Shown: piece after piece, positions 1-40,865 of the stretch
Numbering within the stretch: the stretch's first letter is position 1
Layout of the letters: each line of letters starts with the position of its first letter
Origin: Verrucomicrobiales bacterium
GTDB lineage: Bacteria > Verrucomicrobiota > Verrucomicrobiia > Limisphaerales > JAQGOV01
Length of the DNA: 40,865 bases
Direction of reading: 5' to 3'
Assembly (NCBI GenBank): GCA_028293425.1
Contig: JAQGOV010000071.1
Span: 1 to 40,865, forward strand
Made by a program: the position numbers and the translations under genes
Notes under the pieces: generated by a model
What the model was told of the DNA's origin: nothing
What the model saw: the letters and a program-made list of their open reading frames with translations, nothing else
The model's database searches: none

Positions 1-186
1 CGGCATTATGAAGGCCTGAAGCTGCGGGAAATCGCACAGGTCCTGGAAATTCCAGAAGGCACTGTGAATTCCCGGATGGCTGAAGCCCTGAGTCAATTAA
101 CCCGAATTTTGGAACCGCAAATAAAGAGCGGCCCACGTAATCAGTCCCGAAGCGCGAACAAACCTAGAGAACTATTTGCATTATGA
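1..186 (+). CDS. ECF-type RNA polymerase sigma factor, C-terminal end (5' truncated by window)
   Basis: The first 61 codons in frame 1 read as the end of sigma region 4: a helix-turn-helix with the pattern Y-E-G-L-K-L-R-E-I-A, then E-I-P-E-G-T-V-N-S-R, which in ECF sigma factors contacts the -35 element. A short polar tail follows. The rest of the protein lies outside the window. Its TGA (184-186) overlaps the ATG of the next gene (183-185) in an ATGA junction, so translation is probably coupled. The next gene is a zinc-finger anti-sigma factor, which is the usual partner and supports the assignment. The subgroup cannot be determined from this fragment. Confidence 0.85.
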   Translation, partial: RHYEGLKLREIAQVLEIPEGTVNSRMAEALSQLTRILEPQIKSGPRNQSRSANKPRELFAL

Positions 187-812
187 AACATCCGAAACGT
201 GAAGAATGGGTTCCCTTTGTGTTCGGGGAAGCCGAACCGGAGCAGCGGCAGCAATTGGAAGAGCATCTGAAGCAGTGCGCTGAATGCTCTGCCGAAGTCT
301 CCAAGTGGCAGAAAAGCCTGCGCCGGATGGATGCCTGGCAGGTGCCACCGCGCCAGAAGGTCCGCCGTTCGGGGGCGCAGCCTTTGGCGTGGGCTGCGGC
401 TGCGGTGCTGATGCTTGGCATCGGACTGGCGGCAGGCCAATGGAGTATGGCCAGTACGCGAGCCAGCATGCGAACGGAAATGAGCCGGCTGGAGTCGCAG
501 ATGACCGAATTGAAAAAGCAAACAGCCGTTCAAACCAGAACTGCCCCTGCTGACAACGCTTTTGCCGAAACCATGAAGGAACTGCAAACAACACTGGCCA
601 ACATGGCCACGGAACGGGAGGAGGACCGTCAGCATCTCATAGCAATGATTGAAGAGTTGAGCACAAAACATGAGGAAGGCCTCGTGAGTTTACGGAAGGA
701 TTTGGAGACGGTCGCTTCTCATGCAGACGATGAACTGAAGGCGGCGCGAAGCCGCTTAACTGAGCTCAGTTCGGTTGGTTCAACAGCCAGTCGGCTCGTG
801 GAGGGAGAATAA
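183..812 (+). CDS. Membrane-anchored anti-sigma factor (zf-HC2 type)
   Basis: 209 residues. The N-terminus has the anti-sigma zinc-finger pattern H-x3-C-x2-C (His28, Cys32, Cys35), which in this family holds the cognate ECF sigma factor inactive at the membrane. A single membrane segment follows at about residues 67-86 (Ala/Leu/Gly rich). The remaining part, about 90-209, is charged and heptad-like and probably forms a periplasmic coiled coil that may sense the inducing signal. It overlaps the upstream sigma gene by 4 bp and is followed after 3 bp by a secreted protein of unknown function, so the three genes look like one operon. Domain and partner assignment are confident; the signal sensed is unknown. 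Confidence 0.85.
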   Translation: MKHPKREEWVPFVFGEAEPEQRQQLEEHLKQCAECSAEVSKWQKSLRRMDAWQVPPRQKVRRSGAQPLAWAAAAVLMLGIGLAAGQWSMASTRASMRTEMSRLESQMTELKKQTAVQTRTAPADNAFAETMKELQTTLANMATEREEDRQHLIAMIEELSTKHEEGLVSLRKDLETVASHADDELKAARSRLTELSSVGSTASRLVEGE

Positions 813-815
813 TCG

Positions 816-1922
816 ATGAAAAGGAGAATCACTTTGCTGGTCTGGACGGTTTGTGGTTGGAGCAGTCTGGCGCAGGTTGCCCCGCCAGCAGCACCTACTC
901 CAGCCCAGGAACTGGGGATCGCCGGGGCCGCGCCCGGAGCGCCGAATCCAAAGGTGGTGGCAGCGCCTAACGGCTTGTCCAGCATCCCTGTTGCGACAGA
1001 ATCGCGAGGCAACGTCCGCACCACGGCCACTGGGCGCTTCCTAACGTCGACAACGGTAGGCTCCTCAGGTTATAGCCAGATACCTTCTTTGGTCCTGAAG
1101 TTCTCGGCCTCGGACGAAGTGGCGAACAGCAGGATGGAGGAGGATCTTGCGATCATGACAAAGCTGATCGAGGAGGATTTACGAAAAGGAGTCGGAGAGG
1201 GCGGTGTGGATAAGGCGCTCGGGATCGACCTCGTTTACACAGGCAGCCGATCAGTGCGGGCCATGTATATGGAAGGGTTCGGCGCGTTGTTCATGATCAA
1301 GGTCAACTTTCCGGTTTATACTCCGGAGACCACGAAGGAAACCAACGAGTCCGTGCCTTCAACCGTGTCGGAGTGGGAGCGGGCGAAGCGGGAGTTGTAT
1401 GGGCAAACTTCCGATCGTTGGTCGGAATCTGGAACGGTCAGCTCCAGGGCCAAATATAGTGGGGCGCAGGTGGAGGCTTTGAAGAAGTTGCTCATGCAGA
1501 CCATGAAGCGCACGGCAAACATCAGGGATATGAAACCCGATGAGTGGATTAGCTTCAGCGTGTTTGGACATCCTGTGGCGCTGAGTAAAGCCAAAAAGAG
1601 TGTGGCAGAAAAGAATAACAAAAAACGCACACTCACGCCGGTCAATGCATTGCCGGCGGCAGGGGCGACGGAGGAACCTGAATCGGCACAGCAATCTGGA
1701 CTTGGGGGATCTAAAGGTAATTTTTCAACTTCATCGGTCCAGCTTTCGCAAAATGGAACGGTGATGACGGTGCGCGCCAAGCGCTCCGATGTAGAGGCGT
1801 TTTCGAAAGGCAAAATCAGCGTGGATGACTTTGCGAAGGTGGTGGAGACGCAAAGCTACTTTGGTAACGGGTATGGCGTCCTCAGCGTCAATTCGTGGCT
1901 GAAGGATTCGCAAGGGCGATAA
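816..1922 (+). CDS. Secreted protein of unknown function in the ECF sigma operon
   Basis: 368 residues. The start ATG has a GGAGGGAGA Shine-Dalgarno stretch lying in the last codons of the upstream gene. Residues 1-20 look like a signal peptide (MKRR, hydrophobic core, cleavage near SLAQ), followed by an Ala/Pro-rich linker to about residue 50. The rest is a mixed alpha/beta region with no motif I recognise. It includes an acidic segment rich in Glu and Met near 105-130 and a Ser/Thr-rich stretch near 280-310. Its place directly after the sigma/anti-sigma pair suggests it acts in, or is a target of, the same envelope response. That is inference from position only. Confidence 0.75.
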   Translation: MKRRITLLVWTVCGWSSLAQVAPPAAPTPAQELGIAGAAPGAPNPKVVAAPNGLSSIPVATESRGNVRTTATGRFLTSTTVGSSGYSQIPSLVLKFSASDEVANSRMEEDLAIMTKLIEEDLRKGVGEGGVDKALGIDLVYTGSRSVRAMYMEGFGALFMIKVNFPVYTPETTKETNESVPSTVSEWERAKRELYGQTSDRWSESGTVSSRAKYSGAQVEALKKLLMQTMKRTANIRDMKPDEWISFSVFGHPVALSKAKKSVAEKNNKKRTLTPVNALPAAGATEEPESAQQSGLGGSKGNFSTSSVQLSQNGTVMTVRAKRSDVEAFSKGKISVDDFAKVVETQSYFGNGYGVLSVNSWLKDSQGR

Positions 1923-1931
1923 GCTTCTCAG

Positions 1932-1965
1932 AACAAAGGCCAGAGCATTCGCTCCAGCCTTTGTT
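1932..1965. terminator. Bidirectional hairpin terminator between convergent operons
   Basis: AACAAAGGC (1932-1940) pairs with GCCTTTGTT (1957-1965), and an inner GAGC/GCTC extends the stem. It lies between the convergent ends at 1922 (plus) and 2014 (minus). The U-rich tail is weak on both sides, so efficiency is uncertain. Confidence 0.65.
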
Positions 1966-2013
1966 ATAATTATTGAGCACAAGCGCCGGGTTCGGAAAAA
2001 CCAAAGCCGAATC

Positions 2014-4149
2014 TTAACTGAACTGCAGCTTGGTCGTTGTTTCCTTCTCGTCCCAGTTGCGAGGCGGCTTGGCGTTGATGCTGCCAACATCCTTGATCGA
2101 GATCTGGCGGCCAAGCGTTTTAGGAGTCTTCACATCCACTTCGGACGGATCGCAGATTTGCTGGCTCACCTTCTGGTGAGGCGCGGGCTTGTACTTGATG
2201 TAAAGCTCCTTTGGCGTCCCTGAGTCAAAGTACAGGATGCGGGACTTCTCAGGAATACAACGATATTCCTTATCGAGAATAATCCCGCCGAAGGTGAAAC
2301 GCTTCAGGTAGGTAGCAGTTCGGTCCGTGTAGGCGCAGGTGAAGACGCGGTCACGATCGGGCAAGGTGCAGAGGAGCACATCCGGGCCGACAAATAGCTT
2401 TTCGGGCAATTCAATGACCTTGTAGTGGCCATCCTTAAAGACCATGAGCAGTTTGTCGAACTTGGTGCAATCAATGCGGAACTCATCACCGGAAACCTTG
2501 TAGCCGATGTAACCGGAGTCGCGGTCGTAGGTGACCTTGAAGGCTTTGAAAGCGACCTCACGGGCGTCGACTTCGTCGTAGCGGCTGCTCTTGGTCAGGC
2601 GCGGATATTGCGGGCCGTATTTTTCCAGAAGCCGTTCCAAATGACTGACAACGTATTTGATCAGGTTCTTGAGACTCTTCTGAGTTTCGGTGATCTCAGC
2701 CTTGGTCTTCTCCATCTCTTCGCGATGCTTGTTGATGTCGAAGAGCGAAATGCGGCGAATGCGGACCTGGAGCAGTCGGTCGATGTCAGGGTCCGTGATC
2801 TCGCGGACGAGCTGATCCTTGAACGGCCTGAAGCCATCGTAGACAGCTTGGATGACGGCTTCGTTAGTGCGGCACTGCTCGATCTTCTTGTAGATGCGTT
2901 CCTCGATGAAGATGCGTTCCAGGGTGCGGAAATGCAGTTCATCGTTTAGCTTCCCAAGCTTGATCTCGAGTTCGCGCTTGAGGAGATCCACGAGCTGCTC
3001 GGTGTTAGCGTGCAGCACTTCCGTCACGGTCAGTTCGACCGGGCGATTGTCGCGGATAACAATCAGGCGGCTGGAAATAGAGACCTCGCAATCCGTGAAG
3101 GCGTAGAGCGCGTCCACGAGCTGTTCGCCGCTCACGCCGGCCGGGGCTCGGATTTCGATTTCGACATCCTCGGAGGTAAAGTCGTTGATGCTCTTGATCT
3201 TGATTTTGCCTTTGCGAGCGGCGTCTTCGATCGAGCTAATCAGCGAATCAGTGGTTGTGCCAGGCGGGATTTCCTTGATCGTAACCGTGGACTCATCCTT
3301 CACCTTGATCTTGGCGCGGACCTTGATCGTGCCTTTACCGTCCTGGTAATCGCGCGCGTCCATCAGGCCACCGGTTTGGAAATCCGGGAGGCATTTAAAC
3401 GGCTGTTTCTTCAGGATGGCGATCTGGGCCTGGAGCAGCTCAGGGAAATTGTGCGGCAGAATCTTGCAGGAGAGACCGACGGCGATGCCTTCGGTGCCGA
3501 GCATCAAGAGCAGGGGCAGCTTGGACGGAAGCGTGACCGGTTCCTTGTTACGACCATCGTAACTCGGAACGAACTCGGTCAGCTCGTCGTTGAAGAGTTC
3601 CTCGCGAGCGAGCGGGGTGAGCCGGCACTCAATATAACGCGAAGCGGCCGCAACGTCACCGGTGTAGATATTTCCGTAGTTACCCTGGCCTTCGATCAGG
3701 TAACGCTTGTTCGTGAGGACCACCAGTGCGTCCTCGATGGAAACGTTGCCGTGGGGATGATACTGCATCGCGTGCCCGGCGATATTGGCCACCTTGATAA
3801 AGCGTCCATCGTCCTTCTCGCGCAGTGCCCACATAATGCGGCGTTGCACGGGCTTAAGGCCGTCCTCCAGGTTTGGAATGGCGCGGTCGCGGATGACGTA
3901 GGAGGCGTATTCGAGGAAGCTCGTATCGACCCGCTTGTGAAGGGCGGTATCAAAGGTGCCCGGAACAAAAGGCCGATGAGCGACGGTCACGTTCTCCACG
4001 TGCACGTGCGTTTCGTCGTTGCCGTTCCCGTTGCCACCGTCAGCGCCGTTTCCGCTGGCTGCGGCGGGCTTCGGTTTATCGCCCTTGCCTTTGCCTTTGC
4101 CATCAATGGGCAGCTCTGGCTGATCTTTATTAATGCGATTTGCAGACAT
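2014..4149 (-). CDS. parC: DNA topoisomerase IV subunit A (type IIA, short form)
   Basis: 711 residues. This is the breakage-reunion subunit of the ATP-dependent type II topoisomerase that unlinks daughter chromosomes. Residues 1-60 are a Gly/Lys/Asn-rich low-complexity leader not expected in the enzyme core. The core starts near 70 (the SFLEYASYVIRDRAIPN motif). The winged-helix region has HPHG at 131-134, and the catalytic tyrosine is Tyr172 in A-A-S-R-Y-I-E. A long coiled-coil arm lies at about 390-520. A partial C-terminal beta region follows, without the full six-bladed GyrA pinwheel, which fits ParC better than GyrA. It starts 19 bp after parE on the same strand, so the two form an operon. 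No clear Shine-Dalgarno precedes the ATG. Confidence 0.9.
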   Translation of the reverse strand: MSANRINKDQPELPIDGKGKGKGDKPKPAAASGNGADGGNGNGNDETHVHVENVTVAHRPFVPGTFDTALHKRVDTSFLEYASYVIRDRAIPNLEDGLKPVQRRIMWALREKDDGRFIKVANIAGHAMQYHPHGNVSIEDALVVLTNKRYLIEGQGNYGNIYTGDVAAASRYIECRLTPLAREELFNDELTEFVPSYDGRNKEPVTLPSKLPLLLMLGTEGIAVGLSCKILPHNFPELLQAQIAILKKQPFKCLPDFQTGGLMDARDYQDGKGTIKVRAKIKVKDESTVTIKEIPPGTTTDSLISSIEDAARKGKIKIKSINDFTSEDVEIEIRAPAGVSGEQLVDALYAFTDCEVSISSRLIVIRDNRPVELTVTEVLHANTEQLVDLLKRELEIKLGKLNDELHFRTLERIFIEERIYKKIEQCRTNEAVIQAVYDGFRPFKDQLVREITDPDIDRLLQVRIRRISLFDINKHREEMEKTKAEITETQKSLKNLIKYVVSHLERLLEKYGPQYPRLTKSSRYDEVDAREVAFKAFKVTYDRDSGYIGYKVSGDEFRIDCTKFDKLLMVFKDGHYKVIELPEKLFVGPDVLLCTLPDRDRVFTCAYTDRTATYLKRFTFGGIILDKEYRCIPEKSRILYFDSGTPKELYIKYKPAPHQKVSQQICDPSEVDVKTPKTLGRQISIKDVGSINAKPPRNWDEKETTTKLQFS

Positions 4150-4168
4150 GTGAAAGCTGGGTTGAGAA

Positions 4169-6001
4169 TTAATCCTCTACGGACACCACGAGGTTGCTCA
4201 TGATGTAATCTTTGCGATCGGGAGTATTCTTGCCCATGTAAAAGGTCAGGATGTTTTGGGTGTCCGATTTGGGCGCATACTCCACCTGGCTGACGCGCAT
4301 ATCCTTGCCGATAAATTGTTTGAATTCGCTGGGTGAAATTTCACCCAAGCCTTTGAACCGGGTGATCTCGGGATTTTTCCCAAGCTTCGCAATCGCCGCC
4401 GCGCGCTCTGTCTCGGAGTAACAATAAATGGTCTGCTCCTTGTTGCGAACACGGAAGAGCGGGGTTTCCAAAACGTACAAGTGACCGTTCTGCACGACTT
4501 CTTCGAAGAACTTAAAGAAGTAGGTAATGAGCAGGTTGCGGATATGGAGGCCGTCCACGTCGGCATCGGTTGCCAGGATGACCTTGTCGTAGCGCAGACT
4601 GTTCACGGTGTCCTCAATGTCGAGGGTGCGCATGAGGTTGTACATTTCATCGTTCTTATAAACGATGTCGCGCTTGAGGTCCCAAACGTTGAGCGGTTTG
4701 CCTTTCAGCACGAAAATGGCCTGCGTATTGACGTCACGGCAGCTCACGATGGAGCCGGCGGCGGATTGACCTTCGGTAATGAAGACCATTGTGCCTTTGC
4801 CTTTGCCCTTTTCCTTGTTGAAATGCATTTTGCAATCCTTGAGCTGAGGGATGCGCAAGGTGATGGCTTTGGCCCGCTCGCGGGCGAGCTTTTTGACTTC
4901 CTGCAATTCCTTGCGGAGTTGCTTGGTGTCTTCGACCTTGGCCATGATCTTCTCCGCAATGGGCTTGTTGCGGTTAAAGAAATGGAGCAATTCCTCGCGA
5001 ACGCGGTTGACCAGTTCGGAACGGATTTCCGTGTTGCCGAGCTTGTTCTTGGTTTGCGACTCGAAGATCGGATCCTGAAGACGGATGGACACAGCGCCGA
5101 CCATGGACTCGCGCACGTCATCGCCTTCGTAGCTGCCTTTGGAGTATTCGTTGACAGCCTTGAGCAAACCTTCGCGAAAGGCGCTCAAGTGCGTGCCGCC
5201 GTCCGAGGTGAACTGGCCGTTCACGAACGAGAAGAACGTTTCGCCGTAACGGCTGTTGCTGTGGGTGAAGCAGAACTCGAGCGTTTTGCTGGAATAATAA
5301 AGCGGCTGGTAAATCGGCTCGCTGTTGTCCAGTTCGAGCTCCTCCATGATCAGATCCAATAGACCGTTGCGGGACTGGAAGCTCTTGCCATTGTAGGTCA
5401 GCTTGAGGCCGCTGTTCAGGTAGCTGTAATGACGCAGGCGGCGCTCGATGTACTCTTCTTTGTATTCGGTGACCTTAAAGATAACCGGGTCTGGCTCGAA
5501 CTGGATGTAGGTGCCGTTGGGCTCGTTGGCGGCTTTGCCCTTTTTCTCATCCTTGAGCTTGCCTTGCTTGAAAGTGGCTTCGACGTATTCGCCGTCGCGA
5601 TGACTGCGAACCACGAAGTGCTTGGACAGGGCGTTAACGGCCTTGGTGCCAACGCCGTTCAAACCGACGGAAAATTGGAATACCTGGTCGTTGTACTTGG
5701 CTCCGGTGTTAATCTTGGAAACGCAGTCAATGACTTTGCCCAGGGGGATGCCGCGGCCGAAATCGCGCACGGAAACGACATTGCCGGTGCGTTCGATCAT
5801 GATCTCCTTGCCATGGCCCATGATGAACTCGTCAATGGCGTTATCAATGACCTCTTTCAGGAGGATATAGCAGCCGTCGTCGTAATGTGAGCCGTCGCCG
5901 GTCCGGCCAATGTACATGCCCGTACGGAGCCGGATGTGCTCCAGCGAGGAAAGCGTCTTAATCTTGCTCTCGTCGTAATTCGTCTTTGCGTTTTCAGCCA
6001 T
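4169..6001 (-). CDS. parE: DNA topoisomerase IV subunit B (ATPase/Toprim)
   Basis: 610 residues from the ATG at 6001. An in-frame TTG at 6043 would add 14 residues; I prefer the ATG because the protein then begins at the conserved region preceding LSSLEHIRLRTGMYIG. The GHKL ATPase has E-V-I-D-N-A-I-D-E, D-F-G-R-G-I-P and G-L-N-G-V-G-T-K-A. The transducer domain is in the middle. The Toprim domain has I-T-E-G-Q-S-A-A-G-S (Glu410) and D-A-D-V-D-G (Asp479, Asp481). The length is close to the compact ParE of Bacteroidetes and Chlamydiae, without the extra insert of enterobacterial GyrB. The Gln at the EGDSA position is unusual. It is the first gene of the operon with parC. Confidence 0.9.
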   Translation of the reverse strand: MAENAKTNYDESKIKTLSSLEHIRLRTGMYIGRTGDGSHYDDGCYILLKEVIDNAIDEFIMGHGKEIMIERTGNVVSVRDFGRGIPLGKVIDCVSKINTGAKYNDQVFQFSVGLNGVGTKAVNALSKHFVVRSHRDGEYVEATFKQGKLKDEKKGKAANEPNGTYIQFEPDPVIFKVTEYKEEYIERRLRHYSYLNSGLKLTYNGKSFQSRNGLLDLIMEELELDNSEPIYQPLYYSSKTLEFCFTHSNSRYGETFFSFVNGQFTSDGGTHLSAFREGLLKAVNEYSKGSYEGDDVRESMVGAVSIRLQDPIFESQTKNKLGNTEIRSELVNRVREELLHFFNRNKPIAEKIMAKVEDTKQLRKELQEVKKLARERAKAITLRIPQLKDCKMHFNKEKGKGKGTMVFITEGQSAAGSIVSCRDVNTQAIFVLKGKPLNVWDLKRDIVYKNDEMYNLMRTLDIEDTVNSLRYDKVILATDADVDGLHIRNLLITYFFKFFEEVVQNGHLYVLETPLFRVRNKEQTIYCYSETERAAAIAKLGKNPEITRFKGLGEISPSEFKQFIGKDMRVSQVEYAPKSDTQNILTFYMGKNTPDRKDYIMSNLVVSVED

Positions 6002-6049
6002 ATTCGGGTCCGTGAATATCGGGGGAAATCCCTGAGTTGCCAACTTGAA

Positions 6050-6065
6050 TTAGGAAAAAACCTAA
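6050..6065. other. Short inverted repeat upstream of parE
   Basis: TTAGG (6050-6054) and CCTAA (6061-6065) are separated by six A. This lies 49-64 bp before the parE ATG, in the 349-base stretch 6002-6350 that otherwise holds only the tRNA promoter and leader. It could be an operator or a small hairpin in the parE leader; function unknown. Confidence 0.3.
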
Positions 6066-6277
6066 TTTCGATTGCAAACCCGAGGTGCCCCACAATGATT
6101 CATTTTTGTGCGGAAGTTCAGGAGTTTTGTCACTAAAAAATGTTCAGTAATTTGAAAATGAGTCCGCGAAAGTCGCAAAAGTTCCAATAAAGTGCGGTTT
6201 AGGCCCAAAGCGCGTTGGCGGAGAACATGAGGACGAATAAAGAAATCACACCAGCGACCGATGCAGAAAGCAGTCGC

Positions 6278-6306
6278 TTGACCCGGGCGAGGCAGCGGAT
6301 TATAAA
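6278..6306 (+). promoter_or_regulatory. Sigma-70 promoter of the tRNA-Thr gene
   Basis: TTGACC (6278-6283), a 17-base spacer and TATAAA (6301-6306) form a near-consensus housekeeping promoter. A start is expected near 6313, about 38 bases before the mature tRNA. In the leader, GCCAGG (6317-6322) and CCTGGC (6332-6337) form a hairpin that would precede RNase P cleavage. Confidence 0.7.
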
Positions 6307-6350
6307 CCATAGCGTTGCCAGGGCTTTCGGTCCTGGCAGTTTTATCTGAG

Positions 6351-6425
6351 GCCAATGTAGCTCAGTGGTAGAGCACCGGTTTCGTAAACCGGCGGTCGTC
6401 GGTTCAATCCCGACCATTGGCTCCA
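6351..6425 (+). tRNA. tRNA-Thr (anticodon CGU), CCA encoded
   Basis: Full cloverleaf. Acceptor arms are GCCAATG and CATTGGC, the D arm has GCTC/GAGC, and the anticodon stem CCGGT/ACCGG has loop TTCGTAA, giving anticodon CGU (reads ACG). The T arm is GTCGG-TTCAATC-CCGAC, the discriminator is T, and CCA is encoded (6423-6425). It is a single gene with its own promoter. No integrase or repeated tRNA end is visible nearby, so it does not look like an occupied integration site. Confidence 0.95.
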
Positions 6426-6616
6426 GAGGGTTTGTACTGCTGGCCTTTCAAACGCTGATATTCTGCCGCCCAGAGAGGCATAGGTGCAGGATTCCCCCCC
6501 GATCTCATGAGCACTAAAAATGGGTTTAACCCGAAGGCGCAGTAGGGCGCTGTTTTGGCTTTGTTGGGGGAACATCCTTCTATAAAGGCACTCAGTTATT
6601 CCCAAGGATAGGGCCC

Positions 6617-7549
6617 ATGCGAAATATTTCCGGGACATTGACTGAAGGGGTGCCCAGGCCAGGATCCTCCGTCGTTGAATCACAGGAGCGGCAGCATACG
6701 AGCAATGGCTGCGATAGCTTGAACCTTTATATGCGCGAAGTTGGGAAGACCAAGCTCCTGACACTGGAAGAAGAGGTGGAACTGGCGAGACGCATCAGGG
6801 AGGGCGACGAAACGGCCCGAGACGAAATGATTCTTGCCAACCTGAGGTTGGTGGTAAAGATGGCGCGCGACTACGAAGGCCTGGGAGTTCCTTTATTGGA
6901 TTTGATCAACGAAGGCAACATTGGCCTCATGAGAGCCGTTGAGCGTTATGACCCGGCCAAGGGCGCAAAGTTAGCCACCTATGGAACCTTGTGGATCAAA
7001 CAGGCCATTAAGCGCGCTTTGGCTAACCAGTCCAAGACCATCCGGCTCCCGGTGCATATCGTGGACAAGCTTTACAAAATGCACCAATGCGCCCGGCAGT
7101 TGACGGAGGCATATGGGCGCGAGCCCTCGGATGAGGAATTGGCCAAGGAATTGGGCACGACCTCACGGAGGGTAGGGGAGATGCGGGCCGCCAACACACG
7201 CCCGCTTTCGCTGGACGCGACTCTCGGAGAAGATGAAGGCAGCACCTTGGGGGAAATCGTTGAGGATGAAAGTGCCGGGACTGCCACTGAAATCGTGGCG
7301 AATCAAAACACGGTCCAACTGCTCCGGGAACTGGTGGCTAAACTCAGTGCGCGCGAAGCTGCGTTATTGAATGCCAGGTTCGGATTGGATGGCAGCCCGC
7401 CTAAAAGGCTGGAGGAAGTGGGGGCATTGCTCGGGATCACCCGGGAGCGCGTGCGGCAAATTCAAAACAAAGCTTTCACTAAACTTCGCAGGATGATGGA
7501 AAAGCGAAGCATGGACCAGCCCAACACGTTTGAATTGCTGGCGGCATAG
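6617..7549 (+). CDS. RpoD/SigA-family (group 1 or 2) RNA polymerase sigma factor
   Basis: 310 residues. An AAGGA Shine-Dalgarno lies 8 bases before the ATG. Residues about 1-32 are a variable leader with no region 1.1. Region 1.2 starts at L-N-L-Y-M-R-E-V-G. Region 2 has N-L-R-L-V-V-K-M-A, D-L-I-N-E-G-N-I-G-L-M and the -10 recognition helix A-T-Y-G-T-L-W-I-K-Q-A-I. Region 3 follows, with the acidic linker near 200-215. Region 4.2 has the helix-turn-helix L-G-I-T-R-E-R-V-R-Q-I-Q. Its small size and lack of region 1.1 suggest an alternative (RpoS/SigB-like group 2) factor rather than the main housekeeping one, but this is inference. It ends convergently 96 bp from the VTC gene. Confidence 0.9.
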   Translation: MRNISGTLTEGVPRPGSSVVESQERQHTSNGCDSLNLYMREVGKTKLLTLEEEVELARRIREGDETARDEMILANLRLVVKMARDYEGLGVPLLDLINEGNIGLMRAVERYDPAKGAKLATYGTLWIKQAIKRALANQSKTIRLPVHIVDKLYKMHQCARQLTEAYGREPSDEELAKELGTTSRRVGEMRAANTRPLSLDATLGEDEGSTLGEIVEDESAGTATEIVANQNTVQLLRELVAKLSAREAALLNARFGLDGSPPKRLEEVGALLGITRERVRQIQNKAFTKLRRMMEKRSMDQPNTFELLAA

Positions 7550-7645
7550 GGTCATTATTTCCACGGGGCATCGCACTGAACAGCATTAACTCTCAGTGAA
7601 GCGGAGAGAACTCAAGGTATGCGTGGTGATCTTGAACCATGACAT

Positions 7646-8518
7646 TCATGTGGAAGGCAAAAGGGTGTGATTGCCAGAATCCGCCAAATCCGGCATCAGG
7701 CTCAGGTGGCGCGCACGGGCTTGGATCGCTTGCCGGGAAACCGAACCGAGGATCCGACAAGCAATTTCCGAGGAGTGTCCGCCACCCCATTTGTCTGTCA
7801 TGCGGCAGATCCCATCGACGTATTTGGCAGCCGAGCAGCGTTGCAGCCGAAAAATTCGGACCATGTCGCCAATCCAGGCTGGAAAACGGCCAGTGAACTT
7901 GATTTCGAGCACCACCTGGTTTCCAAACACATCGACCGGGTTCAACATCTGGCAGGCAAGCCGGGCAGTAGGATCCGGGTCATCGCGCACGTTGCGGTCC
8001 ATGGTAATCCGAACGGAATTGCCATCATGCGGCAGCCAGGCCTCGCGGAGGTAAGCAACATGGACCTTGGGTTTGGCGCCAATCCATTCCATGAGTTCCA
8101 CGAAACGTTGCAAGGCGACCAGGTTTTTTGGTTCTTTTGAAAGGAACTGGTCCGGTTCGGGGACGTGGCCGCCAAGTATTTCTTCCACCGCTTCGCGCCT
8201 GACCCCGCAACGCTGTTTGAGGATGGCGCCATCGACACGGCGTTTGATTTCGAAGAAGACCGGAGACCCGGGTTTGTCGCTGTAATAGCGCAACCGCAGT
8301 TTATAGCGGTTCTTTTCGCTGTTGACTGTGCTTTGGAACAAGTGCAAATCGTCGGAGTCGAGGTAGAGGCTGTGGACCGGGTAGGAAAAGTTTGGTTTCC
8401 CGACGCTGAACTCATCGAGCTCCAGCCGGGTGCTCACAAAATCGCGCACCCCTAGGGCGGTGGCATCGTCGATCATATACTTCAGTTCGAATCGCTGAAG
8501 CTGCATTTTGTCGTGCAT
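7646..8518 (-). CDS. VTC/TTM-domain protein (polyphosphate polymerase-like)
   Basis: 290 residues. It has the tunnel-fold signature of the VTC domain: F-E-L-K-Y near residue 10, S-L-Y-L-D near 50, R-Y-K-L-R-L-R-Y-Y near 71, F-F-E-I-K-R-R near 88, and later L-E-I-K-F. These alternate basic and acidic residues bind triphosphate and metal in this family. The yeast relative Vtc4 makes polyphosphate, while bacterial members are mostly uncharacterised. The C-terminal 40 residues are basic and not part of the fold. Usual bacterial neighbours (DUF4956 membrane protein, CotH) are absent. The ATG at 8518 is used; an internal ATG at 8506 is equally possible. Confidence 0.8.
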   Translation of the reverse strand: MHDKMQLQRFELKYMIDDATALGVRDFVSTRLELDEFSVGKPNFSYPVHSLYLDSDDLHLFQSTVNSEKNRYKLRLRYYSDKPGSPVFFEIKRRVDGAILKQRCGVRREAVEEILGGHVPEPDQFLSKEPKNLVALQRFVELMEWIGAKPKVHVAYLREAWLPHDGNSVRITMDRNVRDDPDPTARLACQMLNPVDVFGNQVVLEIKFTGRFPAWIGDMVRIFRLQRCSAAKYVDGICRMTDKWGGGHSSEIACRILGSVSRQAIQARARHLSLMPDLADSGNHTLLPST

Positions 8519-8746
8519 AATTGTTCGACAGAAGCCGTGGGTATACGGCCGGAAGCCAGCACTGATGCACCAACGCCATCGGCAGGTTCCTCGCGAGTAC
8601 TGGCTGCAACACGCTTTCCCACGCTCTGACGGGCTTAAAGTTACGCTTCGGGAGAGGATTAGGCTATTACGAGTTTTCGAATGGACACTTAGGTTTATAC
8701 GAATACTCTCAGGAGTGGATTCTCTAGCTGAGGCCCTTTACGACAC

Positions 8747-9646
8747 ATGGACTTTCTGAACTATCATCACCTGAGATACTTTTGGGCTGTGGCCAAAGAA
8801 GGCAGCCTGCGCCAGGCAGCGGAAAAGCTGCACGTTTCCCAACCGACGATCAGCGCCCAAATTGCGGCGCTTGAGTCCGTGATGGGTGAGAAACTCTTTC
8901 GGCGCGGCGGCCGTTCGTTGACCCTCACGGAAGCAGGCCAGCGGGCGTTCGGCTACGCAGAGGAAATCTTTTCCTTGGGCCAGCAACTTCTGGATTCCAC
9001 CCGCCAGGAGTCTGGCGCAAGGGTCTTGCGTTTACAGGTGGGCATCACCGATTCGCTGCCGAAGCTGGCGAGTTGGCAAATCGTGAAGCCCGTCTTCTCG
9101 CTGCCGCAAACCGTCCAGGTAGTTTGCAGGGAAGGAAAAGCGACAGACCTGCTCGCACAACTGGCGGCTTACCGATTGGACATTGTGCTGGCGGACGAGC
9201 CGGCGCCAAGCTCGTTGCCCATAAAGGTCTTCAACTATTTACTCGGGGAATCTGGCCTTTCTTTCTGCGCGGAGCCGAAACTGGCCGCCAGTCTCAAGCG
9301 AAAATTCCCCAAGTCGCTCAACGATGCGCCGGCCTTGATGCCTTCGTCCAACTGCGCCCTCAGGCGCACCCTCGAAGCATGGTTGTCCGCCAACCATATT
9401 CGCCCGCGCGTAGTGGCGGAGTTTGATGACACGGCGCTAATGGCCGTCGCGGCTGTGGATGGCATGGGCTTTATGCCCATGCCCAGCCTGGTGGCCAAGG
9501 AAGCATTGACACGCTATGGCATTCAACTGATTGGTAAAACGCAACAGTGTCGCACGCAGTTTTATGCAATCAGCGCCGAACGTAAACTGACGCATCCAGC
9601 AGTGGTAGCGATCACGCAGGGAGCGCGCGCTCTCAATGTAGGTTAA
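8747..9646 (+). CDS. nhaR: LysR-type transcriptional regulator, NhaR-like
   Basis: 299 residues. The N-terminal winged helix-turn-helix starts N-Y-H-H-L-R-Y-F-W-A-V-A-K-E-G-S and continues L-H-V-S-Q-P-T-I-S-A-Q-I-A-A-L-E. The two-part effector domain follows. The pattern of E-F-D-D-T-A-L-M in the second half and S-A-E-R-K-L-T-H-P-A-V near the end resembles the Na+-responsive activator NhaR more than other LysR proteins. No nhaA antiporter is in the window, so the target is unknown. The upstream 228 bases (8519-8746) hold no gene and separate it from the divergent VTC gene, so autoregulation there is likely but unproven. Confidence 0.85.
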   Translation: MDFLNYHHLRYFWAVAKEGSLRQAAEKLHVSQPTISAQIAALESVMGEKLFRRGGRSLTLTEAGQRAFGYAEEIFSLGQQLLDSTRQESGARVLRLQVGITDSLPKLASWQIVKPVFSLPQTVQVVCREGKATDLLAQLAAYRLDIVLADEPAPSSLPIKVFNYLLGESGLSFCAEPKLAASLKRKFPKSLNDAPALMPSSNCALRRTLEAWLSANHIRPRVVAEFDDTALMAVAAVDGMGFMPMPSLVAKEALTRYGIQLIGKTQQCRTQFYAISAERKLTHPAVVAITQGARALNVG

Positions 9647-9656
9647 TTAAAGCGGC

Positions 9657-11132
9657 TCACTTTTCCGCAATGCTATACAAGTATTCGTGTCCGCGAAGGA
9701 AGAGTTGCTTGCCGGCGATGGCGGGCGAGGAGTCAAATTTATCATCCAGCTTGTTCGTGGACAGCACTTCCAGCTTGTCGGCTTTCTTGATGACCACGGA
9801 GGTTCCATTTCGGCCTACGAGGTAAATCTTATTATCGGCTCCAACAGGCGAGGCGTAAACACCTGGCAACGCTTCCAACCTCTCAGCATCGAACAGTGTT
9901 TTGCCGGTTTTGGCGTCATCGCAGGAAAGGATCCCGCTGTTGTTGGAGAAAAAATAAAGCCGGTCTCCGTAAAGCAGCGGCGAAGGGACGTAGGGAGTGT
10001 TTTTGGTCCGTTTCCACACGATGGCGTCGGAGTCGGTCAGGTCACCAGTGCGCCCCAGCTTGATGGCCAGCAAGGCATTTCCGCGAAAGCCGCTGATCGG
10101 ATAAACCATGTCGTTCCCAGCTACAGGAGACGGAATGACATTTGCCGTCATGCCGCCGCATTCCCAAAGCTGTTTGCCCGTTTCCAGATCGTAGCTGCGA
10201 ATTTTTTTAGTCGCGGAGGTTACAACCTGCGCTTTGCCTTCATGTTGAACAATCAGCGGGGTGGCCCAGGTGGTGTCCTCTGAGCGCGGTTGGCGCCACA
10301 ATTCCTTGCCGGTGTCCTTGTCAAACGCCACGATGAAGTCATCCCCTTCGTGGTCCCAATTCACGACAATCGTTTTTCCAAAGAGGGCGGGGGAACTGCC
10401 TTCGCCGAAGGAATTGCGCGTTTGCATTCGGCCGAGATCCTTTTCCCACTTCAGGTTGCCCTGCATATCGTAGCAGTGCAGACCGCGGGAACCGAAGTAA
10501 GAGTAGATATTTTGTCCATCGGTAACCGGTGAGTGAGAGGAAAACCCATGGTCGGGGTGGTGGCCTTCGTGCGGCACCTCCTCACGAGCCACTTTTTGCC
10601 AGAGAACATTGCCCGTTTGGCGGTCCAGGCTTATCAGGACAAATTGGTAGGTTTCGGAAGGCTTTTCGGAACGCATACCTCCGCCGCCAGGACCGCCAGG
10701 TCCTCCCGGGCGACGGCGGCTCGGCTGGCCGGCTGGTGGCGGGCCATCAGGGGCGGGAGCAGCCATGACTTGACCGGATGCGAGAGCCTCCACCTTCGCT
10801 TTGGCCGCATCCGGCTTTTTGCCAGTGTTGATCGCCGTTTGAATAAAAACTTGGTTGTCCCAAATGATCGGCGTGGCTGTTCCCCTGCCTGGAATTTTCA
10901 CTTTCCATTGCACATTCTCCGTTTCGCTCCACTTCGCAGGCGGAGTAGCCTTCGGAGCGACGCCGGTGTCGAGCGGCCCGCGCCAGTGCGGCCAATTCGC
11001 TTCCGCGGAAGCGGCATGACCCAGATGAGGGCAGAGTAATCCCGCAGTGGCCGCGGCTGCGAGAAGCCAAACGGGGATTCGCCCATGGAAAGGTGCGTGT
11101 TGAAGGAATTGGGGGGCGTTCTTTTTATTCAT
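9657..11132 (-). CDS. Secreted PQQ-like beta-propeller repeat protein
   Basis: 491 residues from the ATG at 11132. A TTG at 11180 would add 16 residues ahead of the signal peptide and is less likely. The signal peptide ends near GHAASA. The start of the mature part, N-W-P-H-W-R-G-P, is typical of verrucomicrobial and planctomycete PQQ-binding-like propellers. Repeats show the blade motif G-K-x-L-W (for example T-G-K-E-L-W-R and T-G-K-Q-L-W-E). A Pro/Gly/Arg-rich low-complexity insert at about residues 115-160 interrupts an early blade. There is no dehydrogenase active-site signature, so it is more likely a scaffold or BamB-like protein than an enzyme. It ends 10 bp from the convergent regulator gene. 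Confidence 0.85.
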   Translation of the reverse strand: MNKKNAPQFLQHAPFHGRIPVWLLAAAATAGLLCPHLGHAASAEANWPHWRGPLDTGVAPKATPPAKWSETENVQWKVKIPGRGTATPIIWDNQVFIQTAINTGKKPDAAKAKVEALASGQVMAAPAPDGPPPAGQPSRRRPGGPGGPGGGGMRSEKPSETYQFVLISLDRQTGNVLWQKVAREEVPHEGHHPDHGFSSHSPVTDGQNIYSYFGSRGLHCYDMQGNLKWEKDLGRMQTRNSFGEGSSPALFGKTIVVNWDHEGDDFIVAFDKDTGKELWRQPRSEDTTWATPLIVQHEGKAQVVTSATKKIRSYDLETGKQLWECGGMTANVIPSPVAGNDMVYPISGFRGNALLAIKLGRTGDLTDSDAIVWKRTKNTPYVPSPLLYGDRLYFFSNNSGILSCDDAKTGKTLFDAERLEALPGVYASPVGADNKIYLVGRNGTSVVIKKADKLEVLSTNKLDDKFDSSPAIAGKQLFLRGHEYLYSIAEK

Positions 11133-11248
11133 ATGGCTGGCAACGAAGTCATTGAAAACGCAGGCCTGCCATTTCCGCAAGCCCCGAAAGCAGTTCTTAC
11201 GGATTTAATTCAACTTCACCGCAGCTCCTGCCGATATTGCATTTAGTT

Positions 11249-11434
11249 ATGGAACAGGAAAATGTCATCAAAATCGGCGAATCACAAACCAGTTTCCTGC
11301 GGCGGGCCCTTACTGAAGCACTGGACGCGGAGTTAAAGAAAAAAGAGGGACCCGAAAAACGGCCCACGCCGGTTGAGCCGACCCTTCCATCCAAACCCAG
11401 CGCCCCCAGCGAAGTGCGTCACGCGATCGTTTAG
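11249..11434 (+). CDS. Small protein of unknown function (61 residues)
   Basis: From the ATG at 11249 the frame encodes a charged helical first half (about 1-36, Lys/Glu/Leu rich) and a Pro/Ser-rich second half. A TTG 12 bases upstream is an alternative start. There is no recognised domain. Support is the coherent composition and its position alone between two genes; a reading frame also exists on the opposite strand (11197-11394). No Shine-Dalgarno is obvious. It may be a non-coding artefact. Confidence 0.35.
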   Translation: MEQENVIKIGESQTSFLRRALTEALDAELKKKEGPEKRPTPVEPTLPSKPSAPSEVRHAIV

Positions 11435-11658
11435 CCCTGGCCGCATTTAGATTCACTGCGGCTCCGTGAATCAATGACCCCGAGCGCGGTAACGCGTGGG
11501 CAGTGAACCATAACCTGCCCCAATTCCGGCCTGGCACAACCTAAATTCACTTTCGCACGTTCGCAGGTAAAGTGGGGATGGACATTGCCGATAAACTCAT
11601 CAGAATACCCATATTGAGGGGCTGAATGCTGGAAGCAGCATGCAGCCGTGGAATGGAA

Positions 11659-11687
11659 GCCCCGCTTGTGCTTGCTCGATGCGGGGC
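11659..11687. other. Hairpin upstream of pyrophosphatase gene
   Basis: GCCCCGC (11659-11665) pairs with GCGGGGC (11681-11687) across a 15-base loop, ending 24 bases before the pyrophosphatase ATG. It could be a leader hairpin affecting translation, or an attenuator; no U tract follows. The rest of 11435-11711 shows nothing I can identify. Confidence 0.4.
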
Positions 11688-11711
11688 CACTGATTAAGTT
11701 GCGACTGCCAG

Positions 11712-13403
11712 ATGAGCGAAAGCGAACTTCTAATTATAGGCCACCGAAATCCGGATACGGACGCGATTTGTTCCGCGATTGCCTACGCCGAATTTAAACG
11801 CAAGACTGGCTTCCCGCATGCCGAGGCGGCCCGCTGTGGCGACACAAACGAGCGCATCGACTTCGTGCTGCGCACTTTTGGAGTGGCCGCTCCCAAATTT
11901 GTTCCGGACGTCGCCCCCAAGGTGCGGGACGTGATGCAGAGCAACGTGGTGAGCGTTACTTCCGAAACCACGGTGGTGGAGGCCTTGAGCGTGATGGACG
12001 CCAAGGGCATCCGCGTGCTGCCAATCCTGAACAGCAAAGGAATTTGCCAGGGCCTCGTCTCCGTCTTCAAGATGAGCAAGTTTTTCTGTCCAACCACGGA
12101 CCGGGTTTTTGATTCCCGCCGGGTGCTGGCCAGTGTTTCCAATATTGTCCGGACCCTCGACGCCCAAGTGGTTGTTTCGAGCAACCCCGAAAATGAAGAC
12201 GATTTGATTCTGATGGTGGGCGCCATGACCGCCGAATCCTTTTCCAAGCGCCTGCCTAAGTATCCCCCGGAAAAGTTGGTCGTCATTGTGGGTGATCGCT
12301 GGGAAATTCAGCGTGAAGCGATTCGCGGCCGGGTTCGGGTCGTGATCGTCACCGGCGGGTTGCCGGTGGAAGAGTCCATTCTTGAAGAAGCCAAAAAATT
12401 TGGTGTGAATCTCCTGATCTCCCCGCATGACACCGCCACCACGGCCATGCTGGTCCGCTCCGCGATCAGTGTGAAGCACATGATGCACGAGCATTTCCTG
12501 ACCTTCCGGGCCGATGAACCTTTGGCTGAAATTCAGAACGTGGCGGCTGCTTCGCATTTCCAGGCCTTTCCCGTGCTGGATGAAAAAGGACGCACGGTTG
12601 GCGTCCTGTCCAAATCCGATTTCCTCAAAAAGGTCGATCGCCAGCTCATCCTGGTAGACCACAATGAACTCTCTCAAGCCGTGCAAGGGGCCGATCAAGT
12701 CGAAATCCTCGAGATTATCGATCATCATCGCATCGGTTCTTTTACCACCAGCCAGCCGATCCTTTTCCGCAATGAGCCAGTGGGTTCCACGAGCACCATC
12801 GTGGCGGATTGCTTTTTCCGCGCCCACGTGGAGCTGCCCAAGGCGATTGCGGGCCTGCTGCTGGCCGGGCTCGTCTCGGACACACTCAACCTGACCTCGC
12901 CGACGACCACGGAGCGGGATGCGGAAATTCTCAAGCGCCTCGAAGATATCTCGGGAGTGCAGGCCGATCGGTTCACGGAGAAATTGTTTGCTTCCGGCTC
13001 CGTCCTGACTTCGCTGCCAGCCACCAAAGCAGTCACTGCCGATTGCAAGGAATTCCATGAGCAGGGAAAGAATTTCAGCGTAGCCCAGATCGAAGAGCTT
13101 GGATTTGACCAATTCTGGAAACGCAAAAACGAGGTAATTTCCGCCCTTGAAGATTATCGCAGGGAGAAAGGTTATTATTTTTCGGCCCTTTTGGTCACCG
13201 ATGTGGTGCGAAATACCTCTTTGCTGCTTATTACCGGCACCCAAGCTTTTATAAAACAAATTGATTACCCCAGCGTGGAGCAGGGTATATTTGAGTTGGA
13301 AGGTGTGGTGTCGAGGAAGAAGCAATTATTGCCCTACCTCACGCACTGCATGCAACGGGGCGGCGCGCGGGTCACCATTAACGAAGCTTTGCCTGCTGCC
13401 TGA
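11712..13403 (+). CDS. Manganese-dependent inorganic pyrophosphatase, family II, with CBS-DRTGG-CBS insert
   Basis: 563 residues. It hydrolyses pyrophosphate to phosphate, pulling biosynthetic reactions forward. The DHH domain starts G-H-R-N-P-D-T-D-A (His11, Asp15, Asp17 bind metal). It is interrupted by a regulatory block: CBS about 68-125, DRTGG about 140-248, CBS about 252-308. It resumes at V-D-H-N-E (Asp316) and I-D-H-H (337-339). The DHHA2 domain at the end carries S-R-K-K-Q, which binds substrate in this family. In characterised CBS-containing enzymes, adenine nucleotides control activity, and DRTGG forms bind diadenosine polyphosphates. The gene is followed 35 bp later by a ribosome hibernation factor, suggesting a shared energy-status response. 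Confidence 0.93.
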   Translation: MSESELLIIGHRNPDTDAICSAIAYAEFKRKTGFPHAEAARCGDTNERIDFVLRTFGVAAPKFVPDVAPKVRDVMQSNVVSVTSETTVVEALSVMDAKGIRVLPILNSKGICQGLVSVFKMSKFFCPTTDRVFDSRRVLASVSNIVRTLDAQVVVSSNPENEDDLILMVGAMTAESFSKRLPKYPPEKLVVIVGDRWEIQREAIRGRVRVVIVTGGLPVEESILEEAKKFGVNLLISPHDTATTAMLVRSAISVKHMMHEHFLTFRADEPLAEIQNVAAASHFQAFPVLDEKGRTVGVLSKSDFLKKVDRQLILVDHNELSQAVQGADQVEILEIIDHHRIGSFTTSQPILFRNEPVGSTSTIVADCFFRAHVELPKAIAGLLLAGLVSDTLNLTSPTTTERDAEILKRLEDISGVQADRFTEKLFASGSVLTSLPATKAVTADCKEFHEQGKNFSVAQIEELGFDQFWKRKNEVISALEDYRREKGYYFSALLVTDVVRNTSLLLITGTQAFIKQIDYPSVEQGIFELEGVVSRKKQLLPYLTHCMQRGGARVTINEALPAA

Positions 13404-13438
13404 AACACGAACCAAGTCGTTTAGGAGATCATATCGCC

Positions 13439-13894
13439 ATGGCAACTAGAAAAGCAACCGAAACACCGGCCTCTGCGGTTAAGGCCACATCCCCTGGTTT
13501 GACTGATTATCTTCAGCCGAACTCTAAACCATCACGCATGAAATTGATTCTATCGACGCACAACGTGACGCTTACAAAGGCCATTGAAGACCACATCCTC
13601 GCCCGGCTTGACCAGTTGGAGCACTTGGATCGTTATGCATTGGATGCCCGCGTCATTTTGGAGCATGACAGTTCCAAAGCCACTGATAACCAGTTTAAAT
13701 GTTCCATGCGCCTGCGAATGCCGGGGCCAGACCTCTTTGCCGAGGACAGTGAGACCGACCTTTACGCAGCGATCGATTTGGTGTCTAAAAAAATCGAGCA
13801 GCAAATCCGCAAACGCCACAACAAATACAAAGCTCGCAAGCACGGCGAAGCCTCCGAAAGCAAGCGCCGTCGGCAGGAAGCCGGCCTGCAATAA
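13439..13894 (+). CDS. hpf: Ribosome hibernation promoting factor (HPF/YfiA family, short type)
   Basis: 151 residues. The HPF fold begins at about residue 34 (M-K-L-I-L-S-T-H-N-V-T-L-T) with the beta-alpha-beta-beta-beta-alpha pattern, an acidic E-D-S-E-T-D-L-Y-A-A-I-D segment, and a basic tail (about 130-149). It binds the 30S subunit and stops translation in stationary phase; the long-type dimerisation domain is absent. I chose the ATG at 13439 because AGGAG lies 11 bases upstream. The ATG at 13538 would give the usual ~118-residue protein but has no ribosome binding site. The 33-residue Thr/Ala/Pro-rich extension is therefore probably real but unusual. Confidence 0.85.
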   Translation: MATRKATETPASAVKATSPGLTDYLQPNSKPSRMKLILSTHNVTLTKAIEDHILARLDQLEHLDRYALDARVILEHDSSKATDNQFKCSMRLRMPGPDLFAEDSETDLYAAIDLVSKKIEQQIRKRHNKYKARKHGEASESKRRRQEAGLQ

Positions 13895-13912
13895 AAAGTT
13901 ATTGTTCCCTGT

Positions 13913-13953
13913 CAGCTGCCCCGCTGGTTTCCAGAGGGGCACTGTCATTTTTT
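13913..13953 (+). terminator. Rho-independent terminator after hpf
   Basis: GCCCC (13918-13922) pairs with GGGGC (13936-13940), with inner CTGG/CCAG and outer CAG/CTG pairs, and is followed by a run of six T (13948-13953). It ends the pyrophosphatase-hpf unit. Confidence 0.75.
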
Positions 13954-14037
13954 AGCCGATGTTTTCGTTGCTAAAGCTGTTTTGAAAGTGTTGTCAGACC
14001 TCGCCGTCCCAGCCATTCTCCTCCCGAATTAAAGCTG

Positions 14038-15285
14038 ATGTTGCTCCGAGCCCGCATTGTTTTGCCAGTCAGTCAGCCGCCCATTGAAGATGGGGCGGTG
14101 CTCATTTCCGCGAACCGGATTGTCGCCGTCCGGCCCTGGGGCGAATTCTCCGCGGATGAAAGACGCGATGTCACGGATTTGGGAGAGGTCATCCTGCTCC
14201 CTGGATTAGTCAACGCTCATTCCCACCTCGATTACACCGGGATGGCTGGGAAGATTTCACCGCAAAGAACATTCACAGATTGGATCCAAGCCATTGTTTC
14301 CTTGAAAGGCTCCTGGACCAACCAGGACTTTGCTGATTCCTGGCGCGCAGGGGCTGATATGCTCTTGCGTAACGGCACCACTACCACGGGTGACGTGGAA
14401 ACGATTCCGGAGCTCCTCCCGGCAGTCTGGCAGTCCACTCCGTTGCGGGTGATTTCATTCCGAGAACTCATTTCGCTCAAAGGCGGGCAGCATGCCGATG
14501 AGCTGGTGCGAAGAACGGTTGGCGAGTGCGCCGCGCTCCCGGACTCATCGGGTCGGGTCGGGCTTTCGCCGCATGCCCCTTACACCACGACGGGGGAGCT
14601 GCTCCAGCTTGCCGCCCATGAAGCGCGCAAACGCAAGTGGCGGTTGGTCACTCATGTTGCCGAATCGGAGGATGAGTTCGACATGTTTGTTTACAAACAT
14701 GGCCCGCTTTACGAGTGGCTCCGTCACCAGCGCGATATGTCTGACTGCGGTCTCGGTTCGCCCATTCACCACCTGGAGCGAAATGATTTTCTCGGCGATA
14801 ATGTGCTCGCGGTCCATGTGAATTATCTGTGGCGCGACGACGCGGCAGTGCTTGAACGCTATAAAGTCAGCGTGGTTCATTGCCCGCGCAGCCATGAGTA
14901 CTTCAAGCATCTCCTGTTTCCGAGAGCTGAACTGGCGGCTGCCGGCATCAATATTTGCCTCGGCACGGATAGCCTCGCCAGTGTTCTTAAGACCCTAGGC
15001 AAGTTGCCGGAGATGAACCTGTTCGAGGAAATGCGGACGTTCTCCAGGAAATATTCGGATGTGCTGCCTGTCTCCATTATCAAAATGGTGACAGTCAATG
15101 GCGCACTTGCCCTGGGCAAACAAGGACAGGCCGGAGAACTTACGGAGAATACGCTCGCCGATCTCATTGCCCTGCCGTATTCAGGCCCACTTGGTAAAGC
15201 GTACGAAGCGGTTATTCAACATCAGGGTTCGGTAGCTGCCTCCATGATCGATGGCAATTGGGCTATCGAGCCCCCATCGGCCTGA
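14038..15285 (+). CDS. Amidohydrolase of the ATZ/TRZ (chlorohydrolase/deaminase) group
   Basis: 415 residues. It is a metal-dependent hydrolase of the cyclic amidohydrolase superfamily. Metal and active-site motifs are N-A-H-S-H-L-D (His61, His63), S-P-H-A-P-Y near 180, T-H-V-A-E-S near 205, the second-shell V-H-C-P-R-S-H near 280 and G-T-D-S-L-A-S near 310. These match the family of adenosine-type, 5'-methylthioadenosine and aminofutalosine deaminases as well as guanine or s-triazine deaminases. The substrate cannot be fixed from sequence. The stop codon is 2 bp from the start of the SDR gene, so the two are co-transcribed and may act in one pathway. Aminofutalosine deamination for menaquinone is one possibility, but no other futalosine gene is present. 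Confidence 0.85.
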   Translation: MLLRARIVLPVSQPPIEDGAVLISANRIVAVRPWGEFSADERRDVTDLGEVILLPGLVNAHSHLDYTGMAGKISPQRTFTDWIQAIVSLKGSWTNQDFADSWRAGADMLLRNGTTTTGDVETIPELLPAVWQSTPLRVISFRELISLKGGQHADELVRRTVGECAALPDSSGRVGLSPHAPYTTTGELLQLAAHEARKRKWRLVTHVAESEDEFDMFVYKHGPLYEWLRHQRDMSDCGLGSPIHHLERNDFLGDNVLAVHVNYLWRDDAAVLERYKVSVVHCPRSHEYFKHLLFPRAELAAAGINICLGTDSLASVLKTLGKLPEMNLFEEMRTFSRKYSDVLPVSIIKMVTVNGALALGKQGQAGELTENTLADLIALPYSGPLGKAYEAVIQHQGSVAASMIDGNWAIEPPSA

Positions 15286-15287
15286 CC

Positions 15288-16010
15288 ATGGCATTGGTGA
15301 CTCAAGGGCAGGTGGTTTTGATTACCGGGGCCAGCGGAGGGCTGGGCCAGGTGGCGATTCAGTCCTTCAAAGCAGCGGGCTGGAAGGTAGTGGCTGCCTC
15401 ACGATCTCCACTCGAAACCGCTCCAGATGATTGCGTGCTGCCCGTCCCGATGGACGTAACGAGCAAGACCTCAATCGAATCGGGCGTTCAGGAAGGTTTA
15501 AAAAAGTGGGGACGCATTGACTGCCTCATTAACAATGCCGGGCTGGCCAAGGATAACTTGCTCGCTCAGTTGGATTCGGATGATTGGGATGGAGTCCTAA
15601 CTGTCAATCTGAAGGGTGCTTTCCTGTGTTCGCAGGCCGTGTTGCGCCCGATGCTGAAACAACGAAGCGGTCATATTATCCACATTTCTTCATGGAGCGG
15701 CCGCGTGGGTGCTCGCGGTCAGGCAAATTATGCAGCCGCTAAAGCAGGGCTGTTCGGTCTTACCACATCGCTGGCTCGGGAGGTTGGCTCACGGAACATC
15801 CGTGTGAACGCTGTCTTGCCGGGCGTGCTTCCCACCAAAATGACCGCCCATCTGGGCGAGGCGCGGCTGAAGGCTTATGCCGAAGCGAATGTGCTCGGCC
15901 GCATCAACTCGCTGGAGGAAGTCGGAAACTTCCTGGCATCGCTCGCGTCGATGCAAAACGTGTCCGGCCAGATTTTCCAACTCGACAGTCGAATCGGGCC
16001 ATGGAGTTAA
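15288..16010 (+). CDS. Short-chain dehydrogenase/reductase (FabG-like)
   Basis: 240 residues from the ATG at 15288, 2 bp after the upstream stop. An earlier in-frame TTG inside the upstream gene is unlikely. The Rossmann fold has T-G-A-S-G-G-L-G (13-20) for NAD(P), then N-N-A-G (82-85), and the catalytic set Ser135, Tyr148, Lys152 in Y-A-A-A-K. The C-terminal region keeps V-N-A-V-L-P-G and resembles 3-oxoacyl-ACP reductases, but many SDRs of this type act in other pathways. It is the second gene of the unit with the amidohydrolase. The specific substrate is unknown. Confidence 0.88.
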   Translation: MALVTQGQVVLITGASGGLGQVAIQSFKAAGWKVVAASRSPLETAPDDCVLPVPMDVTSKTSIESGVQEGLKKWGRIDCLINNAGLAKDNLLAQLDSDDWDGVLTVNLKGAFLCSQAVLRPMLKQRSGHIIHISSWSGRVGARGQANYAAAKAGLFGLTTSLAREVGSRNIRVNAVLPGVLPTKMTAHLGEARLKAYAEANVLGRINSLEEVGNFLASLASMQNVSGQIFQLDSRIGPWS

Positions 16011-16071
16011 CTGCCCTGGCAGGCTGCGCAATTGACTTCGAGTTCACCTGTTTTATGGTTTAATTAAATCT

Positions 16072-17193
16072 GTGAGAAGGCGAAAGCTTGCAATTGCGTG
16101 TGCGTGTTGCGGTCTTCTGGTGACCCTTGTCTTGGTATGTGTTTTCTCAAGGGAACCATCTTATAATGGGCTCACGCTCCATGAGTGGCTGAACCAAGAA
16201 AGCCTGTTTTATGACCCAGAAGGGACGCCCCGCAAAGCAATCCAAGCTATGGTCCCGCAAGTCATTCCCTGCCTGCTACGGGATTTGCGAGCCAAAGACT
16301 CCCGGGCAAGAACGACCTACATCAAGCTTGCCTCCAAATTTCGTTGGTTGCCGAGTGCTGAATCTTCGGAGGTGCGTCGTAGGAACGCCGTTTGGGCCTT
16401 TGGAGTCTTGAGCTCAAATGCTTTTCCCGCTCTGATTCCGCTGAGTGACTTGCTCGTAAAGCACCAAGACTCAGGAATTCGGGCCGCCGCCGCTGAAGCT
16501 TTGTACGCCGTCGGACCTTCGGCTAGGTCGGCAGTGCCTTCCTTGTTACTCAGTTTGAAAGATCCTGATCCATCCGTTCGCCGGTGCTCCGTGTTGTCCC
16601 TTGGCCACATCGGAAGCGATCTTAACCTTGTCATCCCTGCGCTGGAGGCCTGCATTGCGGATACGAACTCCTCGGTTGTCGCTGCAACCATCGGAGCGCT
16701 GGGAGAACTGGGAGACCAAGCCCAACCAGCATTGCCGGCCATAGAAAAGGTGTGGAGCCGCTTGGATAGACAAGGACGAATGGCAGCGTTGTGGGCGGTC
16801 AAGCGGATCAATCTGGAACAAAGCCAACAAATCTTCATGGAAGCCAGTAGGGCTAGTGATCCTTGGATTCGAAACGCGTGTCTGAGAGCGCTTTCCAGAT
16901 CTACCAATGAGCCACAAATAGCGGTGCCCATTCTCATGAAAATCGCGGGCCAAACGAATATGCCGTTTGCACCCTCGCAGCTCGCGCTGGCTTTAGGCCA
17001 GTTTGGCACGAATGCCCAGAGTAGCGTTCCAATGCTTTTGGACTTCCTTGAGACCACTGATGGCACTGCCCAAATTGAAGTTGCGAAGGCTCTTCACAAA
17101 ATTGATCCAGCGGCGTTCAGCCGTGCGGGATGGACCGAGCAGGCCATCACCCCTGTCCCAGTGGGCCGAGGCGAACGTCGCAATCCCCGTTAG
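16072..17193 (+). CDS. HEAT-repeat protein with N-terminal membrane anchor
   Basis: 373 residues from a GTG start. Residues about 5-27 are a hydrophobic signal or anchor containing A-C-A-C-C-G, which could also be read as a poor lipobox. The rest is a run of HEAT/PBS-lyase-like helical repeats from about 75 to 345, each with patterns such as D-P-D-P-S-V-R-R-C-S-V-L-S-L-G and A-L-G-E-L-G. Such repeats form a curved scaffold for protein binding. No catalytic domain is seen. It lies 61 bp after the SDR gene but may be separate. Partner unknown. Confidence 0.8.
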   Translation: MRRRKLAIACACCGLLVTLVLVCVFSREPSYNGLTLHEWLNQESLFYDPEGTPRKAIQAMVPQVIPCLLRDLRAKDSRARTTYIKLASKFRWLPSAESSEVRRRNAVWAFGVLSSNAFPALIPLSDLLVKHQDSGIRAAAAEALYAVGPSARSAVPSLLLSLKDPDPSVRRCSVLSLGHIGSDLNLVIPALEACIADTNSSVVAATIGALGELGDQAQPALPAIEKVWSRLDRQGRMAALWAVKRINLEQSQQIFMEASRASDPWIRNACLRALSRSTNEPQIAVPILMKIAGQTNMPFAPSQLALALGQFGTNAQSSVPMLLDFLETTDGTAQIEVAKALHKIDPAAFSRAGWTEQAITPVPVGRGERRNPR

Positions 17194-17286
17194 CGTTCGT
17201 TTGCCTTGTTCTTATACATGTCTGTCATAATGCGAGACACGTCGACTTCCCATAGTGCTCTTATAATTCTTTTTACGCCATTTTTG

Positions 17287-17308
17287 GTGAAAACCACCTG
17301 ATTTTCAC
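17287..17308. other. Hairpin after the HEAT-repeat gene
   Basis: GTGAAAA (17287-17293) pairs with TTTTCAC (17302-17308). There is no T tract after it, so it is a weak terminator at best. Confidence 0.35.
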
Positions 17309-17361
17309 ACGCAATCCTTTGGCCTTTCACCTGCTAGAGAGTGTATTGTTAGGTTATCTTG

Positions 17362-17529
17362 CCTGGACTTTTTTGGGGCGGAAAGGGCTCCGCTGGTAGT
17401 GAGGTCCAGGTAGGCTTCGGGTTAGCTTCACTACCTTTTTTGGCCGTTGCGGGTGACAACGGGAAAGCCCTTATCACACCACCGAGCCGGGAAGGCGATG
17501 GAATCGTCCTCCCGGCTCTCCTTTTTTTT
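17362..17529 (+). ncRNA. Candidate structured non-coding RNA upstream of ku
   Basis: This 406-base gap (17194-17599) has no convincing gene. From 17362 several pairings stack up: CCTGGAC (17362-17368) with GTCCAGG (17404-17410); inside it GCGGA (17378-17382) with TCCGC (17389-17393); GGTAGTGA (17395-17402) with TCACTACC (17428-17435) followed by six T; CCGTTG (17444-17449) with CAACGG (17457-17462); and a final terminator at 17484-17529. The first and third stems interlock, as in a pseudoknot or as alternative structures. I do not recognise 6S, tmRNA, RNase P, SRP or a known riboswitch class. It could be a small RNA gene or a ku leader element that terminates early. Confidence 0.35.
17484..17529 (+). 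terminator. Strong rho-independent terminator before ku
   Basis: GAGCCGGGA (17484-17492) pairs with TCCCGGCTC (17510-17518). The inner GGCGAT/ATCGTC continues the stem to a 3-base loop, and a run of eight T follows (17522-17529). It ends 71 bases before the ku ATG, so ku must have its own promoter after it or depend on readthrough. Confidence 0.85.
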
Positions 17530-17599
17530 CAGGGTCTTTTCTCGTTATTGGGTCATTTTCCCCACTCGCTCCCCTTTAGGCTGTAAGCCAAAATAGGTT

Positions 17600-18442
17600 A
17601 TGAGGCCGCTTTGGAAAGGTTCGATCAGTTTTGGGTTGGTCAATATTCCTGTCAGTCTTTACTCCGCAGTTCGTTCAGCGAAGAAGGTCGATTTTGACAT
17701 GCTTCGCGACAGTGACCATAGCCGCATCCATTACAAGCGAGTAGCTGAAGGCGATGGCAAAGAGGTGGAATGGAACCACATTGTTAAAGGCTACGCCTAC
17801 GAGAAAGACCGTTACGTCGTTATCAACGATGAGGATTTTAAACGGATTGCCATCAAGTCCAACCAAACCGTGGACATTCGCGAGTTCGTGAATCTTTCCG
17901 ACGTCGATCCCCGGTTCTTTGATGAACCGTATTTCCTGGCGCCTGAAAAAGGTGGGGCCAAGGCTTACATTCTTCTTCGGGAAGCCCTCGAGCGCTCTGG
18001 CAAGGCCGGTGTATCCAAAGTGGTTATTCGTCCACCACGAGAGCATCTGGCCGTGGTGAGGCCCCTGGATGGCGTCCTCATGCTCGAACTCATGCATTTT
18101 AGTGACGAGTTGCGCGATCCTTCTGAGCTTAAAATAGCAGCCCAGGCCGTCGGGCAGAAGGAACTCGATATGGCCCTCTCGCTGATTAACAATATGTCCG
18201 GACGCTGGGAGCCTCAAAAATACCGCGATGAATATCGCGATGCCCTCATGGATATGATCCAGCAGAAGATCAAATCAAAAGGCAAGAAGCTGCCCGCGCC
18301 CAAGGAGCAGCGCGCGCCCGCTTCGTCCAAGGTAATTGATCTCGTTTCGATTCTGCAGAAAAGTTTGTCCCAGGTCGAAGGCTCAGGACATAAAAAGACT
18401 AGCCCCAAACGGAAATCTGCGGCACGCAAGAAGGCAGCGTAA
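17600..18442 (+). CDS. ku: Non-homologous end joining protein Ku
   Basis: 280 residues. Bacterial Ku homodimers ring double-strand DNA ends and recruit LigD. The core opens with the hallmark R-P-L-W-K-G-S-I-S-F-G-L-V-N-I-P-V and continues through Y-E-K-D-R-Y-V-V-I and A-Y-I-L-L-R-E-A-L to the conserved helical end at about residue 230. The C-terminal tail (about 230-280) is Lys/Ala/Pro rich with K-R-K-S-A-A-R-K-K, as in Ku forms whose basic tail helps bind DNA or LigD. The matching ligD lies at 26800-29439 on the same strand, separated by 8 kb that includes a mobile island. Confidence 0.95.
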   Translation: MRPLWKGSISFGLVNIPVSLYSAVRSAKKVDFDMLRDSDHSRIHYKRVAEGDGKEVEWNHIVKGYAYEKDRYVVINDEDFKRIAIKSNQTVDIREFVNLSDVDPRFFDEPYFLAPEKGGAKAYILLREALERSGKAGVSKVVIRPPREHLAVVRPLDGVLMLELMHFSDELRDPSELKIAAQAVGQKELDMALSLINNMSGRWEPQKYRDEYRDALMDMIQQKIKSKGKKLPAPKEQRAPASSKVIDLVSILQKSLSQVEGSGHKKTSPKRKSAARKKAA

Positions 18443-18596
18443 TACCCCTCCAAATTGGCAGAAGACGGTATCAGATGGATTCCCAAAAAGTACGGAATGA
18501 TTTGGTACGAAGACCCTATGTTCAAAGCAGGTCGTTTCTCCATTTAATATCCCTGTTCAAATGCGGATAAAGGAGGCTTGTTTAGGTTGTTCTCAA

Positions 18597-18630
18597 GAGG
18601 GCGGACTGCTCACCCGCCCTCATATTTTTT
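18597..18630 (+). terminator. Terminator downstream of ku
   Basis: GAGGGCGG (18597-18604) pairs with CCGCCCTC (18614-18621), followed by ATATTTTTT. Apart from this hairpin the stretch 18443-18900 shows no gene I can support. Confidence 0.75.
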
Positions 18631-18900
18631 GTACGGCCCTGCCATTTATTTAAGCCTCAACGTGCCCGAAGCAGCATAAACTGGAGGGACTTAACTTGTG
18701 CGGTTTGGGTTTCGAGCCTGCGTGGGAAGGGAGAGAAGGATTTGCGCATCGCAAAGGCCATCAGGCCGACCGAGTGGGCACGAGGGAGCCAAACTACACA
18801 AAGAATTTACCGCAAGCAGCCGAGTGGGTGGGCGCCCGCGAGTCATTGGAGGTGCTTAGCTGCGCCGCCTGGTTCCGGTCTGACCCTCCCTTTCCTGAAC

Positions 18901-20358
18901 CTAAGCAATCAACTCGTTCACTACGTTTCCATGCACATCCGTCAGCCGGAAGTCTCTTCCAGCGTGCCGGAAAGTAAGCTTCTCGTGGTCGAAGCCTAAT
19001 AATTTCAGAAGCGTGGCATGGAGGTCATGAATATGAACCTTCTTCTCTACTGCCTGGAAGCCGTATTCATCGGTCGCGCCATGCACATAACCGCCGCGAG
19101 CTCCACCACCAGCGATCCAGGTGGTAAAGCCGTAGTGGTTATGATCCCGGCCGTTGATCTTCCCTGCGTTTGAACCAGGTGTTGGCAATTCTACTGTGGG
19201 CGTCCGGCCGAACTCCCCGCCCCAAATGACGAGCGTGGATTCAAGCAGGCCGCGTTGTTTCAAGTCCTTGAGCAGGGCGCCGATGGCTTGGTCAGATTCT
19301 TTGGCAAGCCGACGGTGATTCACTTCAATGTCGTCGTGACTATCCCATGGCTGGCCGGCCCCGTGCCAAACCTGAACGAACCGCACTCCACGTTCAACTA
19401 AGCGCCGTGCCGTGAGGAGTTGGCGGGCCTGGGTTCCTTCGCCGTACATTTTCCGGATGCTCTCAGGCTCCCGGGTCGTGTCAAAAGCATCTGTCGCGTC
19501 CATCTGCATCCGGTAAGCGAGCTCGAACGACTGGATACGTGCTTCCAGTTGCCCATCTTCCTTGCGCTTCGCACGATGCCGCTCGTTCAACTGTTGCAAC
19601 AAGTCAAGCTGCTGCCGTTGTTCGGGCAACGAGGTGTAGTTGTTCTTGATGTGCTCGATCAGCTTCTCAATTTTCGTGTGCTGGGTATCGATGTAGGTCC
19701 CTTGATACACGCCGGGAAGGAATCCTGCCTGCCAGTTTTGGGATTCCTGGATGGGATAACCCCCGGGGCACATGGCGATGAACCCGGGTAAATTCTGATT
19801 CTCAGTTCCCAAGCCGTAGGTGATCCAGGAACCGAAGCTCGGGCGAATTTGGCGCGCTTCCCCGCAGTTCATGAGCAAAAGCGATGGCTCGTGGTTCGGC
19901 ACATCCGCGTAACACGACCGAATGACCGCAATGTCATCGATGCTCTCAGCCACATTCTCAAAGAGCTCACTCACTTCAATGCCGCTCTTGCCGTATTTCT
20001 TGAACTTGAAAGGCGAGGGATAAGCCGCGCCCGTCCTGCGCTCGGTGCGCAGGTTTTCCATGGGCAAAGGCTTGCCTGCGTATTTGAGCAGCGCTGGTTT
20101 GGGATCGAAAGTGTCGACGTGGGAGGGACCCCCATTCGCGAAAATATGGATAATATGTTTCGCCTTGGCAGGAAAGTGGGGGGGCTTGGGGGTAAGGGGA
20201 TTAACGAAACCTTCATTAGCGGCTGCGCTGGTTGGCGAGCTCAAAAGCCCCCCAAGCAGGCTGCTCAGGCCCACGGCGCCCATGCCCATGCCGCACCGCG
20301 AGAGAAATTCCCGCCGAGTTAATGCCAGATGCTCAAAGTTTGGTCCGTGATGTCCCAT
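18901..20358 (-). CDS. DUF1501 family protein, Tat-exported
   Basis: 485 residues from the ATG at 20358 (a TTG lies two codons upstream). The N-terminus has a twin-arginine signal, T-R-R-E-F-L-S-R-C-G, then a Gly/Leu-rich hydrophobic core. The body follows the DUF1501 pattern (alkaline phosphatase/sulfatase-like fold): A-K-H-I-I-H-I-F-A-N-G-G-P-S-H-V-D-T-F-D-P-K-P near residue 60, later H-G-A-G-Q-P-W-D-S-H-D-D, G-G-E-F-G-R-T-P, and G-R-D-H-N-H-Y-G-F near the end. These proteins are abundant in Planctomycetes and Verrucomicrobia and usually sit beside a DUF1549/DUF1553 cytochrome-like gene. That partner is not in the window. The catalytic role is not established. Confidence 0.9.
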   Translation of the reverse strand: MGHHGPNFEHLALTRREFLSRCGMGMGAVGLSSLLGGLLSSPTSAAANEGFVNPLTPKPPHFPAKAKHIIHIFANGGPSHVDTFDPKPALLKYAGKPLPMENLRTERRTGAAYPSPFKFKKYGKSGIEVSELFENVAESIDDIAVIRSCYADVPNHEPSLLLMNCGEARQIRPSFGSWITYGLGTENQNLPGFIAMCPGGYPIQESQNWQAGFLPGVYQGTYIDTQHTKIEKLIEHIKNNYTSLPEQRQQLDLLQQLNERHRAKRKEDGQLEARIQSFELAYRMQMDATDAFDTTREPESIRKMYGEGTQARQLLTARRLVERGVRFVQVWHGAGQPWDSHDDIEVNHRRLAKESDQAIGALLKDLKQRGLLESTLVIWGGEFGRTPTVELPTPGSNAGKINGRDHNHYGFTTWIAGGGARGGYVHGATDEYGFQAVEKKVHIHDLHATLLKLLGFDHEKLTFRHAGRDFRLTDVHGNVVNELIA

Positions 20359-20487
20359 GCGCAAATCCTAAACCATTGATGTTCAGCTAACAAACCAACA
20401 TTCAGTCGATCAGTGGACGTGGGAATTGCCTTGGAAATTCAGGCGGATCGGGGAAAAGCCGGAAGCTTAGACTTTTAAAACGGGCTC

Positions 20488-20826
20488 TTACGCAGCCAGG
20501 CGGGTGGGCTGGTTTTCCGGCCCGGCGGACCTTTGCCCGGCTATGGCGACGTACAGCGGGCATCGACAGCCTGCTTCAGGGTCCTTTTCGATGGCAGCTA
20601 AAATCTCCAGGATGATTTCAGCCCGTTCCGCATAGTCATGAATGCTTTGGTTGCCGCCCAGGGGTTCGCGAATGCGGTGACGGAACTCCTCCAGCGACAA
20701 ACCTGCCCACACCCGTTTCGGGGCATGCTGCTGCCAGGCCTGGCAAATCCGCTCAGCTTTGTCGTGGAGCAGGTTTGCCATGGCTGTCAAAGCCATGCCG
20801 TGTCGAGTTATGCAGATGTTTGCCAT
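20488..20826 (-). CDS. Small protein of unknown function
   Basis: 112 residues from the ATG at 20826; a TTG seven codons upstream is an alternative. It is soluble and mostly helical, with H-D-K-A-E-R-I-C-Q-A-W and a Cys pair G-C-R-C-P near residue 90. I recognise no family. It lies 129 bp before the DUF1501 gene on the same strand. Coding status is supported mainly by length and composition, so this is moderate. Confidence 0.45.
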   Translation of the reverse strand: MANICITRHGMALTAMANLLHDKAERICQAWQQHAPKRVWAGLSLEEFRHRIREPLGGNQSIHDYAERAEIILEILAAIEKDPEAGCRCPLYVAIAGQRSAGPENQPTRLAA

Positions 20827-21050
20827 GTGGGTCTCGCTCGAAAACAAAGCAGATCCGTTGCCATCACGCTCAGGTCCTCTCCGAAAGCTTTAACCTCTGT
20901 TCGATGGCGAATTTTTACCATTTTCCCAGCAGGGGTCTGTTGCGAACTTTCCATCCAGTTGCAAATGCGCTAGACCTTTGCAATCAGATGGATAACCGTC
21001 GGGCAGATCGAGACTATGCGGTTAGCGAATGACAATGCCACCTTGCACTC

Positions 21051-21533
21051 ATGAAACCTGAGATGCCGAAAAGCTTCCTGCACGTGGTCTTTGCCCTCGT
21101 GGTCCTGGCCATCCCCGTGTTTTTTATTGTCCTGTTTCTCGGCAGTGCCCGTAGGAAAAAGCGCCTCCGTGCGACAGTCATGGCACAATTGGATAACCTT
21201 GTGAACCAACTGCGGCAACGCAACGAGGTTCTCCTGGAAACGCTCTGCTCCAGCCCTGGAAGTGGGGCAGGGGATTCCCTCCGTTTGAAAGCCGAAAGCC
21301 AACAAGAACTCATCAAGCGATTTGAAGCATCTCCCCGGAATTTGAGCCAGCTTTCAGACTCGGACTTGGCATTGGAGAGTGAACTCCAGCCATGGCTCCA
21401 GTCCATGCCTGATTCCTACGGCAAACGAAAGCTGGTTCCGCTCCAGGAGCGGGTTGTGGAGGCCCGCAGCCGTTATAACGATGCGGCCCGCATCTGCGGC
21501 CAAGGCTCGTTCCCGCTGATGTCATCTAATTAA
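21051..21533 (+). CDS. LemA-like membrane protein, shortened
   Basis: 160 residues. A membrane segment at about 9-31 is followed by a basic stop-transfer R-R-K-K-R, then an extended helical region. The layout and the motif A-R-S-R-Y-N-D-A-A near residue 137, followed by a G-S-F-P-L end, match LemA proteins, where the helix A-R-x-x-Y-N-x-A-V precedes a short F-P tail. The middle is divergent: the usual N-V-W-S-D-I-x-V-Q-L-K-R-R-x-D-L-I-P-N-L stretch is replaced by L-D-N-L-V-N-Q-L-R-Q-R-N-E-V-L-L. It is shorter than typical LemA (about 185-200). Function of LemA is poorly understood. The usual TPM-domain partner is absent. Confidence 0.55.
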   Translation: MKPEMPKSFLHVVFALVVLAIPVFFIVLFLGSARRKKRLRATVMAQLDNLVNQLRQRNEVLLETLCSSPGSGAGDSLRLKAESQQELIKRFEASPRNLSQLSDSDLALESELQPWLQSMPDSYGKRKLVPLQERVVEARSRYNDAARICGQGSFPLMSSN

Positions 21534-21724
21534 CACGGCCGCTTCAGCCGGGGTAAGGTGGGCAGAACGCGGTCGGAGCCGTCTCAAGGGCTTTGCCGTA
21601 CGTTTTCTCTTCCTTGTGAGCTTCGCGCGCGTGGTGGTGAACGGTTGAGTCTGCCATTCAGTGTTCGGCCTTCGCCACATTTCACGCTCTGCCCAGCCCC
21701 AATCGGGGCGATCATTCCTAACCT

Positions 21725-21762
21725 GCCTCCGCGCCAGCCCACTTTGCAGTCCTGAAGGGACA
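21725..21762 (+). repeat. Dispersed 38-base repeat, copy A (left part of split composite repeat)
   Basis: Begins GCCTCCGCGCCAGCCCAC and ends CCTGAAGGGACA. It matches 24297-24334 at 35 of 38 positions in the same orientation. The sequence that would normally continue from it appears to be interrupted by the IS element at 21775. Confidence 0.8.
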
Positions 21763-21778
21763 AGAATTCCTTAGATGA

Positions 21779-21800
21779 CATGGGTATTGGCGGGTGAGCG
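21779..21800 (+). repeat. Subterminal inverted repeat of IS, left
   Basis: CATGGGTATTGG followed by CGGGTGAGCG. It matches the inverted right repeat at 23173-23194 in 15 of 22 positions, with TGAGC and ATGGG identical. Confidence 0.6.
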
Positions 21801-21820
21801 AAACTGCGCTACACCCAATT

Positions 21821-22897
21821 ATGAAACAAAACACCAATACCCACAAAACTATCTCACCATCAAAGCCACTTAAAACCAAGTGCATTAAGCTGGGCATCGA
21901 TGTTCATGCCGACAGCTATCGGGTGGTGCGGCAAATCGATAACGCCACTCCCCAGCCGGCACAGAAGTTCACCCCCAAGGATTTTCTCCTCTGGGCCAAG
22001 AAGCAACTGGAGCAGGCCGAGGCGGTCTACAGCTGTTATGAAGCTGGCCCAATGGGCTACAGTTTGCACCGGGCTCTGGAAGCCATGGGCATTCACAATG
22101 TCGTGGTTCGTCCTGTAGATTTAGACGAACTCCATAAGGGCGTTAAGACGGACAATACCGACGCCCGAGCTTTGGTTCTGCGGCTGGACCGCTACGTTCA
22201 AGGCAACCGCAACGCGCTCGCTATTGTGAAAGTGCCCACTCCGGCCCAGGAGCTGGCTCGCAGCCAGAGCCGCCAAAGGGAGCAGTTACTCTCCCACTGC
22301 CTGCGCCTGGAGGCCCAAGGCCGCAGTTTATTGCTCTTCAATGGCGTGCGCCTCAAAGGTCGCTGGTGGCAGCCGGCCCAGTGGAATCGGTTAGAAGTCC
22401 AATTGGCTGCACCATTGCTGGAACTTTTGCGTGTTCTGCGGGAAGTGCTCCTGGCAGTTGACAAGCAACTCCAAGCCGCACTTACCAGGATCCAAGAAGC
22501 GGCCACGCCCCAACCCAAAGGTGTGGGGGCCTTGACCAGCCAAGTGCTCGAGCGGGAGATCCTATGCTGGGACCGATTTGAAAATCGCCGTCAGGTTGCA
22601 AGCATGACTGGCATGTGTCCGGGCGTGCGCAGCAGCGGCAACAAAAGCCGCCATCTCTCCATCACCAAGCACGGGAATCGCCGCATGCGCACCGCCTTGA
22701 TCGAGTTGGCCTGGCGCTGGGTACGGTTTCAGCCGGATTACCAACCGGTGAAAAAGTGCATGGCCATCTTCAAGAATCCCAAGGCGACTGGGGCGGCCAA
22801 GAAGAAGGCGATTGTGGCTGTGGGCCGGCACATTGCCATTGACCTGTGGCGCTTGAACACGGGCAGAACCAGTGCGGAAAAACTTTGTCTCTGTTAA
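21821..22897 (+). CDS. IS110-family DEDD transposase/recombinase
   Basis: 358 residues from the ATG at 21821 (a GTG at 21794 would add nine). The N-terminal RuvC-like DEDD domain shows G-I-D-V-H-A-D (Asp27), C-Y-E-A-G-P-M-G (Glu74) and K-T-D-N-T-D-A-R (Asp111, Asp114). A helical linker follows at about 120-230. The C-terminal Tnp domain has G-V-G-A-L-T-S, F-E-N-R-R-Q-V-A-S-M-T-G, and S-S-G-N-K-S-R-H-L-S-I-T-K-H-G-N, where one of the serines is the expected nucleophile. The enzyme cuts and rejoins DNA using a bridge RNA in studied members. All key residues are present, so it may be active. Confidence 0.93.
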   Translation: MKQNTNTHKTISPSKPLKTKCIKLGIDVHADSYRVVRQIDNATPQPAQKFTPKDFLLWAKKQLEQAEAVYSCYEAGPMGYSLHRALEAMGIHNVVVRPVDLDELHKGVKTDNTDARALVLRLDRYVQGNRNALAIVKVPTPAQELARSQSRQREQLLSHCLRLEAQGRSLLLFNGVRLKGRWWQPAQWNRLEVQLAAPLLELLRVLREVLLAVDKQLQAALTRIQEAATPQPKGVGALTSQVLEREILCWDRFENRRQVASMTGMCPGVRSSGNKSRHLSITKHGNRRMRTALIELAWRWVRFQPDYQPVKKCMAIFKNPKATGAAKKKAIVAVGRHIAIDLWRLNTGRTSAEKLCLC

Positions 22898-23172
22898 AAC
22901 GATGAGCTGAAAAGAAGAAGAGCACTTTTTGGAACGGCGCGCGCCCGCCCCTGGGCTTGGGTCAGCTGGACTGAACCCGTGTCTTAGATTGGGTGCGCTC
23001 GTTCTTCTTCCTGACACTGAATCGTCAATTGGCACCGAAAAATTCGCGTGCAGATAGCAGGCTAGAGCAGCGCAAGAACTCAAAGCTGCCACCGAAGAGG
23101 AAACGAACCAAAAATGAAGAAAACAAAGACCACTTCTAATGAAAGAAAAGAAAACATGAACTGAAAAACACT
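22898..23172 (+). ncRNA. Predicted bridge RNA region in right end of IS1111 element
   Basis: The 3' non-coding part of the element. GAAGAAGAGC (22914-22923) can pair with GCTC-G-TTCTTCTTC (22997-23010) to close a large domain. Inside, GGGTCAG (22959-22965) pairs with CTGAACCC (22971-22978) with a small loop. In the IS1111 group the target/donor-recognising bridge RNA is known to be encoded in this position. I can see structure and position but not the guide loops themselves. Confidence 0.5.
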
Positions 23173-23194
23173 TGCTCACTTGACATTCCCCATA
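23173..23194 (+). repeat. Subterminal inverted repeat of IS, right
   Basis: TGCTCACTTGACATTCC followed by CCATA. When inverted it aligns with 21779-21800 at 15 of 22 positions. Confidence 0.6.
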
Positions 23195-23198
23195 GCAG

Positions 23199-23236
23199 CC
23201 CAGGGCACAAGCGAGTCTTCGAGCCGACGCCCTGGG
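23199..23236. repeat. REP-like palindrome flanking the IS (right part of split composite repeat)
   Basis: CCCAGGGC (23199-23206) pairs with GCCCTGGG (23229-23236). Palindromes of this CCCAGGG...CCCTGGG type are common intergenic elements in Verrucomicrobia and Planctomycetes (from general knowledge, not searched). A second hairpin-prone stretch with CTCCGGGAG follows near 23277. Confidence 0.6.
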
Positions 23237-23299
23237 GTTAATGCCATAAAAACATTTCCCATCTACCTACCCTTTCTCCGGGAGAGGCAATAAAGGGGT

Positions 23300-23341
23300 G
23301 AGGGTCAGCAACCGCCAACGGGCTCCAGCGATTTGTTAGGA
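23300..23341 (-). other. attC-like site 2, truncated
   Basis: Read on the minus strand: CCTAACAAATCGCTGGAGCC just after the end of the 127-residue gene, matching the R''-L'' start of integron attC sites (TAACAA then CGCTGGAGC). The distal half (L'-R') is not visible; instead, unrelated hairpin repeats and the IS follow. The first base of the R'' box is T rather than a purine, so the match is imperfect. Confidence 0.45.
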
Positions 23342-23351
23342 CGTTCGTGAT

Positions 23352-23735
23352 TCATCTGACAAACACCCATGAATAAATTGTGAGCGCCAGAACTCCCATG
23401 ATGCCCGTGATCGCAGCAAGCGAAACCGTGTGAGCGGTTGCCAATGCCGGCTTGACGCGTTCGTCACCCGAGCGCTCAAAGCCGTCCTGATTACGTCGAG
23501 CCGAGAGCAGCGCCGGGATGAAGAACAAAATGCCGAGCGGTATGCGAAAGAGGAAGAACGCGAAGAACGACTTGGCGAAGAGCGGGAGAAAAAAGGGAAT
23601 TGGGAACAGCCATACGAACCATGCAATGGAAGTGCGCTGGCCGAACTCGGCGAATACCGCGCGATGTGCGTAAACCCGCCGGGAAACGTCGACCGCGACG
23701 CTAATCAAAATGAGTAATGCGAGGATCTGCAACAT
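23352..23735 (-). CDS. Small integral membrane protein, possible integron cassette gene
   Basis: 127 residues with three to four hydrophobic segments (about 2-17, 36-52, 54-78, 104-125) and a charged loop at about 82-100. There is no recognised domain. The ATG (23733-23735) is 5 bases from the attC-like end at 23740, and the stop lies 11 bases before an attC-like TCCTAAC. A start right after one site and a stop right before the next is the layout of an integron cassette. Function unknown. Confidence 0.65.
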   Translation of the reverse strand: MLQILALLILISVAVDVSRRVYAHRAVFAEFGQRTSIAWFVWLFPIPFFLPLFAKSFFAFFLFRIPLGILFFIPALLSARRNQDGFERSGDERVKPALATAHTVSLAAITGIMGVLALTIYSWVFVR

Positions 23736-23739
23736 GGCG

Positions 23740-23861
23740 GGCTAATGTATAAAGCTTAGCAACCGCAGCCGCGAGCCGCAGGCGAACTCTTGAGTTCCCG
23801 CCTGCCCCGACCCGATCGGAGATTCGGTTCTGTCGGGATTGGGTTCGACAATTTGTTAGGC
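23740..23861 (-). other. attC-like site 1 between two small genes
   Basis: On the minus strand it begins with GCCTAAC (23861-23855, perfect RYYYAAC), followed by AA and a heavily structured interior, and ends in ATTAGCC (23746-23740), one base off GTTRRRY. Interior stems on the plus strand are GCAGGCG...CGCCTGC and CCCGAC...GTCGGG. Its length (122 bases) is within the range of attC sites. The stop codon of the upstream gene overlaps the R'' box, which is typical of cassettes. The weak R' box keeps this tentative. Confidence 0.5.
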
Positions 23862-24212
23862 CTCATGATAAATCTGTAACTCTGTGCTCAATGCCTGCTG
23901 CAACGCACTCCGCACTCGCTGGAACTCTGCTGTTTCGGGTGTGCCGTAGTAACTCAAAATTAGCTGATAGTTTACATCATGTGGTGCCGACTGCATCCAT
24001 GCCGAAATCGTCTCCGTGTCATCGGTGCGCGTAATGTTGAAACCGAAGCCCGCGCCCGCCGAACGCGCATAAATCCATGTGTCCTCAGCATCTCGGTCGA
24101 ATGCATCAAGTCCCAAACTCTGCTCAAGCGAAGCGCAAACCTGGTCCAAGCTCGCGTCCGATTTACACGCGAGATACATGCGACGTTCCCTTTGGAGAAG
24201 TGTTGAAAACAT
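23856..24212 (-). CDS. Small protein of unknown function, possible integron cassette gene
   Basis: 118 residues, soluble, mixed alpha/beta. It has a hydrophobic-polar alternation such as T-W-I-Y-A-R-S near residue 45 and Y-Q-L-I-L-S-Y-Y near 82. I recognise no domain. Its TAA stop (23856-23858) is inside the attC-like GCCTAAC box. 66 bases upstream of its ATG is GTTGGGC on the minus strand, a perfect attC R' box. This gives a cassette of about 0.54 kb. Expression would need a promoter from upstream or within the cassette. Confidence 0.65.
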   Translation of the reverse strand: MFSTLLQRERRMYLACKSDASLDQVCASLEQSLGLDAFDRDAEDTWIYARSAGAGFGFNITRTDDTETISAWMQSAPHDVNYQLILSYYGTPETAEFQRVRSALQQALSTELQIYHEA

Positions 24213-24277
24213 GATGTTTATGTGGCTTGGCTATGAATTAATTCTAACCATGCTTCAATCTACCACGTCGCCTTGCC

Positions 24278-24284
24278 GCCCAAC
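24278..24284 (-). other. attC R'-type core box at cassette start
   Basis: GTTGGGC on the minus strand fits GTTRRRY and is complementary, with one wobble, to the GCCTAAC box at 23855-23861. It marks the likely left boundary of the cassette cluster. No integrase gene is seen upstream on this strand. Confidence 0.4.
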
Positions 24285-24296
24285 AAGCATGTTCCC

Positions 24297-24334
24297 GCCT
24301 CTGCGCCAGCGCACCTTGCAGTCCTGAAGGGACA
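24297..24334 (+). repeat. Dispersed 38-base repeat, copy B
   Basis: Matches 21725-21762 at 35 of 38 positions. It lies just outside the cassette boundary, so copies A and B bracket the whole mobile island in direct orientation. The following 24335-24851 (517 bases) has no gene I can support; it is low in coding signal and reads like decayed intergenic repeat sequence. Confidence 0.8.
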
Positions 24335-24851
24335 TTTAGGGGTCGAGACTTGGTATTCATTATTTTAACTTCCCTTGCTTGCTTTTTCCTCCCGATAAAG
24401 CCGGCAACTCAAGTGCGTATTGCCCCCTTGCGTTGCAAAAAAAATACACGGAACTCGGAGGCTGCTTGGGACCGCGAAGGACCACCACATCAACCACCCG
24501 CCACTGCCTTCTTTGTGACCTTCGCGATCTTCTCTGAACAAATTCAGGTCGCTACCTATGCCTTGTACGGTTCCTTGCAGCCACATCCGCTCCTGCCTCC
24601 TCTTGTACATTTTGAGCCTTTTTCGCGACATACCCCATTCCGAGTCTTCCGTGCACATCAGGTTCTGATCGTCATTCTTCCTGTCATGCTTCACTTGCCA
24701 AATAGTTATCTCTCCCACGCGCCCCACGCATCTCCTGCGCCCCGTTCCAGGGTATACGCGGCGTTACCAGCCAGATCCGCCGTCGGAAAACGAAGGCTGG
24801 TTGTTTGCTTGCCGAGCTGTTGGATTCATGCTCCCATGCCACATTCCTTGT

Positions 24852-26756
24852 ATGAGAATCAATACTAGTCACCTTGTCGTCTCATTACGTTGCGTGCTCC
24901 TGCTGACGCTGTTGGCTCTGCCGTTCTCCTCGTTTGCGGACTGGCGGGTCGCTTCCACGCATGACCAGCGACAAACCCGGCCGCCCAAGAACGCGGGGGC
25001 AGGCACGGCTATCAAACCCGGTGACCGCTGGCCCACGGATCAAAAATTCCGCTGGCTAATCGGCGACTTGCAAATTCCCGAAACGATTGGGAAGGAGCCA
25101 TCTGCCGGCAAGACAGTTGGCTTGCAGATCAGTTGTGGCGACGGCGGCGAAATCTTTATTGGCGATCAAGTTCAATGCCGTTTCGACAATGATCATCCGG
25201 GGCTTGTCGTCGTGGCGGAGAAAGCGGAGCCCGGGGCGGAAGTGCGCCTGGCGGTTCAAGTCTACGGCAAGGTTCAGGGCGGGGATAAATTTGATCAGGC
25301 GACCTGGGTGATCATAGACCAGAAGCGGTCGCAGGACCGCCTCGCGTTAACGGTTGATGCTGCTCAAGTGGGAGGCAAAGTGCCGAACGGAATTGTCGGT
25401 TTGAGCCAGGGCGGGGGAATGTCCGATTACGAGGACGCAACCGCCAAAAAGCTTCAAGAGGGCGGCTTCAGGTGGTTCCGCATGGATAACGTTTTCACGC
25501 CCGTGTGGCGGAAAGACAAGCAGGGAAATCTGACCACCAATTGGGCTGATTTCGATAAGCGGGTGGATTTCATGTACAAAATCGGCGCTGACCCCATCAT
25601 CGCCGTTTCCTACATGCCGCAGGTGCTCGATGCCGTTCCAAACAACGAACGGCAAAGCGCGCCCAAAGACTATGCTGCCTGGGAAGAGCTTTGCTTTCAG
25701 GCTGCCAAACGATCCCTGGAACGCGGCAAGCGCGTTCCGTTCTGGGAGGTGTGGAACGAAGTAAACACCGGCTGGCTGAAGCCTGGCCCCGAGGACACGG
25801 GGAGCGAAAGCTTCCAGAAACTTTATGCAGAGGCTCTCGGCAAGCCTCAAACGAATCTGATGATCATTCGGCGCTTCGAGGCCTACTGCAAACTGTATCG
25901 CGCCAGCGCCCGGGGCATCCGCCGCGCGGACCCGCAGGCCAAAATCGGCGGTCCTGCCCTGGCCAGCGGCCCGATGGAGAGTTCCGAGCGCGGGCATGCT
26001 GCCCATGGCAAGGGCTTTGCGCGCGGACTTATGCTTTGGTGCCAGCAGGAAAATCTGCCGTTGGATTTCGTAAGCTGGCACGAATACTTCCAGTCTGCTG
26101 ACGTAATTGCCAAAGAAGCGGAGACCTTCCGCAAATACCTCAATGACTTCCCCGCGCTGAAGCAAACGGTTCAATCCTTCATGATCACCGAATGGAATGA
26201 AGCCTGGTGGCCCGACCGCCCGCAGGACCATGAGCTCGGCGCAGCCTGGTGCGCCAACTCAATCACGCGCGCCTTTATTCCGGCTGCGATCGATCGTCCC
26301 TGCTTTTTCTATGTGAAACAGGGCGACATGGGTTTCCGAGGTGATTATAGCCTGCTTATGAAGGACAACGTGCCAAAGGCATCCTATAACGTTGCGAAGA
26401 TCTTCAATGGCCTAAGCGGCAATTGGGTCACAATCACCGGCACCGATGGCGACATTTCTGGCGTGGCTGCCTGGGACGCCACCAAAGGCCGTTTAGCGGT
26501 AGTGCTCGTGAACTTTCGGGATCGCTACGCGCTGCGTCGTCACGTGAGTCTTTCGCTTCAAAATCTTCCCAAAGAGCTCGCTGGTGGCACTTGGCAACAG
26601 TGGACGGTGGATGCAACCCACAGCAACGTGTGGAACAATCAAGGCAAACCCGAGCTCGCCCGGACCAGGGACGGCGAATTGGAGGGACAGCCCTTCCAGT
26701 GGCAGGAAACGCTAATGCCAAACTCCGTCACACTGCTGGAGTTGGTTCGCAAGTGA
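24852..26756 (+). CDS. Secreted glycoside hydrolase, GH39-like
   Basis: 634 residues from the ATG at 24852, which gives a proper signal peptide ending near SSFADW; a TTG at 24801 is less likely. A beta-sandwich-like region (about 30-160) precedes a TIM-barrel domain. The barrel shows F-W-E-V-W-N-E-V (Glu303, candidate acid/base) and F-M-I-T-E-W-N-E (Glu447, candidate nucleophile), the two glutamates expected in clan GH-A enzymes such as GH39 beta-xylosidases. An immunoglobulin-like end follows. Substrate is unknown, likely a plant or microbial polysaccharide. It ends 43 bp before ligD but is functionally unrelated. Confidence 0.75.
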   Translation: MRINTSHLVVSLRCVLLLTLLALPFSSFADWRVASTHDQRQTRPPKNAGAGTAIKPGDRWPTDQKFRWLIGDLQIPETIGKEPSAGKTVGLQISCGDGGEIFIGDQVQCRFDNDHPGLVVVAEKAEPGAEVRLAVQVYGKVQGGDKFDQATWVIIDQKRSQDRLALTVDAAQVGGKVPNGIVGLSQGGGMSDYEDATAKKLQEGGFRWFRMDNVFTPVWRKDKQGNLTTNWADFDKRVDFMYKIGADPIIAVSYMPQVLDAVPNNERQSAPKDYAAWEELCFQAAKRSLERGKRVPFWEVWNEVNTGWLKPGPEDTGSESFQKLYAEALGKPQTNLMIIRRFEAYCKLYRASARGIRRADPQAKIGGPALASGPMESSERGHAAHGKGFARGLMLWCQQENLPLDFVSWHEYFQSADVIAKEAETFRKYLNDFPALKQTVQSFMITEWNEAWWPDRPQDHELGAAWCANSITRAFIPAAIDRPCFFYVKQGDMGFRGDYSLLMKDNVPKASYNVAKIFNGLSGNWVTITGTDGDISGVAAWDATKGRLAVVLVNFRDRYALRRHVSLSLQNLPKELAGGTWQQWTVDATHSNVWNNQGKPELARTRDGELEGQPFQWQETLMPNSVTLLELVRK

Positions 26757-26799
26757 CCCGAGGATGGTGAAACAGCCCGGTTGATCTCGGTTTTCTTTG

Positions 26800-29439
26800 A
26801 TGTCACTTTTCCAGGTGGGAAAGAGGACTTCACTCAATATTAAAGGGCAGGAGATCGGTGTTTCGAACCTGGAGCATGTGCTTTTCCCTGGCGGTGGCTT
26901 TACCAAAGGCCAGGTCATCGATTACTACATCCGAGCTTCCAAATACATCCTGCCCCATTTAAAGGACCGGCCGCTCACCTTGAAAATGCAACCGAAAGGT
27001 GTTCATGGGGAAGCCACCTATGAGCGCGATGCCCGCAAGTTCACGCCTGCGTGGGTGAAGACGGCGGATGTTTGGCGGAAAAGCGGCGCCTCTCAAATAC
27101 ATTACCTGCTCGCGAACGATTTGCCGACACTGGTGTGGCTGGCCAACCTGAACAACATCGAGATGCACACCTTTCTCGCCAGGGCACCGAAGGTTGAGCA
27201 GCCAACCATGGTGGTGTTCGATCTCGATCCGGGCGAAGGTGCCGATATCCTGCAGTGCGCACAAGTCGCCGTCTGGCTCAAGGAGGCCTTTGATCATTTG
27301 AAGCTGAAGTCTTTGATCAAGTCATCCGGGTCCAAAGGCCTGCATCTCTATGTGCCGTTGAACACCCCGGTGACCTATGAACAGACTCAGCCTTTTGCCC
27401 AGGCAATTGCTGAATGGATCGAGACGGAACATCCGGAGCTTGTCACCTCTTCCATGGACAAGCTGGCTCGCGCAGGAAAGGTATTCGTGGACTGGAACCA
27501 AAATGCCTCTTACAAGTCCACGGTTTGTGTTTACTCGTTGCGAGCGAAGAAGGACCAGCCGTTTGTTTCTTTTCCGATGAGATGGTCCGAGTTGATCTCG
27601 GGAATGGAGGACAACAATTTCTCCGTCTTTGCTGTCAGTCCTGAAGCAGCCCTCAAGCGATTAGAAAAATCCGGTGACCTGTTCACTCCGGTTCTCAAGC
27701 TCAAGCAAAAGTTGCCTGTAGATATTCTGAAGGTATTGAATAAAGCACGAACAAAGCCCAGGCACAATCCGCCGAGTGTCCAAACACCGGAACCACACCT
27801 TGAGGCCTATTGGGCAAAGCGAAACTTTGACACGACTGCGGAACCGAGCGGCCACAAACGGGTTCAGCAATCCCAAAGCAAGGACCGGCTATTCGTGATT
27901 CAAAAACACGATGCCAGCCACCTGCACTACGATTTCCGCCTGGAAATGCAAGGTGTCCTTCGCTCCTGGGCGGTCCCGAAAGGTCCGCCACTGCAGATCG
28001 GTGAACGTCGGCTGGCCATGCACGTTGAGGACCATCCGATGGACTACGCGCACTTTGAAGGCACGATTCCCGAGGGGCAATACGGGGGCGGCACGGTCAT
28101 GGTGTGGGACACCGGCACCTATCGAGTGAGAGAGGATAATCCAGTGCGGGCTTATTATGGGGGAAAGATTTCGCTCGAGCTTCATGGCAAAAAGCTCAAG
28201 GGCCAATGGGCCCTGGTGCGCGCCCAGAAAGCGGAGGACGGCCAAAAGGAGCGCTGGTTCCTCATTAAAACGGAAAAGGACGCGCCGCCAATCAGTTCCC
28301 GACGAGACGATGCTTCCGTCCTCACGGGTCGCTCCATGGAGGAAATTGCCAAGGACAGGAAGAGTGCCCAATGGAACAGCAATCGCGCGCCGGGCAGGGA
28401 GCCAACGCCCGCTCCCGACATCGAAGCTGAATTGGAGAAGTTGTTGCGTCAGTTGCCGAGGGCAGAGCCCCGGTTTGTCGAACCGATGAAGGCACGACTT
28501 GTGAGCAAATTTTCTGAAAGCCCTGGCTGGATTTATGAGTTAAAATTTGATGGTTACCGTGCGCTCGCTGTGAAGCAGGGCTCCCGTGTGCACCTGCTAT
28601 CCCGCAAAAATCTTAGCTTGAATAGTCAATTTCCCGAGCTGGTGGAGGCTGTTAAAAAGCTAAAGGTAAAGCACGCGGTTCTGGATGGAGAGATTGTGGC
28701 GCTGGACGAAAAGGGGCGACCTTCTTTTCTCGCCATTCACTCGCCCATTCAGCAGAACGGGGCTCGATTTGTCTACTATTACGCTTTCGATTTGATCAAC
28801 CTCGAAAAGCGCGATCTGCGGAGTCTTCCCTTGCAGGCACGCAAGCAATTCCTGGAAGCTGCTCTTGCAGAGGCTCCCGAGCATCTGCGGTTTTCCTCGA
28901 ACCTCGAAGCAGCTCCCAAGCGCATCGTGGCTGAAACCCGAAGACAAGGTTTGGAAGGTGTGGTTGCCAAGCGAGCGGACTCCACCTACGAAGCGGGCGA
29001 AAGGAGTGGGGCGTGGGTAAAGTACAAGACATCCCAAGAACAGGAATTCGTCGTTGGAGGCTACCGCCTGACGCGCGATGGCAAAGACTTCGATTGCCTC
29101 CTGGTGGGCTATTACGAGAACCACCAATTCCGCTTCGCCGCAAAAGTTAAAAGCGGCTTCGGCCCCGAACATAAGAAAGTTTTGGGGAAGAAATTCAAAG
29201 GGCTTCACGCCCGCCGCTCACCGTTCAAAGACACACCCAAATGCAAGGGGCCTGGCCTGGAGGAGGAAAACACGGTCTCCGATGTGGAAGCTCGCACGTG
29301 CGTTTGGTTGAAGCCAAAGGTTGTGGTTGAGGTGGGTTTCACTGGATGGACGGTTGGCGGTCACCTTCGCCACTCAGTGTTCAATGGTATCCGTGAGGAC
29401 AAAAACGCGCAGGACGTGGTGCGGGAAAGCGCTGAATAA
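26800..29439 (+). CDS. ligD: ATP-dependent DNA ligase LigD (Pol-PE-Lig)
   Basis: 879 residues from the ATG at 26800 (a TTG lies one codon earlier). It has three domains in the order seen in mycobacteria. The primase-polymerase (about 10-300) has the metal motif V-V-F-D-L-D-P-G and S-S-G-S-K-G-L-H. The 3'-phosphoesterase (about 350-510) has H-L-H-Y-D-F-R-L-E and a conserved H-V-E-D-H-P. The ligase (about 570-870) has adenylation motif Y-E-L-K-F-D-G-Y-R with Lys582, D-G-E-I-V-A-L, G-V-V-A-K-R and the OB-fold end. LigD trims, fills and seals ends held by Ku. A linker of about 60 residues separates PE from ligase. All catalytic residues I can check are present. Confidence 0.95.
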   Translation: MSLFQVGKRTSLNIKGQEIGVSNLEHVLFPGGGFTKGQVIDYYIRASKYILPHLKDRPLTLKMQPKGVHGEATYERDARKFTPAWVKTADVWRKSGASQIHYLLANDLPTLVWLANLNNIEMHTFLARAPKVEQPTMVVFDLDPGEGADILQCAQVAVWLKEAFDHLKLKSLIKSSGSKGLHLYVPLNTPVTYEQTQPFAQAIAEWIETEHPELVTSSMDKLARAGKVFVDWNQNASYKSTVCVYSLRAKKDQPFVSFPMRWSELISGMEDNNFSVFAVSPEAALKRLEKSGDLFTPVLKLKQKLPVDILKVLNKARTKPRHNPPSVQTPEPHLEAYWAKRNFDTTAEPSGHKRVQQSQSKDRLFVIQKHDASHLHYDFRLEMQGVLRSWAVPKGPPLQIGERRLAMHVEDHPMDYAHFEGTIPEGQYGGGTVMVWDTGTYRVREDNPVRAYYGGKISLELHGKKLKGQWALVRAQKAEDGQKERWFLIKTEKDAPPISSRRDDASVLTGRSMEEIAKDRKSAQWNSNRAPGREPTPAPDIEAELEKLLRQLPRAEPRFVEPMKARLVSKFSESPGWIYELKFDGYRALAVKQGSRVHLLSRKNLSLNSQFPELVEAVKKLKVKHAVLDGEIVALDEKGRPSFLAIHSPIQQNGARFVYYYAFDLINLEKRDLRSLPLQARKQFLEAALAEAPEHLRFSSNLEAAPKRIVAETRRQGLEGVVAKRADSTYEAGERSGAWVKYKTSQEQEFVVGGYRLTRDGKDFDCLLVGYYENHQFRFAAKVKSGFGPEHKKVLGKKFKGLHARRSPFKDTPKCKGPGLEEENTVSDVEARTCVWLKPKVVVEVGFTGWTVGGHLRHSVFNGIREDKNAQDVVRESAE

Positions 29440-29568
29440 ATTCATGAGATTGAGCATTTGATGCGTTTGGCAAAAGCCAAAGCCCGCCAGATTCTCGCAC
29501 ATGAGCAGGGTTGATTTAGCAGGTCGCTTTTCTACGATGGAAGCCCTCGCCGGGATGAAGGACTGAAG

Positions 29569-31050
29569 TCATTCCTCTTTTTCATCTCCACCTCTCCACA
29601 GCCTCGCGCTGAATTCTCCGCCGTATTGGGTGCGTAGTTGATTGGTTCGGCGGCGCAATTGTTGGAGAACTGCTTTGTGGTCCGGGCTGTTGACCAGGTT
29701 CACTGTTTCCAGAGGATCCTCCTGCAAATCGTACAACTCTTCCAGCACAGGCAAGGCTTCAAAGTAACGGCTGTACTTAAAGCGTTCCGTGCGCACCCCT
29801 TCGTGCTTCCGGATGCTCGGCTCCATCATCAAATGTTCCAGCCATACATCCTTGCGCCAATCATTCGGTTCCTCACCTCGTGCGAGGGCCAGCAGGCTTC
29901 GTCCCTGCATCTTTGCTGGAACCTTTATCCCAGCCACTTCCAGGAACGTTGCCGGTAGATCGATGTTCAACGCGAACTGTTTGGGTCGCAAGCCCGCTTT
30001 GGTGAGTCGACCGGTGGGATCGAACATGAGCAGCGGCACCCGGATGCTCGGCTCATAAGGCAGCCACTTTCCAGCATAGCCGCGCTCTCCCAGGAAATAG
30101 CCGTTGTCGCCCATCAAAACGATCAGCGTGTTCCCGGCCAATTTGAGTTGCTCCAGTTTTCGCCGGAGGCGACCAATCACCAGATCCACTCCGCTGATCA
30201 TCCGCCAATAACCTTTGGTCATCTCCTGCCGTTTCGATTCGAAATCAAATCGCCAATACCAGCGGTGTCGATTCATCGTGCCATCGCGGAGAAACTCCGG
30301 CAGCCGTTCGTAGAAGTCCGCCTCGGCCAAAGGTGGTTGCGGCACTTTGATGTCGCGGTAGAGGTCATCCACTTCGTGCTGCCAAAAATATTGCTGCGGT
30401 TCTGGATCGTCCGCATGCGGTGCATTGAAGCCCACCGTCAGGCAAAAGGGTTTGTCCTGTGCGGACTTCGCGTGTTCCTCCAGAAATTTCATGGCGAAAT
30501 CTCCTTCGATGTCGGTCAGATGACGCATGGAACCGTCCGGCTGTTTTTGCCAGTAAGGGTGCTTCGTTTCAACAAAGTAATCATACATACGCTTGGTTGC
30601 GTTCGTTCGCACGTTCACTCCAAATTTGCCCACATAGCCCGTGAGATAGCCTGCCTGCTTCAGTAAGCGGGGAAAGCTGGCTTCGACAAACTGGTCCGCC
30701 AACGGAGGAGTCTTGAAGGTGTAACGGTGGGTACGCTCCACCATCCCGCAGAGCAGGCTGGCCCGGCTCGCTGCGCAAATGGGACTGGTGACAAAGGCGT
30801 TTTCAAACCGCACCCCATCGCGGGCTAGGCGGTCCATCTCCGGCGTTCGAATCATTGGGTTCATGTTGCCCATTTGGTCGAACCGTTGATCGTCCGTAAT
30901 AATGAAGAGGATGTTCGGGCGTTCCGCTGCAAAACTGGTGAACGAGCCCAGGAGCAGAAAGGCCCAGGTAAAACAGGGCAAACCGACGTAAAGTTGAATC
31001 TTCCTCTTTGCCAATGCAGCCATGCACCCAAGTAAAGCTCTGTTCATCAT
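29569..31050 (-). CDS. Secreted sulfatase (formylglycine type)
   Basis: 493 residues. A long N-terminal leader (about 1-42) ends in a signal-peptide-like stretch to F-A-A-E. The fold starts R-P-N-I-L-F-I-I-T-D-D (metal Asp53, Asp54). The modification motif is C-A-A-S-R with Cys92 to be converted to formylglycine, so a sulfatase-maturing enzyme is needed elsewhere. G-K-F-G replaces the more usual G-K-W-H. M-G-D-N-G near 330 carries further metal ligands. The family removes sulfate esters from polysaccharides or other molecules. It is transcribed away from the NnrS gene. Confidence 0.92.
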   Translation of the reverse strand: MMNRALLGCMAALAKRKIQLYVGLPCFTWAFLLLGSFTSFAAERPNILFIITDDQRFDQMGNMNPMIRTPEMDRLARDGVRFENAFVTSPICAASRASLLCGMVERTHRYTFKTPPLADQFVEASFPRLLKQAGYLTGYVGKFGVNVRTNATKRMYDYFVETKHPYWQKQPDGSMRHLTDIEGDFAMKFLEEHAKSAQDKPFCLTVGFNAPHADDPEPQQYFWQHEVDDLYRDIKVPQPPLAEADFYERLPEFLRDGTMNRHRWYWRFDFESKRQEMTKGYWRMISGVDLVIGRLRRKLEQLKLAGNTLIVLMGDNGYFLGERGYAGKWLPYEPSIRVPLLMFDPTGRLTKAGLRPKQFALNIDLPATFLEVAGIKVPAKMQGRSLLALARGEEPNDWRKDVWLEHLMMEPSIRKHEGVRTERFKYSRYFEALPVLEELYDLQEDPLETVNLVNSPDHKAVLQQLRRRTNQLRTQYGGEFSARLWRGGDEKEE

Positions 31051-31186
31051 CGGAGTGGCAGGATCTGTAAATCAATTTAGGCGGTCAGCAAAGACAATTG
31101 AGGAGACTCTCATTTTTTGACCTAAGGCAAACAAACTCTGAACAGGGCTTGGAATCTCTTACCTTCTCCGGAAAGCTGTTCTCGGT

Positions 31187-32377
31187 ATGAGTGATGCATC
31201 AGGCCGACGATTGACGAGCGCAGATATTGGAAAGGAACCCTTCAGGCTGTTTTTTCCTGCCGGGGTGCTCGCGGGCATGATTGGCGTGTCCTTATGGCCG
31301 CTGCACTTTGCAAATATCATTGAACTCTATCCCGGCCAGGCTCACGCACGGTTGATGGCATTCGGTTTATTTGGAGCATTTATTGTTGGGTTTCTTGGAA
31401 CCGCCATGCCGCGATTACTCTCTGCCCCTCCCTTAGGGATTATTAATGTCATCGGGCTCTTCCTCCTTTATATTGCCATGGTTGCATCCTTTGCGGTGCA
31501 GAAGCTTTCCTGGGGCGACCACCTCTTCCTGGGATTCTTGTTGGTCTTCGCCGGAATGATGCTCGCGCGCGTCCGGCACCGACAGGACACCCCGCCTCCT
31601 GGGTTTGTGCTGGTTCTGCTCGCACTTCTTTGTGTGCTGGCTGGCGCCGTTTTGAGCGTGGTTCCCTATTGGAAGGAGGATTTTGACCCCCGCTGGATAG
31701 CTCTTCAACGCCTTCTCTCCTACCAAGGCTTTGTGCTCTTGCCAATTCTCGGCATCGGCCCCTTTTTGCTGCCGCGCTTTTTCGGTCTCCCGAGCACTCA
31801 CAGCTTTCCGGAAGGACTGATTCCGCCGGCAGCCTGGAGAAAGAAGGCGTTGCTGGCTTTAACGGTCGGCATTTTGATCATTGTTTCCTTCTTTGCCGAA
31901 GTGGAAGGCTGGTTCCGCACGGCTCACGCGCTCCGCTTCGCTGTCACAGCCCTTTATATCCTCTTGGAATTTCCATTTCAGAAAGCTCCCAAAATGAACA
32001 CCGGACTGGGGCTTGCCTTGCGCATCGCTTTTGGATCTCTAGTTGCTGGATTTATTCTCATCGCTGCTTTTCCCGCCTATCGCGTCGGACTCCTCCACCT
32101 CACGCTGATCGGCGGTTTTTCAGTAATCACATTCACTGTCGCCACCCGAGTCGTATTCGGTCACAGCGGTAACCTGCAACTATTGCAGGGTCGAAATTGG
32201 GGCATCCTCATGGCTATCGGGCTGATGCTTTTCGCCATGGTCACTCGCATTAGTGGTGACTTTTGGCCGAAAACCCTGCCTACACATTACAGTTATGGCG
32301 CCCTCCTTTGGGTCTTGGGCGTCCTCCTGTGGTCCGCGTTTGTGCTCCCGAAGGTTTTGCGAGCGGAGGAAGAGTAG
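31187..32377 (+). CDS. NnrS-family integral membrane protein
   Basis: 396 residues with about 12 hydrophobic segments. The start F-R-L-F-F-P-A-G, H-A-R-L-M-A-F-G near 53 and G-F-L-G-T-A-M-P-R near 67 match the NnrS family of haem- and copper-containing membrane proteins linked to nitric oxide stress and denitrification. A later H-L-T-L-I-G-G-F motif near 306 is also conserved. No denitrification genes are next to it, so a role in NO tolerance is inference. The C-terminus is an acidic tail. Confidence 0.88.
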   Translation: MSDASGRRLTSADIGKEPFRLFFPAGVLAGMIGVSLWPLHFANIIELYPGQAHARLMAFGLFGAFIVGFLGTAMPRLLSAPPLGIINVIGLFLLYIAMVASFAVQKLSWGDHLFLGFLLVFAGMMLARVRHRQDTPPPGFVLVLLALLCVLAGAVLSVVPYWKEDFDPRWIALQRLLSYQGFVLLPILGIGPFLLPRFFGLPSTHSFPEGLIPPAAWRKKALLALTVGILIIVSFFAEVEGWFRTAHALRFAVTALYILLEFPFQKAPKMNTGLGLALRIAFGSLVAGFILIAAFPAYRVGLLHLTLIGGFSVITFTVATRVVFGHSGNLQLLQGRNWGILMAIGLMLFAMVTRISGDFWPKTLPTHYSYGALLWVLGVLLWSAFVLPKVLRAEEE

Positions 32378-32405
32378 ATAACAAAATGGCTTCCGGCTCA
32401 AAATC

Positions 32406-33191
32406 CTAAAAACGGTAACCCACGATGAGCTTCACAATCAGGTCTTCGGTGCTGCGGGTTAAGCCAAAGCCCAGCCCCATGTTCAATTCCCAGTCCTCCG
32501 AAACACCAAGGTCCAGCACCGGGATAATCGTGTGTTCCTGCTCCCGCCACCCGTTGAAGTGTGGCAATGTGCCCAGTGAACTGTAATACTCGACCCCCAC
32601 TGCCACCACTTTGGAGAGTTCATAGCTTACTTTCCCGCTCGGCGCAAAATCCCAGCCTCGACTGGAGTTCAGTCCATGCACGGACTTTTCAAAAGCAGGA
32701 TTAAAGCTCAGATACAACGGCCCAAACTGCTTGTCGATGATGGGACGAAGCTCCCAACTCCAGGTGTCCTCGGTGAAAGCACGCCGCATGTAGCCAAATT
32801 CCGTCGACAAACTCACTCCCACCGGCCAATCCCATTCCTCGGGAACCCGCACCCTGGGTCGAATGTTGTCTCCCACCCATTCCCACCCCGTGCCCGGCTG
32901 AATGCTGCTGAATACATAGAAGCCGGTTTCGAACCACGGGGTGAACCCATGTGTCACCTCCAGCGTTTCGTGGAAGGCGTGGCGTGACGGATACACGCCA
33001 TTGATCCTCTGCCGTTCCCCCTCGAAGGTATAGTTGCTGTGAAGTTCCACCATCGTCCGTCCTGTGGCCACCGTCTCGGAACCGTAAACCTGGATTTCGT
33101 AATCCGTGGCTGAAACAGAGGAGGGCAGCACCGCTGAAACCAGTCCGAGGCAGGTGACGGCGCAACTGAAATTTGGCTTCCGGTGGATCAT
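32406..33191 (-). CDS. Outer-membrane beta-barrel-like protein, unknown
   Basis: 261 residues. The signal peptide ends near S-V-S-A-T-D. The mature part has alternating hydrophobic/polar strands rich in aromatic residues (for example W-F-E-T-G-F-Y-V-F) and ends in Phe (V-G-Y-R-F), the usual C-terminal signature of outer-membrane barrels. I cannot name the family; size suggests a barrel of about 12 strands. It is convergent with the NnrS gene, 28 bp away. Confidence 0.7.
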   Translation of the reverse strand: MIHRKPNFSCAVTCLGLVSAVLPSSVSATDYEIQVYGSETVATGRTMVELHSNYTFEGERQRINGVYPSRHAFHETLEVTHGFTPWFETGFYVFSSIQPGTGWEWVGDNIRPRVRVPEEWDWPVGVSLSTEFGYMRRAFTEDTWSWELRPIIDKQFGPLYLSFNPAFEKSVHGLNSSRGWDFAPSGKVSYELSKVVAVGVEYYSSLGTLPHFNGWREQEHTIIPVLDLGVSEDWELNMGLGFGLTRSTEDLIVKLIVGYRF

Positions 33192-33332
33192 CCAGTTTTT
33201 TTAAGCAACCTTCTAAACTTGTTCAAGGTTCGAAAATGAAGCGGGGATCGCAACCTTTCGGCCAAACAGCAATGACTGCAACGATCAGTAAAATAATCCT
33301 TCTGGAGTACATCCTCTCCGTTCGCCAGGATT

Positions 33333-35336
33333 CTACTCCTTCGGAGTCTCCTTTTGTTCCTCTTGAGGACCTTTGATAATGGTGAACGTATCGCGTACCA
33401 CGGCTTTGTCATCCACGAAGGAAGCATCCAGCCGATTTCCATTGATATCCAGGACCAGCGAACCGAGCACATTGCGCGAGATGAAAGCCACAGGATGGTT
33501 CAGTTTGCCGCCACTGATCTGGCCGGATGAGCCTGCCACAACATAAACGGCTCCTTCGTGCGGAGCGGGTCCGCGCGACGGTTTGCGGTAGATGCCCGTT
33601 CCATCCGGTCGGCCGTCGTTTTGGCTTTTGAAATGCACACTGGCAATGAGGTTCGTGGACCGCTTGTAATGGCCGTCCAAAAGATAGGACCGCTCGTAAG
33701 CATGGCTATGGCCTGCGAGCATCAAATCCAACCCGTGTTCCTCCAGAATCGGCAATACATTCTCTCGCATTTGCTTCATTCTTGCTTCGCTATCCCGGTC
33801 ATTATCCGAGTCATGACTGCCCTTCGTGTAAGGGGGGTGATGGCAAAAGGCAAACAGCCAATCCTGCTTGTTTGCTTCAAGATCGGTTTTGAGCCAATGG
33901 AGCATCAGGCCATTCTTCGACCAATCACTGTCGGCGGAATCCAGGCAGACCACGTGAATATTTGCGTAATCGAAGGAATAGTAAGCCTCGGAGCCAGACA
34001 TGACGCCACCTGCCTGGGCTTGGGCAGGCAGTGAAAAAATGTCGTAATAAATACCGGCTTGCACCGGAGAGATGGCGGTGCCCGCGTCATGGTTGCCCAG
34101 GCATGGCCAGAGCACCGACTTGCGCAGCATGGCGCCAAAAATATCAAAGATAGCGCCTTGATACTCAATATCTCTGCCAGCGGTGTAGGCATTGTCGCCC
34201 AGCATGAGCCAGAAGTCGGTTGGATGATCTCCGTTCCATCGATAATAGGCGTCGCGCACATCACGTTCCGCCTTCTTGCGGGTGCCGGGGTCTCCGACTA
34301 CCCACACTCGAACTGGCTGTGGTTTTCCGATTGGGGGATGCGTAACGAAAAATGTATTGGATTCACCCCCGGTGCGAATCAGGTTCGTGGTTCCCACCGC
34401 GAAGTTTAGCGGTTTGCCTTTTTCAGGCTTTTGCGAAGCGCCATCCAGCCAGGTCACCTGGTTAGTGGTAGTCACAACAATCGAATTAGTGCTGATGCTC
34501 AGAAGCACCGCATTATTGGGCGTGTTCACCACAAGGCTGCTGTTGGTCGTGTTCGCCATAAAGCTTTTGTCCAGGTCAGTGACAAAAAACCTCGGCTTTG
34601 CAAATCCCTTCTTGATCAACCCAAACACAAATGTGTCCCGGTTCGCTACGGCGATTTGTTCGCGTGTCCCTGGTTTGTTCACGAAAATCTTGCTGTTCGT
34701 GCTGCTGATGAAGGCAATGTCATTGGTGACATGAATCAGCAAAGGTGTGTCCGTCGAGCCAATGGCATAATAATATTTCGTCGCAGGGGAGAGCCCGGTG
34801 ATTTGGACAACATGCTCGGTTAAGGAACCTGCCGACCGCGCCGTCTTGCTGAGCCGGTTTGGGGCAGAGCCGTAGTAAACGGTATGGCTTGCGGGGATAT
34901 CGGTGCGCCACCGCACGACCATGCTGTTGGTTGTGCCGAGCTGCAAATACGGACCGCGTATGATCGTGGCAATCGGCCGGGCTGCCGGTGAGACCGTGTA
35001 TTTACCCTTCATTACCGATCCCCACCACGTGGGAATGTTTGTCCCGAGCCTCTCCAGCGACGGATTTTGCAGCCAGGTTGGGTAGTTTTCGGTCTCCAGG
35101 TCGGGAAAAACTGAGCTCAACCAATTCGTGAATGGTCCGGGCTGAAGCCCTACGGGGTGGTCATGAAGCCATTCCGGATAAAAGGTGGAAGTGATCTCCG
35201 GGTACGATTTGATAAGCCAGGGACGGAATGTGTTGGTCATCCACGAGCGAACGTCGTTTGTGTTAGCCGCGGGGGTCTCAGCGCCAAAGCCGAGATTTGC
35301 AGCCAGGACCAATCCGAGGCAAAAAAGGAGTTTCAT
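33333..35336 (-). CDS. Purple acid phosphatase-like metallophosphoesterase
   Basis: 667 residues from the ATG at 35336, which begins a clear signal peptide; an earlier TTG at 35450 would overlap the divergent gene. After an unusual Asn/Trp/Pro-rich leader (about 25-110) comes the PAP N-terminal fibronectin-like domain (R-G-P-Y-L-Q, residues about 127-200). An Asn/Ser/Thr-rich insert of about 125 residues (about 198-325) splits it from the catalytic part. Catalytic motifs are V-V-G-D-P-G (347-350), G-D-N-A-Y (380-384), G-N-H-D (414-417), C-H-H-P-P-Y and G-H-S-H-A-Y-E-R, which hold the two metals. It probably releases phosphate from esters in the periplasm or outside. Confidence 0.88.
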   Translation of the reverse strand: MKLLFCLGLVLAANLGFGAETPAANTNDVRSWMTNTFRPWLIKSYPEITSTFYPEWLHDHPVGLQPGPFTNWLSSVFPDLETENYPTWLQNPSLERLGTNIPTWWGSVMKGKYTVSPAARPIATIIRGPYLQLGTTNSMVVRWRTDIPASHTVYYGSAPNRLSKTARSAGSLTEHVVQITGLSPATKYYYAIGSTDTPLLIHVTNDIAFISSTNSKIFVNKPGTREQIAVANRDTFVFGLIKKGFAKPRFFVTDLDKSFMANTTNSSLVVNTPNNAVLLSISTNSIVVTTTNQVTWLDGASQKPEKGKPLNFAVGTTNLIRTGGESNTFFVTHPPIGKPQPVRVWVVGDPGTRKKAERDVRDAYYRWNGDHPTDFWLMLGDNAYTAGRDIEYQGAIFDIFGAMLRKSVLWPCLGNHDAGTAISPVQAGIYYDIFSLPAQAQAGGVMSGSEAYYSFDYANIHVVCLDSADSDWSKNGLMLHWLKTDLEANKQDWLFAFCHHPPYTKGSHDSDNDRDSEARMKQMRENVLPILEEHGLDLMLAGHSHAYERSYLLDGHYKRSTNLIASVHFKSQNDGRPDGTGIYRKPSRGPAPHEGAVYVVAGSSGQISGGKLNHPVAFISRNVLGSLVLDINGNRLDASFVDDKAVVRDTFTIIKGPQEEQKETPKE

Positions 35337-35434
35337 GGGCGTTATTTGGATGCCCAGCGCCCGCAGATATTCAAAAACGCTTGTAACCCAACCGGCGCAT
35401 GAGCAGTCTCTATCTCGGACTACCCAAATTAAAA

Positions 35435-35953
35435 ATGAAACTGAAATCAAATCATTTGTTGGCCATCGCCGCCGCGGCGATGGTGATTGGCTTCTGCTCC
35501 AGCACCTCCGCTCAAGCCCAGGGAAACTTCGACCCAGCCCAATTTCGCCAGCGCCAGCTTGATAATTATCGCGAACGCCTTGACGTCAAGAGCGATGAAG
35601 ATTGGAAAAAAATTGAAACTCTTATCACCAAGGTGATGGACGCCCAGCGGGATTCTCGAATGGGAATGGGCTTTGGCGGTCGTGGTAACCGCCGTGGCGG
35701 TGGAGGTGGCGCCGATCAGGGCGGCAATACTAACCGCAACCGTTTTGGCGGAACGCCCGTCCCAGAAGCTGAAGCGCTGAGCAAAGCCATCGACGACAAG
35801 GCCGCGAATGATGAAATTAAAACCAAGTTGGCCCAGTTCCGTGAAGCCCGCAAAGCCAAAGAGGCCACTCTCGCCAAGGCCCAGGATGACTTGCGCAAGG
35901 CGCTAACTCCCCGCCAGGAAGCCGGCGCCGTCCTTGAAGGTCTCCTGAAGTAA
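35435..35953 (+). CDS. Small exported Gly-rich protein of unknown function
   Basis: 172 residues from the ATG at 35435, giving a signal peptide ending near S-A-Q-A-Q; an upstream ATG at 35399 adds 12 residues. The mature protein has a helix with R-Q-R-Q-L-D-N-Y-R-E-R-L near 35, a Gly/Arg/Asn-rich loop (about 80-110), and a second charged helix (about 115-165) ending in L-T-P-R-Q-E-A. The two-helix layout with a Gly-rich hinge recalls Spy/CpxP-like periplasmic proteins, but I cannot confirm this. It diverges from the phosphatase gene, 98 bases away. Confidence 0.7.
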   Translation: MKLKSNHLLAIAAAAMVIGFCSSTSAQAQGNFDPAQFRQRQLDNYRERLDVKSDEDWKKIETLITKVMDAQRDSRMGMGFGGRGNRRGGGGGADQGGNTNRNRFGGTPVPEAEALSKAIDDKAANDEIKTKLAQFREARKAKEATLAKAQDDLRKALTPRQEAGAVLEGLLK

Positions 35954-35981
35954 GCACGATTTGCCGCTATGCAATAGCCAG

Positions 35982-36012
35982 GCGCCAGCCTCAAAGGGCT
36001 GGCGCGCTTTTT
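35982..36012 (+). terminator. Rho-independent terminator
   Basis: GCGCCAGCC (35982-35990) pairs with GGCTGGCGC (35997-36005) and is followed by GCTTTTT. It ends the small Gly-rich gene. The next 305 bases to 36317 show no gene; a weak hairpin, CAGGTTGA (36094-36101) with TCAACCTG (36118-36125), may mark the end of the minus-strand gene. Confidence 0.85.
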
Positions 36013-36317
36013 GCATCAACCGGGGCGATGAAGGTGCATTCAGGCACCCCTCCTGGTGGAAAGGTCCGAGGATCTTTTCCTTGCTCTCGCAATCAGGTTG
36101 AGGTCTTGCTCTTCAGGTCAACCTGGTGTCCACCTGATCTGGCTGTGGTAAATTCCTGTTCGTGTCTCGACGGCTTCTGAGTCCTTGCGCCTGGCGCTGG
36201 CCTGGCACGGTCATTACAGGTAAGGATGCCACTAAAACCGATCCATTTCCAACATGAGACCCCTCGTTGCATCCCAGCCGTTGCTGTGTTTACCTGAAAC
36301 ATATTCCGGCCGTTCAA

Positions 36318-39158
36318 TTATTTCCGTTTGAGTTCATTCATCAAAGCCTGGAGGTGATCATTCAGAACGGTGGCGCACCTGGGATCAGATGATGCCATTT
36401 GCGACCGCAATTTGTTCTGCAACGCACCCAATTGACCCAGCGCGGCATTCATATTGCCTTTATCCAGCGAAGCGGCCGCTGCATCCAGGCTTACATAAAT
36501 GCTCGATTTCCTCGTCATGTTTGCCCCATCCACGAGCGAGCGCATGGTGTTTACCACTGCGGAAGGAGCCACGACTTCAAAAGTCACGGTCGTAGATCCC
36601 GAAACTTGGCCGTCGTTAACAGTCAGGGTAACCGTGTGAAAGCCCACTCCGAATACTCGGGATACTTGAGCACCTGTTCCAAAAGAGCCCGACGAGCCTT
36701 CTGCCCATGAATATTGCAGTGCATCGTTCTCCCGGTCTGAGGAACTGGAGCCATCCAGGATGACAGTGGCGGTTGAATTGTTCACCGCCAGAATCGCGAG
36801 CCTGCCGGGAGATGAGGGCAGGGGATAAAGCGGCCCTACAACAAACCGCGCCACGGGCGCATCATTCACGGCTACCACAGTGATGACTACAGAAGCACTG
36901 CCGGATGAAATTGTCCCATCGTGCGCCACAAAGGTAAAGCTGTCCGGACCTGACTAGTGCGGTTGCGGCTGGTAGATAAAGTTTGGAGACACGCCGGTAA
37001 CAGTGCCGTGTTGTGGTTGACCTACTACAAAGTTGAGCGCATCTCCGTCTTTATCAGAACCGGTCAAGGTAATCGTGACGTTGCCTCCCTCCTGCACAGT
37101 CACAGCTTGTGAAAACGCCATCGGTGGATCATTCACTGCCACGACCGTGATGGCAATCGTAGCAATCTCCGACAGGAATTTTCCATCGCTCACTTGAAAA
37201 GTGAACGCATCAGGGCCGTTGTAATCTGGATCAGGAAAGTAAGTAAGCGAGGGCGGGAATCCGGTGAGCCGCCCATGTGTCGGGGCGCCAACCGCATATT
37301 TCAACGAGTCGTTGTCCGCATCCGAGGCTTCCAGAGTTATAACAACCGAGTCATCTTCGTTCACAGATAAGCTCCGAGAACCAGCCGCCGGAACATTATC
37401 GATCACTAGCAATGCGTCCGTGCTGAGCGTCGAACCGGATAAATTGGACACGCTGACTGAATAAACACCTGACTGCACCGCTTGCGCCGGTTGAAGCACC
37501 AGAGATGGGCTGGTCGCACCCGGCAAGTTGGTTCCATTCATGCGCCATTGATAACTGAGCGGTTCCGCACCGGAAGCCGCGAGGCTCAACCAAACGGCCG
37601 TCCCGGCCGGGACAGTTTGTGAAAGAGGCTGTTGGTTGATGACTGGGGGATCAGGAGCAAACTGCATGTCGTTATGGAGCACTGATAAATTGGCGGTCCC
37701 TAGTCGCGCGGCGACCAAGTCCAATTTTCCGTCCCCGTCCACGTCCACGAAAATGACCGCGCGCGGTCCGGAACCGGCGGGGAAATCGATTCGAGGCGCC
37801 AAGGTATTTGTCGTGATTCCGGGCTCCGTGGCTTTGTTCAGGAAAACTGAGATTGAGTTCTGAGGATTATTGGCAACCGCAACGTCCAATTTTCCATCCC
37901 CATTGATGTCCCCCACGGCAACCGTGAAGGAACCGCTGCCAGCTGGGAATATCACAGGTCTTCCGAATAGGCCTGATGTCGGAGCAGCAGGACTCCCGAT
38001 GTTTGGATACAAATACAGGTCTCCTCCGCCGTAGTTAATCGCCAACAGATCCAACCGGTTGTCGCCATCCATATCGGCAAGGGCGATGCCAAACGGATAA
38101 AAACCAAGGGGCAAATCGAACCTGTTCTCAAAGGAAGCAGCGGAGAGCGCTCCGGTAACGCCGATGTTCCGGTAGATGGAAGCCTTGTAACCATCGAAGC
38201 CGCACGCGACGATATCCAGCCTTTGATCCCCGTCCAAATCTCCCAGCGCTATGCTTACGACCTGCCCGGCGGTCGGGAGGGCGAAAGCGGGCGCAAAATT
38301 AATTGTTCCCACGCTTCCGAGGTTGCGTAGCACCATCATCCTTGAGCTTGGAGAACCAGTTACGACATCCAGTTTTCCATCTCCGTCCAGATCTCCGAGT
38401 GCCAGCGCCCAAAGCTCTCCGTCGGAAGAAGGAAAATCGACTCGCGGCGCAAACGAATTCGCGTTGAGCCGATCAGCTCCGCTGATGTTCCGATAAACCG
38501 AAATCATCCCACCTCGATTGGCTACCACGATGTCGAGCTTCCCATCCCCGTCCACGTCACCGAGAGCAATCGCCATCGGCGCACCCCACGCCGGCAAATC
38601 AATCCGTGGGCCGAATGAGTTCGCATTCAGTACTCCGGGTTCTCCAGCGCCGGGCAAGATACACACCATGCCGCCGCTATAATTGGGGCTCACCAGGTCG
38701 ACGCGTCCGTCGCCGTCCAGGTCGCCTGCCGCCACATTCTGCTGATCACCGCCTACTGTAAATTCCACGGACGGCCCAAAGGCAGTGCTGTCCAAATTGC
38801 CGACGGTCTGAGCTGCCGAGCTGAAGAACGAACTGGACCATCCAGTCAGTCCATCAACTGTCACACTCACCGGCCCGTAAGAAACTCCGGGCGGGACTGT
38901 GACGGATAAACTGGTGCTGGATGCCGAGGTGAGCGGGGCACGAACACCGCCAAACATTACGACATTCCTTCCAGAAATGGGACTGAAGCTGGAACCTTGC
39001 AGCACGACATTGTCTCGGATCTTGCCTCGCGTGGAAGAAATTGTATCAATTCGAGGCTGGGCAACAGCCTGGTTTGTGGTGAGGATCCAAGTGCTCAAGA
39101 GGCTGAGACATAACCTGGAAACCTGCGAGGGGGAGAGGCCGAAAGACAAAGTTTTCAT
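36318..39158 (-). pseudogene. Large FG-GAP/Ig/cadherin-like/PKD surface protein broken by one in-frame TAG
   Basis: From the ATG at 39158 (a TTG at 39218 is less likely) to 36318 the frame is continuous except for one TAG at 36954-36956. Domains in order: signal peptide ending near A-V-A-Q; IPT/TIG (about 35-115); about seven FG-GAP/VCBS repeats with D-x-D-G-D-G-x-L-D-x-V calcium-type motifs; an Ig-like domain (Q-Q-P-L-S-Q...Y-Q-W); two cadherin-like repeats, the second hit by the stop; a PKD-like domain; and a helical end. After the stop the frame runs S-G-P-D-S-F-T-F, matching N-G-P-D-A-F-T-F in the first repeat, where Tyr stands at the stop position. The fragment downstream has no ATG. Confidence 0.85.
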
Positions 39159-39273
39159 AGCGCCTGCAAAAAACCTCCGTGCTGTTGACTTCTCCCTGCC
39201 TTGGGAGAAACGGTTCAACTAACCCTTGAGCATTCGCCACACCAACTCCCCGTGCCCGCCATTGTGGCTTTGT

Positions 39274-40593
39274 TCATCGCTCCAGTCTTCGGTATTTCTG
39301 CTGCGCCCACCGCTGCCATTCAATTTTTTTCAAATTCCTAACATCAGCCTTTTTCCAATCCCCGGCAGCCAACTGCAACGCTTCCTTTTCAGTCACGGGC
39401 ACTTTGCCTAATTCCGCCAATCGCTCGGGCGAGGAGCCTGCCTTGATCACGCTCTTCCACGCGCTGATTAACTCGCTATGCGTGTCCACGAGCAAAGCCC
39501 CGACCAGCGCCGCCACCACCTCCCGCCGTTCCCGGCTGAGGCGAGCGTTGTAACGGAAGCTCGTTTTTAAGTCGAACGGCGAAAACTCGATGTTGCTTAT
39601 CCCTTGAAAGCGTTTGTAAAAATCCGGTCGCACGGACATTCGCTCAATCGAAAACTGCTGGGGACCTTCTGGATGCCCTTTGGGCAGAAACCAAAGTTTC
39701 TGCCCCTCCTCCGACAGAACAAAGTCTACAAAGCGCTCCGCTGTTTGCCGGTTGGGCGCGCCTTTCAGGATTCCCAGCCCGTCAGGGTTCACGGCCGTAA
39801 AATCCTGGGGCAGTGCAAAAACGAGATTGGTGCGCCCTGCAACCGCCACTTGCGAAAAAGCATAAAAATCGATCGCAAAGGCGTAAGCAGTCTCGCCTAA
39901 GGTCACATCCTTGGCTGTCGTGGAAGAGATACGATCAAACTTGCGCACATTGCCCCCAATCTGCGCCAGCTTTTCCCAGCCCTTCTCCCATCCGTAATAT
40001 TGAAGGAACGCTTCGAACATCAAATTCATCGTTCCGCTATTACGCGGGTCGCCAGCACCGACCCAGCCAAGCAATTGCGGCTGCGACAACTCTTCCCACC
40101 GCTGGACCAGCGGCAGATTCATCAGGCGTTCCACTTTTAAATTTTGTAGAATCCCAAAGCTCGAAAGCGCTGCTCCGTACCACTTATGTTCCGGATCATA
40201 GATTTCCACCCCGTTGATGCTTTGAGGAATGCCACCCAGAATTTCTGGCGATGGCGTGTAAGCATCCAACAGTTTCTTGTCCGAAAGCAAAAGGAACGGT
40301 TCCTGCCCGCCCCCGAAGAAACAATCTATCTCGATTCCATTCGGCTTCTTGGAATACTCGGACTGCACGAAACGAAGCGCATCCGAAGTCCCGCCCACCT
40401 CACGCCAATCCACCTCGGCTCGACGGCCAAACTTTTTCTCGTGCCAAAGGGAGAAGCCGCGTCCGAACTCATTTCGGATGGCGTCAAGATGCGGTGTGAT
40501 GACGATGACCTTGGCCGGTTGCGCTTGCACCGTGCAAAGGAGGCACAGGCCGAGCAAGCTATAACCGATGAAATGGAACACCAACGTCATCAT
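39274..40593 (-). CDS. Periplasmic substrate-binding protein (ABC-type, family 1-like)
   Basis: 439 residues. The signal peptide ends near T-V-Q-A-Q. The fold starts A-K-V-I-V-I-T-P-H-L, and G-A-G-D-P-R-N-S-G-T near residue 185 and W-E-K-G-W-E-K-L follow the pattern of extracellular solute-binding proteins of the AfuA/SBP_bac_6 type (iron or phosphorylated compounds). The long C-terminal part (about 370-439) goes beyond the usual fold. No permease or ATPase gene is seen in the window; it starts 12 bp after the preceding minus-strand gene, so they are probably co-transcribed. Confidence 0.82.
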   Translation of the reverse strand: MMTLVFHFIGYSLLGLCLLCTVQAQPAKVIVITPHLDAIRNEFGRGFSLWHEKKFGRRAEVDWREVGGTSDALRFVQSEYSKKPNGIEIDCFFGGGQEPFLLLSDKKLLDAYTPSPEILGGIPQSINGVEIYDPEHKWYGAALSSFGILQNLKVERLMNLPLVQRWEELSQPQLLGWVGAGDPRNSGTMNLMFEAFLQYYGWEKGWEKLAQIGGNVRKFDRISSTTAKDVTLGETAYAFAIDFYAFSQVAVAGRTNLVFALPQDFTAVNPDGLGILKGAPNRQTAERFVDFVLSEEGQKLWFLPKGHPEGPQQFSIERMSVRPDFYKRFQGISNIEFSPFDLKTSFRYNARLSRERREVVAALVGALLVDTHSELISAWKSVIKAGSSPERLAELGKVPVTEKEALQLAAGDWKKADVRNLKKIEWQRWAQQKYRRLER

Positions 40594-40605
40594 TCAGGAA
40601 TTACG

Positions 40606-40865
40606 TCATTCTCGTTTTGCCATTCCTGCCGCCTGCTGCACATCGACTAGGCCGACGTCGATATATTGGCCGCCGCGGGTTTGATGGCAATGCACGGCAA
40701 TGACGTTTTTATCGGGTTTGAGCGCCGTTTTCCCTGCTGCGGTTAAGGCCAGCGTTTCGTAGGTGGTGGAGAATCCACTCGCCGACGCGGCCAGCACGCC
40801 GTTAATATAGATTTCCACATCTTCGTCGTGGTGGACGCTCAACCTCGGGTTGGCCGGCAGATTCC
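40606..40865 (-). CDS. C-terminal end of a galactose-binding-like domain protein (5' truncated by window)
   Basis: About 85 codons are visible; the frame runs open to the window edge. The sequence H-H-D-E-D-V-E-I-Y-I-N-G-V, then L-K-P-D-K-N-V-I-A-V-H-C-H-Q-T and G-G-Q-Y-I-D-V-G-L, is the end of a jelly-roll carbohydrate-binding-like domain found at the C-terminus of some glycoside hydrolases and related secreted enzymes. The catalytic part lies outside. It is 12 bp upstream of the binding-protein gene on the same strand. Confidence 0.7.
   Translation of the reverse strand, partial: NLPANPRLSVHHDEDVEIYINGVLAASASGFSTTYETLALTAAGKTALKPDKNVIAVHCHQTRGGQYIDVGLVDVQQAAGMAKRE

What the first reader, a model, noticed from the sequence alone, without database searches (positions are those of the whole stretch)
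21775..23195. IS1111-group element inserted in a dispersed palindromic repeat, with a predicted bridge RNA
The left flank ends in a CCTGAAGGGACA repeat and CCTTAG; the right flank starts TAGCAGCCCAGGGC, one arm of a palindrome completed at 23229-23236. Removing the element joins these into one plausible intergenic repeat. The transposase has all four DEDD residues. The long 3' non-coding end (22898-23172) is structured. Known IS110-family biology says such RNA guides target choice, so this copy may be programmed for the repeat family itself, giving many safe landing sites.
Basis: partly seen in the sequence, partly recalled or inferred. Interest (0 to 1): 0.7.

Follow-up and report, generated by a model that had tools for sequence, protein, structure and literature searches.

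The report
RNA-guided IS1111 element in palindromic repeat
An intact jumping gene carries its own guide RNA, whose two target-reading stretches match a palindromic repeat scattered through the host genome, and its relatives in other bacteria carry guides rewritten to match their own hosts' repeats; this is a well-supported new example of a recently discovered mechanism.

Summary
An intact IS1111-group element lies at 21773-23196 (1424 bp), with a DEDD transposase, subterminal inverted repeats and the 7/3-bp end extensions typical of the group. It splits a dispersed two-hairpin repeat; at least nine uninterrupted copies in the same draft genome fix the insertion point to CTTAG^CCCAGGG (core AG).

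The 3' non-coding region encodes a two-loop guide RNA (22926-23105). A covariance model built without this element finds it at E 2.8e-22, and 23 of 29 base pairs covary. Loop 1 carries CCCTGGGCT and CTTAG, which pair with the two target strands in the order reported for IS1111 seekRNAs. Across related elements the guides match each element's own flanks (0 of 20,000 and 0 of 50,000 permutations). A loop-2 guide matches the element's own right end in 25 of 26, through three apparently independent changes.

Four of four elements tested sit in repeats that are multicopy in their own hosts, each with a different guide. "Many landing sites" is only partly right: here the repeat is low-copy, three copies match the 12-nt guide perfectly, and there is one IS copy.

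New member of a known kind (ISPa11 and IS621 also target REPs).

The parts
21773..23196 (+). whole IS1111-group element (1424 bp), core AG; equivalent reading 21775-23198
   Evidence: comparison with uninterrupted repeat copies and 7-bp/3-bp end extensions (definition from PMC11187229)
21780..21799 (+). left subterminal inverted repeat ATGGGTATTGGCGGGTGAGC
   Evidence: imperfect inverse of 23174-23193; left end AG-ATGNC-ATG conserved in relatives
23174..23193 (+). right subterminal inverted repeat GCTCACTTGACATTCCCCAT, holding a conserved TTGACA that would be the -35 box of a circle-junction promoter (inferred)
21794..22897 (+). DEDD transposase (GTG start at 21794 or ATG at 21821)
   Evidence: Pfam PF02371 E 2.7e-17 and PF01548 E 5e-5; NCBIfam NF033542 'IS110 family RNA-guided transposase' 153.4 bits, cut-off 140; D36/E83/D120/D123/S281 invariant
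22926..23105 (+). two-loop bridge/seek RNA
   Evidence: CM built without this element: 87.8 bits, E 2.8e-22; covariation in 23 of 29 pairs
22932..23004 (+). target-loop domain, closing stem 22932-22946 with 22991-23004
   Evidence: helix 1: 94.3% of cells paired, 8 of 12 pairs with two-sided changes
22949..22957 (+). guide CCCTGGGCT, complementary to the top strand of the target AG^CCCAGGG
   Evidence: 9-nt match, best of 26 flanks for this RNA; permutation tests
22983..22987 (+). guide CTTAG, pairs with the bottom strand of the target (same letters as the left flank)
   Evidence: anchored permutation test 0/50000
23024..23030 (+). possible left donor guide GTCAATT (element's left end reversed: GTCATCT)
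   Evidence: 5 of 7 letters by eye; weakly supported across relatives
23054..23060 (+). right donor guide ATAGCAG, same letters as the IS right end plus core
   Evidence: own-end version found in 25 of 26 elements, four end classes
21749..21774 (+). left part of the interrupted repeat: small hairpin GTCCTGAAGGGAC, linker and CCTTAG (last two bases, AG, are the core)
   Evidence: uninterrupted copies in the genome
23197..23236 (+). right part of the interrupted repeat: core AG and large hairpin CCCAGGGC...GCCCTGGG
   Evidence: uninterrupted copies in the genome

Best explanation
It is an intact IS1111-group insertion sequence whose 3' non-coding region makes a two-loop guide (bridge/seek) RNA. 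Loop 1 reads the target: CCCTGGGCT pairs with the top strand (AG^CCCAGGG) and CTTAG with the bottom strand, so the element enters one dispersed palindromic (REP-like) repeat at the foot of its large hairpin, in one orientation. Loop 2 reads the element's own abutted ends (ATAGCAG), so that the DEDD recombinase can join the circular element to the repeat at the AG core without loss of target bases. Shown by sequence: ends, empty sites, RNA fold covariation, and agreement of guides with flanks and ends across relatives. Inferred: expression, circle formation, RNA binding by the transposase and present activity.
For: Empty copies of the joined repeat in the same genome. Conserved IS ends and AG core in relatives. 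RNA covariation, 0/500 shuffles on all measures, 91.8% of cells paired against about 45% when slid. Independent CM match, E 2.8e-22. Guides match own flanks: top strand 0/20000 (n=26) and 0/100000 with one element per target class (n=14); bottom strand 0/50000 (n=18). Donor guide agrees with the own right end in 25 of 26. Related elements sit in multicopy repeats of their own hosts with different guides; for L015 the guide CTTTGGAG fits the repeat consensus GTTTGGAG better than the occupied flank CTCGGAG.
Against: Single copy in one draft MAG, so no repeated insertion is seen in this host. No expression data. Energy of folding alone is unremarkable (z -1.87). Top-strand guide matches are weak in L018, L019 and L021. 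Left donor guide only partly matched.
Confidence: 0.93

Rival explanations
1. The RNA reads only the target. The second loop is precursor sequence or a structural part, and the transposase recognises the IS ends through the subterminal inverted repeats (compatible with the short seekRNA of PMC11187229 being sufficient).
For: An 82-nt target-only seekRNA suffices for ISEc11 (PMC11187229). The left donor guide is only partly matched here.
Against: The loop-2 guide follows changes of the IS right end in apparently three separate lineages (AAG in L031, AGG in L036-L042, GGG in L012), 25 of 26 elements agreeing. The loop-2 stem covaries (helices 3 and 4).
Confidence: 0.25
2. The element reached the repeat by chance or by a preference for hairpins alone, not by RNA guiding; the guide matches arise because repeats and RNA are both rich in GGG/CCC palindromes.
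For: Many targets in this clade are next to palindromes, and the guide is itself part of a CCCTGGG motif.
Against: Permuted flanks, many of them also GC-rich and palindromic, match far less well. All three exact unoccupied 12-mers CTTAGCCCAGGG in the genome lie in this repeat, with about 1.2 expected anywhere by composition. The insertion point is at the AG core in all empty-site comparisons.
Confidence: 0.03
3. The element is a stranded, no longer mobile relic.
For: Single copy although empty target sites remain.
Against: Open frame without stops, both ends, core, RNA fold and both target guides are intact and mutually consistent.
Confidence: 0.15

Closest known systems
IS1111-family elements with seekRNA (ISEc11, ISPa11, ISKpn4; PMC11187229)
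   Same: DEDD transposase, subterminal inverted repeats with 7/3-bp extensions, 3' non-coding region with a guide RNA, top-strand match before bottom-strand match; ISPa11 also targets a REP.
   Different: Different host phylum, transposase, guide and target repeat. A second loop with a donor guide that covaries with the IS end is evident here; that paper does not use one.
IS621 and bridge RNA (IS110 group; PMC11208160, PMC11208158)
   Same: Two internal-loop domains, one for target and one for donor, guiding a DEDD recombinase; REP target in E. coli.
   Different: RNA lies downstream of the transposase gene rather than upstream, ends have long subterminal inverted repeats, and the order of target matches is reversed. 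Sequence similarity of the protein to IS621 is marginal (E 0.062).
REP repeats / REPtrons with RAYT transposases (PMC3733652, PMC2817692)
   Same: The target is a dispersed palindrome. A similar CCCAGGG hairpin flanks an IS200-type transposase gene in inverted orientation on contig C291.
   Different: Low copy number in this host, two hairpins in series, TTAG where classical REPs have GTAG; mobilisation by a RAYT was not tested.

Membership tests
IS1111 group of the IS110 family | DEDD transposase with RuvC-like N-terminal domain and PF02371 C-terminal domain with an SG motif | tested here: met
   PF02371, PF01548 (weak), NF033542 above cut-off; D36/E83/D120/D123 and S281 invariant
IS1111 group of the IS110 family | Subterminal inverted repeats with 7-bp left and 3-bp right extensions | tested here: met
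   21780-21799 and 23174-23193, imperfect over 20 bp; extensions AGATGAC and AGC
IS1111 group of the IS110 family | Long non-coding region downstream of the transposase gene | tested here: met
   22898-23196, about 300 bp, against about 20-50 bp upstream
[quoted passage not shown]
   order as in PMC11187229
seekRNA / bridge RNA guided IS | Donor-binding guides matching the element's own ends | tested here: met
   Right donor guide agrees in 25 of 26 elements; the left donor guide is only partial
seekRNA / bridge RNA guided IS | RNA expressed and bound by the transposase; transposition through a circle | not testable with these tools
   Needs expression and transposition experiments
REP (repetitive extragenic palindrome) as target | Dispersed palindromic repeat in several copies in the genome | tested here: met
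   At least nine uninterrupted copies
REP (repetitive extragenic palindrome) as target | GTAG tag, high copy number and RAYT association | tested here: inconclusive
   TTAG rather than GTAG, low copy number; a related hairpin flanks an IS200/RAYT-like gene on C291

The most novel reading that the evidence does not exclude
In this verrucomicrobial IS1111 clade the RNA is a true two-loop bridge RNA whose donor guide coevolves with the IS right end, and whose target guides are repeatedly rewritten to the consensus of whichever palindromic repeat family is abundant in the current host; retargeting to host repeats would be a strategy of the clade rather than a set of isolated cases.
Probability: 0.6. 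Interest if true: 0.55.

Novelty: new member of a known kind. Interest (0 to 1): 0.45.

Why it matters
RNA-guided IS110/IS1111 recombinases are being developed as DNA-writing tools, and how their guides change in nature is little studied. The roughly 26 related elements here form a natural reprogramming series with target and guide both known. They also bear on an open point, whether IS1111 RNAs read the donor end as well as the target: the covarying donor guide says they probably do, and names the letters to mutate.

Tried and rejected
Rfam had no match. Folding energy alone was not convincing (z -1.87). Unanchored matching of the bottom-strand guide was not significant (1447 of 20000) because the guide is short; anchoring it next to the core in the loop made it so. 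Gapped local alignment failed to find the inverted repeats; motif scans succeeded. A profile of the repeat found only one weak match in a 612-kb sample of the genome, so 'high-copy repeat' is rejected for this host. My first impression that relative L018 sits in a tRNA-Met gene was not supported: ARAGORN finds no tRNA in its joined flanks. No relatives were found in viral contigs, and plasmid matches were all below 60% identity. Non-autonomous copies of the element in the genome: none found.

Full report
Observation. The window belongs to a 7.43-Mb, 750-contig draft genome (88% complete, 6% contamination). The relatives of the transposase found in named genomes are from a Verrucomicrobiaceae MAG. 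The element has an intact open frame (GTG 21794 or ATG 21821 to 22897). It matches Transposase_20 (E 2.7e-17) and, below that model's bit cut-off, DEDD_Tnp_IS110 (E 5e-5) in Pfam, and the NCBIfam model 'IS110 family RNA-guided transposase' above its cut-off. D36, E83, D120, D123 and S281 are invariant in an alignment of 18 members.

Ends and empty sites. A search of the genome with the element plus flanks finds no second copy of the IS, but it does find uninterrupted copies of the flanking repeat: C194:2516-2592 and C624:7255-7337 have both halves side by side. Further searches add C309, C648, C514, C614, C296, C220 and C291. They read (C/A/T)TTAG^CCCA..., except C648, which has TTAC. The core is therefore AG, and the element is 21773-23196 with a 7-bp left extension, a 3-bp right extension and subterminal inverted repeats, as defined for IS1111 (PMC11187229). 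The repeat has a small hairpin (GTCCTGAAGGGAC), a linker, then a larger hairpin (CCCAGGGC...GCCCTGGG); the IS lies at the foot of the larger one. The exact 12-mer CTTAGCCCAGGG occurs in three unoccupied sites of the genome, all inside this repeat, against about 1.2 expected anywhere by base composition.

The RNA. Forty-one of 320 genomes of the same order, this one included, carry the transposase or a relative at E below 1e-40. Aligning 16 RNA regions gives a structure in which 91.8% of cells pair, against about 45% when partners are slid; 23 of 29 pairs have two-sided changes and 0 of 500 shuffles reach any of the five measures. The structure was derived from the same alignment, so the slid control favours it somewhat. 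A covariance model built from 15 relatives without this element finds the window RNA at 22926-23105, 87.8 bits, E 2.8e-22, and nothing else in the window. In the whole genome there is no other credible match (next E 0.88).

Target guides. The first loop carries CCCTGGGCT (22949-22957), complementary to AG^CCCAGGG, and CTTAG (22983-22987), identical to the left flank. This is the order (top-strand match first) reported for IS1111 seekRNAs. In 26 elements the longest match of the RNA to its own right flank averages 7.5 nt, against 5.9 for permuted flanks (0 of 20000). With one element per target class and the search limited to the target-loop region it is 7.6 against 5.2 (0 of 100000). The bottom-strand guide, anchored next to the core, gives 0 of 50000; searched for without anchoring it is not significant.

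Donor guide. The second loop carries ATAGCAG (23054-23060), the same letters as the right end plus core (CATAGC^AG). In 25 of 26 elements the RNA has its own exact version: ATAGCAG for AGC ends, ATAAGAG for the AAG end of L031, ATAGGAG for the AGG ends of L036-L042 (not found in L038), and ATGGGAG for the GGG end of L012. L030 and L032, which share L031's target, keep AGC, so that change looks local. No tree was built, so 'three independent changes' is an inference. The left donor guide is only partly matched. Durrant et al. predicted donor-binding nucleotides in IS1111 RNAs by inspection (PMC11208160), while Siddiquee et al. found that a short target-only RNA suffices for ISEc11 (PMC11187229). 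The covariation here favours donor reading.

Is it aimed at the repeat family? For three relatives I searched their hosts for the joined site. L014 (64% identical transposase; guides CCCCAGGC and TTATAG) gives about 20 matching places, most of them near-full copies. L015 (GCCGCACT and CTTTGGAG) gives about 20, often in inverted pairs. L033 (GCGCCCT and TGGTAG) gives more than 30, many of them partial. The L015 repeat has no match in the window's genome. In L015 the guide CTTTGGAG matches the repeat consensus GTTTGGAG better than the flank it occupies, CTCGGAG, which is what a guide aimed at the family would look like. So four of four tested elements sit in multicopy repeats of their own host, each with its own guide. 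The three were chosen because their flanks looked palindromic, so this is not an unbiased sample.

What the target repeat is. A hairpin of the same type (CCCAGGG...CCCTGGG after AAAG) flanks an IS200-type (RAYT-like) transposase gene on both sides, in inverted orientation, on contig C291. This suggests a REP-type repeat but does not prove it. In other relatives the flanks look like integron attC sites (L030, L039, L042) or like the GGGGTCAG ends of tyrosine-transposase elements (L017, L020, L023); these are leads by eye, not tests.

Limits. There is one IS copy, a draft MAG, and no expression or transposition data. 'Many safe landing sites' holds only modestly for this host. Some relatives have weak guide matches (L018, L019, L021).

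Verdict. The element is a new member of the IS1111 bridge/seekRNA class, for which REP targets are already known (ISPa11, IS621; PMC11187229, PMC11208160, PMC1525189). The retargeting series and the donor-guide covariation give it moderate interest.

Noticed in passing
window 24294-24334: A second, partial copy of the repeat (small hairpin CAGTCCTGAAGGGACA and its upstream part, without the large hairpin) lies about 1.1 kb downstream of the IS.
   Followed up: partly
window 17600-18442 and 26797-29439: A Ku protein gene and a LigD gene (polymerase, phosphoesterase and ligase domains) lie on either side of the IS: bacterial non-homologous end joining.
   Followed up: no
L057 (G000:C291) 4635-5311: An IS200-type transposase gene flanked on both sides, in inverted orientation, by hairpins like the large hairpin of the target repeat: a possible REPtron and source of the repeat.
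   Followed up: partly
L017, L020, L023, L026, L029: This group of relatives lies at AAAG^GGGTCA; together with the core the site reads GGGGTCAG, which fits the GGGGWSAS motif described for the ends of tyrosine-transposase elements (TIRYTs) in PMC3733652.
   Followed up: no
L030, L031, L032, L036, L037, L039, L040, L042: Flanks contain GCCTAAC or GTTAGGC-like cores, as in integron attC sites, a known IS1111 target.
   Followed up: no
L023, L015 (RNA region): L023's RNA seems to lack the top-strand guide segment and L015's lacks part of the donor domain: possible decayed elements or assembly gaps.
   Followed up: no
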